Shown here: positions 1-64,000 of the stretch, piece after piece | Numbering within the stretch: the stretch's first letter is position 1 | How the letters are laid out: each line of letters begins with the position of its first letter | DNA from: Streptomyces sp. PH10-H1 | Lineage (GTDB): Bacteria; Actinomycetota; Actinomycetes; Streptomycetales; Streptomycetaceae | Length of the DNA: 64,000 bases | NCBI RefSeq assembly: GCF_030063355.1 | Contig: NZ_JASISZ010000021.1 | Coordinates: forward strand, 1 to 64,000 | Direction of reading: 5' to 3' | Translations under genes and position numbers: made by a program | The notes under the pieces: model-generated | The model's input: only the letters and a program-made list of their open reading frames with translations | What the model was told of the DNA's origin: nothing | The model's database searches: none

Positions 1-1
1 C

Positions 2-112
2 CTCATCAAGCTCGAAGCCCGCAACGCCTTCGGCTTCCGCAACCGAGAGAACCAACGCCTCCGCTCACGCTGCGCAACCACTCGACGCAGCCGACGACAG
101 GCGTTGCCCGGA
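2..112 (+). pseudogene. C-terminal tail of a transposase (ISL3-like)
   Basis: Frame 2 is open from the window edge and ends at TAA (110-112). The residues read L-I-K-L-E-A-R-N-A-F-G-F-R-N-R-E-N-Q-R-L-R followed by an Arg-rich tail. A G-F-R-N-x-x-N-x-R-L-R stretch near the C-terminus is typical of ISL3-type DDE transposases, from memory. Only the last 36 or so residues are in the window, so whether the element is complete upstream cannot be seen. It ends 32 bases before the ATG of the next gene, whose frame stays open through this stretch. Confidence 0.5.
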
Positions 113-144
113 TAAATTCGAAGACCCACAATCGCGGCGGCGCC

Positions 145-1194
145 ATGGATCTCACCGACAAGGGCCGCACTCCCGAGCGCTGGTACAAGGCCATGCAGGC
201 CCGGGAATTGGCCGTTGGCTTCGGACTAGCCGTGGCAGAGCACATTGTGCAAAAGCGCTACCCGGACCACGTCATCTCGATCGTGGACACCAGTACGGTC
301 CTGCGAGCCGGCTGGCCCCTGAACGTCTCACAACGGAACAAGAGCTCACGGCCCCGCCCCGACTACCTCATCGAAGCGTGGAAACCGGGCGAGCCGTCGA
401 AAGTCACGCTCGTAGCCTGCCGGGGAAACCACCAAAAGCCGAGCAAGCGGGGCGGCCGGACACGCAGCACCACCGTCCAGCAACTGGTAAAAGGCGCCGA
501 GCTGACCGAAGGCATGCACATCGGCCCATGGAACACGACGCCCTGCCTGATGCTGTCCACTGAACTCCTGGGACAGGGCGGAGTCGTGGTCAATGCCCTG
601 CAGGCGCCCGGCGAAGCCCGTCTTCCCGTCCGCACACCGCGTGCCCCGGGAAACGCTGACGAGGAGATCAGAGACAAGCCGGGCATCCCCTACCCCAACG
701 CCATTCACATACCCGCCCACGACGGAAAGCGGGCGCGGACTGTCGACGGCTTCCAAGTAGCCGAACGCGACCTCGGCTGGTTCGGCCAGCTCCTGACCCG
801 TACCGGCACTGCCAACCTGACCGCTCTGGCCGGCGGAGGTCCCCGAATCGCCCAATACCTCACCCCACGCCAGGGACGACAGCACTACGACGTGCCCACC
901 TTCGCCGCCACATCAAGCGTTGACGACGCGGACATCCAAGTCGGCGGAACGAAATTCGTCGGCACGGACCACGTCTTCCGTATGGGGTCCGTACGGATCG
1001 AGGCATTCTCCGGTATGGCCGAGAACCTGTACGAACTCATCAAGAAGGGCCGCGTGGAGGAGTACCGCCAGGCCGCGTTTCAGAGCCGCTCGACCGCGCG
1101 CGACACCCACGAAACCGGCAGATGGAACGGGCCGATTTCCTTCCACGACGACGGCACCGTCATGGCCATGAGCGTCCTCCCCATCCGCGGTTAG
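145..1194 (+). CDS. Conserved hypothetical protein, probably N-terminally truncated
   Basis: 349 codons from the first in-frame ATG; I do not recognise a named family. The frame is open upstream to base 1, through the transposase tail, and no ribosome-binding site precedes the ATG, so the original N-terminus may have been lost when the element inserted. Residues 72-73 are Pro-Asp, followed about 18 residues later by A-C-R-G (91-94) and then a T-V-Q-Q-L-V-K-G-A helix. That spacing resembles the P-D...E-x-K-G...Q-L layout of PD-(D/E)xK nuclease-fold proteins, but with Ala-Cys-Arg where Glu-x-Lys would sit. This is inference only. The C-terminal half (about 250-330) looks globular. It may be a degenerate or non-catalytic relative, or unrelated. 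Confidence 0.6.
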   Translation: MDLTDKGRTPERWYKAMQARELAVGFGLAVAEHIVQKRYPDHVISIVDTSTVLRAGWPLNVSQRNKSSRPRPDYLIEAWKPGEPSKVTLVACRGNHQKPSKRGGRTRSTTVQQLVKGAELTEGMHIGPWNTTPCLMLSTELLGQGGVVVNALQAPGEARLPVRTPRAPGNADEEIRDKPGIPYPNAIHIPAHDGKRARTVDGFQVAERDLGWFGQLLTRTGTANLTALAGGGPRIAQYLTPRQGRQHYDVPTFAATSSVDDADIQVGGTKFVGTDHVFRMGSVRIEAFSGMAENLYELIKKGRVEEYRQAAFQSRSTARDTHETGRWNGPISFHDDGTVMAMSVLPIRG

Positions 1195-1304
1195 GACCCT
1201 CCCTGAACGCACCCGAAGCATCCTCACCGATGCCCCGAGCACAGGAGATGTGGGCGCCCCGCAGTCTGACAAGATCGCATCGAGCGCCCCATATTAAGAT
1301 CCGC

Positions 1305-1520
1305 CGCCACACGCAGTACCCCCGCCAGCACCAGCCGACGGGGGTACGCATCTCTCACATGGCTATCACCAACACCACGGACGCTCCTGGACCACAGTGA
1401 CCTGACCTGCGCTTAAGCGCTTCACCTGGACCGCCTGGACCACACAAGACGCGATCTACAACCTGTACCGTGTAGTACCGAGAGCACAACCCAAGATCAG
1501 GACCGGTTGCGTTCTTGCTG
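1305..1520 (+). pseudogene. Repeat copy A: hairpin leader plus decayed small gene
   Basis: A leader with an inverted repeat (ACCCCCG ... CGGGGGT, 1318-1345) runs into ATG at 1359, giving M-A-I-T-N-T-T-D-A-P-G-P-Q and then TGA at 1398. Further on, in another frame, comes Y-N-L-Y-R-V-V-P (from about 1457) followed by P-K-I-R. The copy at 13000-13287 carries the matching pieces T-N-N-T-D-A-P-G-P-Q and Y-N-L-C-H-V-R-P-V-P ... G-K-I-R, so both are decayed copies of one short gene. A third copy (11925-12000) keeps only the leader. Function unknown. Confidence 0.45.
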
Positions 1521-1612
1521 GTCAGAGTGGTATCGCAGGGGCTTAGACGTCATCTCACCCACCCTCTCCCGCACCCACATCTCACGTCCCTTCAAGGGCG
1601 GGAGCGGGAGCC

Positions 1613-1663
1613 CTCTGCGAGCGGGTGATCGGAACCGTACGCCGCGAAGCCCTCGACCACGTC
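1613..1663 (+). pseudogene. Fragment of an rve-type integrase/transposase
   Basis: Seventeen codons read L-C-E-R-V-I-G-T-V-R-R-E-A-L-D-H-V. This matches the region around the third catalytic acidic residue of IS3/IS481-like integrase-core transposases (typically E-R-x-x-x-T-x-R-x-E). The match stops abruptly where the minus-strand IS5-type remnant begins, so two different elements are joined here. It is far too short to be functional. Confidence 0.45.
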
Positions 1664-1840
1664 CCGACCTCCAGCGGCAGCAGTTGCCAGCTGACGCCGC
1701 TCAGAGCACGAACAAGATGACCCGCAGCACAGCCGGTCATCCACCGGCTTCGGGCCGGGAGCCTTCTGCGGCCAGGGCGGCAGCAACGGCTCGATCAGCG
1801 CCCACAGTTCGCCATCCCCGATCCACGGCCGATTCCTCAT
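1625..1840 (-). pseudogene. Frameshifted N-terminus of an IS5-family transposase
   Basis: From ATG at 1840 the product begins M-R-N-R-P-W-I-G-D-G-E-L-W-A-L-I-E-P-L-L-, the usual opening of IS5/IS427-type (DUF4096) transposases. After G-P-K-P-V-D-D-R-L-C the frame breaks. The expected I-L-F-V-L ... W-Q-L-L-P-L-E-V-G can still be read in pieces from the other frames, showing at least two indels. No catalytic DDE region follows. This is dead insertion-element debris. Confidence 0.65.
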
Positions 1841-2210
1841 ACCTCACGAACAGCGGAATCGTCTGTCGGTCACGCCCGACCAATACGTCTCAGCAAGATC
1901 GCGTTGCGAGCCCTAAAGCACGCATCAAGCAATTCCCGCAGCAGAATAGTAGCGCCGGGACTCACAAGAACGGGCCGAATGGAATGCGAAAATGAATCTG
2001 ACCTGCAGTCGATCTGATGCGTTTCCCGGCGATGGGACGGGCAACGTCAATCGGGCGTGGAATCCAGCACTTCGACGGGTACAGCTCCGACCGGACCCGC
2101 AGCTCCGCGGACGATGCTCGTGCCACAGCTGACCCAACGCGGGAAATGCCCGTAGCCGAGGCTCGCAACCCCGAGAGGTGCGGGCCCCAGCTATGACGTG
2201 CGCTTGGGAG

Positions 2211-2414
2211 TCAGGCGGGAACGATGTTCTCGGCCGTCGGGCTCTTCCGGCCCGGCGCGATGTCAAAGGTGACCCTCTGACCCTCGAGCAGCTCACGGAA
2301 GCCCTGGGCGGCGATGTTCGAGAAGTGGGCGTACACGTCAGCGCCGCCACTGTCCTGCTCGATGAAGCCGAACCCCTTTGCTGCGTTGAACCATTTCACG
2401 GTGCCGGACGCCAT
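2211..2414 (-). CDS. Cold-shock protein (CspA family)
   Basis: 67 residues, the normal size for bacterial cold-shock domain proteins, which bind single-stranded RNA/DNA and act as RNA chaperones. RNP1 (K-G-F-G-F-I, about residues 13-18) and RNP2 (V-Y-A-H-F, about 29-33) are intact. I chose the ATG at 2414 rather than 2420 because the GGAG at about 2423-2426 is 8 bases from it and the family starts M-A-S-G-T-V-K-W. It is a diverged paralogue of the protein at 8471-8674 and shares leader sequence with it. It differs at several otherwise conserved positions (N-A-A-K, Q-D-S-G-G, I-A-P-G-R). Confidence 0.93.
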
Positions 2415-3033
2415 TGCCATATCTCCTTCGGGCAGTACGCCGGAATCCGCAATGCGCGGATACCAGGTCGCCGCGATAATGCCCTGCCCGAAAAATGAGC
2501 GGAAATGCAAAAGCGCTTCCAGCGGCTTGACCTACCGACGAAGGCACTTGGAATTTTGGGAATCACAACCGCAGCTGAGATCGAGAGTAACATGCCGCCG
2601 CAGCCCGCATACGTTAAACAATTACGTTGTGTTCATTGCGGTAAAAAGACTCCCCATATGGCGCGTTAAATCCTTCCCTCACGGACATAGATATTGATCC
2701 ATCCGGAGCAGAATGTTTCAGGAACAGCCTTACGTTCGACCCTCCCAGCCGGCCAGAGCTATCTGCTGGCCCCCTCCCCCCGCCGGCTCCCCTCGCGTGC
2801 CCCGTTCGCAGGAGACCGTTTGATGGTGCGCGCCCTCGGCAACCCCGTACCCGGCCCCACGGGCGCCCCGACTTGGTTGAGTGCCTACCGGAAGGGGCAC
2901 CGAAAACGATCAGTGCTGACAGCGGCCGTTACGGGGCGTCAGGAACGCGCAAGGTGGCCCACACGCGCTTGCACCGGCACCCGCTCCGCCGTCACCTGCA
3001 CACACGGCCGGTTCACGATCTCGGGTTCTGTGC
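2415..3033. other. Long, AT-richer leader of the cold-shock gene and spacer
   Basis: No gene found. The part next to the cold-shock start (about 2430-2690) is visibly richer in A/T than its surroundings and would be the promoter and 5' leader of the minus-strand cold-shock gene. The rest (2700-3033) shows nothing I can name. Confidence 0.5.
2430..2487 (-). promoter_or_regulatory. Cold-shock leader element shared with the second csp gene
   Basis: On the minus strand the leader reads ATCGCGGCGAC, then a small hairpin (CCGC ... GCGG at about 2447-2460), then the ribosome-binding site. The same order ATCGCGGCGAC, hairpin, Shine-Dalgarno occurs before the plus-strand cold-shock gene (8404-8464). 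Conservation between otherwise different leaders suggests a functional 5'UTR element, perhaps a cold-responsive structure; the role is inferred. Confidence 0.5.
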
Positions 3034-3369
3034 TCAGGCGGTGGGGTTGCTGGGGCGGTTGCGCAGCTGTTCGTTGAGGGCCAGAGCTTCTTCGAGCTGG
3101 TCTTCCAGCGCCACGATGCGGCAGGCGGTTTCGATGGCGGTGCCCTGGTCGACGAGTTCGCGGGCTCGGGCGGCGATGCGCAGTTGGTAGCGGGAGTAGC
3201 GGCGGTGGCCGCCCTCGGACCGCAGGGGGGTGATCAGGCGGGCTTCGCCGATCGCGCGCAGGAACGCGGCGTTGGTGCCGATCATCTCGGCGGCCCGGCC
3301 CATGGTGTAGGCGGGGTAGTCCTCGTCATCGAACCGGTCGGCCGGGCTGGCGGGGGGTTGTTCGGTCAT
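3034..3369 (-). CDS. Small MerR-like helix-turn-helix regulator, copy 1
   Basis: 111 residues. After an acidic D-D-E-D-Y-P-A-Y-T start, an N-terminal MerR-type HTH reads M-G-R-A-A-E-M-I-G-T-N ... F-L-R-A-I ... L-I-T-P-L-R-S-E-G-G-H-R-R-Y-S, the MerR recognition helix and wing. The C-terminus (E-D-Q-L-E-E-A-L-A-L-N-E-Q-L) looks like a short dimerisation coiled coil, with no effector domain. About 80% similar to the protein at 5015-5335. Each copy is divergent from a gene for a Cys-containing small protein. Its ATG overlaps the stop of an 8-codon upstream reading frame. It probably binds the intervening leader region (inference). Confidence 0.88.
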   Translation of the reverse strand: MTEQPPASPADRFDDEDYPAYTMGRAAEMIGTNAAFLRAIGEARLITPLRSEGGHRRYSRYQLRIAARARELVDQGTAIETACRIVALEDQLEEALALNEQLRNRPSNPTA

Positions 3370-3395
3370 TACGCCTCTTCGTGTCTGGTGGTCAT
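3369..3395 (-). CDS. Eight-codon upstream reading frame coupled to the MerR-like gene
   Basis: A perfect AGGAGG (3400-3405, minus strand) sits 4 bases before ATG at 3395, giving M-T-T-R-H-E-E-A and TAA at 3371-3369. The stop overlaps the downstream start as TAATG. The downstream gene has only a weak site of its own (GAGG within the short frame), so translation may be coupled through it. In paralogue copy 2 the aligned ATG is the start of the regulator itself, so this could instead be a relic of a shifted start. Confidence 0.45.
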   Translation of the reverse strand: MTTRHEEA

Positions 3396-3420
3396 CTGGC
3401 CTCCTGGGGGAACGCGTGGA

Positions 3421-3455
3421 GGGGCCCCGGAGCCGTACCTGGCTTCCGGGGCCCC
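3421..3455 (-). promoter_or_regulatory. GC-rich hairpin in the leader of MerR-like copy 1
   Basis: Arms GGGGCCCCGGAGCC and GGCTTCCGGGGCCCC pair over 14 bp with one bulged base and a 6-base loop, about 51 bases upstream of the regulator start. The paralogous leader has a hairpin at the same place with compensating base changes (5374-5404). It could act as an attenuator, RNA-stability element or terminator for transcription coming from upstream. Confidence 0.5.
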
Positions 3456-3724
3456 ATGGGGCGGATCAAACACCATCTACATCTACCGGCTTGTGCGTGC
3501 CGGTCCTGCCGTATTCGCATCGCCGCGTCGGGGGAACACGGAATGCGGGGATCTTGAATGCTTGACCGGGGACCACCTTCCAATCCGGGGCCTTGCGAGT
3601 GCCCACACACACCTGCCGTGCGGGCGATCCTGATGGTGTCGCTCCGAACCTTTCCTGCTCGTACCTGAACGACGAGAACTACTGACCTGCTGGTACTTCA
3701 GATACTGCGGTCCTGCGATCACCA

Positions 3725-3850
3725 CTGCTGGTGGCCTTCACCGCACCACCGTCCGACAGCCAGCCCCGTCGCCTGTCCCGCAACTGCTCTGGCTTAGAAC
3801 CCCACTGCCGAACCTCCTGGCGCGCGCGCCCGCAGCCGGCGCCTTCACCA
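3725..3850 (+). repeat. 126-bp interspersed repeat, copy 1
   Basis: Matches 5631-5757 and 5801-5930. A core of about 30 bases around TTAGAACCCCACTGCCGAAC is identical in all three copies, and flanking bases are 80-90% alike. It lies between the divergent MerR-like and Cys-protein genes in each module. No reading frame is conserved, so this is DNA or RNA-level sequence. Confidence 0.75.
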
Positions 3851-3865
3851 AGAGACCACTCATCC

Positions 3866-3909
3866 ACTGCTGGTACTGCTGGTACTGCTGGTACTGCTGG
3901 TCCTGCTGT
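3866..3909 (+). repeat. Tandem 9-bp repeat (ACTGCTGGT)
   Basis: Four exact 9-bp units run from 3866 to 3901, followed by a degenerate fifth. Degenerate ACTGCTGGTACTGC pieces also occur near 5945-5965 in the second module, but without the clean tandem run. Confidence 0.85.
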
Positions 3910-3979
3910 CAGAACTGCACTTGCTGTACTGCGTTTGTACCTACTGCGGTCCTGCACGGCGACCCCTCAGTGGGTCACC

Positions 3980-4236
3980 TGGCCCGGCAACCAACCCTGC
4001 GGCCACGTGCACTGAACGGCCGCCGGATTCCATCACCGTGCCACACACTCTGCGCGCCAGTTCGTGTCTGCCGCGCCCTGCTGTCTTCTTGGCTACGACA
4101 GGAACACTACCCACACCCCGGCAGGAATGTCTACTGCAGCCAGGATAGATTTCCGTGTCGGCAGGAGGGAGGCATACTGCTCCCGTCCACCACGACCAAA
4201 GAGTGCGCCAGAGCACAGACGGGGCAGGAGAACGGC
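3980..4236 (+). promoter_or_regulatory. Conserved 5' region of the Cys-protein gene, copy 1
   Basis: From about 3980 to 4157 this is closely similar to 6080-6258 upstream of the second copy, including GGAACACTACCCACACCC and GGATAGATTT. A TAGATT resembles an actinobacterial -10 box, but I find no convincing -35 at proper spacing. The promoter assignment is therefore tentative; the conservation is direct observation. Confidence 0.4.
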
Positions 4237-4629
4237 ATGCGAACCGACCGCTCGCCCGTTCCGGAGACGGACATCTGCGACCTGTGCGCCCGACGGCTCA
4301 CCGACGGATGCCAGATGGGCGTCGTCCCGGACTCCTCCGCGATCCACGCCCGCAGCCCGGCGCGCGACGGCCGGCGACTGGTCGTCGCCTGCTCCCCCGA
4401 ACACCTGGCCGCCCTGCAGCAGGAGTACCGCACCCGCCCGTACGTGCCCGAGGAACTGTGGGCCGGGCAGATCGACCGCGCGCAGGCGCTTCAACCCAAG
4501 GTGCTCAGCAGGGATGCGCTGTCGGCGGCCGCGGGCCTGAGCCTCCTGGAAGTCCAGCGCGCTCTGGCCTGGAAGAACCGCGACCGGCGACGGTACGAAC
4601 AGGATCCGCAAACACCCGAAGTCGGCTGA
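4237..4629 (+). CDS. Small Cys-containing hypothetical protein, copy 1
   Basis: 130 residues from ATG 4237, with CAGGAG 6 bases upstream. Not assigned to a named family. The N-terminus has D-I-C-D-L-C (Cys14, Cys17), then Cys25 and a further Cys in V-V-A-C-S-P-E-H-L, a pattern that could bind one metal ion. The middle reads H-A-R-S-P-A-R-D-G-R-R, and the C-terminal half (E-E-L-W-A-G-Q-I-D-R-A ... L-S-L-L-E-V-Q-R-A-L-A-W) looks like a small helical, possibly winged-helix, domain. It is divergent from the MerR-like gene across an 870-bp repeat-bearing region. The intact paralogue of 6342-6749. Confidence 0.8.
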   Translation: MRTDRSPVPETDICDLCARRLTDGCQMGVVPDSSAIHARSPARDGRRLVVACSPEHLAALQQEYRTRPYVPEELWAGQIDRAQALQPKVLSRDALSAAAGLSLLEVQRALAWKNRDRRRYEQDPQTPEVG

Positions 4630-5014
4630 AGGACTCGACTGGTCCGGATGCCTCAGCGACTGCGGGTCAGCGGGCCTTTCGGGTCTGCCGGCGGCGCCGC
4701 CGGTGCGTGTCGGACAACGCTCCTGCTGGTGGCGTGGACTGATGCCCGCCACGGGAAGGGAGCGAGCAGCACAGAGACCGCCGGGCCGCGCCAACACTTC
4801 TGCGACTCCTCCTGTGCCTTTGCGCTGATCGTCCCGGCCGCAGCCGGCCCGCACCGCCCCCGGTACACACATCTCGGGGCAGCCCCGCCCGCAGGAGGCA
4901 GAACTGAGTCCTCAGGGCGCGAGGGGTCGAGGGTGGAGGATGACCGGCGGCCTGCTTGCGCACCGGGCATGTGATGCGGCGGCGAGCAGGTTGCCTGCCG
5001 CGCGGCTACTGCGA
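4630..5014. other. Spacer between the two modules
   Basis: 385 bases between convergent ends of the first Cys-protein gene and the second MerR-like gene. I see no gene, RNA or convincing terminator here. Confidence 0.4.
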
Positions 5015-5335
5015 TCAGGCGGCGGGGTGGTGGGTGCGGAGCTGGGCGTTGCGTGCGAGGGCTTCTTCGAGCTGGTCCTGCAGGGCGACGATGCGGCAGG
5101 CGGTGTCGATGGCGGTGCCCTGGTCGACGAGTTCACGGACCCGGGCGGCGACGCGCAGTTGGAAGCGGGAGTAGCGGCGGTGGCCGCCCTGGGAGCGCAG
5201 GGGGGTGATCAGGCGGGCGTCACCGATCGCGCGCAGGAAACCGGGGTTGGTGCCGATCATTTCGGCGGCGCGGCCGATGGTGTAGGCGGGGTAGTCCTCG
5301 TCATCGAGACGGCCGAAGGAGACCTCTGCTGTCAT
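5015..5335 (-). CDS. Small MerR-like helix-turn-helix regulator, copy 2
   Basis: 106 residues with the same architecture as copy 1: acidic start, MerR HTH (I-G-R-A-A-E-M-I-G-T-N-P-G-F-L-R-A-I ... T-P-L-R-S-Q-G-G-H-R-R-Y-S-R-F), then a coiled-coil-like tail ending H-H-P-A-A. The ATG at 5335 follows GAGGTGAG directly, with no separate upstream reading frame, unlike copy 1. Differences from copy 1 are mostly conservative, so both look selected. The partner gene on the other side of the leader is frameshifted. Confidence 0.88.
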   Translation of the reverse strand: MTAEVSFGRLDDEDYPAYTIGRAAEMIGTNPGFLRAIGDARLITPLRSQGGHRRYSRFQLRVAARVRELVDQGTAIDTACRIVALQDQLEEALARNAQLRTHHPAA

Positions 5336-5373
5336 CTCACCTCACTGGGAAACGGACGAAGGGAACGCGTGGA

Positions 5374-5404
5374 GGGGCCCTGGCGCTTGCAGCGCCAGGG
5401 CCCC
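5374..5404 (-). promoter_or_regulatory. GC-rich hairpin in the leader of MerR-like copy 2
   Basis: Arms GGGGCCCTGGCGCT and AGCGCCAGGGCCCC form a perfect 14-bp stem with a 3-base loop, 38 bases before the start. Compared with the hairpin at 3421-3455, three positions in the stem differ and all are compensated on the opposite arm, so pairing rather than sequence is kept. Confidence 0.6.
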
Positions 5405-5630
5405 GAAGGACGGAAAACACCACCTGCCGGCCCTGGTACTGCGCCGGCCTACTGTGTCCGCACGACCGACCGTGGTCGGGGGCGCGGGGATCGCGGATGC
5501 GTGACCGGAGACCACCTCACTATCGATGTCCTGCGGTACCCGGACTCAAGCGTTCGGCCCGGGCGATCCTGATGGCGCTCAACCCCTCCGCTCCCTCTAG
5601 ATGAATCACTTACCCAACCCGTACTGCGAA

Positions 5631-5757
5631 CTGCTGGTGGCCTTCACCGCACCACCCTCCGGCAGCCAGCCCCGTCGCCCGTCCTGCAACCGCTCTGGCT
5701 TAGAACCCCACTGCCGAACCTCCCGATGCGCGCGCCCGCAGCCGACGCCTTCACCGA
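5631..5757 (+). repeat. 127-bp interspersed repeat, copy 2
   Basis: Second copy of the element at 3725-3850, immediately followed by a third at 5801-5930, so the element was additionally duplicated in tandem inside the second module. Confidence 0.75.
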
Positions 5758-5800
5758 GGAACTGCTCACACTCCACTGCTGCATACCGCTGGTGATACGT

Positions 5801-5930
5801 ACTGCTCGGTGGCCTGCACTAGCGCCACACTTTCGGCAGCCAGCCCCGTCGCCTGTCCTGCGTCTGCTCTGGCTTAGAACCCCACTGCCGAACCTCCCGG
5901 CGCGCGCGCCCGCAGCCGACGCCTTCACCG
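5801..5930 (+). repeat. 130-bp interspersed repeat, copy 3
   Basis: Tandem neighbour of copy 2 with a diverged first 30 bases. The end (CGCCCGCAGCC(G/A)(G/A)CGCCTTCACC) matches all copies. Confidence 0.75.
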
Positions 5931-6079
5931 AGGAACCAATGGGTACTGCACTGCTGGTACTGCAACCGCATCCGATACTGCTGAAACTGCATGATGCGGT
6001 CCTGCTGAACTGCGGGTACTGCGTGTCAGACCTGCACTTGCAGTAATGCGGTCCTGCGCGGCTGCCCCTCCCGGGGCGA

Positions 6080-6341
6080 CCCGGCCCGGCAATCAACCCT
6101 GCGACCCACCAGCACTGCACTGGCCGCCGAATTCCATCACCGTGCCACCTACTTTGCACGGCAGTTCGTGTCTACCGCACCCTGCTTCCTTCTTGGCTAC
6201 GAGAGGAACACTACCCACACCCGGAAGCGAATGTCTACTTCACCTGGGATAGATTTTTGTGGCACGAACCGATAGGCATCCTGTCTCCCGCTCGGCAGGC
6301 ACCGGTGGCAACGGGAGGCATGGAAGGGGTAGGAGAACCGC
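6080..6341 (+). promoter_or_regulatory. Conserved 5' region of the Cys-protein gene, copy 2
   Basis: Counterpart of 3980-4236: GGAACACTACCCACACCC and GGGATAGATTT are kept. Downstream of about 6258 the two leaders diverge, although a GGAG before the ATG remains (6331-6334). The start region thus looks functional although the gene itself is broken. Confidence 0.4.
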
Positions 6342-6749
6342 ATGAGAGACGACCAGTCACCGTCCGTCCCGCAGACGGACATCTGCGATGCGTGCGCCCG
6401 GCCGCTGACCGACGGGTGCCACCTGGGCGTCGTCCGGGACTCCTCCGCGATCCACCCCCGCCACCGGGCACGTGACGGGCGGCGCCTGATCGCCGCCTGC
6501 TCTCCCGAGCACCTCGTGGCGCTGCAGCGGGAGTATCGCGAGCGGCCCTTCGTCCATGAGGAGTTGGGGCCGGGCAGATCCTGCGTGCCCTGGCTCAGCA
6601 GCCCGACGGACTGGCTGCCGAAGCCCTATGCGCGGCCACGGGGCTGGATGATCTACAGATCCGACGCGCCATGGAGTGGGAGCAGCATCGGGCTCAGCAC
6701 CGCCCGCAGTCCTGCGAGCACCACCTGCACTCCCCCGATGCCGGGTGAC
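6342..6749 (+). pseudogene. Cys-containing hypothetical protein, copy 2, frameshifted
   Basis: From ATG 6342 the product parallels copy 1 through C-D-A-C-A-R-P-L-T-D-G-C, D-G-R-R and F-V-H-E-E-L. At about 6568 one base is missing: the run TTGGGGCC corresponds to TTG-TGG-GCC in copy 1 (E-L-W-A-G). Restoring one base gives W-A-G-Q-I-L-R-A-L-A-Q-Q-P-D-G-L-A-A-E-A and a natural TGA at 6747-6749. Without it the frame runs on to 6794 with Pro/Ser-rich nonsense. It could be a true inactivating deletion, a sequencing error or programmed slippage. The first two are much more likely. Confidence 0.75.
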
Positions 6750-6774
6750 AGTCTCGACCGGTGGGGTGCGGTGG

Positions 6775-7509
6775 TCAGGGCAGGTGGGTGGTGATGTCGC
6801 GCAGGGAGTGTCCGGTGCGAAAGGCCAGGGCCCGCATGCGGGCGAGGGCTTCGTCGAAGGGGATCCCCAGGCGCAGTGCCAGGGCTCCCGCGGCCCGGTG
6901 GGTGGCGCCCCAATGGGTGTCCAGGAGGCCGGCCGGCTCCCACGGCAGGTCCGCCCCCCGGAGAAACACCGTCCGGTAACTGTCCACGAGCGCCGCGGCC
7001 GCGGTGTCCACGGCCGCAGCCGCCTGTTGGGTCTGCGCCCAGGCGGTGGCGCGGGGCCGGGCGTAGAGCACGGCGGCCGACCCGAAGCGCTCATCGGCCC
7101 AGCGCAGCGGGAACGCGTGGATCGCGCCGATGCGTGGCAGTACCTCGCGTGCGATCGTTCCGAAGAAGGGCCAGGGGGTGACCTGGTGGCGGAGGTCTCC
7201 GATGATCGTGGAGTGTCCGGTGAGACTGGCGCTGTGGCACGGCCCCTCCCCCACCAGAAACTCCAGCTCCTCCAGCCGCAGCGCCGGTATGCCGCTCACC
7301 GCGAGCAGCTGGCGGCCGAGCGTATCACTGTGCAGGGACATCACCGCCCAGTCCGCCTCCAGCGCCTCGCGCAACGCGTGACACAAACGCCCTGGCAACC
7401 CCGCGGTATCGCCCGCCGCCGCCTGGCTGACCCGGCGTAACCCCGACCACCGCTCCACCACGACCACCGCCATCCGCACAGCAGTTCCCGCTCCACCCCG
7501 GAGCACCAC
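6775..7509 (-). CDS. GAF-ANTAR domain regulator
   Basis: About 244 residues. Residues ~25-165 read as a GAF sensor domain (A-D-W-A-V-M-S-L-H-S ... E-F-L-V-G-E-G-P-C ... I-H-A-F-P-L-R), the last ~55 as an ANTAR RNA-binding helix bundle (H-W-G-A-T-H-R-A-A-G-A-L ... A-L-A-R-M-R-A-L-A-F ... S-L-R-D-I). ANTAR proteins bind paired hexanucleotide-loop RNA hairpins and prevent transcription termination. Two adjacent GTG codons (7509, 7506) follow GGGAG; the second has better spacing. It lies downstream of the broken Cys-protein gene on the opposite strand. Targets are unknown; structured leaders nearby are only candidates. Confidence 0.85.
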   Translation of the reverse strand: MVLRGGAGTAVRMAVVVVERWSGLRRVSQAAAGDTAGLPGRLCHALREALEADWAVMSLHSDTLGRQLLAVSGIPALRLEELEFLVGEGPCHSASLTGHSTIIGDLRHQVTPWPFFGTIAREVLPRIGAIHAFPLRWADERFGSAAVLYARPRATAWAQTQQAAAAVDTAAAALVDSYRTVFLRGADLPWEPAGLLDTHWGATHRAAGALALRLGIPFDEALARMRALAFRTGHSLRDITTHLP

Positions 7510-7865
7510 AGACTCCCAACTCCCCTACCGGCGCACAAGGTTCGCGCTGGAGGACACCTCGATTCCCCGACCAGAGCCTGCTAGGCGGGCGCTGGCGTGC
7601 CGGGTCGCCCGCCCGCATGGCCTGCCGGCTGATTCCGCAGCCCTGCCGGATCGTCGGACGGGTGTGGAGACGACGGACGGGCTGTCGGCAGGCAGCTGAC
7701 GTGGGTCCGGAGCTACCTTTTGGCAGACGCTCGGTGAAGTCGGGTGGTCGGGTAGCAGGCCACGGTGCGGCGGCATCACGGAAGGTGATGGCCACGTGGC
7801 CCAGGGCCGGTCATGAATTGGGTGGGGCCACGGCTGCTGAGGTCACATGGAGTGCGGTGGGCCGG
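7510..7865. other. Gene-free spacer
   Basis: 356 bases between two minus-strand genes. It would carry the promoter of the GAF-ANTAR gene. I see no conserved motif, repeat or small gene. Confidence 0.4.
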
Positions 7866-8183
7866 TCAGCCGTAGGCGGGTGTACCCAGCATCGCTGCCG
7901 CGGCCTGGAGTGGGCCGAGAACAGCGGCGGCAGTCACAGCAGCAACGTGGGGTGTGGGGCGGCAGGTGAAGCCGAGTCGGGTCATGGCCCGAGTGATCTG
8001 CTCGGCGGTGAAGTCACGCCGGTCCTGTCGGGTGAGGACCTGGCCGACCTGTTTCACGGGGTAGGTGCGGCGACTGATGATCACGCACTCTCCGGTGACC
8101 GGTTCGGGCTTGACGCCCCGCATCCTGTCCTGCACTTCGGCCTTGACCAGGTCGAACGGGAAGCCGGCGATGATGCAACGCAT
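7866..8183 (-). CDS. SCO5918-like small protein
   Basis: 105 residues: M-R-C-I-I-A-G-F-P-F-D-L ... G-V-K-P-E-P-V-T-G-E ... R-R-T-Y-P-V-K-Q-V-G-Q-V ... Q-D-R-R-D-F-T-A ... A-M-T-R-L-G-F. I recognise this as the Streptomyces family named after SCO5918, normally found beside a cold-shock gene and a DEAD-box helicase, as here. Function is unknown; the conserved neighbourhood suggests a role in cold-induced RNA metabolism. GAGG lies 4 bases before the ATG. It is divergent from the cold-shock gene, with a 287-bp shared upstream region. Confidence 0.85.
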   Translation of the reverse strand: MRCIIAGFPFDLVKAEVQDRMRGVKPEPVTGECVIISRRTYPVKQVGQVLTRQDRRDFTAEQITRAMTRLGFTCRPTPHVAAVTAAAVLGPLQAAAAMLGTPAYG

Positions 8184-8340
8184 AGGACCTCAACAAAGGG
8201 AGGGGGCGGTCGGATTTCTCAGACTCCCACACCCGGACCTACGGCGGGAAGATCAACCCGCCGATGGGAAATCCGGCACGAGGGCCGGTGTTCGTGCTAA
8301 GTTGTTGCCAGTTGCAGTTGTGGTACCCATGAACTTTGTG

Positions 8341-8376
8341 TGCACTCGACGGGCGTGACCCGCGGGTGCATTTTTT
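8341..8376 (+). terminator. Terminator-like hairpin inside the cold-shock leader
   Basis: TGCACTCG-A-CGGG pairs with CCCGCGGGTGCA (12 bp with one bulged A, loop CGTGA), followed by six T. This is the form of an intrinsic terminator, rare in such GC-rich DNA. It lies between the presumed promoter and the cold-shock start, 94 bases upstream, so it would work as an attenuator or cold-labile terminator rather than at a gene end. Confidence 0.65.
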
Positions 8377-8403
8377 GTTTGGCCGGTCATCTCCGGATGG
8401 GCT

Positions 8404-8464
8404 CATCGCGGCGACGCGGACTCCGCACAGTGCGGTTTTCGGTTCTGCCCCCTGTCTTAAGGAG
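8404..8464 (+). promoter_or_regulatory. Cold-shock leader element
   Basis: CATCGCGGCGAC (8404-8415), then hairpin CCGCA-CAG-TGCGG (8423-8435) followed by TTTT, then AAGGAG (8459-8464). The order and the first block match the minus-strand leader at 2430-2487. Confidence 0.5.
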
Positions 8465-8470
8465 ACACAC

Positions 8471-8674
8471 ATGGCTACTGGCATCGTGAAGTGGTTCAAC
8501 GCGGAAAAGGGCTTCGGCTTCATCGAGCAGGACGGCGGCGGCGCTGACGTCTTCGCCCACTACTCGAACATCGCCGCCCAGGGCTTCCGCGAGCTGCAGG
8601 AAGGCCAGAAGGTCTCCTTCGACGTCACGCAGGGCCAGAAGGGCCCGCAGGCGGAGAACATCGTTCCCGCCTGA
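8471..8674 (+). CDS. Cold-shock protein (CspA family)
   Basis: 67 residues, [19 protein letters not shown] with RNP1 and RNP2 (D-V-F-A-H-Y) intact and the usual A-E-N-I-V end. AAGGAG sits 6 bases before the ATG. It is the more canonical of the two cold-shock proteins here. It is followed by a strong hairpin and then the DEAD-box helicase in the same direction, the arrangement seen around SCO5918-SCO5921 in S. coelicolor, from memory. Expression is probably controlled through the long structured leader. Confidence 0.96.
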
Positions 8675-9045
8675 CGCTGACGCGCGTCATACGGTCAGGG
8701 CCCGCTCCGCAAGGTTGCGGGCCCTGACCGTCGCCCGCAGGCCCCTCGCTCCGCTCATCGCGGGGCGGGGCGGCTGCGGACATCAGTACCCATGCCGCAC
8801 TGCAGGCGGCTCCGCGGTCCACGACCGCGCTCTGCTCACTGCCCCGGCCCCGCCCTGTACGGGTCCCGCTCCCGGCCTGCATCTTTGGCAGTGCCGCTCG
8901 TGGCGAAGTGTGTTCGCGCGGTTTTCCGCGCCGCTTCGGTCCCGCCTCGTTCTTTCTCATTCTTTCGGTTCGTTCTTGCGATGCCTTCGCGCGGCGTGTT
9001 CGCTGCTGTGGCCTCCTGAGCGTCCCGTGTTCAGGAAGGTTCTCC
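8675..9045 (+). other. Spacer and leader before the DEAD-box gene
   Basis: 371 bases. It holds the hairpin at 8691-8731 and then a T/C-rich segment (about 8930-8990, several TTCTTTCTC/TTCGTTC runs) unlike its surroundings, likely 5' leader of the helicase mRNA. No small gene is supported. Confidence 0.45.
8691..8731 (+). terminator. Stem-loop after the cold-shock gene
   Basis: Arms ACGGTCAGGGCCCGC and GCGGGCCCTGACCGT are exact 15-bp complements around an 11-base loop, 17 bases after the stop. It has no T-run, as usual for actinobacterial terminators. It may be partial, allowing read-through into the helicase. Confidence 0.75.
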
Positions 9046-10611
9046 TTGAACCCCGTTCGTTCCAACCGTTCATATTCCAGTTCCAGTTCGACCAGTCGCA
9101 GTGGTGCCTCCGGCGCTGGCGGTTACAGCCGTTCGGCCCCGAGTCGCTCTGGTGCGCCGAGTCGTTCCGGCGGTTACGCGGGCTCCGGTGGCTCCGGTCG
9201 CTCCGGTCGCGACGCGGGATCGGGCCGGTCCGGCGGTTCCAGCCGACGCCCGTCCGTTCAGGGCGAGTTCGCCCTGCCGGTCACTCTCACCCCGGCGTTG
9301 CCCGCGGTGGAGAGCTTCGCCGCGCTGGACATGCCGGCCGCGCTGCTGGCGACGCTGGCGCACGAGGGCATGGCGGTGCCGTTCCCCATCCAGGGCGCGA
9401 CGCTGCCCAACGCCCTGGCGGGACGCAACGTGCTGGGCCGCGGCCGTACCGGTTCCGGCAAGACGCTCGCCTTCGGTCTGGCGCTGCTTGCCAGGACCGC
9501 CGGTCAGCGCGCCGAACCGCTGCAGCCGCTGGCTCTGGTCCTGGTCCCGACCCGTGAGCTCGCCCAGCAGGTCACCGACGCGTTGACCCCGTACGCCCGC
9601 TCGCTGCGGCTGCGGATGGCCACCGTGGTCGGTGGCATGTCCATCGGACGGCAGATCCACCTGCTGCGCGGTGGCGCCGAAGTCGTCGTCGCCACGCCGG
9701 GCCGGCTCAAGGACCTCATCGACCGGGGCTCCTGCCGCCTAGACCAGGTCGGCATCACGGTCCTCGACGAGGCCGACCAGATGGCCGACATGGGCTTCAT
9801 GCCGCAGGTCACCGCCCTGCTGGACCAGGTGCGCCCGGACGGGCAGCGCATGCTGTTCTCCGCCACCTTGGACCGCAACGTCGACCTTCTGGTGCGCCGC
9901 TACCTGCACGACCCGGTCGTGCACTCCGTCGACCCGTCGGCCGGCGCGGTCACCACGATGGAGCACCACGTGCTGCACGTGCACGGCGGGGACAAGAACG
10001 CGGTGACGACGCAGATCGCCGCCCGTGACGGCCGGGTCATCATGTTCCTCGACACCAAGCACGCCGTGGACAAGCTCACCGACCACCTGCTGAACAGCGG
10101 AGTGCGCGCCGCGGCACTGCACGGCGGCAAGTCCCAGCCGCAGCGGACCCGCACCCTGGAGCAGTTCAAGACCGGACACGTCACCGTGCTGGTCGCCACG
10201 AATGTCGCCGCTCGCGGCATCCACGTCGACAACCTCGATCTGGTCGTCAACATCGACCCGCCGAGCGACCACAAGGACTACCTGCACCGCGGCGGCCGCA
10301 CCGCGCGCGCCGGTGAGTCCGGCAGTGTCGTCACCCTGGTGCTGCCCAACCAGCGCCGCGACATGATCCGCTTGATGCGGGACGCCGGCATCACCCCGCA
10401 GACCGCGCAGGTCCGCCCCGACGAGGCCGAACTGACCCGGATCACCGGCGCCCAGGCCCCCAGCGGCGTCCCGTGCGTCATCGCCGCACCGGTCGTGGAA
10501 CGCGCCAAGCGCAGCGCCTCCGCCACCCGCGGCCGGCGCAGCCGCTTCGCCCAGGCCCGCCGCTCCGCCCCGGGCGAGCGCCCGGCGCCCCGCGTGACCC
10601 TCGCTGCGTAA
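9046..10611 (+). CDS. DEAD-box RNA helicase
   Basis: About 521 residues from TTG 9046, chosen because AGGAAGG ends 6 bases upstream; the frame has no better start before it. Residues 10-70 are a Ser/Gly/Arg-rich low-complexity tail likely to bind RNA. Then come the Q-motif (F-P-I-Q), motif I G-R-T-G-S-G-K-T (133-140), P-T-R-E-L-A (168-173), T-P-G-R (217-220), D-E-A-D (241-244), S-A-T (272-274), and in the second RecA domain A-A-R-G-I-H and H-R-G-G-R-T-A-R-A-G. A basic C-terminus follows. Cytoplasmic ATP-dependent RNA unwinding, presumably helping translation and decay at low temperature with the adjacent cold-shock protein. Confidence 0.93.
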   Translation: MNPVRSNRSYSSSSSTSRSGASGAGGYSRSAPSRSGAPSRSGGYAGSGGSGRSGRDAGSGRSGGSSRRPSVQGEFALPVTLTPALPAVESFAALDMPAALLATLAHEGMAVPFPIQGATLPNALAGRNVLGRGRTGSGKTLAFGLALLARTAGQRAEPLQPLALVLVPTRELAQQVTDALTPYARSLRLRMATVVGGMSIGRQIHLLRGGAEVVVATPGRLKDLIDRGSCRLDQVGITVLDEADQMADMGFMPQVTALLDQVRPDGQRMLFSATLDRNVDLLVRRYLHDPVVHSVDPSAGAVTTMEHHVLHVHGGDKNAVTTQIAARDGRVIMFLDTKHAVDKLTDHLLNSGVRAAALHGGKSQPQRTRTLEQFKTGHVTVLVATNVAARGIHVDNLDLVVNIDPPSDHKDYLHRGGRTARAGESGSVVTLVLPNQRRDMIRLMRDAGITPQTAQVRPDEAELTRITGAQAPSGVPCVIAAPVVERAKRSASATRGRRSRFAQARRSAPGERPAPRVTLAA

Positions 10612-10628
10612 CACCTTCGGCCGACCTT

Positions 10629-10674
10629 CCGAGAGCCGTCCCATCCCGATGCCCGGGGATGGGACGGCTCTCGG
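10629..10674 (+). terminator. Terminator of the helicase gene
   Basis: A perfect 19-bp stem: CCGAGAGCCGTCCCATCCC against its exact complement at 10656-10674, with an 8-base loop, 17 bases after the stop. Confidence 0.85.
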
Positions 10675-10784
10675 CGCCTGGGCCGACTTAGGCGTTCACG
10701 CGATCCCGAGGAACTCCAGGGAGTGACGGAAGGTAAGCGGGGCACACGAACAGTCACTGATACATGTGCGCGGAAGGTAGAACG

Positions 10785-11087
10785 ATGACGACTGATTCCG
10801 GTACTGCGACGCTGGTCGAAGAGCTGCGCGAGCGCGCGGGGGCGTTCGTGAACTCGCACGTCGACCTATGGGTCACCGTGGAGGACGACGGGACGCTGAT
10901 CCTCGCGGGCCAGGACCCCACAGCCCTGTTCCAAGCCGCCGCGGACTGGCTGGGGGACGGGCCCGCCTGCACCGTCGTCGATACCCGCTGGATCCGAGGG
11001 ACGGCCGAGCCCGCCCACACCCTCTGCCTGTTCCTGCGCCCGCCAGGCGCCGAACTGACGCCGCAGCGGACGGCCGAACGGGTCTAG
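10785..11087 (+). CDS. Small hypothetical protein
   Basis: 100 residues from ATG 10785, with GGAAGG 7 bases upstream. The product reads as a compact alpha/beta protein (W-V-T-V-E-D-D-G-T-L-I-L ... A-A-A-D-W-L-G ... V-V-D-T-R-W), with no signal peptide, membrane segment or metal motif. I do not recognise the family. It stands alone after the helicase terminator and before an MFS remnant. Confidence 0.7.
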   Translation: MTTDSGTATLVEELRERAGAFVNSHVDLWVTVEDDGTLILAGQDPTALFQAAADWLGDGPACTVVDTRWIRGTAEPAHTLCLFLRPPGAELTPQRTAERV

Positions 11088-11166
11088 GACCGCTCCCGGC
11101 CCCAACGAGATCCGGCAGGTAAGGGCGGCAGCGCGACCCCTCGGCGCCGCCACCCTGTTTCCCGGC

Positions 11167-11577
11167 GTGCCTCGGCCAGACACTCGGCCGCACCCTGTAC
11201 GCCAACTCGCCCGCCGCTCCGGGGCCACCACTCGCACCGTCGTCCTCATCGCGACGGGCGGCGCCACCACCGCCCTCCTTGCAGCCGTCTCCGGCCCCCT
11301 CCCCCTCCTCATCGCCCTGGCCATCGTCGCCGGCATGGTCCGCGGCAACCTCACCCTCCTCCAGGCCACCGCAGCAACAGACCGCTGGGGCACCGCCGCC
11401 CACGGACGCCTCTCCGCCACCCTCGCGGCCCCCGTCACGGTCGCCGGCGCCCTCGCCCCTTTCGCCGGAGCGGCACTCGCCGCACCACTGGGCGGCTACC
11501 CGCGCCTACTCGCCGTCCTGGCATGCGCCTCAGCATGCGCCGCCGTCCTCGCCTCCGGCTCCGGAACCAAGGGATGA
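11167..11577 (+). pseudogene. C-terminal remnant of an MFS transporter
   Basis: About 120 residues covering four hydrophobic segments (V-V-L-I-A-T-G-G-A, L-L-I-A-L-A-I-V-A-G, V-T-V-A-G-A-L-A-P, L-L-A-V-L-A-C-A), with the G-R-L-S ... P-F-A-G-A-A-L-A-A-P-L-G-G-Y-P typical of the last helices of an MFS carrier. In the neighbouring frame just upstream (11168-11205) C-L-G-Q-T-L-G-R-T-L-Y-A continues the same protein, so there is a frameshift near 11205. The N-terminal eight or so helices are missing. Not functional. Confidence 0.7.
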
Positions 11578-11745
11578 GCAGACATCTTGCTGGCTCCCAT
11601 CGAACGCGGTCGAACAGCCCTGGACGTGGGGAGCAGGCGGCGGAGCTGCCCGTGAACTCGTCGAACTCCTGCCCTTGCGTCGACCATCGGCGCAAGATGC
11701 CCACACACAAGTCACTGCCAAAGCAGTCATGGCCAATCCGCCGCC

Positions 11746-11767
11746 CCGCCGGAGTGTTTCGGCGGGA
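11746..11767. terminator. Small stem-loop
   Basis: CCCGCCG pairs with CGGCGGG around an 8-base loop GAGTGTTT. It could terminate transcription from the MFS remnant; weak evidence on its own. Confidence 0.35.
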
Positions 11768-11924
11768 CCCCCGGTCTCACAAGATGCCCCTATGACGCGG
11801 GTATGCGGGTGTGGTGCGGATCCTTGCCTATGAGGGTGGCGAGCAGACCCAGGGGCCGTGAGCAGTCGAGCATTCCCGCCTCGTCGAAACGGACCAGCGC
11901 GACGGAAACCCGAAGCCACACCAC

Positions 11925-12000
11925 ACGCAGAACCCCCATCGACATCATCCGGCGGGGGCTCCTCACCTCTCACTCGCTCTCACACAGCCCCTATGGCGGG
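11925..12000 (+). repeat. Repeat copy B (leader only)
   Basis: CACACGCAGAACCCCC, then GGCGGGGGCTCCTCACCTCTCAC, matches the leaders at 1305-1358 and 13000-13100, including the C-run/G-run inverted repeat. The small-gene part present in the other copies is absent. Confidence 0.5.
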
Positions 12001-12096
12001 GGTCACGACTGTATGGCCCTGACCAGATGGAACACCTCCCGGGCAGCGTGGCGCTTGATGCACCGGACGATTTCGCGTCGGGTCTCCCGAAGCTGC

Positions 12097-12741
12097 GGGT
12101 CCATCCCCGCGCGGGCGGGGAGCAGGGCGAGGACCGGCTCCCCACGGGCTTGGGCTGGGATCCATCCCCGCGCGGGCGGGGAGCATGCGTGGCGCGGGCT
12201 TCTTGGTTTGTCGCCAGGGGGTCCATCCCCGGGGGTGCGAGGAGCAGCCGACGCCCACTACGTATGCGCCTGCGAAGCAGGGTCCATCCCGCGGATGCGG
12301 GGAGCAGTCGGCGACCTGCTCGGCCAGGTCCATCGGCGGGGGTCCATCCCCGCAGGTGCGGGGAGCAGTACGCCTGACCTAGAACAGGTCAACAGTCCGT
12401 GGGTCCATCCCCGCGGGTGCGGGGAGCAGCGGAGCATGACCATCGCGCCGCCCTGGATGACGGGTCCATCCCCGCGGATGCGGGGAGCAGGGCGCGTCCC
12501 ACAGCATGTCGGGGCAGGCCACGGGTCCATCCCCGCGGGTGCGGGGAGCAGTTCGCCTCGTCCAGGAGATCGTCCAGGATCCAGGGTCCATCCCCGCGGG
12601 TGCGGGGAGCAGTGGAGCAGTGGAGCGGCACGAACCCAGACGTCACGTGGTTGGGTCCATCCCCGCGCGAGCGGGGAGCAGGGTGGCCGGCCCAGGCCCG
12701 TCGTCTCTATGACGGGTCCATCCCGCGCGAGCGGGGAGCAG
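12097..12741 (-). CRISPR. CRISPR array, 11 repeats, type I-E-like
   Basis: Eleven 28-29-bp repeats begin at 12097, 12158, 12219, 12280, 12340, 12401, 12462, 12523, 12584, 12653 and 12714, with ten spacers of 32 bp (one of 40 bp, 12613-12652). The minus-strand repeat begins CTGCTCCCCGC and ends GCGGGGATGGACCC, the stem-loop form of type I-E repeats, so crRNA should be made from the minus strand. Repeats 1-3 at the left end are degenerate (start GGATCC, end CAT, inner changes), as expected of the leader-distal end. Repeats 4 and 11 lack one C. No cas gene lies within 12 kb left or anywhere right in this window. Confidence 0.97.
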
Positions 12742-12830
12742 GCTGGTGACCTGCGAAGTCAGCCTCAGGAACTCGGATTTCGAGCACTTCCATCGAATCG
12801 GACATTATGGACCCCTGCGCCTTTTTGAAT
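12742..12830 (-). promoter_or_regulatory. Probable CRISPR leader
   Basis: Minus-strand sequence directly upstream of the array. It contains an A-rich tract (AATTCAAAAAGGCG, about 12817-12830) and ends CTTCGCAGGTCACCAGC at the first repeat. Position and orientation fit a leader; the promoter itself is not identifiable. Confidence 0.4.
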
Positions 12831-12999
12831 TCGGCGGTCACTGAACGCCCCGTTTGGGACGATCCGCCCTTCCCGATCTCCGCAGAAGGTACCCCCGCCG
12901 GATACCACGCAGTGTCGTCACCGCCCGCCCCACAGCAGAAGCGGGATGGGCGAGCCGGGGCATCACCAAACCGCGTCAATCACCCCGGAGCACAACCTG

Positions 13000-13287
13000 C
13001 CGCCAGACACAGAACCCGCCAGCACCACCCCCACTGCAGCCCCCCACGCCTGACGGCGGAGCCCCGCCAGATGCAACCGGCGGGGCCCTCACCTCTCACA
13101 GACGTCTCACCAACAACACCGACGCCCCTGGACCACAAGACCCCGACCTGGCACTACGCCACTTCCTTGTACCCAGTGGACGCCTCTGGACGGCCCCTAC
13201 AACCTGTGCCATGTGAGACCGGTACCCCTGTCAGCGCCGAAGGGCAAGATCCGGATCAAGGACGGCCCCACACGGGTTTTTGCCTAG
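13000..13287 (+). pseudogene. Repeat copy C: hairpin leader plus decayed small gene
   Basis: The leader (CCGCCAGACACAGAACCCGCC ... GGCGGGGCCCTCACCTCTCAC) resembles copies A and B. The coding relic reads T-N-N-T-D-A-P-G-P-Q-D-P-D-L, breaks, and resumes in a second frame as D-G-P-Y-N-L-C-H-V-R-P-V-P-L-S-A-P-K-G-K-I-R and on to TAG at 13285. The start codon is not preserved. Compared with copy A, different frame breaks occur, so the two decayed separately. Family unknown. Confidence 0.45.
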
Positions 13288-13481
13288 CATTTCCCTCTGT
13301 CTCTGCAGCTCAGAAGCGGTGGAAGCCGTGCATCGCCAGCAGACGAAGAACCTACCGCTACTCTGCGCGGGTGACCGAGTGGGGCCGCTCTGCACCCACG
13401 AAATTCCCGGCATCCTGCCATTTCCGCTCAGCCAGGAGGCGCCTGACCAGCGAGGCAACGCATCTAATGACCCATCAGAAC

Positions 13482-13569
13482 GAGCGTCAAATGAGCGTCA
13501 CGATGGCTCGTAGAGCGTCATTTCAGCGTCAAGATATCGCCCGTAACGCACACACCACATAACGCACAC
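13482..13569. repeat. Phased AGCGTCA direct repeats and TAACGCACAC pair
   Basis: (G/C)AGCGTCA occurs at 13482, 13493, 13513 and 13524, i.e. spaced 11, 20 and 11 bases: two 11-bp pairs on one helical face. TAACGCACAC follows at 13544 and 13560. The layout resembles binding sites for a direct-repeat-reading protein (iteron or response-regulator box). Confidence 0.8.
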
Positions 13570-13585
13570 CATCCAAACCCGCAGG

Positions 13586-13660
13586 TCAGACGGCCTTCGC
13601 GATGGGCTCCAGGATCGCGACGCACTCCACGTGGTGGGTGAGCGGAAAGATGTCGAGATG
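13586..13660 (-). pseudogene. 3' end of a TrmA/RlmD-type RNA methyltransferase
   Basis: The minus strand reads H-L-D-I-F-P-L-T-H-H-V-E-C-V-A-I-L-E-P then I-A-K-A-V and TGA at 13588-13586. F-P-x-T-H-H-V-E-C-V-A is the characteristic C-terminal end of SAM-dependent RNA uracil methyltransferases in actinobacteria. Nothing of the catalytic or SAM-binding domain is present upstream (13661 onward), so only the last 24 or so codons remain. Confidence 0.7.
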
Positions 13661-14217
13661 CCCCATAGCACCCTGATGAGGCGATGCGGCGGCGAGCCAG
13701 CACCCGCCCAAGACCTGCACTCGCAAGGCACGCAGAGAACAACGTCGACTTCCCATCGATGCGGCTGGGCATGCCGAGCGCCGGAAGGGCCCCGCAGCCC
13801 GCGGAACACAAACCGTCAGCGGACCGAGATCCGGACCAAAACCGGGGGCGCAGCGAAGAGTCGACTGTGCCCCGCTGCAGCGTCCACTCTGACCGGCCCG
13901 CCGGTTTCAACGCTCCGTAGTCAGCACCAAACCAGCACGGGAGAGGTGATCAGGGGTGCTGACAGGGGATTTTAGTCAGCACCGAACCAGCACGGGAGTC
14001 AGCACCGCGCCGTCAAATTGTGCCAAAAGCCTCGTCTCCGCAGCAGGGCGTCTGACGCCACCGGAAGGCGCCGGCCTGGCATCCGATGCCGCGCATGGCT
14101 GCCGCGCGGACACCCGGCCCCGAAAGTGTGGTGTCCCACCACATGTGCGCCTGACCTGCGGCTTCCTACGGTGTGGCGACATCGAATCGTCCCCGTCCCT
14201 GCCCGGAAGTGGTGACC
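13661..14217. other. Spacer with tandem direct repeats upstream of the MHS transporter
   Basis: About 560 bases with no supported gene. It contains the 26-bp direct repeats at 13918-14007. The last 150 bases would hold the promoter of the transporter gene, which I cannot define. Confidence 0.4.
13918..14007. repeat. 26-bp direct repeats with inverted core
   Basis: TAGTCAGCACC(A/G)AACCAGCACGGGAG occurs at 13918-13943 and 13973-13998 with one mismatch (55-bp period). A third GTCAGCACCG follows at 13998-14007, and the inverse GGTGCTGAC lies between them (13955-13963). The mixture of direct and inverted copies suggests a protein-binding or recombination site. Confidence 0.8.
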
Positions 14218-15603
14218 ATGGCTGCCTCGGCATCCGCTCTGCCCACACCTTCGTCCCTGCGGCGCATCGTCGCCGCGAGCCTGATCGGCACCACCATCGA
14301 GTGGTACGACTTCTTCCTCTACGGGTCCGCCGCCGCCCTGGTGTTCAACAAGCTGTTCTTCCCCGGCTCGGATCCGCTGGTCGGCACGTTGTTGTCGTTC
14401 CTGACCTACGCGATCGGCTTTGCCGCGCGGCCGGTCGGGGCGTTGGTGTTCGGGCACTTCGGTGACCGGCTCGGGCGGAAGAAGCTGCTGGTCATCAGTC
14501 TGCTGATGATGGGGGGTGCCACGTTCTGCATCGGGTTGCTGCCGACGCATTCCACAGTCGGCTCGGCCGCGCCGGTGCTGCTCACCGCGCTGCGGCTGGT
14601 GCAGGGATTCGCGCTCGGGGGCGAGTGGGGCGGAGCGGTGCTGCTGGTGTCGGAGCACGGGGACGCCAAGCGGCGCGGGTTCTGGGCGTCGTGGCCGCAG
14701 ACGGGGGCGCCGGCCGGGCAGTTGCTGGCGACGGGGGTGCTGTCGGCGCTGACCGCGCTCATGTCGGATTCCGCGTTCCTGGCGTGGGGGTGGCGGATAC
14801 CGTTCCTGCTGTCGGGCGTGCTGGTGATGGTGGGGCTGTGGGTCCGGCTGTCGGTCGACGAGTCGCCGGTGTTCAAGGCCGCGCTGGCGAAGGCCGAGGC
14901 GCGCGCGTCGAAGGACGTGGTGGAGCGGATGCCGCTGGTGGCGGTGTTCCGGGACCACTGGCGCGATGTACTGGTCGCGATGGGCGCCAGGATGGCCGAG
15001 AACATCAGCTACTACGTGATCACGGCGTTCGTGCTGGTCTACGCGACCACCCACGCGGCGCTGGGCAAGCAGACCGCGCTCAACGCCGTACTCATCGGCT
15101 CCGCCGTGCACTTCGCGGTCATCCCGGCCTGGGGCGCGCTGTCGGACCGGGTCGGCCGCAAGCCCGTGTATCTGCTCGGCGCGGCGGGGGTCGGGTTGTG
15201 GGCGTTCCCGTTCTTCGCGCTGATCGACCGCAAGGACTTCGGTTCGCTGGTGCTGGCGATCACCGTCGGACTGATCTTCCACGGGGCGATGTACGCACCG
15301 CAGGCAGCCTTCTTCTCGGAGATGTTCTCAACCCGGATGCGGTACTCCGGGGCCTCGATCGGCGCGCAGTTCGCCTCGGTGGCGGCCGGCGCCCCCGCGC
15401 CGCTCATCGCGACCGCGCTGCTCAAGGACTACGGGAGTTCCACGCCGATCTCCCTGTACGTGGTCCTCGCCGCGGTCGTCACGCTGGTCGCCGTGGCGGT
15501 CGCCAAGGAGACCCGGGGACGCGATCTCACCGCGGAGGGACCGCTGCCGGGGCGGGCCGCCGACCCGGCACCCGCCGCGGCTGCCGCCACTGCCCCGCAC
15601 TGA
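14218..15603 (+). CDS. MHS-family MFS metabolite/H+ symporter
   Basis: About 461 residues from ATG 14218 (GGAAGTGG upstream). Metabolite:H+ symporter signatures: I-G-T-T-I-E-W-Y-D-F-F-L-Y-G in the first helix, G-H-F-G-D-R-L-G-R-K after helix 2, Q-G-F-A-L-G-G-E-W-G-G-A in the fourth, and S-D-R-V-G-R-K in the second half. About 12 membrane helices. The family carries shikimate, citrate, alpha-ketoglutarate, proline/betaine and similar organic acids. It faces, tail to tail, a PucR regulator and 3-hydroxybutyrate dehydrogenase, so a short hydroxy acid is a reasonable guess at substrate (inference). Confidence 0.9.
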   Translation: MAASASALPTPSSLRRIVAASLIGTTIEWYDFFLYGSAAALVFNKLFFPGSDPLVGTLLSFLTYAIGFAARPVGALVFGHFGDRLGRKKLLVISLLMMGGATFCIGLLPTHSTVGSAAPVLLTALRLVQGFALGGEWGGAVLLVSEHGDAKRRGFWASWPQTGAPAGQLLATGVLSALTALMSDSAFLAWGWRIPFLLSGVLVMVGLWVRLSVDESPVFKAALAKAEARASKDVVERMPLVAVFRDHWRDVLVAMGARMAENISYYVITAFVLVYATTHAALGKQTALNAVLIGSAVHFAVIPAWGALSDRVGRKPVYLLGAAGVGLWAFPFFALIDRKDFGSLVLAITVGLIFHGAMYAPQAAFFSEMFSTRMRYSGASIGAQFASVAAGAPAPLIATALLKDYGSSTPISLYVVLAAVVTLVAVAVAKETRGRDLTAEGPLPGRAADPAPAAAAATAPH

Positions 15604-15635
15604 CCCCGCACTGACCGCGCGCCGGAATCCGTAGC

Positions 15636-15666
15636 CGGGGGTCCCGCCACCGTGGCGGGGCCCCCG
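15636..15666. terminator. Bidirectional stem-loop
   Basis: CGGGGGTCCCGCCA pairs with TGGCGGGGCCCCCG (14 bp, one G-T pair, 3-base loop) between the convergent transporter and PucR-type genes. Confidence 0.75.
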
Positions 15667-15674
15667 CATCGGGT

Positions 15675-17591
15675 TCAGTCCAGGCCACCCAACCGGTGCA
15701 GCCGCAGGGCGAGTTGGAGTTCGAGAGAGCGTTCCGGACTCTGCCAGTCGGGGCCCAGGAGGTGGGCGATGCGCTCCAGGCGCTGGGCGACGGTGTTGAC
15801 GTGGACGTGCAGCGCGTCCTTGGTGCGGGCCGGGCTCATGCCGCTGGCGAAGTAGGCGTCGAGCGTGCGGACCAGGTCGGTGCCGCGGCGGGTGTCGTAG
15901 TCGGTGACGGGGCCGATGGTCCGCCGCACGAAACCCATGACATCGCGGGAGTCGGCCAGGAGCAGGCCGAGGAAGCCGAAGTCCTCGGCGGCGGCTCCCT
16001 CACCGCCACGCCCGAGCACCCGCAGCGCGTCCACGCAGCGCTGCGCCTCGGCGTAGCCGGCGGCGACCGCCTCGGGCTGTGCGGCAGGGGCCTCGACGCG
16101 GGTGGACGCGCCGACGGTGACCTCGGCGTGGACGGCCGCGCCGAGCTGCTTGGCGAGCCGGCGGGCGGTCGCGGACGCGTCGGCGCCATCGGCCAGGGGC
16201 AGCAGCAGTACGGTGCCGCCGTCGCGGGCGGCCGCGAGGCCGTGCCGGGTGGCGGCGAGGTGCGAGGCGGCGGACCACAGCCGCTGGCGGTCGGCGGTGG
16301 CGCCCGCCGCCAGCCGGGCGGCGAGGACCACATGCGGTACGTCCAGGTCGGCACGGAGCCGGCCGGCCCGTTCGCGCAGCAGCCGGGGGTCGCGGTGGGG
16401 GGCGTCCAGCAGGTCGTCCAGCAGCTCGCCGCGGAAGCGCTGCTCGGCCTCGCCGGCGGTGCGCCTGGCGAGGAGCAGCAGCGCGGTGACCATCGCGGCG
16501 CGTTCCAGGGTGCGCTGGTCGACGGGGTCGAGGCCGGGGTGGCCGTGCAGGACGAGCGCGCCGAGGAGTTCGCCGCTGGCGGTGACGGCCGCGGTCCAGC
16601 TGTCGCCGTCACGCACCGCGTGGCCGTCGGCCCGGGAGCGGGCGACGGCGGCCGCGAGCGTGGCGGGCACCGGCTCGCTGCCCGTACCGGCGCCGGTTCC
16701 GGTGACCTGGACCGTTCCGGAGAGCACTTCGGCGACGACGGCGGCGACATCGTCGACCCCGCCGCCGCGCAGCACCAGCTCGGTGAGCCGGTCGTGGACG
16801 TCGGAGGCCCGTTCCAGGACCGCGCTGTGGCTGCGGATGGTGTCGTTGGCGGCGCCGAGTTCGTCGAGCGCGGAGCGGGTCTCCTCCAGCAGGTTGGCGG
16901 TGTCGATGGCGACGGCCGCGAGGGAGGCGAGGGAGGCGAGCAGCGCGATCTGTTCGCGTTCGAAGACCCTGATCCGCCGGTCGGCGGCGAACAGCACGCC
17001 GATGACGCCGCTGCCCAGCGCGAGCGGCACGCCGAGGATCGCGACCAGCCCCTCGTCGCGCACCCCGGAGTCGATGGTGTGGGTGTGCCGGAAGCGCTCG
17101 TCGTCGAAATAGCTCTCGGTGACGTACGGCATGGCGGTCTGGGCGACGAGTCCGCCGAGCCCCGCGCCCATCGCGAGCCGCAGGCTCTGGAAGCGGGCGG
17201 AGACCGACCCCTCGGTGACGCGCATGTAGGTGTCACCGGCCCGGGGGTCGTTGAGGGTGAGGTAGGCGACATCGGTGCCCAGCAGGGAGCGGGCGCGCTG
17301 CACGATGGCCTGCAGTACGGCGTCCAGGTCGCGCAGCCCCGCCAGGTCGTTGGCGGTCGCGAAGAGCGCCGACAGCTCCGCCTCGCGGCGCCGCCGCCCC
17401 TCCAGCTCGTCCCGGACCCGCAGCGCGAGCTGCTTGGCGTTTTCGAGTTCCGCGAGCCGGGTGGCCGGCGCGCCGTCGGCACGGGCGCGCAGCGCCGGGC
17501 GCTCGTACTCCTCGGCGGGCGCGCCGCGTGCCAGGAGCCGCAGGTAGGGAGCCTCGGATGGTTCGTCCCGGGCCTCGTGATCGCCGTTCAT
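15675..17591 (-). CDS. GAF-domain PucR/CdaR-type transcriptional regulator
   Basis: About 638 residues from ATG 17591; an ATG at 17651 would overlap the upstream gene. An N-terminal helical region (A-E-L-E-N-A-K-Q-L-A-L-R-V-R-D-E-L-E) leads into a GAF domain (about 65-225: L-F-A-T-A-N-D-L ... V-A-Y-L-T-L-N ... V-P-L-A-L-G ... V-L-F-A-A-D-R). The C-terminus has the PucR-type HTH: D-L-V-R-T-L-D-A-Y-F-A-S-G-M-S ... A-L-H-V-H-V-N-T-V-A-Q-R-L. Such proteins activate catabolic genes in response to a small ligand sensed by GAF. It follows the dehydrogenase gene by 44 bases, so the two are likely cotranscribed. Confidence 0.88.
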   Translation of the reverse strand: MNGDHEARDEPSEAPYLRLLARGAPAEEYERPALRARADGAPATRLAELENAKQLALRVRDELEGRRRREAELSALFATANDLAGLRDLDAVLQAIVQRARSLLGTDVAYLTLNDPRAGDTYMRVTEGSVSARFQSLRLAMGAGLGGLVAQTAMPYVTESYFDDERFRHTHTIDSGVRDEGLVAILGVPLALGSGVIGVLFAADRRIRVFEREQIALLASLASLAAVAIDTANLLEETRSALDELGAANDTIRSHSAVLERASDVHDRLTELVLRGGGVDDVAAVVAEVLSGTVQVTGTGAGTGSEPVPATLAAAVARSRADGHAVRDGDSWTAAVTASGELLGALVLHGHPGLDPVDQRTLERAAMVTALLLLARRTAGEAEQRFRGELLDDLLDAPHRDPRLLRERAGRLRADLDVPHVVLAARLAAGATADRQRLWSAASHLAATRHGLAAARDGGTVLLLPLADGADASATARRLAKQLGAAVHAEVTVGASTRVEAPAAQPEAVAAGYAEAQRCVDALRVLGRGGEGAAAEDFGFLGLLLADSRDVMGFVRRTIGPVTDYDTRRGTDLVRTLDAYFASGMSPARTKDALHVHVNTVAQRLERIAHLLGPDWQSPERSLELQLALRLHRLGGLD

Positions 17592-17635
17592 GGGGACAGG
17601 CTTACCGGCATGCCCGGTCCCGGCGCCAGCGGCGC

Positions 17636-18424
17636 TCAGTGGGCGGTCCATCCGCCGTCCATGGTGAGCGAGGCTCCGGTGATGAAGGAAGCCTGCTCCG
17701 TGCAGAGATAGACGGCCAGTTCCGCGATCTCCTCCGGCTCCACCAGACGCTTGACGGCCGAGTCCGCCAGCAGGATCTCGGTCACGACGCGCTCGGGGCC
17801 GATGCCGTGCGCGGCGGCCTGGTCGGCAATCTGCCGTTCGACGAGCGGGGTGCGGACGTAGCCGGGGCAGAGGCAGTTGGAGGTGACGCCGTGCCGCGCG
17901 CCTTCCAGGGCGGCGGTCTTGGACAGCCCTTCGAGCCCGTGCTTGGCGGAGACGTACGCGGACTTGTATGGGGAGGCCCGCAGCCCGTGCACGGAGGAGA
18001 CGTTGACGATGCGGCCCCAGCCCTGCCCGTACATGTGCGGCAGCGCCCCGCGGATCAGCCGGAAGGGGGCCTCCAGCATCACGCGCAGGACGGTGGAGAA
18101 GACCTCGGGCGGGAAGTCCTCGATGGGGCGGACGAGCTGCAGTCCGGCGTTGTTGACGAGGATGTCGGTGCCCGCCGCGGCCTGCTCGGCGGCGTCGAGG
18201 TCGGTCAGGTCCAGCACCAGGGTCTCCACGGTGCCCGGCCGTCCCGCCCCCGCGGCCTCGTCGTACAGGGCGGCGAGCCCTTCGGCGTCCCGGTCCACCG
18301 CCCGCACCTTGGCTCCGGCGGCGGCCAGCCGCAGCGCGCAGGCCCGGCCGATGCCCCCGGCGGCCCCGGTGACGAGTGCGGTGCGACCGCCGAGGTCAGC
18401 GGCGGAAGGCGAGGTCAGCGTCAT
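17636..18424 (-). CDS. 3-hydroxybutyrate dehydrogenase (SDR family)
   Basis: 262 residues. Classical short-chain dehydrogenase: T-G-A-A-G-G-I-G cofactor loop (19-26), N-N-A-G (91-94), catalytic Ser143/144, Tyr157 and Lys161 in S-A-Y-V-S-A-K-H-G, and P-G-Y-V-R-T-P-L. The Q-L-V-R-P-I-E-D-F-P and C-L-C-P-G-Y segments and length fit NAD-dependent D-3-hydroxybutyrate dehydrogenase (3-hydroxybutyrate to acetoacetate), the end step of polyhydroxybutyrate or ketone-body use. Substrate assignment is by resemblance, not proof. First gene of an operon with the PucR-type regulator. Confidence 0.8.
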   Translation of the reverse strand: MTLTSPSAADLGGRTALVTGAAGGIGRACALRLAAAGAKVRAVDRDAEGLAALYDEAAGAGRPGTVETLVLDLTDLDAAEQAAAGTDILVNNAGLQLVRPIEDFPPEVFSTVLRVMLEAPFRLIRGALPHMYGQGWGRIVNVSSVHGLRASPYKSAYVSAKHGLEGLSKTAALEGARHGVTSNCLCPGYVRTPLVERQIADQAAAHGIGPERVVTEILLADSAVKRLVEPEEIAELAVYLCTEQASFITGASLTMDGGWTAH

Positions 18425-18549
18425 GCTCGCAGGCTAAGCAGCGATCGGCCCCTGACCGATGGCGGCCGCGCCCACACTTCGGCGCTGCCGGGTGTGGTGC
18501 GGCGCCATGAGCGCGAAGCGGGGACCTCAGGAACCCCGGGGTTACGAGT

Positions 18550-19044
18550 TCAGGAACCGCGGAGTTCAGGGGCCGGGGCCGGCACGAACCAGGCCGGTTC
18601 GTCCTTGAGGGCGAGCGCGATGCGCTCATGGTGCAGCGGCGCCAGCTCGGGCAGCGCGTCGAGGGCGAACCAGCCGACGTCGAGGGATTCGTCGTCATTG
18701 ACCTTCGCCGTGCCGCCGACGGCGCGGCACAGCATCACGACGTCCATGTACTGGGCGCGGTGCCCGTTGGCGTACTCGATCTCCCGGTTGGTGAAGACGC
18801 TGAGGATCCGCTCCACGACGGCGATCACCGCGGTCTCCTCGGAGATCTCCCGCACGGCAGCCTCGGCCGGCTGCTCCCCCGGCTCGGGGATTCCGGCGAT
18901 CAGCGCCCAGTTGCCGGTGTCCGACCGGCGGTTCAGCAGCACTCTGCCGCTGTCGTCGAAGACCACCATGACAACGCCGGGCATGAACAGCAGAGTGTTG
19001 CCCGCCTTGGCGCGGATATCGCGGATGAACTCGGGAATCGGCAT
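18550..19044 (-). CDS. Nudix hydrolase
   Basis: 164 residues. The Nudix box G-x5-E-x7-R-E-x-x-E-E is present (Gly51 to Glu70: G-I-P-E-P-G-E ... R-E-I-S-E-E-T). The N-terminal extension P-E-F-I-R-D-I-R-A-K-A-G is common in actinobacterial ADP-ribose/nucleotide pyrophosphohydrolases. It hydrolyses nucleoside diphosphates linked to another group, with Mg2+; exact substrate unknown. It stands alone between two transcription units. Confidence 0.9.
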   Translation of the reverse strand: MPIPEFIRDIRAKAGNTLLFMPGVVMVVFDDSGRVLLNRRSDTGNWALIAGIPEPGEQPAEAAVREISEETAVIAVVERILSVFTNREIEYANGHRAQYMDVVMLCRAVGGTAKVNDDESLDVGWFALDALPELAPLHHERIALALKDEPAWFVPAPAPELRGS

Positions 19045-19231
19045 CCCCCGAGCCTACGAGAGCCCGTTGAACGCAACATCAGCACCACGGCTCCCAAGTG
19101 GTGCATCGTTCCTGCATGACATATCCACAACACACCGTCTCAGCCGTTACGGTGGCCCGAGACAGCGCCCGCGGGGACGGGACGGCGACGGTACCCCGTC
19201 GCGTCCGGGTGGCGTCAGGGGGTACCGGGGG

Positions 19232-20281
19232 ATGGAAACGGCGACCGGCGGGGCGTCAGGAGCCATGCAGGCGGACGGACGGGACGGCGCGGAGGAACAT
19301 GCGCGCGGCAGCAGGACCGATGCTCTCGGCATCGCCGTGCTCGTCGGCTGCGCCACCTGGTCGCTGATAGCGGCGGCGGGCCGCCCCGCCCGCCCGGAGG
19401 GTCTGCTGCTGGCGCTGCTCGCGGTGACCGCCGGATACGCGACGGGACGGATCGCGGGGGCCCTGCTGCCCGTCGCGGCCCCGGCGGGCGTGGCACTCGC
19501 GATCGTCGGCGCCACTCTGGTGATGCCCGGGCGGCTGTCCGGTGACGGCACGACCCCGCCGCTGGGTTACCCGAACGCCGACGCCGCGCTGCTGGTGCTG
19601 GCCACCGGAGCCGCCTGCTGCGCTGCCTGGAGCGCGACCGCTCCGCCGCTGCGCCTGGCACTGCGCCTGCTCGGGGCCGGGGCCGGCGGGCTGGCGCTGG
19701 CCATCGGATCGACGGCCGGATTCGCCGCGTCCGTCGGCGTGATGCTGTGCTCGCTGGCCGCCGCGCGCATGCGGCGGCGGCTGCTGGCTCTGGTGGGGTT
19801 CGCACTGGCGGCCGCCATCGCGGTCGGCGGGACGTACGCGGTGGCGGCCGACGCGTTGCCGCCCGGGCTGTCCGCCTCGCTCACCGGGCAGCTGACCGCG
19901 CCCCGGGTCGCGTTGTGGCACGACGCCGTAGGGATGGCCCGGGACCATCCGGTGCGGGGGGTCGGCCCCGACCGGTTCCGCGTGGCGAGGTCCAGCGCGC
20001 TGACCTCCGTCGAAGGGCCGCCGACGCCGCAGTCCGCCGCCTTCCAGGTGGCCGCGGAGCAGGGGCTGCCCGGCGTCGCCCTCCTCGCCGCGGCGTTCGC
20101 GTGGGTGCTGTGCACGCTGTGGCGCTCGCCGCGCGCCACCCCCGTCGTCCTCAGCGCGGGGGCCGCGCTGACCGGCCTCGCCATGCTCGCCGCCGTCGAC
20201 CATGTGCTCAGCTACGCCGTGGTCACCGCCGCCGCCGGCATCCTCGCCGGCCTCGCCGCCGCCCGCCCGCTGCCCGAGTAG
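19232..20281 (+). CDS. O-antigen ligase-like membrane protein
   Basis: About 349 residues from ATG 19232; an ATG at 19265 preceded by AGGAG is equally possible. Nine or ten hydrophobic segments and one soluble loop with W-H-D-A-V-G-M-A-R-D-H-P-V-R-G-V-G-P-D-R-F, the typical motif of the Wzy_C/O-antigen ligase family, followed by A-F-Q-V-A-A-E-Q-G-L-P-G. These proteins transfer or polymerise lipid-linked glycans outside the membrane. Monocistronic, with no glycan cluster around it, so its substrate cannot be guessed. Confidence 0.8.
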   Translation: METATGGASGAMQADGRDGAEEHARGSRTDALGIAVLVGCATWSLIAAAGRPARPEGLLLALLAVTAGYATGRIAGALLPVAAPAGVALAIVGATLVMPGRLSGDGTTPPLGYPNADAALLVLATGAACCAAWSATAPPLRLALRLLGAGAGGLALAIGSTAGFAASVGVMLCSLAAARMRRRLLALVGFALAAAIAVGGTYAVAADALPPGLSASLTGQLTAPRVALWHDAVGMARDHPVRGVGPDRFRVARSSALTSVEGPPTPQSAAFQVAAEQGLPGVALLAAAFAWVLCTLWRSPRATPVVLSAGAALTGLAMLAAVDHVLSYAVVTAAAGILAGLAAARPLPE

Positions 20282-20460
20282 TGCCGTGACCGGCAAGGTC
20301 CACCGGGTTACGCGTCCTTCGACCGCGCGTCCTCAAGCCCCCCCGCCTACCGCTGGGAGGTGCCCCCTGGACGGGCTGATTTCCCCCGTCCGGCGATGGA
20401 GGACGAACCGGCTGCCGGGCCCGGCGATCCAATACGGTCACCCGCCGGCCGACCGCGAGC
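20279..20460. repeat. Intergenic interspersed element, copy 1 with an inserted segment
   Basis: GTGCCGTGACCGGCAAGGTC ... and GGACGAACCGGCTGCCGGGC ... match 56776-56897. Between the two blocks this copy carries CCGCCTACCGCTGGGAGGTGCCCCC, a C/G palindromic sequence I remember as common between Streptomyces genes. It also serves as the space between convergent genes. Confidence 0.6.
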
Positions 20461-20980
20461 GCAGGCCCACCCACTGCCGGATCGCCTGTACGGCGCCCTC
20501 GGCGTCGTCCACCGTCACGGTGAACACATGGCCGGTGCCCAGGACGAGCACCACACCGGGACCGCGGCGTACGACGACGGCGGTGCCCATCTCGGGCCGC
20601 CAGCGGTAGCCCCAGCCGCCCCAGGTGCGCGGGCTGACGAGCGGCTCGAGAGCCGCGGAGCTGACCTGATCCATGGGGATGTGGCGGCGGGGCACACCGA
20701 TGTGGCCACAGCGCACATCGAGCCCTTCACGGTCCACCGTGACCCGCACGTGGGTGAACGCGACCGTGCCGAACAGCACGAGCAGCCCGACCGCCACGCA
20801 GCCCACCACCGACATGACCAGGGGCGCGAGGCCTGAGGCGTACGGGCCGTCCACGGCCAGCTCGATACCCAGCGCCATGCAGGCGGCTCCGGCGGCGGCG
20901 GGCAGCCACTGCATGCGATTGCTGGCCCGCCCCGTCCAGACCTGGGGCGCGGCTACGTCTCCCTGAGGAGCATCCGTCAT
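20438..20980 (-). CDS. Membrane protein with two transmembrane helices
   Basis: 180 residues. Two hydrophobic helices (about 26-45: A-A-A-G-A-A-C-M-A-L-G-I; 52-75: L-A-P-L-V-M-S-V-V-G-C-V-A-V-G-L-L-V) precede a C-terminal beta-rich domain (V-R-V-T-V-D-R-E-G-L-D-V-R ... H-I-P-M-D-Q-V-S-S-A ... V-V-V-R-R-G-P-G-V-V-L-V) that resembles a bacterial PH-like fold, on the cytoplasmic side. Family not named with confidence. Its end overlaps the interspersed element. Confidence 0.75.
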   Translation of the reverse strand: MTDAPQGDVAAPQVWTGRASNRMQWLPAAAGAACMALGIELAVDGPYASGLAPLVMSVVGCVAVGLLVLFGTVAFTHVRVTVDREGLDVRCGHIGVPRRHIPMDQVSSAALEPLVSPRTWGGWGYRWRPEMGTAVVVRRGPGVVLVLGTGHVFTVTVDDAEGAVQAIRQWVGLRSRSAGG

Positions 20981-21025
20981 GCTGCGCAGCCTACTCAGCT
21001 ACCGGCGGGTCGGCACCGCACGGGC

Positions 21026-21808
21026 TCAGGCGGAAGCCGCCGCCCCGAGCGCCGCGCCTTCGGCGTAGGCCAGAGCGGTCGCGGGGAGTGCGGACAGCCG
21101 GCCGCTGAGGATCACGGTGAGTTCCCCGGACGGCCCGGCGGCGGGTTCGGGACGCGAGCCGATCCGGCGCAGCGCCTGGGCGGCGACCGCCTCGGCGGAG
21201 CCGTGCAGGGTGACTGCCGGTGCCCCGGCCTGCTGGACGGCGGCGCGGATACGGTCCGTCACCAGCTCGTAGTGGGTACAGCCCAGCACCACGGCGCGCA
21301 CATCACGCGGTGTACGGGCCGCCGCGGCGGCGATGGCCGCGTTGATCGCCGCGTCGTCGGCGTGCTGCACGGCGTCCGCCAGGCCGGGGCACGGCACCTC
21401 CGTCACTACCGCGCCGTTGCCGAATTCCCCGATGAGCCCGCGCTGATAGGCACTGCCGGTCGTCGCGGGCGTGGCCCAGATGGCCACCGCCCCGCCGGCC
21501 GCGGAAGCGGGTTTGATGGCGGGCACCGTGCCGATCACCGGCACGGCGGGCTCCAGCTCCGTCCGCAGCGCGGCCAGCGCGTGCACGGACGCCGTATTGC
21601 ACGCCACGATCAGCGCGTCGGGGCGTGTCGCCGCCGCCGCTCGCGCGCACGCCAACGCGCGCGCCGTGACCTCCTCGGGCGTACGCGGACCCCAGGGCAT
21701 CCCGTCGGGATCCGAGGACAGCACGAGATCGGCGTCGGGCCGCAGCCGGCGCAGTGCGGCGGCCGCCGCCAGGAGGCCGATTCCGGAGTCCACGAGCGCG
21801 ATCTTCAC
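21026..21808 (-). CDS. Glutamate racemase-like protein (Asp/Glu racemase fold)
   Basis: 260 residues. V-D-S-G-I-G-L-L at 6-13 gives the N-terminal catalytic Asp-Ser, C-N-T-A-S at 70-74 and G-C-T-H-Y at 176-180 provide the two catalytic cysteines. All residues needed for cofactor-independent glutamate racemisation are there. The usual D-S-G-V-G-G-L motif is altered, and the C-terminus lacks similarity to the cell-wall MurI I remember, so it may be a second, specialised enzyme rather than the essential one supplying D-Glu for peptidoglycan. Confidence 0.78.
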   Translation of the reverse strand: MKIALVDSGIGLLAAAAALRRLRPDADLVLSSDPDGMPWGPRTPEEVTARALACARAAAATRPDALIVACNTASVHALAALRTELEPAVPVIGTVPAIKPASAAGGAVAIWATPATTGSAYQRGLIGEFGNGAVVTEVPCPGLADAVQHADDAAINAAIAAAAARTPRDVRAVVLGCTHYELVTDRIRAAVQQAGAPAVTLHGSAEAVAAQALRRIGSRPEPAAGPSGELTVILSGRLSALPATALAYAEGAALGAAASA

Positions 21809-22117
21809 CCGGTCACCTTATGCGACGACCGGCCGCCGCCCGCGCGGGCACACGGGTTCCGCCGCGGCAAAGCGGACGGGGACAGCCACGGGACACGGAC
21901 CGGAGGCGAGACGCGGGTACGGCGGGGGCCGATCGCGGGCGGTCCGGGCGTCGTCCGTACGGGCCCGTGCCCGGCGGCGCAGGGCCTGGCGAACGGGACA
22001 CGGGTCGGTCATGGGCCGGTCGCCGGCGATGCGGGTGTCGTCCGGACCGGCCCGTGCCCGGACGACACCCGGCCGTGCCTGGCAACGCCGCGCCGTCGTT
22101 GCGGCAGACTGCGGCGG
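21809..22117. other. Spacer with duplicated segment and strong hairpin
   Basis: 309 bases between divergent genes. An imperfect direct duplication (21927-21972 and 22017-22062, ending CGGGCCCGTGCCCGG-like) is present. The second copy carries a perfect 13-bp stem GGGTGTCGTCCGG / CCGGACGACACCC (22033-22045 with 22058-22070), 48 bases before the glycosyltransferase start. Confidence 0.65.
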
Positions 22118-23296
22118 GTGACGGTGCTGACGTGGGTCGCTGGGGTGTCGCTGCTGGCGTGGGTGTGGCTGCTGCTGGCACAGGGGTTCTTCTGGCGGAC
22201 GGACGTCCGGCTGCCGGTGGGCGACATGCCCGCGGAGCCGGCGATGTGGCCGACGGTGGCCGTCGTGGTGCCCGCGCGGGATGAGGCAGCGGTGCTGCCG
22301 CGGAGCCTGCCGTCGCTGCTGGCGCAGGACTATCCGGGCCGGGCCGAGGTCTTCCTGATCGACGACGGCAGCTCGGACGGGACGGGCGACACGGCCAGGT
22401 CGCTCGGCGCGCGGCACGGCGGGCTGCCCCTGACGGTGGCCTCGCCCGGCGAGCTTCCGGCGGGCTGGACCGGGAAACTGTGGGGCGTGCGGCACGGCAT
22501 CGCGCTGGCCGGCGAGCGGATCCGCGCGGAGTATCTGCTGCTCACGGACGCGGACATCGCGCATGAACCGGACTCGCTGCGCGCACTGGTGGCGGCGGCG
22601 CGGGCGGCGGAACTCGACATGGTGTCGCTGATGGCCAGGCTGCGCGTGGAGACGGCGTGGGAACGGCTGATCGTCCCGGCGTTCGTCTACTTCTTCGCCC
22701 AGCTGTATCCGTTCCGCTGGATCAACCGGCCGGGCGGCAGGACCGCGGCCGCGGCCGGCGGCTGCGTTCTCATCCGCCGCACGGCGGTCGAGGCGGCGGG
22801 GGTGCCGGAGTCGATCCGGCACGCGGTGATCGACGATGTCGCGCTGGCCCGCGCGGTCAAGAACAGCGGCGGCCGGATCTGGCTCGGCCTGGCGGACCGG
22901 GTGGACAGCGTGCGCCCCTATCCGGACCTGGGTGAGCTGTGGCGGATGGTGTCGCGCAGCGCCTACGCGCAGCTGCGGCACAATCCGGCGGTGCTGGCGG
23001 CGACGGTGGCCGGGCTCGTCCTCGTCTACCTGGTGCCGCCGCTGGCGGCATTGGGCGGCGCGGCGGCGGGCGCCCGGCCGCTGTGCGCTCTGGGCGCGGC
23101 CGCATGGGCGGTGATGGCGGGCACCTATCTGCCGATGCTGCGCTACTACCGGCAGCCGCTGTGGCTCGCGCCGCTGCTCCCGTTCACGGCGGCGCTGTAT
23201 CTGCTGATGACGGTCGATTCCGCGGTCCAGCACTACCGCGGCCGGGGCGCCGCGTGGAAGGGCCGGACCTACGCGCGCCCCGACGCCTCGGCGTAG
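22118..23296 (+). CDS. HpnB-like glycosyltransferase (GT2)
   Basis: About 392 residues from GTG 22118. A membrane anchor (8-25) precedes a GT2 catalytic domain: V-V-P-A-R-D-E-A, D-D-G-S-S-D-G-T (82-89), G-W-T-G-K-L-W-G, T-D-A-D-I (D-x-D), and a D-D-V-A-L-A acceptor-side motif. Two to three hydrophobic C-terminal helices follow. The P-A-G-W-T-G-K-L-W and I-V-P-A-F-V-Y-F-F-A-Q-L-Y-P-F stretches match hopene-associated HpnB. No hopanoid genes lie in this window, so the lipid acceptor is inferred. Its 3' end overlaps the next, convergent gene by 28 bases. Confidence 0.85.
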   Translation: MTVLTWVAGVSLLAWVWLLLAQGFFWRTDVRLPVGDMPAEPAMWPTVAVVVPARDEAAVLPRSLPSLLAQDYPGRAEVFLIDDGSSDGTGDTARSLGARHGGLPLTVASPGELPAGWTGKLWGVRHGIALAGERIRAEYLLLTDADIAHEPDSLRALVAAARAAELDMVSLMARLRVETAWERLIVPAFVYFFAQLYPFRWINRPGGRTAAAAGGCVLIRRTAVEAAGVPESIRHAVIDDVALARAVKNSGGRIWLGLADRVDSVRPYPDLGELWRMVSRSAYAQLRHNPAVLAATVAGLVLVYLVPPLAALGGAAAGARPLCALGAAAWAVMAGTYLPMLRYYRQPLWLAPLLPFTAALYLLMTVDSAVQHYRGRGAAWKGRTYARPDASA

Positions 23297-24417
23297 ACCG
23301 CAGCCAGCCGGGCGCCGACGGCGGCCGGGCCGAAGAGCCGCCGGGTCCGCTCCGCGAGTGCGGCGGGCTGCCGCAGGCGCAGTTCCGCGGCGGCTTCGAC
23401 GAGCGCGCGGGCGAGGGCCCGCGGATCGGAGGGCGGTACGAGGATGCCGCCGTCGTGGCCGACGAGTTCGGGCAGTGCTCCGGTGCGGGTGCCGACTACC
23501 GGGGTCCCGCAGCACAGCGCGTCCAGCGCGCCGGTGCCGAAGCCGCTGACGTGGCGCGCGTCGGCGTAGAGGTCCGCGTGCGCGAGGGCGTGCAGGGTCC
23601 CCTCGCGGCCGAGATCGCCGACAAGGACGGCGGCGCCGTTGGTCTCCGTGCGCTCGATGCGTTCCTGCAGGGCGTCGATCCCCGGTCCGTCGCCGATGAT
23701 CCGCAGCCGCAGCCGCGGATCCTTGCCGAAGGCCTCGGCGAACGCATCGACCAGGACGTCCCATCCCTCGTTCTCCACGACCGGGCCGGCGGCCACGATG
23801 CGCACCGGGTCCTGGCTGATCCGCGCCCGGGCGGGTACGGCCGGCAGCGCCTCGGTGTCCACGGGGTGCGGCACCAGCCGGTGGCGGCCGGGGAGCCCGA
23901 GTTCACCGAGCCGGGCGAGCAGCATGTCGCTGACCGGCAGGACCGCGGCCGCCTCCCGGTACAGGCGCGCCGCGCGCCGCCGGTCGAGAAGGCCCGGGAG
24001 CGGCCGCGTCGGGTGCCCGAGCCAGCGGCGGTCGTGCTCGGAGACGACGTACGGGATGCCCGTGACCCGGGACAGCCACGGCAGGTGGCCGGCCGCGCCG
24101 GGGGCATGGGCGTGCAGGACGTCGACCGCACCGCACTCCGCGCTCTCGACCTGCAGGACCGCCTCGATGCGGCCTGCGGTGATGCGGTGCCCGAGCGCAC
24201 CGCCGGGCACGTGGCTCCGGTCCCGGTCCGCGGACTCGATCTCGTAGCGGTGCGGCCGCCGCTCGTCGCGCCCGGCGAAGGGGAGCCCCGGCAGCGGCGG
24301 TGTGCTCAACGACCCGACGGTGACCAGTTCGACGACATCGGCCACCGTGCCCGCGGCCGTGCGCCAGACGTCCGGCCGCTGCGGCCCGTCGGGCCCGGAC
24401 AGCATGGCGACCCGCAC
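23269..24417 (-). CDS. GT4-type glycosyltransferase
   Basis: About 382 residues from GTG 24417 (V-R-V-A-M-L-S-G-P), preceded by GAGGGG-TGAGG. GT-B fold: N-terminal domain with D-V-L-H-A-H-A-P-G-A-A-G and Y-V-V-S-E-H-D; C-terminal domain with R-I-V-A-A-G-P-V-V-E-N-E-G-W-D and a nucleotide-sugar site around G-F-G-T-G-A-L-D-A-L-C-C-G-T-P-V-V-G. The usual E-x7-E of GT4 is altered (S-G-F-G-T-G-A-L-D-A). Cytoplasmic; donor and acceptor unknown. Convergent with, and overlapping, the HpnB-like gene. Confidence 0.83.
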   Translation of the reverse strand: MRVAMLSGPDGPQRPDVWRTAAGTVADVVELVTVGSLSTPPLPGLPFAGRDERRPHRYEIESADRDRSHVPGGALGHRITAGRIEAVLQVESAECGAVDVLHAHAPGAAGHLPWLSRVTGIPYVVSEHDRRWLGHPTRPLPGLLDRRRAARLYREAAAVLPVSDMLLARLGELGLPGRHRLVPHPVDTEALPAVPARARISQDPVRIVAAGPVVENEGWDVLVDAFAEAFGKDPRLRLRIIGDGPGIDALQERIERTETNGAAVLVGDLGREGTLHALAHADLYADARHVSGFGTGALDALCCGTPVVGTRTGALPELVGHDGGILVPPSDPRALARALVEAAAELRLRQPAALAERTRRLFGPAAVGARLAAVYAEASGRA

Positions 24418-24551
24418 GGCCTCACCCCTCGCGACCCTCAGCGACCCTCGACGACCTCGCGGAATCCCGTGGAATCCACCGGAATCCCCCGCTCCGGGAG
24501 TCACTCTGGCACAGCGTCAGAGCCGTGAGGGCAGGTTTGGCGCGCTCCGGG

Positions 24552-25907
24552 TCACTTACGGCCCGGTGTCCAGTTCATGCCCCATCCGTAGGCGTAGTCG
24601 ACGGTGCGCTGCGGGCTCACCCCGCGCTGCGGCACCAGGTAGCGCGCCTCGCGCTGGACCATCAGGTCACCGCCCTGGTTGGTGATCAGCGCCAGGGCGC
24701 AGACGGTCGACGGCACGGTGCACTCGTCGAGCGAGAAGTCGATCGGGGCACCGTTCAGTGGCTGCAGGGTGACGGTCGCGTGCAGACCGGCGAAGCTCCG
24801 GGCACCTTCGTAGATCGTCACGAAGATCAGGATCCGGCGGAAGGCCGCCTTGTGGTCGAGGTTGATGGTGAGGTTCTCGCCGGACTCCGAGCCGCCGGTT
24901 CTGTCGTCTCCGTCGAGATGCAGATACGGCGGCTGGTGGAGGGACCCGAAGGAGTTGCCGAGCGCTTGGACCACGCCCTTGCTGCCGTCGGTGAGTTCGA
25001 ACAGGGCGCACAGGTCGAGATCGAGGTCGGAGTGGAAGGCCGAGGCCATCCCGCTCTTGAGCCCCCAGCCCTTGAACTGCTTGTGCACCTGCCAGCTCAG
25101 ATTGACGCGCATCGCGCCGGAGGTGCCGCCCTGTTTGGTGAGGGAGACCGACGGCGCCTCCTTGGTGAGCGTCACCTTCGTGAGCCGGACGGGCTGCGGC
25201 GCGGACGGCGGCTGCATCGGCGGGGGCGGAGCCTGGTACGACTGCGGCTGCGGCTGGGTCTGGAAGGGCGGCTGCTGCGGCTGCGACTGGTACGGCGACG
25301 GCGGGACCTGGTACGGCTGCGGCGGCTGCACCACGGGAACGGGAGCGGGGGCAGGAGCAGGGGGTACGGGCGCGGCGGCGGGCGGCTCGTCGACGGAGAT
25401 CCCGAAGTCCGTGGCGAGTCCGCCGAGTCCGCTGCCGTAGCCCTGCCCCACCGCGCGGAACTTCCACGCGCCCTGCCGCCGGTAGAGCTCGCCGAGTACG
25501 AACGCCGTCTCGACGGACGCGTCGGTGCTGTCGAAGCGGGCCAGCTCCGCGCCGGTGGCCGGATCCGTGAGGCGGATGTGCAGACCGGGGATCCGCCCGA
25601 AGGTGCCACCGTCGCAGGAGGCGGCGAGCACGATCGTCTCGATGGCGGGTTCGACGCCGCCGAGGTCGACCGACAGGGCGTCCGTCACCGCGTCACCCGC
25701 GGTGCGCTTGCCCTCGTGGCGTACGGCACCGGACGCGTGCACGGGCTGGTTGTAGAAGACGAAGTCCGCGTCGGACCGGACCTTGCCTCCCACCAGCAGC
25801 AGGGCGGAGGCGTCCGCGTCCGGGACTCCGGGGCCCGTCCGCCATCCCAGCTCCACGCGGACCGTCGGCACGGACACCAGCACGTTCATGCCCTTGCGCA
25901 TCGTCAT
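24552..25907 (-). CDS. TerD-domain / TerA-like fusion protein
   Basis: 451 residues from ATG 25907 (GGGGGAGAG upstream). Residues 1-170 are a TerD-type calcium-binding domain ([10 protein letters not shown] ... L-S-V-D-L ... F-G-I-S-V). About 173-238 is a Pro/Gln-rich linker, and about 240-451 is a second TerD-superfamily domain most like TerA ([11 protein letters not shown] ... L-D-G-D-D-R-T-G ... S-G-E-N-L-T-I-N-L). Ter proteins act in tellurite/stress responses at the inner membrane, often with phosphoribosyl and metal-binding partners; none is encoded next to this gene. Confidence 0.88.
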
Positions 25908-26162
25908 GCTCTCCCCCTCTGCACGGTGCCGCCCAAGGTAGCGGGACCCATCGTCGTGGTGAGGAACCCATGCTGCCGCTCCGCGGCGCGGGCGACCGCC
26001 GGTAACGCCCCGCGGGCACGCCTTTTACGCGATCTCAACGCTCAATGATGACCGATTTTCGTTGATTCGCTCGTATTGGGGGTCAGGCGTCACTCACAGC
26101 ACACAAAACAACCCTCTAATCGGTCTCCCCAACCAGCACATCGTGGGCTTAACTTAAGTGCC

Positions 26163-26756
26163 ATGAGCTCCCCCCGCGGCACCTATGGCGGCGGCTACTA
26201 CGCAGCGCCGTCCTTCCCGGACACGCCGATCTACGACAGCCTCGTCGCTGAGCGCGGCACCCCCCAGATCGCCCCGATCAGGGTCCCCGCCGAGTACGCC
26301 GTGTATGACACGGGCAGTAACCTCCCGGCCTTGTCGAATCTGCCCGCGCTGACGTCCGGCCCGTCCCAGTACGGGCAGTACGCGCCCGCGCAGGGGGGGT
26401 ACAACGGCTACCCGTCGGCGGGTTACCAGCCCCAGCCCGCGCCGGTACAGCACGCTCCCGCGCCGTACATCCCGCAGCAGTCGGGGGCGGCGCGCGCGAA
26501 CGGCTCGTACAACGGCTTCAACGGCGCGAACACCTTCAACAACGGCGCCAACGGGTACAACGGCGGTGGGACCGGGAGCTACCCGGTGCAGCAGCCGCCG
26601 CAGGCCCAGGCTCCGCAGCAGGGCACGGGCTACGAGTCCGCGCGCCCGGTGCCGGCGCGCCCCGTGCCTCCCCGCCAGGTGCCGAACGGCTATGCGGAGG
26701 ATCCCTACCAGCGCCGGCCGCTCGGCCAGGGGAACCAGGGCTACTACCAGGGCTGA
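26163..26756 (+). CDS. DUF6643-type low-complexity protein
   Basis: 197 residues from ATG 26163. The conserved N-terminus T-Y-G-G-G-Y-Y ... S-F-P-D-T-P-I-Y-D-S-L-V-A-E-R-G-T-P-Q-I-A-P-I-R-V-P is one I recall as DUF6643, found throughout Streptomyces. The remainder is rich in Gly, Asn, Tyr, Pro and Gln and probably unfolded. No signal peptide or helix. Function unknown. The 250-bp upstream region is AT-richer than average. Confidence 0.82.
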   Translation: MSSPRGTYGGGYYAAPSFPDTPIYDSLVAERGTPQIAPIRVPAEYAVYDTGSNLPALSNLPALTSGPSQYGQYAPAQGGYNGYPSAGYQPQPAPVQHAPAPYIPQQSGAARANGSYNGFNGANTFNNGANGYNGGGTGSYPVQQPPQAQAPQQGTGYESARPVPARPVPPRQVPNGYAEDPYQRRPLGQGNQGYYQG

Positions 26757-26819
26757 CCGTCGGCGCCGCCTGTGGATGGTCGCTGTACCGATGTCAGCCT
26801 GTCCTGGCAGGATGCCGTT

Positions 26820-27647
26820 ATGTCGACGAACGCCCTGCTCAGCGCCCTGCACATCTACCCGGTCAAATCACTTCGGGGCCTCACCCCCGAGGTGGCGGAC
26901 GTGGAGCCGTGGGGGCTTGCCGGAGACCGCAGGTGGATGCTGGTGGACGCGGACGGGCGTGTCGTCACCCAGCGGCAGCAGCCGCGCCTGGCACTGGTGA
27001 CCGCAGAACCGTCGGGGGGCGGTTCGCTGCGGTTCACCGCGCCCGGCCGGCAGGCCCTGCGGGTGGCCGTGCCCCGACCCGGGACGACGGAACCGGTGCT
27101 GATCTTCAAGGACAAGGTCGAGGCCGTGCACGCGGACACCGCGGCCGACTCCTGGTTCAGCGACTACCTCGGCGCGCGGTCGCGGCTGATGCACATGGAC
27201 GACCCGTCGGTGCGCCGCCCGGTCAACCCCGAATACTCCATCCCCGGCGACACCGTGACGTTCGCCGACGGCTATCCGCTGCTCGTCACCACCACCGCCT
27301 CCCTCGACGCCCTCAACTCCCATATCGCGCGCGGCGACCACTCGTCCGAGGGGCCCGTGCCGATGAACCGCTTCCGGCCGAACGCGGTCGTGGACGGCAC
27401 CGAGGCGTGGGCCGAGGACGGCTGGCGGCGGATCAGGATCGGCGAGGTCTCCTTCCGCGTCGCCAGGTCCTGCGCGCGCTGCGCCGTACCGACCACGAAC
27501 CAGGAGACGGCGGAACGCGGCAGGGAGCCGCTGCGCAGCCTGGCCAGGCACCACCGGATCGACGGCGCGACGATCTTCGGCCAGAACCTGATACCGGAGC
27601 ACCCCGGAACCCTGCGGGTCGGCGACCCGTTGACCATCCTGGAGTGA
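26820..27647 (+). CDS. MOSC-domain protein (YcbX-like)
   Basis: About 275 residues. N-terminal beta-barrel domain (I-Y-P-V-K-S-L-R-G ... G-L-A-G-D-R-R-W-M-L-V-D ... Q-R-Q-Q-P-R-L) followed by a MOSC domain with M-N-R-F-R-P-N and the conserved cysteine in R-S-C-A-R-C. MOSC domains bind molybdenum cofactor or carry sulfur; YcbX-type proteins reduce N-hydroxylated compounds with electron-transfer partners. The ferredoxin domain seen in some relatives is absent, so an external donor is needed. Confidence 0.9.
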   Translation: MSTNALLSALHIYPVKSLRGLTPEVADVEPWGLAGDRRWMLVDADGRVVTQRQQPRLALVTAEPSGGGSLRFTAPGRQALRVAVPRPGTTEPVLIFKDKVEAVHADTAADSWFSDYLGARSRLMHMDDPSVRRPVNPEYSIPGDTVTFADGYPLLVTTTASLDALNSHIARGDHSSEGPVPMNRFRPNAVVDGTEAWAEDGWRRIRIGEVSFRVARSCARCAVPTTNQETAERGREPLRSLARHHRIDGATIFGQNLIPEHPGTLRVGDPLTILE

Positions 27648-27743
27648 GGCGTCAAGGCATCGCTCCTGCGACCCCGCACGGATGACTCCGCGCATGTGTC
27701 GCGCCGTTTGAGGTATTTGGACGGTGGAAGGGGGTGCTGCTCC

Positions 27744-28346
27744 ATGGGCTCCAAGGTGCGGCTGTGGCGATGGCGGCGCAATCCGCTGCGCCGGAGATCC
27801 GATCTGGCCGAGGCGTGGATCGGCCTGGCCACCGTGATCCTGCTGCTCTGTGCCGTGGCCGCGGCCGGCTGGCTGACCGGCCAGGCCACGAACCGCGGGC
27901 TGCAGCGCACCGTTCGCCACCAGCTGGCCGAGCGCGGCCTGGTGCCCGCCGCCGTGCTCGGGACCGCACCCCGGTCGGCGGCGGGAGCGGACGCCGACTC
28001 CGGACGGGGGCGCGACCGCCGGCACGGCGCCGTACTGAGCTGGACGGCGCCGGACGGCTCCGCGCGGAGCGGCACCGTCCGGGTGGAGGCCCAGCAGCGC
28101 GTCGGCGGCCGGCTGCACATCTGGACCGACCGCAGTGGGCAGCCGGTCGATCCGCCGCTGGACCACGCCACCGCCGCCGCCCACGCGGCGCTGGCCGGAT
28201 TCGGCTCGGCGGCCGTGGCGGGCGTGGGGGTGGTGGCAGCACGGCAGTTGCTGCTGCGGCGGCTGATGCGCCGCCGGCTGCTCGAATGGGAGCGCGAATG
28301 GGCACGCGTCGGCCAGGACTGGGGGCGGGCCGGGGCCGGCGGCTGA
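27744..28346 (+). CDS. Rv1733c-like membrane protein
   Basis: 200 residues from ATG 27744 (GGAAGGGGG upstream). The start V-R-L-W-R-W-R-R-N-P-L-R-R-R-S-D is typical of the actinobacterial Rv1733c family. Two membrane helices (about 23-45 and 150-172) enclose an extracytoplasmic domain with L-S-W-T-A-P-D-G and W-T-D-R-S-G-Q-P. Function unknown. The C-terminus is a basic amphipathic stretch (R-R-L-M-R-R-R-L-L-E-W-E-R-E-W). Confidence 0.85.
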   Translation: MGSKVRLWRWRRNPLRRRSDLAEAWIGLATVILLLCAVAAAGWLTGQATNRGLQRTVRHQLAERGLVPAAVLGTAPRSAAGADADSGRGRDRRHGAVLSWTAPDGSARSGTVRVEAQQRVGGRLHIWTDRSGQPVDPPLDHATAAAHAALAGFGSAAVAGVGVVAARQLLLRRLMRRRLLEWEREWARVGQDWGRAGAGG

Positions 28347-28467
28347 CGGCCTGCCCTCGATGGGGAGTGGGTGGTCGTCAGCCTGACTCGTCATGGAGTG
28401 CGCCCCACGCACGCTACGGTGGAGCCCCCGGTCGGCTATACGCAAGAGGTGGGGGCAGGGCAGCCCG

Positions 28468-30867
28468 ATGGCACATGGCGTGGTGCAGGTGACCAGCACG
28501 AGCAGCTCGCGGTGGCGCCGCCGAACGGGAGAGTACGAGACTCTGGCCGCGGCCCTGGAAGCGGCCGGTGACGGGGACGTCCTCTCGATCGCGCCGGGCA
28601 CCTACCGGGAGAATCTCGTCGTCAGCCGGGCCGTCACGCTGCGCGCCGCGGAAGGCCTGGGCTCGGTGCGCATCGCCCCCGCCGGCGGGGTGGCGCTGAC
28701 CATACGCGCGGCAGCACTCCTGCAGCACCTGACCGTCGAGGGGCAGGACACCTCGGTGGCCGCCCTGCTCATCGAGGGCTGCGCGCCGGAACTGACCGGG
28801 CTTCGGGTCAGCACCAGATCGGCCGTCGGGATAGAGGTGCGCGACAGCGCCCGGCCCACCGTCCGGCACTGCACCGTGGACAATCCGGCGGGCCTGGGGA
28901 TCAGCGTCCTGGAGTCGGCCGGCGGGCTGTTCGAGGACTGCGAAGTGGTCTGCGCGGGGCAGACCGGCGTCTCGGTACGCGGTGGCGCCTCGCCCCGGCT
29001 GGAGCGCTGCCGCATCCACCACACCTCCGGCGCGGGCCTGGCGCTCACCGACGAGGGCACCTCCGCCGAGGCCGTCGGCTGCGAGGTCTACGAGATCAAG
29101 GGCACCGGCGTGCAGGTCGCCTCGCGCGCCACCGGGCGCTTCACCGACTGCCAGGTGCACCGCACCACCGGCGACGGGATCACCCTCGACACCGACGCGG
29201 TGCTCACCCTGTCCGACTGCGACATCCACGACATCCCCGAGAACGCGATCGACCTGCGGGCCCGTTCGGTGCTCACCCTCACCCGCTCCACGGTGCGCCG
29301 CTTCGGCCGCAACGGCCTCTCGGTGTGGGACCCCGGTACCCGGGTGGACGCCAACCAGTGCGAGATCCACGACAGTACGGGCGACTACCCGGCGGTCTGG
29401 GTGAGCGACGGGGCCGCGGCCGTACTGGACTCCTGCCGGGTGCACGACGTGCCCGACGCCCTGTTCGTGCTCGACCGCGGCTCCCGGGCCGATGTGGTGG
29501 ACAGCGACTTCTCCCAGGTCCGCAACACGGCGGTGTCGGTGAGCGACGGCGCGACCGTCCAGCTCGACGACTGCCGGATCCGTGAGGCCGCCACCGGCGC
29601 CTGGTTCCGCGACCACGGCAGCGGCGGCACGCTGGCGCAGGTCACGATCGACGACACGGCGACCGGTGTCATCGTCACCAAGGGCGCCGATCCGGCGCTG
29701 GAGAACTGCACGGTCACCAATCCCGCGGAGGCCGGTTTCTATGTCTCGGCCGAGGGCCGCGGCACCTTCACCGGCTGCCGGGTCACCGGCAGCCGCGGCT
29801 ACGGCTTCCATGTCATCGACGGCTGCCGCACCACCCTGACCCGCTGCCGCACCGAGCGCTGCGCGCGCGGGGGCTACGAGTTCGCCGAGCCGGGCCCGGT
29901 CACCAAGGACTGCACCAGCGACAAGGCCGCCGAGTACACCCCCGACGCCGGGCAGCAGGTGACCGCGGTGGCCGGCGTGCAGTCGTTCGGGCTGCTGGGC
30001 GGGGTGCCCAAGCAGGGTCCCGCGGAGCCCGCGGAACCGGAGCCCGCGCCGTCGATCCGTGCCTCGGACGACGTGCTGGGCGAACTCGACGCGCTCGTCG
30101 GCCTGGACAGCGTCAAGCGCGAGGTGCGCACCCTCATCGACCTGATCGCCGTCGGCCGGCGCCGGCAGGAGGCCGGGCTCAAGGCCCCGTCGCTGCGCAG
30201 ACATCTGGTCTTCACCGGCTCCCCCGGCACCGGCAAGACCACGGTGGCGCGGCTGTACGGCGAGATCCTCGCCGCGCTGGGGGTGCTGCAGCGCGGGCAT
30301 CTGGTCGAGGTGGCCCGGGTGGACCTGGTCGGCGAGCACATCGGCTCGACCGCCATCCGCACCCAGGAGGCGTTCGACCGGGCGCGCGGCGGGGTGCTGT
30401 TCATCGACGAGGCGTACGCGCTGTCGCCCGAGGACTCCGGGCGGGACTTCGGCCGCGAGGCGATCGACACGCTGGTGAAGCTCATGGAGGACCACCGCGA
30501 CGCGGTGGTGGTCATCGTGGCCGGGTACACCGCCGAGATGGAGCGCTTCCTGGCCTCCAACCCCGGTGTGGCATCGCGTTTCTCACGCACCATCACCTTC
30601 GGCGACTACACGGCCGAGGAGCTGCTGCGGATCGTGGAGGCGCAGGCGATCGAGCACGAGTACCAGCTCGGCGACGACGCGGGCGACGCGATCCTCAAGT
30701 ACTTCAACGCGCTCCCCCGGGGACCTGGCTTCGGCAACGGCCGCACGGCGCGCCAGACGTTCGAGGCCATGGTCGAACGGCACGCGGGACGCCTCGCGCA
30801 CGTCACCGAGCCGAGCCATGACGAACTGCAGCTGCTCTACCCGGAGGACCTGCCCGAACTGCCCTGA
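28468..30867 (+). CDS. Beta-helix / CbxX-type AAA ATPase fusion
   Basis: About 799 residues from ATG 28468. Residues ~20-510 are a right-handed parallel beta-helix with some 18 turns (recurring D-C-x-I, V-x-x-C-x-V, G-I-x-V patterns). Residues ~550-799 are an AAA+ module of the CbxX/SpoVK/EccA type: Walker A G-S-P-G-T-G-K-T (584-591), Walker B V-L-F-I-D-E (643-648), sensor and arginine-finger region F-L-A-S-N-P-G-V-A-S-R-F. No signal peptide, so cytoplasmic. The helix may present a binding surface to a partner remodelled by the ATPase. It ends convergently, overlapping the next gene by 31 bases. Confidence 0.92.
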   Translation: MAHGVVQVTSTSSSRWRRRTGEYETLAAALEAAGDGDVLSIAPGTYRENLVVSRAVTLRAAEGLGSVRIAPAGGVALTIRAAALLQHLTVEGQDTSVAALLIEGCAPELTGLRVSTRSAVGIEVRDSARPTVRHCTVDNPAGLGISVLESAGGLFEDCEVVCAGQTGVSVRGGASPRLERCRIHHTSGAGLALTDEGTSAEAVGCEVYEIKGTGVQVASRATGRFTDCQVHRTTGDGITLDTDAVLTLSDCDIHDIPENAIDLRARSVLTLTRSTVRRFGRNGLSVWDPGTRVDANQCEIHDSTGDYPAVWVSDGAAAVLDSCRVHDVPDALFVLDRGSRADVVDSDFSQVRNTAVSVSDGATVQLDDCRIREAATGAWFRDHGSGGTLAQVTIDDTATGVIVTKGADPALENCTVTNPAEAGFYVSAEGRGTFTGCRVTGSRGYGFHVIDGCRTTLTRCRTERCARGGYEFAEPGPVTKDCTSDKAAEYTPDAGQQVTAVAGVQSFGLLGGVPKQGPAEPAEPEPAPSIRASDDVLGELDALVGLDSVKREVRTLIDLIAVGRRRQEAGLKAPSLRRHLVFTGSPGTGKTTVARLYGEILAALGVLQRGHLVEVARVDLVGEHIGSTAIRTQEAFDRARGGVLFIDEAYALSPEDSGRDFGREAIDTLVKLMEDHRDAVVVIVAGYTAEMERFLASNPGVASRFSRTITFGDYTAEELLRIVEAQAIEHEYQLGDDAGDAILKYFNALPRGPGFGNGRTARQTFEAMVERHAGRLAHVTEPSHDELQLLYPEDLPELP

Positions 30868-33326
30868 ACGGGCAGGCCGGGTGGCGTGGGCGATACGGGC
30901 TGACAGGACGAGGCAGGCAGCACCGGGAGTTCCGCCTCCAGCAGCCGGCGCAGCAGGGCGGTCCGTTCGGCGGCGAACGCCGGGTCCGCCTGGAATCCGG
31001 AGTGGCCCAGGACCGGCTCGGGCAGCGGATGCTCCGGGGTACGGCCGTACGCGACCGGGTCCTTGAGCGGCCCGCAGTCCACCACCGGGCCCTCCGCGAC
31101 CCGCACCGCGCCGCCGATCGGGTCGGTACGGCGCCACAGATTGCGCCACGCGCTCAGCTCACGGTGCAGCGACCGTAACTGCGGCGGGCCGAAGTACGCG
31201 GGGAACCACCGGCCGTAGAGCCGCTCCAGCGGACAGCCGTAGGTGAGCAGCGCGATACGGCGCCGGGTCGCCGGGTCCAGCTGCCAGACGGCGGCCGCCG
31301 CGAGGACGCTGCCCTGGGAGTGACCCGACAGGATGATCCGGCCGCCGGTGCGGGCGGTCCAGGTGGCCATCCGCCAGGTGAGGTCGGGCACGGCCCGTTC
31401 CGCGTAACAGGGCGGGGCGAACGGGTGGGCGGCGCGCGGCCAGAACGTGCCCACGTCCCACAGGATGCCGACGGTCCGGCGCGCGGAGGCGTCCCGGTAG
31501 GCGCGCCGCCCGAGCGCCAGCAGGGCGACCACGCCCGCACCGACCAGCCATGACCCCAGCGCCTGCGCCTGCTGTGCCACGTCCGGCAGCGGCCCCGGAG
31601 TCCCCTTCGCCGCCTCCCCGGGACCGGCCCCGCCGGTCCACGCACCCACGACCGCGCCCGCGCCGAGCAGGAACGCCACCGTGCAGACCACCGCGACCAG
31701 CAGCGCGAGGGAGTCGGTCAGCCCGGCGCGTGCGATCGCCCCGGCGATCTGCCGGGTACGGGCCGGCTGCCGGCTCTCCCCCGGGTACAGCCCGGCCATC
31801 TCCTTGCCGATGGCCACCCGCTCCCGCCACAGCCGCCACGCCCCGACGGCCACCACTCCCGCCAGGACGACCAGCAGTACGGGAATGATCGACGCCTGCC
31901 ACGTCAGCAGCACCGGCGGCCCCTGCAGTGGTCCGCCGTCCTGCCCCGGCGTCGCCCCCCGGTCCAGCCAGTCCGCTATCCGCTGGCAGGCACCGCCCGA
32001 CAGCACCCCGCCCAGCGCGCACGCGAGCAGCGCCACCGCGGGCCCGCCGAGCCCGTGGAGCACCGCCCGCCCCGGGTGCCCACCGGGGGCATGGCCGTCC
32101 TCCACGTGCTCGGCGGGACCCTCCCCTTCGCCCCGGCCGGTCGGCAGCCCGTTCGTCGATGACCCGGCGGTCTGGTGCGGGACCGCCGGGGCTGCCGCGC
32201 GCGGGCTGTCGGCCGCGCGGTGCATGAGAGCCGCTGTCACGGCCAGGGCGGCGATCAGGGCGCCCTGGAGGAGGGTGAGGGCGGTGAAGGTGGCGGCGGC
32301 CGGGAGGCGGCCGGTGGAGGTCCATCCGGGGCGGTGCCAGCCGGCGTAGAGGGCGGCGGCGACCAGGGCGGCCGGGCCGCCGCCCAGCAGAAGGTGGGCG
32401 GTGTGGTGGTCCGTGGCCTCGTCCCGTTCCGTCTCGCTGCGCCCTGCGCGGCAGATCTCGGTGACCGTGGCGGCGGCGAGGACGGCGAGCAGCCCGGCGA
32501 GGGCCCAGCCGATGACGCCGAGCGCGCCCTGCCCGCGCTCGTGGTCGTAGTGGAGCGTGGGCACCAGCAGCGCCGTCGCGGCGGTGAGGGCGCCTGCGGC
32601 CGTGTGCGCGGAACGGAGCCGGGCGACCAGGCGGCGGCCGTACCAGAAGCCGGGCAGCGCGAGGGCGGGCGCGCCGGGCCGGGGCCGGTTGTCGGCGGCC
32701 GGGCGCTGCGACTCGTAGGCGTACCAGGTCCGGTGGGACAGCCACCACAGCAGTGCGGTGAGCGCGCCGGGCACCAGCGCGGAGAGGGCGAGGCGGCGGC
32801 CCGGCTCTGACCACCAGCCGCCCCCGTACGCGGCGGCGAAGCCGAGCCAGTACTTGCCCCGGACACAGCCGGCGGTGCCCGCGCACTGCCAGCCGACCAG
32901 GTCCATCGCGACCTCGCAGACGGCCGCGACCAGCGCCAGCGTCAAGGTGAGCGCGATGAGCCGCACCAGCACGTCATAGGCGCGGTTCAGACCCGCCCGG
33001 CCGGTCGGCGGCCGCATCCAGTGGGCGAGGTTGGCGACCATGAAGGGCAGCAGGAGCAGCCACATGGCCCGGCTGCCGTTGCCCGAGGTCAAATTGCACC
33101 AGGTGTACGCCTCCGGTACCGGCGCTTCCTGGTGGGCGCCGGGGTGGAGCTCGGCGTCGGCGTCCACGGTGCGGCGGTAGATCCCGGCCGTGTCGTCGCC
33201 CGCCACCCGCACGGTGCGCGGATCGCCGAGCATCCGCTCGGGCGTGGCGCCGCCGACGCCGTGAACGAGCAGTTCGAGTGCGAGTGCCCGCGTGTCCGCG
33301 GCCTCAGGTCCAGGGTGCAGGTTCAC
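30837..33326 (-). CDS. Large integral-membrane protein with C-terminal hydrolase domain
   Basis: About 829 residues from GTG 33326 (GGGGGGAC upstream). Near the N-terminus is L-L-V-H-G-V-G-G, then at least ten hydrophobic segments. The C-terminal ~220 residues contain G-H-S-Q-G-S (668-673), the nucleophile elbow of an alpha/beta hydrolase. The split of H-G-V-G-G (possible oxyanion strand) from the Ser motif by the membrane region suggests a lipase-like domain with a very large membrane insertion. Substrate unknown; lipid is a guess. Convergent and overlapping with the beta-helix/AAA gene. Confidence 0.8.
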   Translation of the reverse strand: MNLHPGPEAADTRALALELLVHGVGGATPERMLGDPRTVRVAGDDTAGIYRRTVDADAELHPGAHQEAPVPEAYTWCNLTSGNGSRAMWLLLLPFMVANLAHWMRPPTGRAGLNRAYDVLVRLIALTLTLALVAAVCEVAMDLVGWQCAGTAGCVRGKYWLGFAAAYGGGWWSEPGRRLALSALVPGALTALLWWLSHRTWYAYESQRPAADNRPRPGAPALALPGFWYGRRLVARLRSAHTAAGALTAATALLVPTLHYDHERGQGALGVIGWALAGLLAVLAAATVTEICRAGRSETERDEATDHHTAHLLLGGGPAALVAAALYAGWHRPGWTSTGRLPAAATFTALTLLQGALIAALAVTAALMHRAADSPRAAAPAVPHQTAGSSTNGLPTGRGEGEGPAEHVEDGHAPGGHPGRAVLHGLGGPAVALLACALGGVLSGGACQRIADWLDRGATPGQDGGPLQGPPVLLTWQASIIPVLLVVLAGVVAVGAWRLWRERVAIGKEMAGLYPGESRQPARTRQIAGAIARAGLTDSLALLVAVVCTVAFLLGAGAVVGAWTGGAGPGEAAKGTPGPLPDVAQQAQALGSWLVGAGVVALLALGRRAYRDASARRTVGILWDVGTFWPRAAHPFAPPCYAERAVPDLTWRMATWTARTGGRIILSGHSQGSVLAAAAVWQLDPATRRRIALLTYGCPLERLYGRWFPAYFGPPQLRSLHRELSAWRNLWRRTDPIGGAVRVAEGPVVDCGPLKDPVAYGRTPEHPLPEPVLGHSGFQADPAFAAERTALLRRLLEAELPVLPASSCQPVSPTPPGLPVQGSSGRSSG

Positions 33327-33558
33327 ATGTCCCCCCGTCGTACCGTGCTGCGTGCTGCCGTGCTGCCCTGCCGTCCCAGGATCGGGGTCCCGGCGGGCGG
33401 GCGCAGCCCTCCGTGCGGAAGGTGACCCGAAATCGTGACAAGAACGCACGGTGCGGTATCAGTCACCCGCCGCACACCCTTGGCCCTCCCGCATGGAAGG
33501 ATGACCGTGGTTCGATGGCGGTCAACGAGACGGATGAGACGATGGGAAAGGGCCTCGG

Positions 33559-34395
33559 GTGAGCGACAACCAGAATCTCCTCGCGGAGCAGCGGCGCGCC
33601 CTGATTCTCGACGAGGTCAGGCGACGCGGCGGGGTGCGGGTCAATGAACTCACCCGGAAGCTGAACGTCTCGGATATGACGGTTCGCCGCGATCTGGACG
33701 CGCTGGCCCGGCAAGGGGTCGTGGAGAAGGTGCACGGCGGCGCGGTGCCGGTGATCGAGGCGAGCAGCCATGAGCCGGGCTTCGAGGCCAAGTCGAGCCT
33801 GGAACTGGGCGCGAAGGAGGCCATCGCACGGGCCGCCGCCAGGCTGGTGACGCCGGGCAGCGCCATCGCCCTGTCGGGCGGCACGACGACGTACTCACTC
33901 GCCCACCGCCTGCTGGATGTGCCGGACCTGACCGTGGTGACCAATTCGGTGCGGGTCGCCGATGTCTTTCACACGGCGCAGCGGCGCCCGGGCGCGCAGA
34001 GCCGGGACGGCGCGGCGACGGTGGTGCTCACCGGCGGTGTGCGAACGCCGTCGGACTCCCTGGTGGGTCCGGTCGCGGACCGGGCGATCGGCTCGCTCCA
34101 TTTCGACATGCTGTTCCTGGGTGTGCACGGGATCTCGGTCGAGGCCGGACTGTCGACGCCGAACCTGGCGGAGGCGGAGACCAACCGGCAGTTCGTGCGG
34201 TCGGCCCGCCGGGTCGTGGTGATCGCCGACCACACCAAGTGGGGAACGGTGGGGCTGAGTTCGTTCGCCTCGCTAGAGGACGTGGACACGCTGGTGACGG
34301 ACGCGGGCATCCCCGAGGTGCTGCGCGCGGAGATCTCCGAGTATCTGTCGGACCTGGTCGTCGCGGGTGAGACGGGCTCCTCCGCAGACAGCTGA
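33559..34395 (+). CDS. DeoR-family transcriptional regulator
   Basis: 278 residues from GTG 33559. DeoR HTH (L-I-L-D-E-V-R-R-R-G-G-V-R-V-N-E-L ... V-S-D-M-T-V-R-R-D-L-D-A-L) then the DeoR sensor domain (I-A-L-S-G-G-T-T-T-Y ... V-V-T-N-S-V-R-V-A ... L-T-G-G ... G-I-S-V-E-A-G-L-S-T-P-N-L ... A-D-H-T-K-W). Such regulators usually repress sugar-phosphate pathways and respond to phosphorylated sugars. There is no metabolic gene directly beside it; the SRPBCC gene starts 24 bases downstream. Confidence 0.92.
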   Translation: MSDNQNLLAEQRRALILDEVRRRGGVRVNELTRKLNVSDMTVRRDLDALARQGVVEKVHGGAVPVIEASSHEPGFEAKSSLELGAKEAIARAAARLVTPGSAIALSGGTTTYSLAHRLLDVPDLTVVTNSVRVADVFHTAQRRPGAQSRDGAATVVLTGGVRTPSDSLVGPVADRAIGSLHFDMLFLGVHGISVEAGLSTPNLAEAETNRQFVRSARRVVVIADHTKWGTVGLSSFASLEDVDTLVTDAGIPEVLRAEISEYLSDLVVAGETGSSADS

Positions 34396-34419
34396 CGCGT
34401 CGTCACGTAGGGTGCGCGC

Positions 34420-34896
34420 ATGGCCCGCCGATCGCGCCCCCTGCGCCCCGTCGACACGGACTTCCTCGACACCGCGCCCGTACGCCTGGTCTTCGCCCAC
34501 GCCATCACGGCGCCGCCCGAGGCGGTGTACCGCGCCCTGGCCGAGGACACCGGGGACTGGCCGGCCTGGTTCGACGCGGTGAAGTCCGCCCGGCCGACCG
34601 AGGCGGGCCGTGACATCGCGCTCGCCGGAGGCGTCCGCTTCGAGGAGACGGTGCTGGTCGCCGACGCGCCGAGGCGCTATGTCTACCGGGCCGACACCTG
34701 CAACGCGCCCGGGCTGCGGGCCCTGCTGGAGGAGTGGCGGGTGGAGCCGGCCGCCGCCGGCAGCCTCGTCCAGTGGACCTTCGCCATGGACGGCCCCGCG
34801 CCGCTGCGGCTGATGCTGCGCGTCCTGCGTCCGGGTCTGGGCCGCGCCTTCCGCGGCGCGGTCCAGACCCTCGACAGACGGCTCGCTACGGCCTGA
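34420..34896 (+). CDS. SRPBCC-fold (START-like) protein
   Basis: 158 residues. A-H-A-I-T-A-P-P-E-A-V-Y-R-A-L-A-E-D-T-G-D-W-P-A-W-F opens the polyketide-cyclase/SRPBCC fold, which holds a hydrophobic ligand cavity. F-E-E-T-V-L-V-A-D-A-P-R-R-Y-V-Y-R and L-V-Q-W-T-F-A-M-D continue it. Ligand unknown. Likely cotranscribed with the DeoR regulator (24-bp gap). Confidence 0.88.
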   Translation: MARRSRPLRPVDTDFLDTAPVRLVFAHAITAPPEAVYRALAEDTGDWPAWFDAVKSARPTEAGRDIALAGGVRFEETVLVADAPRRYVYRADTCNAPGLRALLEEWRVEPAAAGSLVQWTFAMDGPAPLRLMLRVLRPGLGRAFRGAVQTLDRRLATA

Positions 34897-34903
34897 ACCC
34901 AGC

Positions 34904-34955
34904 CTGAACCCGAGCCCGAGTCCGGGCCCCTTCCCGGGCTCAGGCTCCGGTTCAG
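34904..34955. terminator. Bidirectional stem-loop
   Basis: CTGAACCCGAGCC pairs with GGCTCCGGTTCAG (one mismatch) and the inner part continues TCCGGG / CCCGGGCT, forming a long interrupted stem between the convergent SRPBCC and mannosidase genes. Confidence 0.65.
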
Positions 34956-34964
34956 ACCCGGGAT

Positions 34965-37900
34965 CTACGCCTCGCGCGACAGCCGCAGGGTCCTGATCTC
35001 GAAGGGGCGCAGCGCCAGTTCGACGTCGGAGCCACGGGTGGCGGCCTCACCGGTGGGACGTTCCAGCAGGTCGCACACCGTGGCCGACGCCATCGCGAAC
35101 CCCGTGGTGAGACGGGCCCTGGCCCGGCCGCCGCCGGACTCGTACAGCCGCACCACCACATCACCGCTGCCGTCGTCGGCGAGCTTCACGGCCGTCACCA
35201 CGACCGCGTCATGGTCGACGGACACCAGCGGCGCGACCGCCGTGCCGCCCGGCACCCGGCGCTCGGGCAGGTTGATCCGGTAGCCCTCGCGCACCGCGTC
35301 GCCGATCGCGGCGCCGGGCACCAGTGCGTAGCGGAAGCGGTGGGTGCCCTGGTCGGTGTGGGGGTCGGGGAAGCGCGGGGCGCGCAGCAGGGAGAGCCGG
35401 ACGGTGGTGGTGGTACCGCCGGTCAGCGAGGTCTCGGCATCCGGGCGCACGGTGCGGGTCACGTCGTAGCCGTACGTCGAGTCGTTGACGACGGCGACTC
35501 CCCAGCCGGGCTCCTCCAGATGGACGAACCGGTGGGCGCATGCCTCGAACTTCGCTGCGTCCCAGCTGGTGTTGGTGTGGGTAGCCCGGTAGAGGTGGCC
35601 GAACTGGGTCTCGGCGGCGGTCCGGTCGGCGTGCAGATCGAGCGGGAACGCGGCCTTGAGGAACTTCTCGGTCTCGTGCCAGTCCACCTCGGTGGCGATG
35701 TCCAGCCGGCGTTCTCCCGCCCGCAGGGTGAGCACCTGCTCCACCCGGGAGGACCCGAAGCCGCGGGTCACCCGGACGGCGGCCGCGGCACCGCCGACCG
35801 CGTCCAGCTCCAGAATGTCGACATCGGTGAGGTCGGTGACCGTGTTGCGGTAGAACGTGTCGACATCCCAGGCATCCCAGCGGTTGGGGAAGTCGGGGTG
35901 CAGCTGCAGGAGATTGGCGGCGGAGCCCGGCGCGATGGTCTCCCGGCCGGCCGCGGTGTCGTAGACCGAGACGACGAGTCCGCGTTGGTCGACGGCGACC
36001 CGCAGCAGCCCGTTGTCGAGCACGAAACCGCCGCCCTCGCGCGGCGCGGCCGTGACCGGAGCACCGGTGTAGGGCACCGCGACGACGGCGCCGCCCGCCG
36101 GGACGCCGGAGCGGGTGTGCGGAGCCGCGTTGAACAGCACGGAGGTGCCGGCGGCCGGGTCCCCGGCGAGCGCGGCCTGCGCGTCACCGATGATCCGCTC
36201 CAGTTCCCCGGCGACGGCCGCGTACTTCGCCTCCGCCTCACGGTGCACCCAGGCGATGGACGAGCCGGGGAGGATGTCGTGGAACTGCAGCAGCAGCACC
36301 GTCTTCCAGATCCGGTCCAGATCCTCGTACGGATAGCGGAATCCGACCCGCACGGCCGCGGTGGCCGCCCACAACTCGGCCTCCTTCAGCAGGTGTTCGC
36401 TGCGGCGGTTGCCCTGCTTGGTACGGGCCTGACTGGTGAGCGTGGCCCGGTGGAGTTCCAGGTACAGCTCCCCCACCCACACCGGGGCGTCCGGGTACTC
36501 GGCGTGGGCCTTCTCGAAGAACGCCGACGGAGTCTCGAAGACGACCCTCGCCGAGCCCTCAAGGTCCGCCAGCCGCTTGCCGTGCGCGAGCATCTCGCGG
36601 GTGGTGCCGCCACCGCCGTCGCCCCAGCCGGTCGGGGCCAGCGACCGGGTCGCGGAGCCCTTCTCCTGGAAGTTGCGGACGGCGTGGGCGACCTCCTTGC
36701 CCGACAGCTGGGCGTTGTAGGTGTCGATGGGCGGGAAGTGGGTGAAGACCCGTGTGCCGTCCAGGCCCTCCCACCAGAAGGTGTGGTGCGGGAACTTGTT
36801 GGTCTCGCTCCAGGAGATCTTCTGGGTCAGGAACCACTTGGCGCCGGCTTGCTTGACGATCTGCGGGAGCGCGGCCGAGTAGCCGAACGTGTCGGGCAGC
36901 CACACCTCTTCGGTGTCGATGCCGAACTCCTCCAGGAAGAACCGCTTGCCGTGCACGAACTGCCGTGCGAGCGCCTCGGATCCGGGCATGTTGGTGTCGG
37001 ACTCCACCCACATGCCGCCGACCGGTACGAACCGGCCTTCCGCGACGGCCTTCTTGACCCGTGCGTACACCTCGGGCCGGTGCTCCTTGATCCAGGCGTA
37101 CTGCTGCGCCTGCGACATGGCGTAGACGAACTCCGGCTCCTCCTCCAGCAGCGCCGTCATGTTGGAGATGGTGCGCGCGACCTTGCGCACGGTCTCCCGC
37201 AGTGGCCACAGCCACGCCGAGTCGATGTGCGCGTGGCCCACCGCGCTGATGCGGTGCGCGGATTGGTGGGCGGGCGCGGCGAGGACCTCCGCCAGCCGCT
37301 CGCGGGCGGCGGCCGCCGTGCCGCCGACATCCTGCAGGTCCACGGCGTCCAGCGACCGCTCCACGGCCCGCAGGATCTCCCAGCGGCGCGGTGAGTCGGT
37401 GGACAGCTCCGCCATCAGCCCGCCGAGCACCTCCAGATCCTGGACCAGCTCCCACACCGTCGGGTCGAAGACCGCGAGATCCATCCGGGCGAGCTTGTAC
37501 TGCGGCTCGTCGCCCGCGGTGTCCGTGTCGCCGAGGTCGGTGGGCAGGAAGGGGTGGTAGTCGAGCAGCACGGGGTTCGACGAGGCCTCGATGTGCAGTT
37601 CCACGCTCTCGCCGCCCGCGACGGGCGCACCGATCCGGATCCACTGGTTGCGCGGGTTGAGCCCCTTCACCGGCGAGCCGTCCGCCCGGTACACCAGGCC
37701 CTCGCACTGGAAGCCGGGCATGTTCTCGTCGAACCCGAGGTCCAGCAGCGCCTCGACGGTCCGGCCGGCCCACTCGTCCGGCACGACTCCGGTCACGGTG
37801 ATCCAGCTGGTGCCCCACGGCGGGCCCCACGGCTCGCCGGTCTCGATGGGCGTACGCGGCGCCACCAGGCCCTCGGCCACCGGGACCGGCTCGCCGGGGG

Positions 37901-38012
37901 CGTTCCAGATCCCGATGTCCAGCGGAACCGACTGCGGGTAGACGGCGGGGCGGATGCGTTCGTCGAGGACCCGCTTGAGCCGGTCCTCGGTGACGGTGCG
38001 GTTGCTGTGCAT
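34965..38012 (-). CDS. Alpha-mannosidase, GH38
   Basis: About 1015 residues from ATG 38012, the usual size. Catalytic domain motifs: G-H-A-H-I-D-S-A-W-L-W-P-L-R-E-T (zinc-binding His and Asp), and W-L-P-D-T-F-G-Y-S containing the nucleophile Asp. The helical middle (F-H-D-I-L-P-G-S-S-I) and C-terminal beta domains follow. No signal peptide, so it should hydrolyse alpha-mannosides in the cytoplasm after import. Last gene of the N-glycan operon, 14 bases after what looks like the original end of the GH85 gene. Confidence 0.94.
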   Translation of the reverse strand: MHSNRTVTEDRLKRVLDERIRPAVYPQSVPLDIGIWNAPGEPVPVAEGLVAPRTPIETGEPWGPPWGTSWITVTGVVPDEWAGRTVEALLDLGFDENMPGFQCEGLVYRADGSPVKGLNPRNQWIRIGAPVAGGESVELHIEASSNPVLLDYHPFLPTDLGDTDTAGDEPQYKLARMDLAVFDPTVWELVQDLEVLGGLMAELSTDSPRRWEILRAVERSLDAVDLQDVGGTAAAARERLAEVLAAPAHQSAHRISAVGHAHIDSAWLWPLRETVRKVARTISNMTALLEEEPEFVYAMSQAQQYAWIKEHRPEVYARVKKAVAEGRFVPVGGMWVESDTNMPGSEALARQFVHGKRFFLEEFGIDTEEVWLPDTFGYSAALPQIVKQAGAKWFLTQKISWSETNKFPHHTFWWEGLDGTRVFTHFPPIDTYNAQLSGKEVAHAVRNFQEKGSATRSLAPTGWGDGGGGTTREMLAHGKRLADLEGSARVVFETPSAFFEKAHAEYPDAPVWVGELYLELHRATLTSQARTKQGNRRSEHLLKEAELWAATAAVRVGFRYPYEDLDRIWKTVLLLQFHDILPGSSIAWVHREAEAKYAAVAGELERIIGDAQAALAGDPAAGTSVLFNAAPHTRSGVPAGGAVVAVPYTGAPVTAAPREGGGFVLDNGLLRVAVDQRGLVVSVYDTAAGRETIAPGSAANLLQLHPDFPNRWDAWDVDTFYRNTVTDLTDVDILELDAVGGAAAAVRVTRGFGSSRVEQVLTLRAGERRLDIATEVDWHETEKFLKAAFPLDLHADRTAAETQFGHLYRATHTNTSWDAAKFEACAHRFVHLEEPGWGVAVVNDSTYGYDVTRTVRPDAETSLTGGTTTTVRLSLLRAPRFPDPHTDQGTHRFRYALVPGAAIGDAVREGYRINLPERRVPGGTAVAPLVSVDHDAVVVTAVKLADDGSGDVVVRLYESGGGRARARLTTGFAMASATVCDLLERPTGEAATRGSDVELALRPFEIRTLRLSREA

Positions 38013-38143
38013 GAGGGTGGGTTTCCTTAGTTCCAGGTGAACGCGGCAGCGGACGGGTTCGAGGAGGTGAACAGCTCGCTGACGGCGCGGACTTCGAGGC
38101 GGGTGGCGGGCTCGCCCGCCGTGCGCCGCAGCGCCGGCACGTA

Positions 38144-40144
38144 CTACGCCGTACCGCACGTCCCGCCGAGGAAGCGCCGGCCGCCTCCGGGCAGCACCTG
38201 GTGCACCTCGTAGTGGCGGACCGGACCGGGCGAGCGGCCCCAGCGGATGCGCAGGGCGGCCGTGGCACCGTCCGCGGCGGGGAGCGCGCCGGTCACGGTG
38301 AGCGCGCCGGGGCGGCCGGGCGCCTTCGCGGCCGCGTCACGCACCGCGAGACCGCCGAGCCGCCAGCGGACCGCCGTGCCACCGGATCCGGTCAGCCGCA
38401 CTCCCAGGACGTGGATGACGCTGCCGCGCGGCTGCCGCAAGCGCACGGTCGCCGTGGTCCAGCCACAGCCGCCCGCCGGGAGGGCGCCGGCGGGGAGGTA
38501 GGTGAAGCGCGGCGGCTTCCCCGGCGCGCCGGGCTCGTCCAGGGCGACGGCCACGTCCACCCGGACCGGGCCGGAGCCGGGGTCGGTGCGGTGGGTCAGC
38601 TCCGCCACGGCGCCGCCGGTCAGCGGCAGCCTGGCACCGAACAGCTCGACGGTGGCCGGGGCGTCGAGCACGCCGTCCACCAGCAGGCTGCTGCCGCCGC
38701 GCCAGGCGTCGGCGAAGTCGAAGCCCGCCCGTGGGCGGGTGCCGGTGCTGCGCACCACCCAGCGGCGTCCGGGCAGCCGGTCCTGCAGCCCGAGGTGGTT
38801 CCAGGCGGTGTCCGAGACGGGTGCGCCCCGTTCGTACCAGCGCAGTCCGTGACCGGTGTTGAACGTGGTGGCGAAGGGCAGCGCGGTGAGGGTGGAGCGG
38901 TCGGCGACGGATTCGGCGGGGGCCCGCCAGTCCCCCGTGCCGCTCTGCGGCGCCGAGGGATCCAGTGACGGCCCGGTCCAGAACCGGTCGTCGCGCAGAT
39001 GGAAGTCGCCGGGTGCGCGCCGGTCCGCCGGAAGGCTGGTCCAGGTCCATTCGGGGCGGTAGAAGCCGTACGAGGTGACATGCGGCCGGCCGGCGGGGAC
39101 GATCGCGTCCCAGTCGGCCGGTGTGTCCCAGCCGCGCGACTCCACATCGATGCCCGCCCACACCTCGTAGCGGCTGCGGTCCAGCTGTCCGGCGAGGCTG
39201 CCGGAGGCGGCGAGGCCTGCCCGGCTCCAGTCGAAGTTGACGAACATCGAGTCGGCGGCGCTGAAGAACTCCTGGTTGCGGGGGTTGAGTTCGTTCTGCC
39301 AGTCGACGGCTCCGGTGTCGGTCATCGCGTCGTACCAGGTGACGCGCAGGCCGTGGCCGTGGTCGCGCAGGTACTCGACGAAGTCCCGCATGGCGGCGGC
39401 GAGCGGTGCGTCCCCGCCTCCGGTCTCGGCGTTGAGGAACCAGCCGTCGAAGCCGTAGACCCGCGCGACCCGGATCAGCTGGTCCGCGATGGGGAAGCGC
39501 CCGTCGGCGTCGCGCTGGACGAGGTCACGGGTCCAGCGCAGGTCGCCGCCGTACGCGGCCGGGGGCAGGAAGACGGTGCCGAGTACGGGGACCCCATTGC
39601 GGTGCGCGGCGTCCACCACGGGCGCGTTGGGCGCGAGGATCAGGCCCTCGCCCGAGGAGCCGCCCCAGAACACGAGCTCGTCCAGGTACGCCCAGTGCGT
39701 CAGCGCGTAGTAGTCGGCGGTGGCGGAGCCCTGGGAGGGGTTGCCCGCGGTGTGGTCGAACGCGGCCAGGCCCGAGACCCGCGCCTGGCCGGTGCGCGCG
39801 GTCGTGTTGGCGGGCGTGGGCGCGAAGCGCCCGGCGAGCGGGACACTCGATGTGTTGAACGCCAGATCGGGGTCGGTCTCGGGCGTCCAGGCCTTGAGGC
39901 TGCGCCAGGTGATGCCGTCACCGGGGGTTCCGGAGGGCAGGCTGTCGGGAAACCAGTAGGAGGCGTAGGGCTGCAGGTTCCGGGCCGCGCCGGCCGCGGC
40001 GGCCGCCCCCGGCAGGCCACCGGGTGCCAGCAGGAGGCCCACGGTGCCCGCCCCGGCGATCAGGACCCGGCGCCGTGTCGGGCCCGGGCGGTCGGACGTG
40101 AGGGGGCCGGAGGCGGAGTCGGCAGAGCTGCTGTGCTCGGTCAT
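38144..40144 (-). CDS. Endo-beta-N-acetylglucosaminidase, GH85, with early TAG stop
   Basis: 666 residues from ATG 40144 (AGGGAG upstream). A Tat signal (T-R-R-R-V-L-I-A-G then a hydrophobic stretch, cleavage near A-A-A at about 48-53) sends it out folded. The GH85 domain holds G-F-D-G-W-F-L-N-A-E, with catalytic Asn238 and Glu240 acting by substrate-assisted hydrolysis of the GlcNAc-GlcNAc core of N-glycans. Two beta-sandwich regions follow. The frame ends at TAG (38146-38144) after G-T-C-G-T-A, but continues in the same frame for 38 sense codons (Y-V-P-A-L-R-R ... F-T-W-N) to TAA at 38029-38027. TAC-to-TAG is the simplest explanation. The last beta-strands would be missing. Confidence 0.88.
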   Translation of the reverse strand: MTEHSSSADSASGPLTSDRPGPTRRRVLIAGAGTVGLLLAPGGLPGAAAAAGAARNLQPYASYWFPDSLPSGTPGDGITWRSLKAWTPETDPDLAFNTSSVPLAGRFAPTPANTTARTGQARVSGLAAFDHTAGNPSQGSATADYYALTHWAYLDELVFWGGSSGEGLILAPNAPVVDAAHRNGVPVLGTVFLPPAAYGGDLRWTRDLVQRDADGRFPIADQLIRVARVYGFDGWFLNAETGGGDAPLAAAMRDFVEYLRDHGHGLRVTWYDAMTDTGAVDWQNELNPRNQEFFSAADSMFVNFDWSRAGLAASGSLAGQLDRSRYEVWAGIDVESRGWDTPADWDAIVPAGRPHVTSYGFYRPEWTWTSLPADRRAPGDFHLRDDRFWTGPSLDPSAPQSGTGDWRAPAESVADRSTLTALPFATTFNTGHGLRWYERGAPVSDTAWNHLGLQDRLPGRRWVVRSTGTRPRAGFDFADAWRGGSSLLVDGVLDAPATVELFGARLPLTGGAVAELTHRTDPGSGPVRVDVAVALDEPGAPGKPPRFTYLPAGALPAGGCGWTTATVRLRQPRGSVIHVLGVRLTGSGGTAVRWRLGGLAVRDAAAKAPGRPGALTVTGALPAADGATAALRIRWGRSPGPVRHYEVHQVLPGGGRRFLGGTCGTA

Positions 40145-40154
40145 CGTGCGCTCC

Positions 40155-41408
40155 CTAAAGGTGTTCGACCTGCTCGACGGTGAAGACATCGGTGATGCCG
40201 CGGGCCGCCAGGTGAGCGGCGTCACCGGCGAGTTCGGCGAGTACGGCGGTGGGGCGGGCGCCGTCGGCCGCCAGTCGCATCCATGCCTCGAAGAAGGCCC
40301 CGCCGGGCGCGCACACCGACCGGGCCGGCGCGCTCACGCTGTCCCCCACGTCCACCACCAGCGCGGTGGTGCGCGGCGCCGGGCGGTGCTCGCGCCCCCG
40401 CCAGTGCTCGACGGCGCGGGCGACGGCCTCGCCCGCGGGCTTGACCTTCCGGTCGGTGGTGAGCAGGCCCAGGCTGTACTCCAGCTCGGGGAAGTCGGCG
40501 AGCGCGCGGTCCACGTCGTGGGAGCACCACCAGGTGATGCCCCAGACGTCCGGGCAGTCCAGCGCTGCCTCGATGGTGGCCGTGGTGAACTCGGCGGCGT
40601 GCCCGGCCGGGATGTGCGGGGCGGGCGCGCCCACTTCCTGCAGCCACACCGGGCGGTGCGGTTCGGTGGCCCAGGCCTTCGACAGCTCGATCAGGTAGGC
40701 GGCGTGCTGCTCGGTGGCGGTGCCGGTACGGCCGTGGCGCTGCGCGGTGCCGTTGAACACCCAGGAGTGAACGGCGGTCGCGGCACCCAGCCGGGCGGAG
40801 TGGCCGGGGGTGAAGGGGTGGTCGTCCTGGTACCAGGCGGCGTCGTAGGACGCGTGGAGATGGAACTTGCCCGGCGCGCCCTCCTCGCACGCGCCCAGCA
40901 CCCGCCGCAGCCAGGACTCGGCCTGGGCGGGGGTGATCCGGTCGGGGTCGGGGTGCGGACCCGAGGAGAACTGGTTGATCTCGTTGCCGATGGTCATGCC
41001 CAGGAAACCGGGCCGGCCGGCGAGCGCCGCGGCGAGGGTGCGCAGGTAGTCGGCCTCGCCGTCGATGACGTCGGGGTCGGTGAAGAGATTGCGGCGGTGC
41101 CAGGTGGTGGTCCAGGAGGGGATGAAGTCGAAGCTGGACAGATGGCCCTGGAGTCCGTCCACGGCGGTGTCGAGTCCGCGCTCGGCTGCCGCGTCCACGA
41201 GCTGGACCAGCTGCTCGACGGCGCGCGGCCGGATCAAGGTGCGGTTCGGCTGGAAGACCGGCCAGAGCGGGAAGACCCGGATGTGGTCGAGGCCGAGGGC
41301 GGCGATGGAGTCCAGGTCGGCGCGGACTTCGTCGAGGTCGAAGTCGAGCCAGTGGTGGAACCAGCCGTGCGTGGGCGTGTAATTGACGCCGAAGCGCATT
41401 GCGTTCAT
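40155..41408 (-). CDS. Beta-mannosidase-like glycosidase, GH5_18 type
   Basis: 417 residues. TIM-barrel glycosidase: M-R-F-G-V-N-Y-T-P at strand 1, I-G-N-E-I-N-Q-F with acid/base Glu143, V-W-L-Q-E-V-G with nucleophile Glu258, and I-T-W-W-C-S-H-D. It looks like GH5 subfamily 18, whose members cleave Man-beta-1,4-GlcNAc, the disaccharide left when N-glycans are cut by GH85 and trimmed by alpha-mannosidase. No signal peptide. It ends 10 bases before the GH85 start. The subfamily call rests on resemblance and context. Confidence 0.82.
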   Translation of the reverse strand: MNAMRFGVNYTPTHGWFHHWLDFDLDEVRADLDSIAALGLDHIRVFPLWPVFQPNRTLIRPRAVEQLVQLVDAAAERGLDTAVDGLQGHLSSFDFIPSWTTTWHRRNLFTDPDVIDGEADYLRTLAAALAGRPGFLGMTIGNEINQFSSGPHPDPDRITPAQAESWLRRVLGACEEGAPGKFHLHASYDAAWYQDDHPFTPGHSARLGAATAVHSWVFNGTAQRHGRTGTATEQHAAYLIELSKAWATEPHRPVWLQEVGAPAPHIPAGHAAEFTTATIEAALDCPDVWGITWWCSHDVDRALADFPELEYSLGLLTTDRKVKPAGEAVARAVEHWRGREHRPAPRTTALVVDVGDSVSAPARSVCAPGGAFFEAWMRLAADGARPTAVLAELAGDAAHLAARGITDVFTVEQVEHL

Positions 41409-41441
41409 CCGGTGCGGTGTCCTCGTGATGGGGAGCGGGGC

Positions 41442-42284
41442 TCAGCCCTTGACGGCGCCTTCGCCCACGCCGCGGAAGAAGTACCGCTGCAGGCAGGCGA
41501 ACATGACGATGAGCGGGGCTACAGCGATGATGGTCCCGGCGGCGACGAGCCTGGGGTTGTTGGCGAACGTGCCGTGCAGGAAGTTGAGCCCGACGGTCAG
41601 CGTGTATTTGTCCGGGTCGGACAGCACGATCAGCGGCCACAGGAAGTCGTCCCAGGCGCCCATGAACGAGAAGATCGCCACGACCGCCAGCGTGCCCTTG
41701 ACCGAGGGCAGCGCGATCCGTACGAAGCGCTGCCAGACATTGGCTCCGTCGATGACGGCGGCCTCCTCGATCTCGTACGGGAGGTGGCTGAAGGCGTTCC
41801 GCATCAGCAGCACATTCATCGCGCCGATGCAGCCGGGCAGCACGACGGCGACGAGGGTGTTGTTCAGCTGCAGATCACGCATGGTGGTGAACTGCGCGAT
41901 GAAGATGGACTCGAACGGCACGAGCAGCGCCATGACGAAGGCGGTGCCGGCGAGTTTCCGCCCCCGGAAGCGCAGCCGGGCGAGCGCGTAGCCGGCGAGT
42001 GAGGCGCCCACGCAGTTGGTGACGACGCTGGCGACCGCGACCTTGAGCGAGTTCAGGGCGTAGTCCCAGACGGGGATGATGTCGGCGACGCCCGAGTAGT
42101 TGTCCAGCGTCGGATGCTCGGGGAGCAGCTTCGGCGGGTAGCTGTACATGTCCTCGGTCGGGCCCTTGAGCGAGGTGCTCAGCTGCCACAGGAACGGGCC
42201 GACGGTGGCGGCCAGTACCCCGAGCAGCAGGAGGTACCGGAGCACGATCTCCCAGCGGCGCATGCGGCTGCCCATGTCACTCAC
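41442..42284 (-). CDS. Carbohydrate ABC transporter permease (MalG type)
   Basis: 280 residues, six membrane helices. The cytoplasmic EAA loop reads Y-E-I-E-E-A-A-V-I-D-G-A-N-V-W-Q-R-F-V-R-I-A-L-P, and the C-terminus R-Y-F-F-R-G-V-G-E-G-A-V-K-G is typical of MalG-type permeases. It overlaps the upstream permease by 8 bases, so translation is coupled. No ATPase in the operon; a shared MsiK-type ATPase is expected in Streptomyces. Confidence 0.94.
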   Translation of the reverse strand: MSDMGSRMRRWEIVLRYLLLLGVLAATVGPFLWQLSTSLKGPTEDMYSYPPKLLPEHPTLDNYSGVADIIPVWDYALNSLKVAVASVVTNCVGASLAGYALARLRFRGRKLAGTAFVMALLVPFESIFIAQFTTMRDLQLNNTLVAVVLPGCIGAMNVLLMRNAFSHLPYEIEEAAVIDGANVWQRFVRIALPSVKGTLAVVAIFSFMGAWDDFLWPLIVLSDPDKYTLTVGLNFLHGTFANNPRLVAAGTIIAVAPLIVMFACLQRYFFRGVGEGAVKG

Positions 42285-43152
42285 CGTCCTTGCGGTCGGC
42301 GCGCAGCACCAGCAGCATCAGGACCAGGGTGACCGCGAAGATCACCACGGAGAGTGCGGAGGCGTATCCGGTACGCCCCGACAGCCCGGTGCCGACCCGC
42401 TGGACCAGCATGACGATCGTGGTGTCCTCGCCGGCCGGTCCGCCGGTCGGACCGGCCATCAGATACACCTCGGTGAAGACCTTGAAGGCCGCCACCGACG
42501 ACAGCGCGCCGACCAGCACCATGGTGGAGCGGACCGCCGGGACGGTGATGCTGAGGAAACGGCGGACCGCTCCCGCGCCGTCCACGGCGGCCGCCTCGTG
42601 CAGCTCCTTCGGCACGTTGGTCAGCGCCGCCAGGTAAATGATCATGTAGTAGCCGAGGCCCTTCCACACCGTCAGCGCCATCGCGCTGAACAGCAGCAGC
42701 CACTGGTTGCTGAGGAACTCCACCGGGCCGGTCCCGAAGTAGCCGAGGATCCCGTTGACCAGCCCGCGGTCGTCCAGCATCCACACCCAGATCAGCGCGA
42801 CCACGACGACCGAGGCGACGACCGGGGTGTAGAAGGAGGAGCGGAAGAACGCGATGCCGGGGACCTGCTTCTGGACGAGCAGGGCCAGCAGGAGCGGTAG
42901 CAGCACGGTGCAGGGCACCACGAGCAGCACATACAGACCGCTGTTGCGCAGCCCCGTCCAGAACTGCTCGTCGTCCAGCATGTCCTGGAAGTTCCGCAGC
43001 CCCACCCAGTGGCCGGGGGTCAGGGTGCGGGCGTCGGTGAAGGCCGTGCCGACCGTGCTGATGAACGGGTAGAGGCTGAACGCGGCGATGATCACCAGGC
43101 CGGGCAGCAGGAACAGCCAGGGGCTGGCGGCCCGGTGGGTCCGTGCACTCAT
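42277..43152 (-). CDS. Sugar ABC transporter permease (MalF type)
   Basis: 291 residues, six helices beginning W-L-F-L-L-P-G-L-V-I-I-A-A-F-S-L-Y-P. EAA loop: P-K-E-L-H-E-A-A-A-V-D-G-A-G-A-V-R-R-F-L-S-I-T-V-P. It pairs with the next permease as the membrane channel of a CUT1-class importer for oligosaccharides. 15 bases separate it from the binding-protein gene. Confidence 0.94.
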   Translation of the reverse strand: MSARTHRAASPWLFLLPGLVIIAAFSLYPFISTVGTAFTDARTLTPGHWVGLRNFQDMLDDEQFWTGLRNSGLYVLLVVPCTVLLPLLLALLVQKQVPGIAFFRSSFYTPVVASVVVVALIWVWMLDDRGLVNGILGYFGTGPVEFLSNQWLLLFSAMALTVWKGLGYYMIIYLAALTNVPKELHEAAAVDGAGAVRRFLSITVPAVRSTMVLVGALSSVAAFKVFTEVYLMAGPTGGPAGEDTTIVMLVQRVGTGLSGRTGYASALSVVIFAVTLVLMLLVLRADRKDGE

Positions 43153-43167
43153 GTCGGTTCCGCCCGC

Positions 43168-44499
43168 TCAGCTCTGCTTGAGCAGCTTGTCGCTCTGGCT
43201 GACGGCGTCGTCCAGAGCCTGCTGCGGCGACTTCTTGCCCTGCAGCGTCTTGGCCACCTCGTTCTTGAGGATGGTCTTCATCTCGTCGGTCATCACCACC
43301 GGCGTGTAGTTCACCGCGCCCTTGAGCAGCCGCGCGGAGGCGACCCGGACCCGGCCCTCGTCGGTGCCGTCGTCCTTCGTCCAGTACTCCTGGTCCAGCG
43401 ATCCGGCGGTGCTCGGGAAGATCGCGACCTTGTGCGCGAAGGACTCCTGGTTCTGCTTATCCGTGATGAAGTGCGCGAAGGCGATGGCGGCCGCCTTGTG
43501 CTTGCTCTGGCTGTTCACCGCCATACCCATCACATACATGTTGGGGTGGCCGGTGTTGTTGGGCGCGTCGGTGATGCCGAGGTTCTTGTACAGGTCGGGC
43601 GCGTTCTGCTTGAAGGTGCCCAGGTCGTGCGCGCTGCCCGGGTTCATCGCGACCTTCTGCTGCAGGAACTTCTGGCCCACGGCGTCCGGTCCGCTGGTCA
43701 GCGCCTGGGAGTCGAGACCGCCGTTCTTGAACAGCTCCTGGTACTTGGTGAGCAGCTCCACGCCCTTGGCGTCGTTGTACGTGAACTTGGTCGCGTCCGC
43801 GTTCATCAGCGGGACGCCGTAGCGGCCGAAGTCCTCGATGGACGGGGTGCCCGCGAGGGTGGCGGTCTTCCCGCCGGACTTCACCGCGATGGTGTTGGCG
43901 TCCGCGAAGAGCTCGTCGTAGGTCTTCGGCGGCTTGTTCGGGTCGAGTCCGGCCTGCTGGAACAGCGTCTTATTGTAGAACAGCGGGCCGGTGTTGAGGT
44001 ACCAGGGGAAGGCGTACGAGCCCTCCAGGCCCGGCAGTTCATTGCCCTTCCACGCCTCCGGCGTGTAGTCGCCCTTGAACTTGGCGCTGGCGGGCTCCTT
44101 GTCCAGACTCATGATCACGCCCGCCTTGGCCAGCGGGTACGACAGGTCGGGCGAGACGTTGACGACGTCGGGGAGCGTTCCGCCGGCCGCGTCCGCGCTG
44201 AGCTTGTCCGCGTAGTTCTCGGCGGGCTGGTCGAGCCACTTCACATGGACGCCGGGGTTCTGCTTCTCGAAGTCCTTGGCCAGGCCCTCGAAGTAGTCCT
44301 TGTAGTTCGCCCGCAGGTTCCAGGTCTGGAAGCTGATGTCGCCCTCGATCTTGCCGTCGGCGCTGCTCCCGCCGCTGTCACCGCCGGAGCCGCAGGCGGT
44401 CAGCGTCAGCGCGGACAACAGGAGGGGCAGGACCGTGATGGCCGTTCTACGAGTGGTTCCACGGGCGGTGCCACGGAATCTTCCACGGGATACGGACAT
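43168..44499 (-). CDS. Sugar ABC transporter binding lipoprotein
   Basis: 443 residues from ATG 44499 (GGAG 10 bases upstream). Lipoprotein signal with positive n-region, hydrophobic core and lipobox L-T-A-C (Cys36). The mature part is a CUT1 type I binding protein: D-I-S-F-Q-T-W-N, F-E-K-Q-N-P-G-V-H-V-K-W, L-P-D-V-V-N-V, Y-A-F-P-W-Y. It presumably captures mannose-containing oligosaccharides outside the membrane. First gene of the operon, divergent from the LacI regulator across an operator with two half-sites. Confidence 0.94.
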   Translation of the reverse strand: MSVSRGRFRGTARGTTRRTAITVLPLLLSALTLTACGSGGDSGGSSADGKIEGDISFQTWNLRANYKDYFEGLAKDFEKQNPGVHVKWLDQPAENYADKLSADAAGGTLPDVVNVSPDLSYPLAKAGVIMSLDKEPASAKFKGDYTPEAWKGNELPGLEGSYAFPWYLNTGPLFYNKTLFQQAGLDPNKPPKTYDELFADANTIAVKSGGKTATLAGTPSIEDFGRYGVPLMNADATKFTYNDAKGVELLTKYQELFKNGGLDSQALTSGPDAVGQKFLQQKVAMNPGSAHDLGTFKQNAPDLYKNLGITDAPNNTGHPNMYVMGMAVNSQSKHKAAAIAFAHFITDKQNQESFAHKVAIFPSTAGSLDQEYWTKDDGTDEGRVRVASARLLKGAVNYTPVVMTDEMKTILKNEVAKTLQGKKSPQQALDDAVSQSDKLLKQS

Positions 44500-44639
44500 G
44501 GCTGACAAGCTCCTTCGCTCGGGCCAGGAGGGGGGGCTGGGTAAGGCTGCACCCGCGTCCGCCGCATCGTCAACGGTTCTCGCGCAATGAATTCAAGAGT
44601 CCTCATATACCTGCAGGTCAGATCGGTTTCGACAGAAAA

Positions 44640-44679
44640 ACTAATGCGCTTTAGTGTTGATTGACTCAAGCGCATTAGT
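44640..44679. promoter_or_regulatory. Likely LacI-family operator pair
   Basis: ACTAATGCGCTT (44640-44651) and its exact complement AAGCGCATTAGT (44668-44679) face each other in the divergent promoter region. Each contains an AAnGCGCnTT-like centre with a CG middle as in LacI-family operators. It lies 44 bases from the regulator start and 141 from the binding-protein start. Confidence 0.8.
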
Positions 44680-44722
44680 AGCTGGAGGCGCAGCGCGCCG
44701 TGGAGTAGGACATAATCCAGCC

Positions 44723-45775
44723 ATGGATCCCGTGCGCCGCACTCCGGCCCGCCGACCGACGATGAAGGACATCGCGCAGCGCGCGGGCGTCTCCGAGAGC
44801 GCCGTGTCCTTCGCGCTCAACGACCGCCCCGGTGTCTCCCCCGCCACCCGCGACCGGGTCCGCCGCGTCGCGGAGCAGCTCGGCTGGCGCCCCAGCACCG
44901 CGGCCCGCGCGCTGTCCGGCGAAGGAGCCGCCACCGTCGGCCTGGTGCTCGCCCGGCCCGCGCACACGCTCGGCGTCGAATCGTTCTTCCTGCAACTCGT
45001 CTCGGGCATACAGGAGGTGCTGGCGCAGCGTCATCTCGGGCTGCTCTTCCAGGTCGTCGGGGATCTGGACGAGGAGTGCGCGGTCTACCGCCGCTGGTGG
45101 GCCGAACGCCGGGTCGACGGCCTGCTCGTCGTCGACCCCCGTCTCGACGACCCCCGCCCGGAACTGCTCGACGAACTCGGCCTGCCCGCCGTCATCATCG
45201 GCGCCCTCGCGCCGGGCGCGCCCGGCCACCCCGGCATCTCCACCGTGTGGGCCGACGACGCGGGCGCCATGGCCTCCATCGTCGACCACCTCCACGGTCT
45301 GGGCCACCGCCGGATCCTGCACATCGCCGGTCTCCCCCATCTCGCCCACACCCAGCGCCGGGTGCGCTCACTGCGCGCCGAGGCCGACCGCCGCGGGCTG
45401 CCCGACGTCCACTCCATCAGCACCGACTACTCCGACACCGAGGGCGCCGAAGCCACCCGCCGCGCCCTCGCCCGCCCCCGGCCGCCCACCGCGATCGTCT
45501 ACGACAACGACGTCCTCGCCATGGCCGGCCTGGCTGTCGCCAACGAACGCGGCCTCGCCGTCCCCGGCGACCTCTCCCTCGTCGCCTGGGACGACTCCGT
45601 CCTGTGCCGCAGCGCCCATCCCGCCCTCACCGCCCTGGTCCGCGACACCAGCAGCTTCGGCCGGCACGCCGCCGAGCAGCTCCTCAGCCTGCTCGACGGC
45701 AACCCCGCCCGCGAGATCCAGGACGACCTGCCCCGCCTCGTGGCCCGCGCCAGCACCGGTCCGCCGGCCGGGTAA
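44723..45775 (+). CDS. LacI-family transcriptional regulator
   Basis: 350 residues from ATG 44723. LacI HTH and hinge: T-M-K-D-I-A-Q-R-A-G-V-S-E-S-A-V-S-F-A-L-N then R-P-S-T-A-A-R-A-L-S-G. The ligand domain follows with D-G-L-L-V-V-D, A-I-V-Y-D-N-D-V-L-A-M-A-G and S-L-V-A-W-D-D-S. Divergent from the N-glycan operon; presumably a repressor released by an imported mannoside. Confidence 0.94.
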   Translation: MDPVRRTPARRPTMKDIAQRAGVSESAVSFALNDRPGVSPATRDRVRRVAEQLGWRPSTAARALSGEGAATVGLVLARPAHTLGVESFFLQLVSGIQEVLAQRHLGLLFQVVGDLDEECAVYRRWWAERRVDGLLVVDPRLDDPRPELLDELGLPAVIIGALAPGAPGHPGISTVWADDAGAMASIVDHLHGLGHRRILHIAGLPHLAHTQRRVRSLRAEADRRGLPDVHSISTDYSDTEGAEATRRALARPRPPTAIVYDNDVLAMAGLAVANERGLAVPGDLSLVAWDDSVLCRSAHPALTALVRDTSSFGRHAAEQLLSLLDGNPAREIQDDLPRLVARASTGPPAG

Positions 45776-45790
45776 TCGGCGGCGCCTTCG

Positions 45791-46605
45791 TCAGCGGTAT
45801 TCGGCCAGTCGCGGGCGGACGCCCAGCAGGACGAGGGCCGCCGCGGATGCCAGGGCGGACGCGGGGACGGCGGGCCAGCCGGCGAGTGCCGAGCAGGCGC
45901 TGTCGGTGTGCAGGACGAAGTCGCCCCGCTGGTGGGCCGCCAGCGCGTCGAGCGTGGTGGCGAAGTCCCAGAAGTCGAAGGCGACCTGGTCGCGGCCGAC
46001 TTCGGTGAGGACGACGACGGCCTCGTCGACCCGCCCGGCGGCGCGCAGGGCGCGCAGATGGCCGTCGTCGGCGCGGAAGTGGCCGTAGCGGGTGAGGACG
46101 TCCTGGTAGGCGGGGCGTTCGGCGGGCGTCGCGTACGAGGCGGGGGCGAGGAGTTCGTCCAGGCGGTGGGTGAGGGCGTCGAAACGGTCACGCTGGATGG
46201 TGGCGGAGTCCGCGTCGTGGACGAACCAGCGTCTGCGTGGCGGCGGAGTCCGCTGCGACCTCGCGGGCCTCGGCCAGCCGGGACCAGGGACGCAGGCCCT
46301 CCTGTCCCGCGGCACTGATGTCGGCCGCTGCCGAGGCGAAAGCCAGGGAGCCGGACAGGGTGATGGCGACGGCGGCGCCCGTGGCGGCGAGCAGCGGGTT
46401 TCCCGCCGCACGGCCGGGCTGGCTCTCGTCCACGTGGGACGAGCGGGCGCTGGCGTCGTCATAACGGCCGAGCGCGTCGAGCAGGGACCGCACCCGGTCG
46501 CCCTGGCCGGGGTCGGCGCCGAGCTGTCGCACCAGGCCGCTGACCTCGGCACGGCGCTGCTGCGCGGTGATCAGGGCGAGCAGCCGGCGAAATGCGTCGC
46601 CGCCG
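45791..46605 (-). pseudogene. Frameshifted membrane protein gene downstream of the b561-like gene
   Basis: Two frames together encode one plausible protein. The first half (46605 to about 46230) reads D-A-F-R-R-L-L-A-L-I-T-A-Q-Q-R-R-A ... then a membrane helix L-L-A-A-T-G-A-A-V-A-I-T-L-S-G-S-L. The second (about 46231 to 45791) reads W-F-V-H-D-A-D-S-A-T-I-Q ... F-D-F-W-D-F-A-T-T-L-D ... and a final helix V-P-A-S-A-L-A-S-A-A-A-L-V-L-L-G. The join near 46230 (T-Q-T-L / W-F-V) needs one or two extra bases. No good start codon is seen in the first frame; it begins overlapping the previous stop. Family not recognised. Confidence 0.65.
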
Positions 46606-47259
46606 TCAGTCCTTGTCGTCCGGCTTCCACAGCGAGTGTTCGCGCCGCGCCCACCACGGGGCCACGCTCCCCGTCCGCATGCCCAGCCGCGCCTCGGGGT
46701 CCTTGGCGGCCATCCAGACGTGCCCGGTGATGGCGGCGGCGAGCAGCAGCGCCAGCCAGTCATGGACGAAGGTGGCGCCGGTCCGCCAGAGCACCGGGGC
46801 GAGATGGGTGAACCACATCATCAGCCCCGTGCCGGTCATCACCAGCACCGCTCCGGCGGTGAACGCCGCGTACAGCTTCTGCCCCGCGTTGAACTTGCCC
46901 GCGGGCACTCCCTCCTTGCTGCGCTTGCGCACCACGGTGCGCAGCCACTTCCAGTCGTACGGTGCGAAGCGGTTGAGCAGGCGCAGGTCGGCACGGAGCG
47001 CGCGGAAGAACATGCCCGCCAGCAGGGGCGCCAGGAGCACCAGGCCCGACCATTCGTGGACGGTCACCATCAGCCGCCGTCTGCCGACGAGTTCGGCCAG
47101 CGGCGGCAGATACAGGCAGGCGGCGGTGAAGACGCAGATGCCCATCAGCCAGGCGGTGCAGCGGTGCACCCAGCGTTCGGCGCGGCTGAAGCGGCGCAGC
47201 CGCCGCGCCGGGGGCCGCGGGGCCGTGCGGGCGGCCGCCCCGTCAGGAAGTCGGGTCAT
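46606..47259 (-). CDS. Cytochrome b561/b6-type membrane subunit
   Basis: 217 residues with four or five hydrophobic segments. H-R-C-T-A-W-L-M-G, V-T-V-H-E-W-S-G-L-V-L-L and W-L-A-L-L-L-A-A-A-I-T-G-H-V-W-M-A supply haem-ligand histidines typical of the di-haem b-type family. It starts inside the end of the molybdopterin oxidoreductase gene (17-base overlap), so the two are coupled and probably form a membrane electron-transfer complex. Confidence 0.88.
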   Translation of the reverse strand: MTRLPDGAAARTAPRPPARRLRRFSRAERWVHRCTAWLMGICVFTAACLYLPPLAELVGRRRLMVTVHEWSGLVLLAPLLAGMFFRALRADLRLLNRFAPYDWKWLRTVVRKRSKEGVPAGKFNAGQKLYAAFTAGAVLVMTGTGLMMWFTHLAPVLWRTGATFVHDWLALLLAAAITGHVWMAAKDPEARLGMRTGSVAPWWARREHSLWKPDDKD

Positions 47260-48001
47260 CGGACCGTCCGTTCGACTTTCCGACCCAGGCGTCGACGTCG
47301 TAGCCGAGTTTCTCCCAGTAGCCGGGCTCGACGTTCTTGGTGAGGGTGATCCCCGACAGCCACTTCGCGGACTTGTAGAAGTACATCGGCGCCGCGTAGA
47401 GCCGCACCGGGCCGCCGTGGGCGTGGGTGACGGGCTTGTCCTGCATCCGCAGCGCCACCATGACGTCATCGCGGCGGGCCTGCTGCAGCGTGAGGCTCTC
47501 GGTGTAGGCGCCGTCGAAGCAGTCGAACCGGATGGCGGTCGCCTCCGGCCGCACCCCCGAGGCGGCGAGGAGCGCGGAAAGCCGCACTCCGGCGAAGGCG
47601 GTCTTGGGCACCCGCCAGCCCGTGACGCACTGCACGTCGTGCACCAGCCGCTGCTGCGGCATGGCCTGCAGATCGGCGAGCGTGTACGTCGCGGGACGGT
47701 CGACGAGCCCGCCGACCGTCAGCCGGTAGTCATCGGCATTGCGCTTGGGCACGGAGGAGGTGACCGAGTAGTAGCGGAAACCCCCGCCGCCGGGCAGCAG
47801 CCCGGTCAGTCCGGTGGGGTCCTTGGCGCTCGCCTCGGCGAGCACCGAGTCGAGGCGGTCCTGCACGGAACCGCCCAGGGCGACCCCCGCGGCGCCCAGC
47901 CCCAGCATTCCCAGCACGACACGCCGTCCCACCGGCGCACCGCGCGGCTCGCTGTCCTTCCTCGGGTCCCTGAGGGGGTCGTCATCACGGGGCTCTTGCA
48001 T
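47243..48001 (-). CDS. Molybdopterin-dependent oxidoreductase (MsrP/sulfite-oxidase fold)
   Basis: 252 residues. A twin-arginine-like start (V-G-R-R-V-V-L-G-M-L-G-L-G-A-A-G, Arg26-27) implies export or membrane anchoring. The sulfite-oxidase-fold domain has D-V-Q-C-V-T-G-W with Cys125 as Mo ligand, plus H-A-H-G-G-P-V-R-L and the K-W-L-S-G-I end motif. With the b561-like partner it resembles MsrP-MsrQ, which repairs oxidised methionine outside the membrane. The true substrate is open. Confidence 0.88.
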   Translation of the reverse strand: MQEPRDDDPLRDPRKDSEPRGAPVGRRVVLGMLGLGAAGVALGGSVQDRLDSVLAEASAKDPTGLTGLLPGGGGFRYYSVTSSVPKRNADDYRLTVGGLVDRPATYTLADLQAMPQQRLVHDVQCVTGWRVPKTAFAGVRLSALLAASGVRPEATAIRFDCFDGAYTESLTLQQARRDDVMVALRMQDKPVTHAHGGPVRLYAAPMYFYKSAKWLSGITLTKNVEPGYWEKLGYDVDAWVGKSNGRSDDPTS

Positions 48002-48053
48002 GAGACGATTCGAGCACGCCCGGCGGCGCCTGGCCAGGGACGGAGCCCGGACG

Positions 48054-48869
48054 TCAGGCTTTCGTCATAACTCTGGACAGAAAGCGGGTGACGGCCGCGT
48101 TGAATTCTGCCGGCCGTTCGAGGTTCGGCAGGTGGGCGGCGCCCTCGATGACGACCAGCTCGGATCCCGCGATCCGCCGGTGCATGGCTTCCGCGTCGGC
48201 GACCGGGGTGTACTCGTCGTCCCGGCCGACCACGACGAGCGCGGGCACGGTGATCCGGCCGAGCAGCTCCACATAGTCGGGACGTTCGGCGCGCCCCCGC
48301 AGGGCCGCGGCCGCGCCCTCGCGCGGCGCGCCGTACATCATGCCCCGCACATGATCGGCGACGGCGGGCAGCGCCTCGAGGTTGTACGGCGCGACCATCT
48401 TGGACAGCGCCTCGTCGGTGTACCCCTTCAGCCCCTCGCGCACCAGCCGGTCGGCCATGTCGCGCCGTACGCGCTTGCCGTCCTGGGTCTCGGCCGCCGG
48501 GAAGGTGTCGGCGAGCAGCAGGCCGCGGACCCGGTCGGGGAAGAGCCGGCAGAACTCCATGACGATCTGGCCGCCCATCGACAGGCCCCCGATGACGACC
48601 CGGTCGAGACCGAGGTGGTCGAGCAGGGCGGCGATGTCGCGGGCGAAGGTCTCCAGCGGGGTCGTGCCGGGGACGACGGTGGTCTCGCCGTAGCCACGAA
48701 GATCGGGGGAGACGACACGCCATCCCTGCACGGCGAATGCACTGACCTGGGGTGCCCACATCGAGCGGTCGAAGGGGTGGCCGTGGATGAGGACGAGCGG
48801 ATCGCCGTCGCCCGCATCGTCGTACCCGATTGCGATTCCGTTGACTTTCGCGGTCCCCACCAGTGCCAT
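48054..48869 (-). CDS. Alpha/beta hydrolase
   Basis: 271 residues from ATG 48869. L-V-L-I-H-G-H-P-F (oxyanion), nucleophile G-L-S-M-G-G (Ser97), Asp in V-V-G-R-D-D-E-Y-T-P and His in E-G-A-A-H-L-P-N-L-E-R-P. This layout is shared by beta-ketoadipate enol-lactonase/esterase-type enzymes. Divergent from the MocR regulator over a palindromic operator, so it may be the regulator's target. 52 bases upstream of the oxidoreductase gene on the same strand. Confidence 0.9.
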   Translation of the reverse strand: MALVGTAKVNGIAIGYDDAGDGDPLVLIHGHPFDRSMWAPQVSAFAVQGWRVVSPDLRGYGETTVVPGTTPLETFARDIAALLDHLGLDRVVIGGLSMGGQIVMEFCRLFPDRVRGLLLADTFPAAETQDGKRVRRDMADRLVREGLKGYTDEALSKMVAPYNLEALPAVADHVRGMMYGAPREGAAAALRGRAERPDYVELLGRITVPALVVVGRDDEYTPVADAEAMHRRIAGSELVVIEGAAHLPNLERPAEFNAAVTRFLSRVMTKA

Positions 48870-48940
48870 CCCCTTGATTTGTCCCTCACACCCGGTCCCC
48901 GTGCCGGGTTCTCTCCGCGATGTTATGGCTGGACAATGGC

Positions 48941-48972
48941 GAGTGCAATCTTTATATTGCACTCGGTGCAAT
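48941..48972. promoter_or_regulatory. Operator between the hydrolase and MocR genes
   Basis: GAGTGCAAT-CTTTAT-ATTGCACTC is a perfect 9-bp inverted repeat (48941-48964), immediately followed by a further GGTGCAAT half-site in direct orientation to the left arm. The AT-rich centre could hold a -10 box. Likely bound by the adjacent MocR-type regulator. Confidence 0.85.
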
Positions 48973-49009
48973 ATCTGGATGGGCGAGAAGTACGAGGGAG
49001 GTCCACCGA

Positions 49010-50350
49010 GTGGTGGAGGACTACCGGGCGGTCGCCGACGCGGTCGCGGCGGACATCGAGGCCGGGCGGCTGCGGCCGGGCGACCGGCTCGCCACCCAGC
49101 GCGCCTTCGCCCGCCACCGCGGCATCGCGAACTCGACGGCGAACCGGGTCTACCGCGAGCTGGCCCGGCGCGGCCTGGTGGTGGGTGAGGTCGGCCGGGG
49201 CACCTTCGTGCGCGCCGCCCCGGAACGGCCGGGGCCCGCGCTCGCCGAGCCGGCCGTCGCGCGGGTCGACCTGGAGCTGAACTACCCGGTGGTGGCGGGG
49301 CAGACCGCCCTGCTGGGCGAAGGCCTCGGCCGGCTGCTGCGGCCCGATGTGCTGGAGGGCTCCCTGCGGCCGGCAGGCGTCGCGGGAACTCCCGCGGCGC
49401 GCGAGGCGGCGGCCGCACTGCTCACGCGGGCCGGCTGGGCACCGGATCCGGCGCGGGTGCTCTTCGCCGGCAACGGCCGGCAGGCGATCGCCGCCGCCGT
49501 CGCCGCGCTGGTGCCCACCGGCGGCCGGCTCGGCGTCGAAGCGCTCACCTATCCGGTGGTGAAGGCCATCGCCACCCGGCTCGGCGTCACCCTCGTCCCG
49601 CTCGCCCAGGACGAGGACGGGCTGCTGCCCGACGCCCTGCTGGCCGCTCATCGCAGTGCCCCGCTGGCCGCCGTCTACCTCCAGCCGACGCTGCACAATC
49701 CGCTGACGACGACGATGCCGGAGCGCCGCCGCGCCGAACTCGCCGCCGCGCTGCACAGCACCGGGGTGCACGCGGTCGAGGACGCCATCTGGGCCTTCCT
49801 GAGCGACGGGCCGGCCCCGCTGGCCGCCTGGGCTCCGGAGCACACCATCGTGGTGGACAGCCTGTCCAAGCGTCTCGCGCCGGGCCTCACCGCCGGCTTC
49901 GCCGTGACGCCCCCGGGGCTCAGCGACCGCGTCGCGGCCGCGCTGCGCTCCGGCGCCTGGACGTCGGCCGGTTTCGCCCTCGACGCGGCGACCTGCTGGA
50001 TCACGGACGGGACCGTGGCTGCCATCGGCCGGGCCAAGCGCGAGGATGTGACGCTGCGCCAGGAGATCGCGGGCCGACGGCTCGCCGGGTTCTCGGTGCG
50101 CACCGACCCGTCCTGCTACTTCGCCTGGTGGGAGCTGCCGGAGCCCTGGCGCGCCGACACGTTCGTCGCCGCCGCGGCCCGGCGGGGCATCTCGGTCACC
50201 CCGGCCGCGGCATTCGCCGTGGGTCCGCACCGCGCGCCCAACGCGGTACGCATCGGACTCGCCTCGCCGCCGCCCGGCACGCTGTCCTCGGCGCTCGGCA
50301 CCCTCGCGGAGATCGCCGCCGGCTCTCCGGACGACGCCATGGTGGACTGA
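49010..50350 (+). CDS. MocR-type (GntR-aminotransferase) regulator
   Basis: About 446 residues from GTG 49010 (GGGAGG 9 bases before; the adjacent GTG 49013 is also possible). GntR winged helix: A-D-I-E-A-G-R-L-R-P-G-D-R-L-A-T-Q-R-A-F-A ... N-S-T-A-N-R-V-Y-R-E-L. Then a fold-type I aminotransferase domain (N-G-R-Q-A-I-A-A-A, L-Q-P-T-L-H-N-P-L, V-D-S-L-S-K-R-L-A-P-G with the PLP Lys). MocR proteins sense PLP or an amino compound. The neighbours give no amino-acid pathway. Confidence 0.93.
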   Translation: MVEDYRAVADAVAADIEAGRLRPGDRLATQRAFARHRGIANSTANRVYRELARRGLVVGEVGRGTFVRAAPERPGPALAEPAVARVDLELNYPVVAGQTALLGEGLGRLLRPDVLEGSLRPAGVAGTPAAREAAAALLTRAGWAPDPARVLFAGNGRQAIAAAVAALVPTGGRLGVEALTYPVVKAIATRLGVTLVPLAQDEDGLLPDALLAAHRSAPLAAVYLQPTLHNPLTTTMPERRRAELAAALHSTGVHAVEDAIWAFLSDGPAPLAAWAPEHTIVVDSLSKRLAPGLTAGFAVTPPGLSDRVAAALRSGAWTSAGFALDAATCWITDGTVAAIGRAKREDVTLRQEIAGRRLAGFSVRTDPSCYFAWWELPEPWRADTFVAAAARRGISVTPAAAFAVGPHRAPNAVRIGLASPPPGTLSSALGTLAEIAAGSPDDAMVD

Positions 50351-50378
50351 CCCTCATCGCCACGCCCGAAGCGCCCGA

Positions 50379-50438
50379 GGCGCTCGGCGCACTCGGCGCA
50401 CTCGGCGCACTCGGCACACTCGGCGCACTCGGCACACC
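50379..50438. repeat. Tandem 9-bp repeat (GGCGCACTC)
   Basis: Six units of GG(C)(G/A)CACTC in a row between the convergent MocR and Cds1-like genes, with two units reading GGCACACTC. If read as codons it would give a repeating L-G-A or S-A-P tripeptide, but it lies outside both genes. Confidence 0.85.
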
Positions 50439-50455
50439 TGCGACACCCAGTGCGT

Positions 50456-51649
50456 TCAGTGCGGCCAGCTGCCGGTGGCCAGAAAGCCCTTGATGGCGGC
50501 CGCGTACGGGCCGATGTCCAGGCGCTGTTGGGCGAGCCAGTCGTCGGAGTAGTACTTGTCGAGGTAGCGGTCGCCGGGGTCGCAGATCAGGGTGACGACG
50601 CTGCCGGTCTCCCCGGCCTCGACCATCTCCGCGATGATCTTGAAGGCGCTCCACAGGCCGGTGCCCGTCGAGCCGCCGGCCTTGCGGCCGATCGCCCCGT
50701 CCAGCGCCCGCACCGCCGCCACCGAGGCGGCGTCCGGCACCTTCATCATCCGGTCGATGGCGCCCGGCACGAAGCTCGGCTCCATCCGCGGCCGGCCGAT
50801 GCCCTCGATGCGCGAGGCCACGTCGCTGGTCACGCCCGGGTCGCCGGTCACCCAGCCGTCGAAGAAGCAGGAGTTCTCCGGGTCGGCGACGCACAGCCGG
50901 GTGTCGCGCTGGGTGTAGTGCACATAGCGGGCGATGGTGGCGGAGGTGCCGCCGGTCCCCGCGGTGGCGACGATCCAGGCCGGCTCGGGATACCGCTCCA
51001 GGCACAGCTGCTCGAACATCGACTCGGCGATGTTGTTGTTACCGCGCCAGTCGGTGGCTCGTTCGGCGTAGGTGAACTGGTCCATGTAATGCCCGCCGGT
51101 CTCGGCGGCGAGCCGCGCGGAGACCTCGTACACGGTGCGCGGATCGTCCACCAAGTGGCACTGCCCGCCGTGGAATTCGATCAGCCGCTGCTTCTCATGA
51201 CTGGTGGTCCGCGGGATCACCGCGATGAACGGGACGCCGATGAGCGTCGCGAAGTACGCCTCGGAGACCGCCGTCGAGCCACTGGACGCCTCGATCACCG
51301 GTTTGCCCGGCCGGATCCAGCCATTGCAGAGCCCGTACAGGAACAGCGACCGGGCCAGCCGGTGCTTGAGCGAACCCGTCGGATGCGTGGACTCGTCCTT
51401 GAGATACAGATCGATGCCCCATTCCAGGGGCAGCGGGAAGCGCAGCAGATGGGTGTCGGCCGAGCGGTTGGAGTCCGCCTGGACCTTGCGTACCGCTTCC
51501 TTGAGCCAGTCCCGGTAGGCGTGGTCGGTACGGTCCACGTCCACCGTGCGGGTACAGCCGCTGTTCTCCGCCTGCTCGATCGTGCCCACCGCGCCAGCCT
51601 CCCGCTCATGCCGGACCTCCGGCGGCACGCCGGAGCCGTTTCCGATCAT
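50456..51649 (-). CDS. Cds1-like PLP-dependent cysteine desulfhydrase
   Basis: About 397 residues. Fold-type II PLP enzyme: Lys in H-P-T-G-S-L-K-H-R, the substrate loop [16 protein letters not shown] and the phosphate/PLP ring end G-S-T-G-T-G-L-W. The sequence differs from biosynthetic cysteine synthases and resembles mycobacterial Cds1, which releases H2S from cysteine. Start chosen at ATG 51649; no clear Shine-Dalgarno. Single gene. Confidence 0.83.
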
Positions 51650-51958
51650 AAGCGGCCGATAGCAGATGAACGCGCTCAAATGCCCCCTGGTGTGCGATCC
51701 CCGGGCGGAGCAGACTGGCCGCAGTCGGGCCGCTGGAGCCGGAGTTCAGGGCGACGGACAGCGGATCGGGCGGCGCGACGGACAGTGCGCCCCGCCATGC
51801 GGGTTGCGGATCCCGCCACGCGGGGTGACCCTGAAGTCACATCACGGAGTACTGCAGCAGTCACTCTACGCATTTTCGCTCAGGTGTTCCCATTCCGAGC
51901 GGTGCAGGACCCGGCTTCCGAACGGCGGCCGGCCCTCGCCGCGGAGGGAGTCGCAGCC
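51650..51958. other. Divergent promoter region
   Basis: 309 bases between divergent genes. Apart from the two presumed promoters I see no repeat or small gene. Confidence 0.4.
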
Positions 51959-52414
51959 GTGATCATGCAAGCCGACAGACAGTGCACCCTGGAACTCGAC
52001 GCACTGCCGTCCCGCATCCAGCAGGTCCGCAGAATCGTTTCAGCGCAGCTGCGCTACTGGCATCTCGACCCGCTCCTCGATACCGCCCTGCTGGGCATCA
52101 CCGAATTGCTGGCGAACGTTCACCGGCATGCCGGGGCCGACAAGCACTGCGCGGTGGAACTGACCCTCGTCTCGGGCCGGCTGACCGTCTCCGTGCTGGA
52201 CAGCGATCCCCATCTGCCCCAGGTCCGGCCCTCCGAGCCGATGGCCACCTGCGGGCGCGGGCTCGCCATGGTGGCGGCGCTCAGCGACAGTTGGGGAGCC
52301 GACCCGGTACCGGGTGGCGGCAAGATCGTCTGGTTCAGCCTGCACGTCGAGGCCCCGGCACCGGCACCGCGAAGACGCCCGGCGAGACGGGCCCCCGCCG
52401 TCGCCGTCGCCTGA
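51959..52414 (+). CDS. Anti-sigma-factor-type ATP-binding protein
   Basis: 151 residues from GTG 51959 (GGAGGGAG upstream; ATG 51965 possible). A GHKL ATPase domain like RsbW/SpoIIAB: N-box E-L-L-A-N-V-H-R-H-A-G, D-S-D-P-H-L-P, and G-box G-R-G-L-A-M-V-A-A-L-S-D-S-W-G. The C-terminus is a Pro/Arg/Ala-rich tail. Many such proteins in Streptomyces act in partner-switching with sigma-B-like factors or regulate development. No sigma factor or antagonist is encoded beside it. Confidence 0.9.
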   Translation: MIMQADRQCTLELDALPSRIQQVRRIVSAQLRYWHLDPLLDTALLGITELLANVHRHAGADKHCAVELTLVSGRLTVSVLDSDPHLPQVRPSEPMATCGRGLAMVAALSDSWGADPVPGGGKIVWFSLHVEAPAPAPRRRPARRAPAVAVA

Positions 52415-52438
52415 CCCCCGCAGCCCGGTCCCCACAAC

Positions 52439-52478
52439 CCCGGCCGCCGTGTCCCCCCGTGCGGGACGCGGCGGCCGG
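52439..52478. terminator. Stem-loop between convergent genes
   Basis: CCGGCCGCCG pairs with CGGCGGCCGG, extended inward by TGTCC / GGACG, in the gap between the ATPase gene and the ABC permease gene. Confidence 0.7.
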
Positions 52479-52519
52479 GTCATGTCCGGTCCGGAATCAG
52501 CGGTCCGGGCCTTCCGGGC

Positions 52520-55078
52520 TCACTCGGTGGCGATGGCGCGCAGCACGTCCAGCCGGGCCGCCCGGCGGGCCGGCCGCCATCCCGCGAGGACCCCCGCGAT
52601 CAGCCCGACCAGCAGGACCACCCCGAGTTGCACCGGCGGCACCGCGAACGCGCTGGTTCCCGCGCTGTCGGTGGCCTTCACCAGCGCCCAGCCGAGGAAC
52701 GCGCCCAGGCCGAGGCCGCCGACCGTACCGAAGGCGGCGACCAGCACCGACTCCCAGCGCACCATCGCCCGCAGCTGCGACCGGGTCTGGCCGACCGCGC
52801 GCAGCAGTCCCAGCTCCCGGGTGCGCTCGTGCACCGCCAGGGTGAGGGTGTTGGCGATCCCCAGCAGCGCGATGACCACGGCGAGCGCCAGCAGCGCGTA
52901 GACCAGGGTCAGCATCATGTCGATCGCCGACGCGGAGGACTTGGCGTACTCGGCGCGGGTCTGCACCTCCGGATTGCCGTACGCCGCCGCCACCTTGCTG
53001 ACAGCCGCCTTGCCATCACCGGCCGGCACACCGTCCTTGAACGCGATCGCGATGAGGGTGTCGGCGTCCTGCACCCGGTGCGGGGCCCACGCCTCACGGG
53101 TGATCACGTAGTCGCCCGCCAGATCCGCCCGCTCGTACACCGCCGCCACGGTGAACGGCAGCCGCTTCCCGTCGGCGAAGACCAGCGCCGCCGTGCTGCC
53201 GACCTTCCATCCGTGCTTGTCCGCCTCGCCCCTGGCCACAGCGATGCCGTGGGCGCCGAGGCCGGTGAGCGAGCCGTCGACGGTGCCGAGGTCGAGAACG
53301 GAGGAGAGCGCCGCCGGGTCGGTGACGGTCAGCTGGCGTCCGCCGCCGTCGACCTTCGCGACGCCCTTCCCGAGCCCCACCGCCGTCCGCACCTCGGGCA
53401 GCCCCGCGACGGCGGGGGCCAGCCTCGGGCTGAGCCCGCTGCCGCCGAACTTGGGGATGCTGATCGCGACATCGCCCGCGAAGGACCGGGACACCGTCTG
53501 GTCCATGGTCGCCTTGAGCGAGGCACCGAAGACCGTGAACAGGGACACGACCGCCACGCCGATCATCAGCGCGGTCGCGGTGGCGGCCGTCCGCTTCGGG
53601 CTGCGCAGCGCGTTGCGCCGGGCCAGTCCCCCGGTCACCCCGCGCAGCCGGGCCAGCGGCGCGCCGAGCAGGCGTACGGCGTACGAGGACGCGACCGGGC
53701 CGAGGACGACGAACGCGGCCAGGGTGAGGACCGCGCCGCCGCTCGTCAGCCAGACGTTCGGCGCGCCGGCCGCGCCCGTCACGGTCAGGGCGATGCCCGC
53801 CACCGCCCCGGCCAGGCCCAGTGCGGCCCGATTGCGCGAGGCGCCCGACGTGTCCACCGCCGTCTCCCGCAGCGCGGCCAGCGGCGCCGTGCGCCCTGCC
53901 CGTACGGCGGGCAGCAGCGCGGAGCCCACGCACACCACCAGGCCGACGGCGAAGGGCAGTACCAGCGCGGTCGCCCCGATCACCAGGGGTCCGTTGGGGA
54001 ACGGGAAGCCGACCACCGGGAACAGCGCCTGGAGTCCGGCCGCGACGCCGATACCGCCGAGGAGTCCGGCGAGCGAGGCGACAGCCGCGACCACCGCGGA
54101 CTCGACGAGCGTCGAGCCGAGCACCTGGCGGCGCGACGCGCCGAGCGCCCGCAGCAGCGCGTTCTCCCGGGTCCGTTGGGCGACCACGATCGCGAAGGTG
54201 TTGTGGATGCTGAAGGTCGCCACCAGCAGGGCGATGCCCGCGAAGACCATCAGCAGCGAGGTGAAGATCTTCAGGAAGGTGCCGGAGACCATAGTGATGT
54301 TCTCGTCGGTGGCCTGCTGTCCGGTGATGGCCTCGACGCTCCTCGGCAGGACGGGAGCGAGCCGCTGGGTGAGTTCCCGCTGGCTGACGCCAGGTCCCGC
54401 GCGCACCTGGATGGACGACGCCTGACCCGGCTTCGGGGTGAGATACCGCTCCGCGTCGGCGCGGGTGAGACCGGTGAACGTCGTCTGGCCCATACCGTCC
54501 TCGCCGCCGAAGGCGGCCACGCCGACGATCGTCACCTTGACCGGATCGGGAGTGCGCAGCACCGCCGTGTCACCGATGTGCAGGCTCCCGGCCTTGGCCG
54601 CGCCCCTGTTGATGACAGCCTCGCCGGACGCCTTCGGAGCGCGGCCCTCGGTGAGCGTGTACGGGTTGAGCTTCGCGTCGTCGATCCAGTTGCCCGCGAT
54701 CGTGGGCGGACCCTTCCCGCCGACCGGCTTGCCGTCACCGCCGACGAGCTGGCCGACCCCCTGGACGTTCGGGGCGGCCGCGGCCACGCCGGGAACCGCC
54801 TCGATCCGCTGGACGAGGGAAGTGTCGACGGGCTGGCGGGTACCCTGCCCGCCGCCCGGCACGGTGATGACGTCGGCGCTGCGGACGACCGCGTCCGTAC
54901 CGCGGTTGGCGTCGGTGAACAGGGTGTCGAAGCTGGCCTTGAGGGTGTCGCCCATGACCATCGTGCCGGCCAGGAAGGACACCCCGAGGAAGACCGCGAG
55001 GAAGGTGCCGGCGAAGCGCCGCTTGTGGGCCCGCAGCGAGGCGAGGCTGAGTCGCAGCGATGTGCGCGCATCGCTCAT
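52520..55078 (-). CDS. FtsX-like ABC transporter permease
   Basis: 852 residues. Ten or so membrane helices in two repeated FtsX modules, each following a large extracytoplasmic domain (F-L-A-V-F-L-G-V-S-F-L-A-G-T-M-V-M-G-D-T at the start; R-E-L-G-L-L-R-A-V-G-Q-T near the end). The first module's E-N-A-L-L-R-A-L-G-A-S-R-R-Q-V and the second's R-T-R-E-L-G-L-L are coupling helices. Exporter or membrane-remodelling complex with the ATPase encoded 73 bases upstream; substrate unknown. Confidence 0.93.
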   Translation of the reverse strand: MSDARTSLRLSLASLRAHKRRFAGTFLAVFLGVSFLAGTMVMGDTLKASFDTLFTDANRGTDAVVRSADVITVPGGGQGTRQPVDTSLVQRIEAVPGVAAAAPNVQGVGQLVGGDGKPVGGKGPPTIAGNWIDDAKLNPYTLTEGRAPKASGEAVINRGAAKAGSLHIGDTAVLRTPDPVKVTIVGVAAFGGEDGMGQTTFTGLTRADAERYLTPKPGQASSIQVRAGPGVSQRELTQRLAPVLPRSVEAITGQQATDENITMVSGTFLKIFTSLLMVFAGIALLVATFSIHNTFAIVVAQRTRENALLRALGASRRQVLGSTLVESAVVAAVASLAGLLGGIGVAAGLQALFPVVGFPFPNGPLVIGATALVLPFAVGLVVCVGSALLPAVRAGRTAPLAALRETAVDTSGASRNRAALGLAGAVAGIALTVTGAAGAPNVWLTSGGAVLTLAAFVVLGPVASSYAVRLLGAPLARLRGVTGGLARRNALRSPKRTAATATALMIGVAVVSLFTVFGASLKATMDQTVSRSFAGDVAISIPKFGGSGLSPRLAPAVAGLPEVRTAVGLGKGVAKVDGGGRQLTVTDPAALSSVLDLGTVDGSLTGLGAHGIAVARGEADKHGWKVGSTAALVFADGKRLPFTVAAVYERADLAGDYVITREAWAPHRVQDADTLIAIAFKDGVPAGDGKAAVSKVAAAYGNPEVQTRAEYAKSSASAIDMMLTLVYALLALAVVIALLGIANTLTLAVHERTRELGLLRAVGQTRSQLRAMVRWESVLVAAFGTVGGLGLGAFLGWALVKATDSAGTSAFAVPPVQLGVVLLVGLIAGVLAGWRPARRAARLDVLRAIATE

Positions 55079-55151
55079 GACGTCGCCCCCCTGCCCGCGC
55101 CGGAGCCCGCCGCGGAACGCGCTCCTGCGGCGGCGAGGCCGTCGAACGCCT

Positions 55152-55873
<722 letters not shown>

Positions 55874-55877
<4 letters not shown>

Positions 55878-56191
55878 CGGGCACCGCCCTTGGTGCCGGA
55901 CTTCTTCTCGTCCTGCCCGTGCGGTCCGAACTGTTCGTTCAGGACGGCGAGCCTGCTGCGGTACTCGGCCTCGTCGATCTCGCCCGAGGCATACCGGCGG
56001 CCGAGCATCGCCACCGGCGAATGCTCGCCGTTCGCGGCGCGCCACTGCCATGGTCCGCGGCCGCAGCCACGGCCGCGCCATACGGTGCGGCGCAGCAGCA
56101 GCACGACGCCGACCACGATGACCGCCCAGATGAGCGGGAAGAACAGGATCCACGGGCCGGGCCCGCCGTCGTGCCATGCGATGACGTTCAT
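55874..56191 (-). CDS. SHOCT-domain membrane protein
   Basis: 105 residues. One membrane helix (about 13-34), a short basic linker, and a C-terminal SHOCT motif (A-M-L-G-R-R-Y-A-S-G-E-I-D-E-A-E-Y-R-S-R-L-A-V-L). SHOCT domains occur as C-terminal oligomerisation tails. First gene of the ABC operon, overlapping the ATPase start by 4 bases. Confidence 0.9.
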
Positions 56192-56370
56192 CCGAATCGT
56201 CTCCTCGGTGATGCCGCGATGCGAGATGCATCCCGACATCACCGAGCCTGGTCCGAAAGCGCCGCCAGGTCGTCGTACGGCCAGCGGCACTCCGCGTACC
56301 ACGTGGGGAGTACGGGAGCCTGCCGCGGATACGTCCGGCGCCGCGGTCCCGCGGCCAGAAGGCGCTGCGG

Positions 56371-56751
56371 TCAGAAGGTGATCGCGATACCCACCTGCGG
56401 CCGCTTGCCGAGCCGCACGAGCGCGCCGCCCACGTCCAGGAACCGGAAGCGCAGGCCGTACTTGCCCGTCATGGCCTTGCGGACCCGGTCGAGTCCCGAC
56501 GCGTCCAGCAACCGCGCCGTTCCCCCTGCGGTCGCGGCCCCGTCGGCGACCCGGCCGCGCGCGTCGCACACGGTGACGGTCACCCGGCCGCTGTTACGGA
56601 TCCGCTTGACCTTGCCGGTGTCGTCCTTCGTCCACACGAGCAGGTCGTCCCCGTCCCTGACCGCCCACACGGGGGTGGACACCGCGTCGCCGCTGCGGCG
56701 ATAGGTGGTCAGACTGACGTACGGGCTGCGGGCGATCTCGTCGGGCACCAT
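56371..56751 (-). CDS. PPOX-class F420-dependent oxidoreductase
   Basis: 126 residues. Split-barrel flavin/F420 fold: S-L-T-T-Y-R-R-S-G-D-A-V-S-T-P-V-W, L-L-V-W-T-K-D-D-T-G-K-V-K-R-I-R-N-S-G-R-V-T-V-T-V-C-D. The K-x-K-R-I-R-N-S segment resembles the F420 phosphate site of Rv1155-like proteins. Reduces an unknown acceptor with F420H2, if the assignment holds. Confidence 0.85.
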   Translation of the reverse strand: MVPDEIARSPYVSLTTYRRSGDAVSTPVWAVRDGDDLLVWTKDDTGKVKRIRNSGRVTVTVCDARGRVADGAATAGGTARLLDASGLDRVRKAMTGKYGLRFRFLDVGGALVRLGKRPQVGIAITF

Positions 56752-56775
56752 GAAAGCGGAGAGTACTCGGCGCCG

Positions 56776-56897
56776 CCCGGTGCCGTGACCGGCAGGGCTC
56801 ACCGGGTTGCGTGTCTCTCAGGCCACGCCGGCCTCCGCCACCGGACGAACCGGCTGCCGGGCGGGCCCGGCGAACCGATGCGGTCACCGCAATAACA
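56776..56897. repeat. Intergenic interspersed element, copy 2
   Basis: Matches the two outer blocks of 20279-20460 (about 33 and 45 bases, some mismatches) but lacks that copy's inserted palindromic segment. Lies between divergent F420 and DUF2797 genes. Confidence 0.6.
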
Positions 56898-56906
56898 TGG
56901 GGAACT

Positions 56907-57806
56907 GTGGAGACATGGCGGTGCACCGGACTGCGCTGGAGGGGCGGTCCCACCGTGTGGGAGCCCTCCTGGGAGTGGTCGCATCCCCGGTACGGCGACC
57001 GGAGCAGCCCGGTCCGGATCGGCCGGTCGCTGGCCCTGGCGGTGGGCGCCGGTGCGGTACGGCGCTGTGCGGGCGTACGGCGTGCCGGCCGTCACATCGT
57101 GTGCCCGCGCGCCACGGAGCTGAGCGCCACGGCCCGCCGGGACCAGTGCGACGACTGCGCCGCGCTGGACCAGCTCTCCTCCGTCGCCGCCGACACCATG
57201 GCCGACGATCCCCGGCCGTACTCGGTGTACTTGGCGTACTTCGGGCCGGGTCTGACCAAGGTCGGCATCACCGCGGTGGAACGGGGCGCGACCCGGCTCG
57301 TGGAGCAGGCGGCGGTCTGCTTCAGCTTTCTCGGGCGCGGGCCGCTGATGGCCGCCCGGCGCACCGAGGCCTCCCTCGGGGCCGCGCTGGGGATTCCCGA
57401 CCGCGTGTCGGCGGGCGCCAAGCGGGCGGCGCGCTGGGCGCTGCCGTCCGCCGGGGAGCGGGCGGCCGAACTCCGCGCCCTGTACGAGGCCGTGACCGAG
57501 GTGCCGGACACCTTGGAACGGCTGCCGTACGCCCTGGTCGATCATGCCGAACTCTTCGGTCTGGAGCCGGATCCGCCCCGACCGGTGGCCCGGATCACCG
57601 CCCTGGCGCCGGGAACGTCGGTCACCGGCACCGTGCGGGCGGTAGCCGGGAGCGATCTGTACCTGGATGGGCCGGGCGGCCGGCTCCTGCTCGACGCCCG
57701 CCTCGTCTCCGGCTGGCCGCTGACCGGTCCCGCCCCCGGATCGCAGGCCGCGGCTCCCACCGCTCCCGTGCTCCGGCCCGGGGACGTTCCCGAGCCACTG
57801 TTCTGA
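56907..57806 (+). CDS. DUF2797 family protein
   Basis: About 299 residues from GTG 56907 with GGGGAA just before it. Features C-D-D-C and other cysteines (H-I-V-C-P-R ... Q-C-D-D-C-A), then Y-S-V-Y-L-A-Y-F-G-P-G-L-T-K-V-G-I-T, E-Q-A-A-V-C-F-S-F-L and G-P-L-M-A-A-R-R-T-E, typical of DUF2797. The Y-L-A-Y-F ... K-V-G-I-T strand pattern recalls GIY-YIG-like folds. Function unknown. Confidence 0.82.
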   Translation: METWRCTGLRWRGGPTVWEPSWEWSHPRYGDRSSPVRIGRSLALAVGAGAVRRCAGVRRAGRHIVCPRATELSATARRDQCDDCAALDQLSSVAADTMADDPRPYSVYLAYFGPGLTKVGITAVERGATRLVEQAAVCFSFLGRGPLMAARRTEASLGAALGIPDRVSAGAKRAARWALPSAGERAAELRALYEAVTEVPDTLERLPYALVDHAELFGLEPDPPRPVARITALAPGTSVTGTVRAVAGSDLYLDGPGGRLLLDARLVSGWPLTGPAPGSQAAAPTAPVLRPGDVPEPLF

Positions 57807-57871
57807 ACTCCCCGGATCCCTGTCCGGGGACGTTTCCGAGCCGCACTTCTGAACTCCCCGGATCCCGCGGC
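57779..57871 (+). repeat. 46-bp tandem duplication spanning the DUF2797 stop
   Basis: CGGGGACGTTCCCGAGCCAC ... CTGAACTCCCCGGATCCC (57779-57824) is followed by a second copy (57826-57871) with a few mismatches. The first copy contains the last codons (P-G-D-V-P-E-P-L-F and TGA); the second lies downstream of the stop. Confidence 0.8.
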
Positions 57872-57907
57872 CCGTCCGGGATCACCCGGGCCCGACAGGG
57901 ACCCCGA

Positions 57908-59584
57908 TCACCCGTGGCTGGGCTCGGGCTCCCTGGCCTCAGGCCGCATGCTCTCCGTCCCATTGCTCTCCGTCCCGCTGGTCTCCTCCCGCGCATCGGC
58001 CCGCAGTACGGTGCCGGCCGGCGAATCCCCTGCCGCCCCTTCCCCTTCACCGGACTTGACCGCCAGGAGGAGCAGGAAGAAGCAGGAAAGGAGCAGCAGG
58101 CAGAGGGCGGTCGGCCAGCCCACGACGGGCGGCCCCCATTCCAGCGCGCCTCCGGAGAACTGGCGGGACCTGCCGAACGCGTACCGCAGCGCGGCCCAGC
58201 AGAACGCGCCGGCCTGCGCCAGCGCCCAGCAGCCGGTCAACAGCCGGGGCACCCGCGTCCGCAGCCGTTCCGGTAGAGCGTTCCAGCGGTCGCCGAGTAC
58301 CACCGCCGCCAGTACCGGGACGCCGACGGCGACGGCCAGCAGATAGCGGCCCTGCCAGATGAGTCCCAGGTGCGCGGCCTGCGGTGCCATGAGCGCCATC
58401 GGGCCGAAGGCGCTGCCCGCCATCAGCGCCGCCAGGACGAGGATCTCGCGCCTTCTTCCCACCGCCAGGGACAGCACGACGAGGCAGCCGGTCATCACCC
58501 ACCACAGCACATAGGTGAGTTCGGGGGCGTCGACGTTCAGCGATCCGAATATCGCGATCATCTGGTGGAGATAGGACGGGAGGAGGTCGAAGACCGCCTT
58601 GAGGGCGGACGCCAGCGGTGCGTACCGCGACAGGGTCTCGTCGGGGAGCGCGAGGGTGTCGGCGGTCAGGGTCCAGACCACGGCGGCCAGTCCCGCGGCG
58701 CCCGTCACCGCCAGGCACAGCCACACCGGGCGCAGCCGGGCCAGTCGCCGCAGCCGTCCCGGGCGCGCCAGGAGCAGTCCCGCGGCCAGGATCAGCGCGA
58801 TCCACAGCGGACCCAGCGCCCGCATGGAGGCGAGCAGGACGCAGGCGGCGCCGAGCCGCACCAGCCGTCTGCGCAGGTGCGGCAGGCCGTCCCGGTCGGT
58901 CGCCAGCCGTACGACGACGGCCCAGGCCAGCACCGCCGCCGCGATTTCCGGGCCGTTCGGATTGACCACGGCGCCGAAGTAGACGGTCGTCGGGGTGGCG
59001 GCGGTCAGCACGCCGGTCAGCGCGATCCGGCCGCTGTACCCCCCGGTCGCTCCCTCGTGAACCGCCACGACGGCGCTCGCCAGCAGCGCGGCACACAGCA
59101 GCGCGCTCATCAGGCGCATCGCGTACAGGCCGGCCTCGCCGGTGAGCCACAGGCTCGGCCAGCCGACCAGCAGGTAGTACCCCGGGCCGTACGTGCCCGC
59201 GCTGGTGAGGACCATCGCGGTGTCGCCGGACGTGGCGACGGTGCCGCGGCAGGCGACGGAGAGCTTGTCGTCATTGCGGAAACACCGGTAGGCGCCGTTG
59301 GTGACGTCCAGGTCACGGTATCCGGCGGGCACCCGGACCGCGGTGTAGCCGACCGAGACATTGACCCCGACGTGGTGGGTCTCCGTGATCCGCTGCTCAC
59401 CGCCGAGCCCACCCCGTACGACGGCGGCGGCCTTGACCATGTGGGCGGCTTCGTCGGGGGGCGCGGTGATGGGTGTGGCCAGGGCCCACGCGCTCATGAG
59501 CGTGAGGAACGTGGCGAAGGCCAGCGTCCAGACCGTACGGGCACCGGCCCACGCCGACACCCGCTTCCGCAGCCAACCGGCCAC
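57908..59584 (-). CDS. DUF2142 multi-spanning membrane protein
   Basis: 558 residues with about 12 helices. The first extracytoplasmic loop has P-I-T-A-P-P-D-E-A-A-H-M-V-K-A-A-A-V-V-R-G, with the D-E and H typical of GT-C-type glycosyltransferase-like DUF2142 proteins, where an acidic pair binds metal or substrate. G-P-G-Y-Y-L-L-V-G-W and V-N-P-N-G-P-E are further family features. Probably handles lipid-linked sugars. The C-terminal 60 residues are a disordered acidic tail. Confidence 0.86.
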   Translation of the reverse strand: MAGWLRKRVSAWAGARTVWTLAFATFLTLMSAWALATPITAPPDEAAHMVKAAAVVRGGLGGEQRITETHHVGVNVSVGYTAVRVPAGYRDLDVTNGAYRCFRNDDKLSVACRGTVATSGDTAMVLTSAGTYGPGYYLLVGWPSLWLTGEAGLYAMRLMSALLCAALLASAVVAVHEGATGGYSGRIALTGVLTAATPTTVYFGAVVNPNGPEIAAAVLAWAVVVRLATDRDGLPHLRRRLVRLGAACVLLASMRALGPLWIALILAAGLLLARPGRLRRLARLRPVWLCLAVTGAAGLAAVVWTLTADTLALPDETLSRYAPLASALKAVFDLLPSYLHQMIAIFGSLNVDAPELTYVLWWVMTGCLVVLSLAVGRRREILVLAALMAGSAFGPMALMAPQAAHLGLIWQGRYLLAVAVGVPVLAAVVLGDRWNALPERLRTRVPRLLTGCWALAQAGAFCWAALRYAFGRSRQFSGGALEWGPPVVGWPTALCLLLLSCFFLLLLAVKSGEGEGAAGDSPAGTVLRADAREETSGTESNGTESMRPEAREPEPSHG

Positions 59585-59975
59585 CGTTGGGCTCCACTTC
59601 TTCCGACCCCGACGCCCGCACGGAACCCCGTCCCGCCGACGGTCGCGCCATCAATTGAGGCGCACCATATACGCGCGACCTGACGTTCTGGTTCCACGGA
59701 ATCACCCCCTCGCCGCGCCCGGGAACCACCCCCGGGCGGTGCTCGCGCATTCCGGGATATCGCCTGCTCACACGGGGGTTGCGGCGAGTTCGCACACGGG
59801 TGCGGCCGGTGGCTGGGAGGCCCGGGGAGGCGGTAGGCGGGCGGCGGAAATTCCGCCGCCCGCCCCGCACTGTTCAGCGTCAGGTCACCGTTTCGCGGGT
59901 CGCGGAGCATCGGCGGGCGGCGCGTCCCGGAGGGCCACCGCCCGCTTCACACCACCCGCTGGGGCCGCCCGTCCG
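59585..59975. other. Spacer with stem-loop
   Basis: 391 bases between two minus-strand genes. It contains the palindrome at 59836-59864 and the presumed promoter of the DUF2142 gene. No gene is supported. Confidence 0.5.
59836..59864. terminator. Perfect palindromic stem-loop
   Basis: GGCGGGCGGCGG and CCGCCGCCCGCC are exact complements around AAATT, about 110 bases after the ROK gene end. Likely its terminator. Confidence 0.8.
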
Positions 59976-61199
59976 TCAGCCGCCGAGTGCCGTCAGGGGG
60001 TCGTCGAGCACCGGCTGCCAGGCCAGTTCGGCGGCGCCGACCAGGCTGTTGTGGTCGAGGGCGCAGCCCAGCAGCGGCACGCTGCCGCTGCGCCCCCACA
60101 GGCTGCGGTCGGCGACGACCGCGCGCAGCCGCTCCGGATCGGCGTCCAGGAGGTGGCGGTGCAGTCCGCCGAGGAGGATGCGGTCGGGGTTGAGGACGTT
60201 GACGAGGCCGGCGAGCCCGAGGCCGAGGCGGTCGATGAGGGTGTGGGCGGCGGCGCGGACGCCGGGGTCGGCGTACTCATCGCGGAGCAGGTCGCGGGCC
60301 TGTTCCAGAAGGGAGACCTCCGGTCCCGGCGGGCGTCCCGCGGCTTCGAGGAAGGCGAGCGGATCGACCTCGACGTCCAGGCAGCCGCGGCTGCCGCAGT
60401 GGCAGGGGCGGCCGTCGGGGTTGACCGTCAAGTGGCCCACTTCGAGGGCCAGTCCGGAGCTCCCGGTGTGCAGCCGTCCGCCCAGCACGAGCGCTCCGCC
60501 GACGCCGCGGTGGCCGGTGGCGACGACCAGCAGCTGGTCGGCGCCGCGTCCTGCGCCGTGCCGGTGTTCGGCGAGGGCGGCGACGTTGACGTCATTGCCC
60601 AGGAAGGAGGCCATCGGCGCACCGCCGGGGCGAGTGATGCCGGCCCGGGCGATCTGCTCGGCGAAGACCTCGCGTACGGGGGAGCCGGCGGGCCAGGCGA
60701 CGTGCAGCGGGTTCAGTGCCGTGCCCTCGGGTTCCGCGACGGCGGACGGTACGGCGAGCCCCGCGCCCAGGCAGACTCGTCCCGAGGCGCGCAGCAGCTC
60801 CGCCCCGGCCTCGACGACCGCGCCCAGGACGTGCGCAGGATCGGCCGGCACGGTCATACAGCCGGGAACGGTGGCGACGATCCGTCCGCCGAGCCCGACG
60901 AGCGCCGCGCGGAATCCGTCGGAGTGCACCTGGGCGGCGAGGACCACCGGGCCCCCGGGGTCGACGGTGAGCCCGTGCGAGGGCCTGCCCTGGGCCCCCG
61001 AGGCGCCATTGGGCCGGGTGTCCACCCGGATGAGGCCCAGCGCCTCGAGCTCGGCGGCGACCGCGCCCGCCGTGGCGCGGGTCACACCGAGTTCCGAGGT
61101 GAGCAGGGCGCGGGTCGGCGCGCGGCCGGTGTGCACGAGTGCGAGGGCCGGGCCGAGTGCGCCTCGGCCCCGCTCGAGCCTTGTCCGAATCTGGGTCAC
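59976..61199 (-). CDS. ROK-family transcriptional regulator
   Basis: About 407 residues from GTG 61199. N-terminal winged helix (L-T-S-E-L-G-V-T-R-A-T-A-G-A-V-A-A-E-L) then the ROK sugar-kinase-like domain, with the zinc motif C-H-C-G-S-R-G-C-L-D-V-E and L-E-V-G-H-L-T-V-N. The catalytic D-x-G-G-T phosphate loop of true kinases is not seen. Divergent from an MFS transporter 41 bases away over an inverted repeat, so likely represses it and itself in response to a sugar. Confidence 0.92.
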   Translation of the reverse strand: MTQIRTRLERGRGALGPALALVHTGRAPTRALLTSELGVTRATAGAVAAELEALGLIRVDTRPNGASGAQGRPSHGLTVDPGGPVVLAAQVHSDGFRAALVGLGGRIVATVPGCMTVPADPAHVLGAVVEAGAELLRASGRVCLGAGLAVPSAVAEPEGTALNPLHVAWPAGSPVREVFAEQIARAGITRPGGAPMASFLGNDVNVAALAEHRHGAGRGADQLLVVATGHRGVGGALVLGGRLHTGSSGLALEVGHLTVNPDGRPCHCGSRGCLDVEVDPLAFLEAAGRPPGPEVSLLEQARDLLRDEYADPGVRAAAHTLIDRLGLGLAGLVNVLNPDRILLGGLHRHLLDADPERLRAVVADRSLWGRSGSVPLLGCALDHNSLVGAAELAWQPVLDDPLTALGG

Positions 61200-61201
61200 C
61201 C

Positions 61202-61241
61202 CCCTATTCTGACTTTGTGCCGACGCTAAACAAAATAGGGA
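61202..61241. promoter_or_regulatory. Inverted repeat between ROK and MFS genes
   Basis: CCCTATTCTG (61202-61211) and CAAAATAGGG (61231-61240) pair with one mismatch around a 19-base centre. It covers the promoter/start area of both genes. Confidence 0.75.
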
Positions 61242-62497
61242 TGGCCCTGACGGCGTCCCGCCGCGACCCGCCCGACCCCTCACTCACCCCGCTTCGTGTC
61301 GCCCTCACCACCTTCTTCGCCCTCGACGGCTTCATCTTCGCGGGCTGGGTGGTCCGCATTCCGGCCATCAAGGCGCAAGTGGGCGCCTCCGCAAGCGAGC
61401 TGGGGCTCGCCCTGCTCGGCGTCTCGGCAGGCGCCGTCGCCACGATGGTGCTGACCGGAGGGCTGTGCCGGCGCTTCGGCAGCCGCCGGATCACGGTCGT
61501 GACCGGTGTACTGATGTCGCTGAGTATCGCGCTTCCGCCGCTCACCCATTCGGCTCTCGCCCTCGGCCTGGTGCTGCTGGTGTTCGGAACGGCGTACGGC
61601 GGGATGAACGTAGCGATCAACAGCGTCGCCGTCGATCTGGTCGCGGCGCTGCGCCGTCCCGTCATGTCCGGCTTCCATGCCGCGTACAGCCTCGGCGGGC
61701 TGCTCGGCGCGGGCCTCGGCGGCCTGCTTGCCCCCCATCTGTCGCCCACCACCCACCTCCTGCTGCTCACGCCGGTCGGCCTGCTGGTCCCGGCCGTCGC
61801 CGGCCGGACACTCCTCGCACACCGGGTCACCCCGCCGGCGGACGCCTTCGTCCCTGCGGAGGTTCTCGTCCCTGCGGACCATGACGTGCGCGCGGACCGG
61901 CCCGCCGGACGGTCCGCCGAACCGCCTGTACCGCCCGTGCGCCGGACCGCCCCGCTGGTGGCCGTCTTCGGTCTGATCGCGCTGTGCACCGCCTACGGCG
62001 AAGGGGCGCTCGCGGAGTGGGGACCGCTGCACATCCAGCAGGACCTCGGCGGAGGCCAGGGGATCGCGGCGGCCGGATATGCGGCGGTCGCATTCGCGAT
62101 GACACTCGGGCGGCTGTCCGGCACGGCGCTGCTGGAGCGCCTCGGCCAGACCCGGGCCCTGGTACTGGGCGGACTGACCGCTTGCACGGGCATGCTGCTC
62201 GGCGCGCTCGCCCCGTCTGTGTGGCTGGCGGTCGCCGGATTCGCCGTGACCGGCCTCGGGCTGGCCAACCTGTTCCCGGTCGCCATCGCCCGCGCGGGCG
62301 AACTCGCCGGGCCCAGCGGGGTCGCGGCGGCCTCCACCCTCGGCTACGGCGGCATGCTGCTCGGCCCGCCTTCCATCGGCTTCCTGGCCGACTCCTTCGG
62401 ACTGCCGGCCGCACTGACCACGGTCGCGCTCCTGGCGGCCGCGGCCTCCGCCATCGCGTATGCGGTACGGAACATGGGCACCCGTACGAACTTGTGA
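61241..62497 (+). CDS. MFS transporter
   Basis: About 418 residues from ATG 61241 (a GTG at 61217 is an alternative). Twelve helices in two halves: F-I-F-A-G-W-V-V-R-I-P-A-I-K ... C-R-R-F-G-S-R-R-I-T ... G-M-N-V-A-I-N-S-V-A-V-D-L and G-E-G-A-L-A-E-W-G ... Q-Q-D-L-G. The G-x-N ... H-A-A-Y-S-L-G-G-L features fit the sugar/fucose-type (YbjJ-like) group. The mid-protein loop (about 215-255) is unusually long and acidic. Paired with the ROK regulator. Confidence 0.88.
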   Translation: MALTASRRDPPDPSLTPLRVALTTFFALDGFIFAGWVVRIPAIKAQVGASASELGLALLGVSAGAVATMVLTGGLCRRFGSRRITVVTGVLMSLSIALPPLTHSALALGLVLLVFGTAYGGMNVAINSVAVDLVAALRRPVMSGFHAAYSLGGLLGAGLGGLLAPHLSPTTHLLLLTPVGLLVPAVAGRTLLAHRVTPPADAFVPAEVLVPADHDVRADRPAGRSAEPPVPPVRRTAPLVAVFGLIALCTAYGEGALAEWGPLHIQQDLGGGQGIAAAGYAAVAFAMTLGRLSGTALLERLGQTRALVLGGLTACTGMLLGALAPSVWLAVAGFAVTGLGLANLFPVAIARAGELAGPSGVAAASTLGYGGMLLGPPSIGFLADSFGLPAALTTVALLAAAASAIAYAVRNMGTRTNL

Positions 62498-62568
62498 CGC
62501 ACAGACCTCCGGATACCCGCCGCCCGGGGCCATCATGGTCCCGAGCCGCCCACCCGCGAGGAGCCACC

Positions 62569-62961
62569 ATGCACCGCCTGCCGCCCTGGATCCCGGCCGC
62601 CGTCCGCGCCGTCCTGCGCGAGCGGGTCTCGCGCGTCTACCTTCTCCTGGTGGCGGCGGCCCTCGTCCTCCTGCTGGCCGACACGGCCTTCTTCTCCCAC
62701 CAGGACGCCTCGTTCTCCCGGGTGTGGCTGATGCTGCTCACCCTCCCCTGGTCGCCGCTGTTCGCGTCGCTCCTCGCGGCGGTCGCGGGGACCAGCGGCT
62801 CCGACGTCGAGTTCGGCTGGGCCGGGTACGCGATCGCCCTCGCGGCGGCACTGGTGTCGGCGCCGGTCAACGCCTTGCTGCTCGGAGTGTGCGCACGCGT
62901 TCTGCGAGGACGTACCGAGCGCCGCGACGGGATGTCACAATCCCGCCATGGAGACGGATGA
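62569..62961 (+). CDS. SCO4225-like small membrane protein
   Basis: 130 residues from ATG 62569 (GAGGAG upstream). Three hydrophobic segments: about 23-40, 52-72, 85-110. H-Q-D-A-S-F-S-R-V-W follows the first, as in Streptomyces proteins named after SCO4225. Function unknown. Its end overlaps the next gene by 14 bases. Confidence 0.8.
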   Translation: MHRLPPWIPAAVRAVLRERVSRVYLLLVAAALVLLLADTAFFSHQDASFSRVWLMLLTLPWSPLFASLLAAVAGTSGSDVEFGWAGYAIALAAALVSAPVNALLLGVCARVLRGRTERRDGMSQSRHGDG

Positions 62962-63691
62962 GTTCATTGAGAACCTGCGTCACGACGGAACACTGCTGGC
63001 CACCGCCGCCGAACAGGCCGGCCTGGACGCACCGGTGCCCCCCTGTCCCGACTGGCAGGTGCGAGACCTTGTACAGCACACCGGCACCGTCCACCGATGG
63101 GCGACCGGATTCATCGTCGAAGGCCGTATGGAGCCCGCGCCGATAGAGGGCAAAGTGCCGGACGACGGCTCGCTGCTCGACTGGTACCGCGAGTCGCACG
63201 CCCGCCTTGTGGACGCGCTCACCGCCGCCCCGGCGGACCTGCGGTGCTGGCACTTCTTCTCCGCCCCCTCATCACTGGAGTTCTGGGCGCGGCGCCAGGC
63301 GCACGAGACGGCGGTCCACCGGGTGGACGCCGAGACCGCGCTCGGCAGGGCACCCTCCCCCGTGACCGCCGCTTTCGCGACCGACGGTGTGGACGAACTG
63401 CTGGCCGGCTTCCACACCCGTTCCCGCAGCAGGGTGCGCAGTGAACTGCCGCGCACCCTGCGCGTCCAGGCGCTGGACGCGCCCGACGGGACGGCCGACT
63501 GGCAGGTCCACATCTCGCGAGAGGCCCCCCGGGTGGAACGCGCCGCGCGCGGCGACGCCGACTGCACCGTGCGCGGATCCGCCGCCGACCTGTACCTCGC
63601 GCTGTGGAACCGCGGGCCGTACGACCGGCTCGAGGTGTCCGGGGACGCGGAGCTGGTGGAGCTGTGGAAGCGCGCCTCCCCCATCGTGTGA
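62948..63691 (+). CDS. Maleylpyruvate isomerase-family (mycothiol-dependent) protein
   Basis: 247 residues. N-terminal DinB-like metal-binding helix bundle (V-P-P-C-P-D-W-Q-V-R-D-L-V-Q-H-T-G-T-V-H-R-W and R-Q-A-H-E-T-A-V-H-R-V-D-A-E with the metal His residues) and a C-terminal SCP2-like domain (A-D-C-T-V-R-G-S-A-A-D-L-Y-L-A-L-W-N-R). Probably a mycothiol-dependent transferase or isomerase; substrate unknown. Translationally coupled to the upstream membrane-protein gene. Confidence 0.92.
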   Translation: METDEFIENLRHDGTLLATAAEQAGLDAPVPPCPDWQVRDLVQHTGTVHRWATGFIVEGRMEPAPIEGKVPDDGSLLDWYRESHARLVDALTAAPADLRCWHFFSAPSSLEFWARRQAHETAVHRVDAETALGRAPSPVTAAFATDGVDELLAGFHTRSRSRVRSELPRTLRVQALDAPDGTADWQVHISREAPRVERAARGDADCTVRGSAADLYLALWNRGPYDRLEVSGDAELVELWKRASPIV

Positions 63692-63773
63692 GGCGAGATT
63701 TTAGCAGGCGAGGCGAGGTTTGACGAGATGGGACGGGGCGAGGTGCCGGGTCCGGCGCGGGAAGGGACGGCGG

Positions 63774-64000
63774 TTACGCGCCGCCGCCGAGCATGCGCTC
63801 CAGTACGGCGCGCTGGCCGGGCCTGGCCGCCTCGTACCGGGCGCGGCCGAGGTCGGTGATCCCGACCCGTACGCCGCGCCGGTCCTCGTCGCAGATCCCG
63901 CGGAGGACCAGGCCGTCCTTCTCGAGCCGGGCCACCAGCCGGGACAGCGCGCTCTGGCTCAGATGCACGCGGTCGGCCAGCTCCTGGACACGGAAGGTGC
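63774..64000 (-). CDS. MarR-family regulator, C-terminal part (cut by window edge)
   Basis: 75 residues are visible up to the edge: F-R-V-Q-E-L-A-D-R-V-H-L-S-Q-S-A-L-S-R-L-V-A-R-L-E-K-D-G-L-V forms the recognition helix and wing start, followed by D-E-D-R-R-G-V-R-V-G-I-T-D-L-G-R, the MarR wing and signature. The N-terminal dimerisation and ligand region lies beyond 64000. The visible frame is intact and ends at TAA (63776-63774). Confidence 0.92.
   Translation of the reverse strand, partial: TFRVQELADRVHLSQSALSRLVARLEKDGLVLRGICDEDRRGVRVGITDLGRARYEAARPGQRAVLERMLGGGA

Follow-up and report, generated by a model that had tools for sequence, protein, structure and literature searches.

A premature TAG codon near the 3' end of a GH85 endo-beta-N-acetylglucosaminidase gene in a Streptomyces N-glycan-use operon, probably a recent nonsense substitution

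The window (the whole stretch of 64,000 nucleotides that was analysed) contains a run of genes on the minus strand in which a GH85 endo-beta-N-acetylglucosaminidase frame, interrupted by a TAG codon, lies between the genes for two mannosidases. In the order of the minus strand, preceded by the divergent regulator, the features are:

44723 to 45775, plus strand: LacI-family regulator, divergent (PF00356, PF13377)
43168 to 44508, minus strand: ABC sugar-binding protein (PF01547)
42277 to 43152, minus strand: ABC sugar transporter permease (PF00528)
41442 to 42284, minus strand: ABC sugar transporter permease (PF00528)
40155 to 41408, minus strand: GH5_18 beta-mannosidase, 417 aa, intact (766 bits to ScGH5_18, 7lr7)
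38144 to 40144, minus strand: GH85 endo-beta-N-acetylglucosaminidase frame, truncated (PF03644; likely start, placed from the relatives' matches)
38144 to 38146, minus strand: premature TAG at codon 694 of the mechanical ORF, a column with sense codons in the orthologues
38030 to 38143, minus strand: conserved C-terminal tail of 38 codons, the last strands of an Fn3-like domain
38027 to 38029, minus strand: TAA at which the relatives' frames also stop, overlapping the TAAGGAAA stretch just ahead of the GH38 start
34965 to 38012, minus strand: GH38 alpha-mannosidase, 1015 aa, intact and with no internal stop (PF01074, PF07748, PF09261, PF17677)

The locus combines GH5_18 and GH38 genes with ABC importer genes, as in the N-glycan degradation operons of actinobacteria, for which Higgins et al. 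2021 is reportedly a source. The GH5_18 gene ends 10 bases before the GH85 ATG and is 95.7% identical in G019, which together with G007 is the closest relative; the window is collinear with both genomes, with gaps, from ~14 to 63.7 kb. The N-glycan-core locus of Cutibacterium acnes (C. acnes), as described in passages of PMC6160142, has a GH38/GH5_18 pair with transporter genes. Loci of this type and the present operon have GH5_18, GH38, ABC transporter genes and a regulator in common, whereas the present operon contains a GH85 endoglycosidase, with a premature stop.

Several other observations were made in the window and the genome. At 45797-46589 on the minus strand there are split and shortened matches to a 476-aa ORF of both close relatives with no Pfam match, which may represent either a remnant or an ORF arising by chance. 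The plus strand at 28393-30864 encodes an 824-aa protein in which right-handed beta-helix repeats are joined to an AAA ATPase with an AAA lid domain. The ORF survey of the window against the relatives was rough, its filter missing the relatives' own GH85 gene, and a second candidate pseudogene that it gave nearby (a 1086-aa ORF of G019, split with stops at 30864-34233 and without a Pfam match) was rejected as an artefact of this crude filter because it overlies a frame coded on the opposite strand. Elsewhere in the genome, four of 129 MFS_1 matches have one in-frame stop (two TGA and two TAG; C66:89296, C22:61029, C192:22302 and C222:27600 in assembly G000) and at several MFS places the match is divided over more than one frame, e.g. 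C183:24199-25364; these stop-bearing or split genes are decayed genes or assembly errors.

The GH85 frame reads ...G-T-C-G-T-A on the minus strand and then reaches TAG at 38146-38144, behind which 38 in-frame sense codons (Y-V-P-A-L-R-R ... F-T-W-N) lead to TAA at 38029-38027, with the GH38 ATG (38012-38010) 14 bases past this TAA. The preliminary description had placed both stops and spelled out the tail peptide exactly, and its 38 codons and 14-base gap were confirmed. The mechanical ORF starts at GTG 40225; the GH85 gene likely starts at ATG 40144 (ORF residue 28), at which the matches of both closest relatives start, which leaves 666 sense codons up to the TAG and a product of 666 residues as read compared with 705 residues without the TAG. 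Near the N-terminus lies TRRRVLIAG, which we take to be a twin-arginine-like signal. The frame contains a GH85 catalytic domain (PF03644, E 3.4e-86, 289.9 bits with a cut-off of 22.2) at ORF residues 164-463, i.e. entirely upstream of the TAG, and the catalytic Asn-x-Glu pair is kept: N265 and E267 are invariant across 34 sequences and align with the N-x-E of Endo-A (3fha). The assembly (G000) is a draft of 8,544,745 bases in 237 contigs, and the best matches of the GH85 gene are from Streptomyces. Searching this genome with PF03644 gave one GH85 match, and a compensating second GH85 copy was rejected on this ground.

The orthologue set combined the best 80 of 193 confirmed places in a public genome collection with the genus-group genomes, and 81 of its loci were counted (L004, L005 and L007-L085). 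L006 was excluded from the count because its match and tail are identical to those of L004, and L010 was set aside since a stop lying after the start of its match left a frame of only 14 residues, although the match extends to query residue 731. In all 80 full-length Streptomyces orthologues that remain (among the best 80 of 193 places and the genus group), the TAG column is a sense codon: 39 Tyr (36 TAC, 3 TAT), 24 Phe (TTC), 6 Leu, 5 Ala, 3 Cys and one each of Thr, Ser and His. The column is followed by 37 residues in 71 of the 80 orthologues and by 38-44 in the other nine, compared with 38 in the present gene. Conservation in the tail is highest at E705, S722 and W731 (80/80) and at R713 and E717 (79/80), and the present gene retains all five. 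Because the alignment to all 80 full-length orthologues is gap-free at and beside the TAG column and W731 is the last shared residue in every one of them, the TAG-interrupted frame is more than a chance reading frame.

The closest relatives, G007 and G019, have 86% protein identity to the GH85 product, TAC at the column, no indel and a matching C-terminal peptide that also ends with TAA; they share the neighbouring genes and the GH38 junction as well. Streptomyces orthologues (e.g. that of S. fildesensis INACH3013, 86%) have the same gene, but without a stop at the column. Among the matches listed in a DNA search of 61 genomes, those of gene length beyond the own genome came from G007 and G019 only, and the others were short and look like chance. 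The GH85 gene is present in three of the 35 genus-group genomes, the own genome included, indicating that the operon is patchy in genus group g1. Taken together, the orthologues continue past the column, which the preliminary description had named as the comparison to make, and in this alignment the assembled gene has the pattern of a nonsense-mutated gene (a recent pseudogene): its stop stands at a column that is sense in 80/80 orthologues, and conserved sequence lies behind it.

The proposal that a single TAC-to-TAG change at the third base explains the stop is supported by the TAC of both closest relatives in an alignment that is gap-free at the column. This exchange falls in the C<->G class, which is the commonest third-base difference to G007 (86/150, leaving aside the TAG column and the initial 59 codons). 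Duplication of the three bases GTA, suggested by the local GTAGTA, was also considered; the lack of a gap at the column relative to the 80 orthologues points to a substitution instead, and the two consecutive tyrosine codons in both closest relatives likewise contradict a duplication.

In the comparison with G007, dN/dS is ~0.21 in both the tail (0.095/0.447) and the body (0.071/0.331) of the GH85 gene. Constraint is weaker in the tail than in the body in the comparisons with the more distant relatives L007 (tail 0.240/0.588, body 0.186/0.714) and L008 (tail 0.325/0.539, body 0.177/0.649); the values between G007 and L007 are 0.221/0.735 for the tail and 0.190/0.572 for the body. Polarising the changes with 14 outgroups gave, as synonymous/nonsynonymous changes, 40/20 on the own branch and 22/23 on the relatives' branch for the GH85 body, 2/4 and 5/2 for the GH85 tail, 45/16 and 41/13 for GH38, and 13/7 and 7/1 for GH5_18. 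For the body, Fisher's test of own against relatives' branch (p 0.07) leans towards a more constrained own branch, and the test of own tail against own body gave p 0.18. By its five intact positions and its dN/dS relative to G007, the tail is conserved coding sequence; the body is free of decay, its polarised changes carrying no sign of long relaxation. Relaxation of the tail may have begun, with counts over 37 codons that are too small to decide. The selection figures fit alike a recent stop, a stop that is not a true stop and a stop that is absent from the organism.

The last of these readings, in which a base-call or assembly error conceals a sense codon and a normal GH85, is the main rival to a nonsense substitution. 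It fits the data too because the evidence is a single draft assembly in 237 contigs, and a single third-base difference suffices for it; the rest of the gene is under ordinary constraint without decay, and the stop comes from one isolate of a genus group in which few genomes have the gene. Isolated substitution errors are rare in short-read assemblies of non-repeated sequence. In the tblastn matches the GH85 frame has no further stop, and nothing specific counts against an error. On balance, we regard an error as unlikely and a true nonsense substitution as the better account.

Alternatively, the TAG could be real, with read-through frequent enough to be useful and to yield the full-length enzyme, as the preliminary description had allowed. 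The equal dN/dS of tail and body relative to the closest relative would agree with this, although a recent stop predicts the same. An RF00005 search gave 66 tRNA places in the own genome, and ARAGORN made 88 calls on the 62 loci covering them, with repeats from overlapping loci, and 66 calls for 66 places when run place by place; none of the 66 places has a CUA anticodon, and a tRNA that is atypical or lies in an assembly gap could escape this search. The stop itself is conserved in 0/80 orthologues, contrary to what programmed read-through would lead one to expect, and the RNA fold of the 201 nt surrounding the TAG has ordinary stability (z -1.22, 30/200 shuffles as stable). Among the matches listed, literature searches on stop codon readthrough in Streptomyces and on C-terminal deletion of GH85 enzymes gave nothing directly on this case. 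Read-through gained no positive support, and we consider it highly improbable.

Which part of the protein would be missing after termination at the TAG can be assessed from Endo-A of Arthrobacter protophormiae (GH85; 2vtf, 3fha, 3fhq), the best solved relative, with which the present protein shares the N-x-E pair. The match to Endo-A scores 363 bits for the truncated and 381 bits for the read-through protein, and in the alignment to 2vtf the read-through protein reaches chain residue 615 and the truncated protein residue 583, ORF residues 691-723 aligning with Endo-A 583-615. A structure model of the read-through protein built from 34 sequences is of moderate quality as a whole (mean pLDDT 67.8, pTM 0.69), with higher confidence in the Fn3 part, where 10-residue blocks are at 79-95 from residue 641 onward; it superimposes on Endo-A with Z 30.2 and rmsd 3.4 over 584 aligned residues, and its residues ~633-732 match fibronectin type III domains (Z ~10-11). 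The modelled C-terminal strands are 643-649, 655-661, 671-677, 683-689, 693-700, 707-715 and 725-730. Since the TAG is at residue 694, the last three of these seven strands lie at or after the stop and would be removed, in agreement with the loss of final beta-strands foreseen in the preliminary description; the destabilisation that it had named as a possible result of this loss is a prediction.

The present frame stops within the part that matches domain 3 of Endo-A. According to the portions of PMC2646837 that describe it, domain 3 consists of 363-386 and 525-611, has elements resembling Fn3 and is interdigitated with domain 2, and the paper on Endo HS alpha (PMC12961652) describes domains I to III as shared features of the GH85 family. 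Translated with the standard code, the present frame breaks off within the Fn3-like domain, and domains I-III are incomplete. Given the lost Fn3-like strands, the interdigitation of domains 2 and 3 and the conservation of domains I to III, the truncated GH85 likely has a folding defect, as judged from the modelled structure. The PF03644 stretch lies wholly before the TAG, and some activity could therefore survive. A truncated protein that is still functional, so that the stop is a neutral shortening, would accord with the complete catalytic domain and its invariant N265 and E267; the domain architecture reported in the cited portions of both papers and the presence of the tail in 80/80 orthologues argue against it, and we find this very unlikely.

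At the GH85/GH38 junction, 38010-38029 on the minus strand reads TAAGGAAACCC...ATG, with GGAAA directly on the normal GH85 stop. The arrangement TAAGGAAACC...ATGCACAGCAACCG (TAA-GGAAA-ATG) is the same in G007 and has one extra base in G019, and the spacing is varied in other orthologues. From its sequence, GGAAA could be the GH38 ribosome-binding site, and its position on the normal GH85 stop suggests translational coupling of GH85 and GH38. The GH38 match starts at most 200 bases from the GH85 stop in 72/80 orthologue loci; of the other eight, one has it at 209 (L046), two end soon past the gene (L048, L081) and five are without a downstream GH38 match.

Combining these data, we consider it quite probable that a recent, lineage-specific nonsense substitution has occurred near the 3' end of the gene for a secreted GH85 in an otherwise intact N-glycan-use operon. 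In this model, ribosomes would stop at the TAG and release a product without the last 39 of 705 residues and with an Fn3-like domain that lacks three of its seven strands. With these strands missing, the secreted GH85 would probably be unstable or inactive. Extracellular glycan release would then be lost, with the import and trimming genes retained, and termination 117 nt early may also weaken the coupling to GH38, whose GGAAA adjoins the normal stop. A different role for the amber codon, as a leaky or conditional switch under which most of the GH85 would be truncated and a small amount full-length, and by which termination tunes the coupled translation of GH38, strikes us as extremely improbable.

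For annotation, our favored model of a recent nonsense substitution means that the gene should be flagged as the carrier of a premature stop and not as a normal short GH85, and little beyond that. Should the substitution be real, the strain may have lost extracellular N-glycan release, yet keeps the genes for import and trimming, and it would provide a small natural experiment on whether GH85 enzymes can do without their C-terminal domain.
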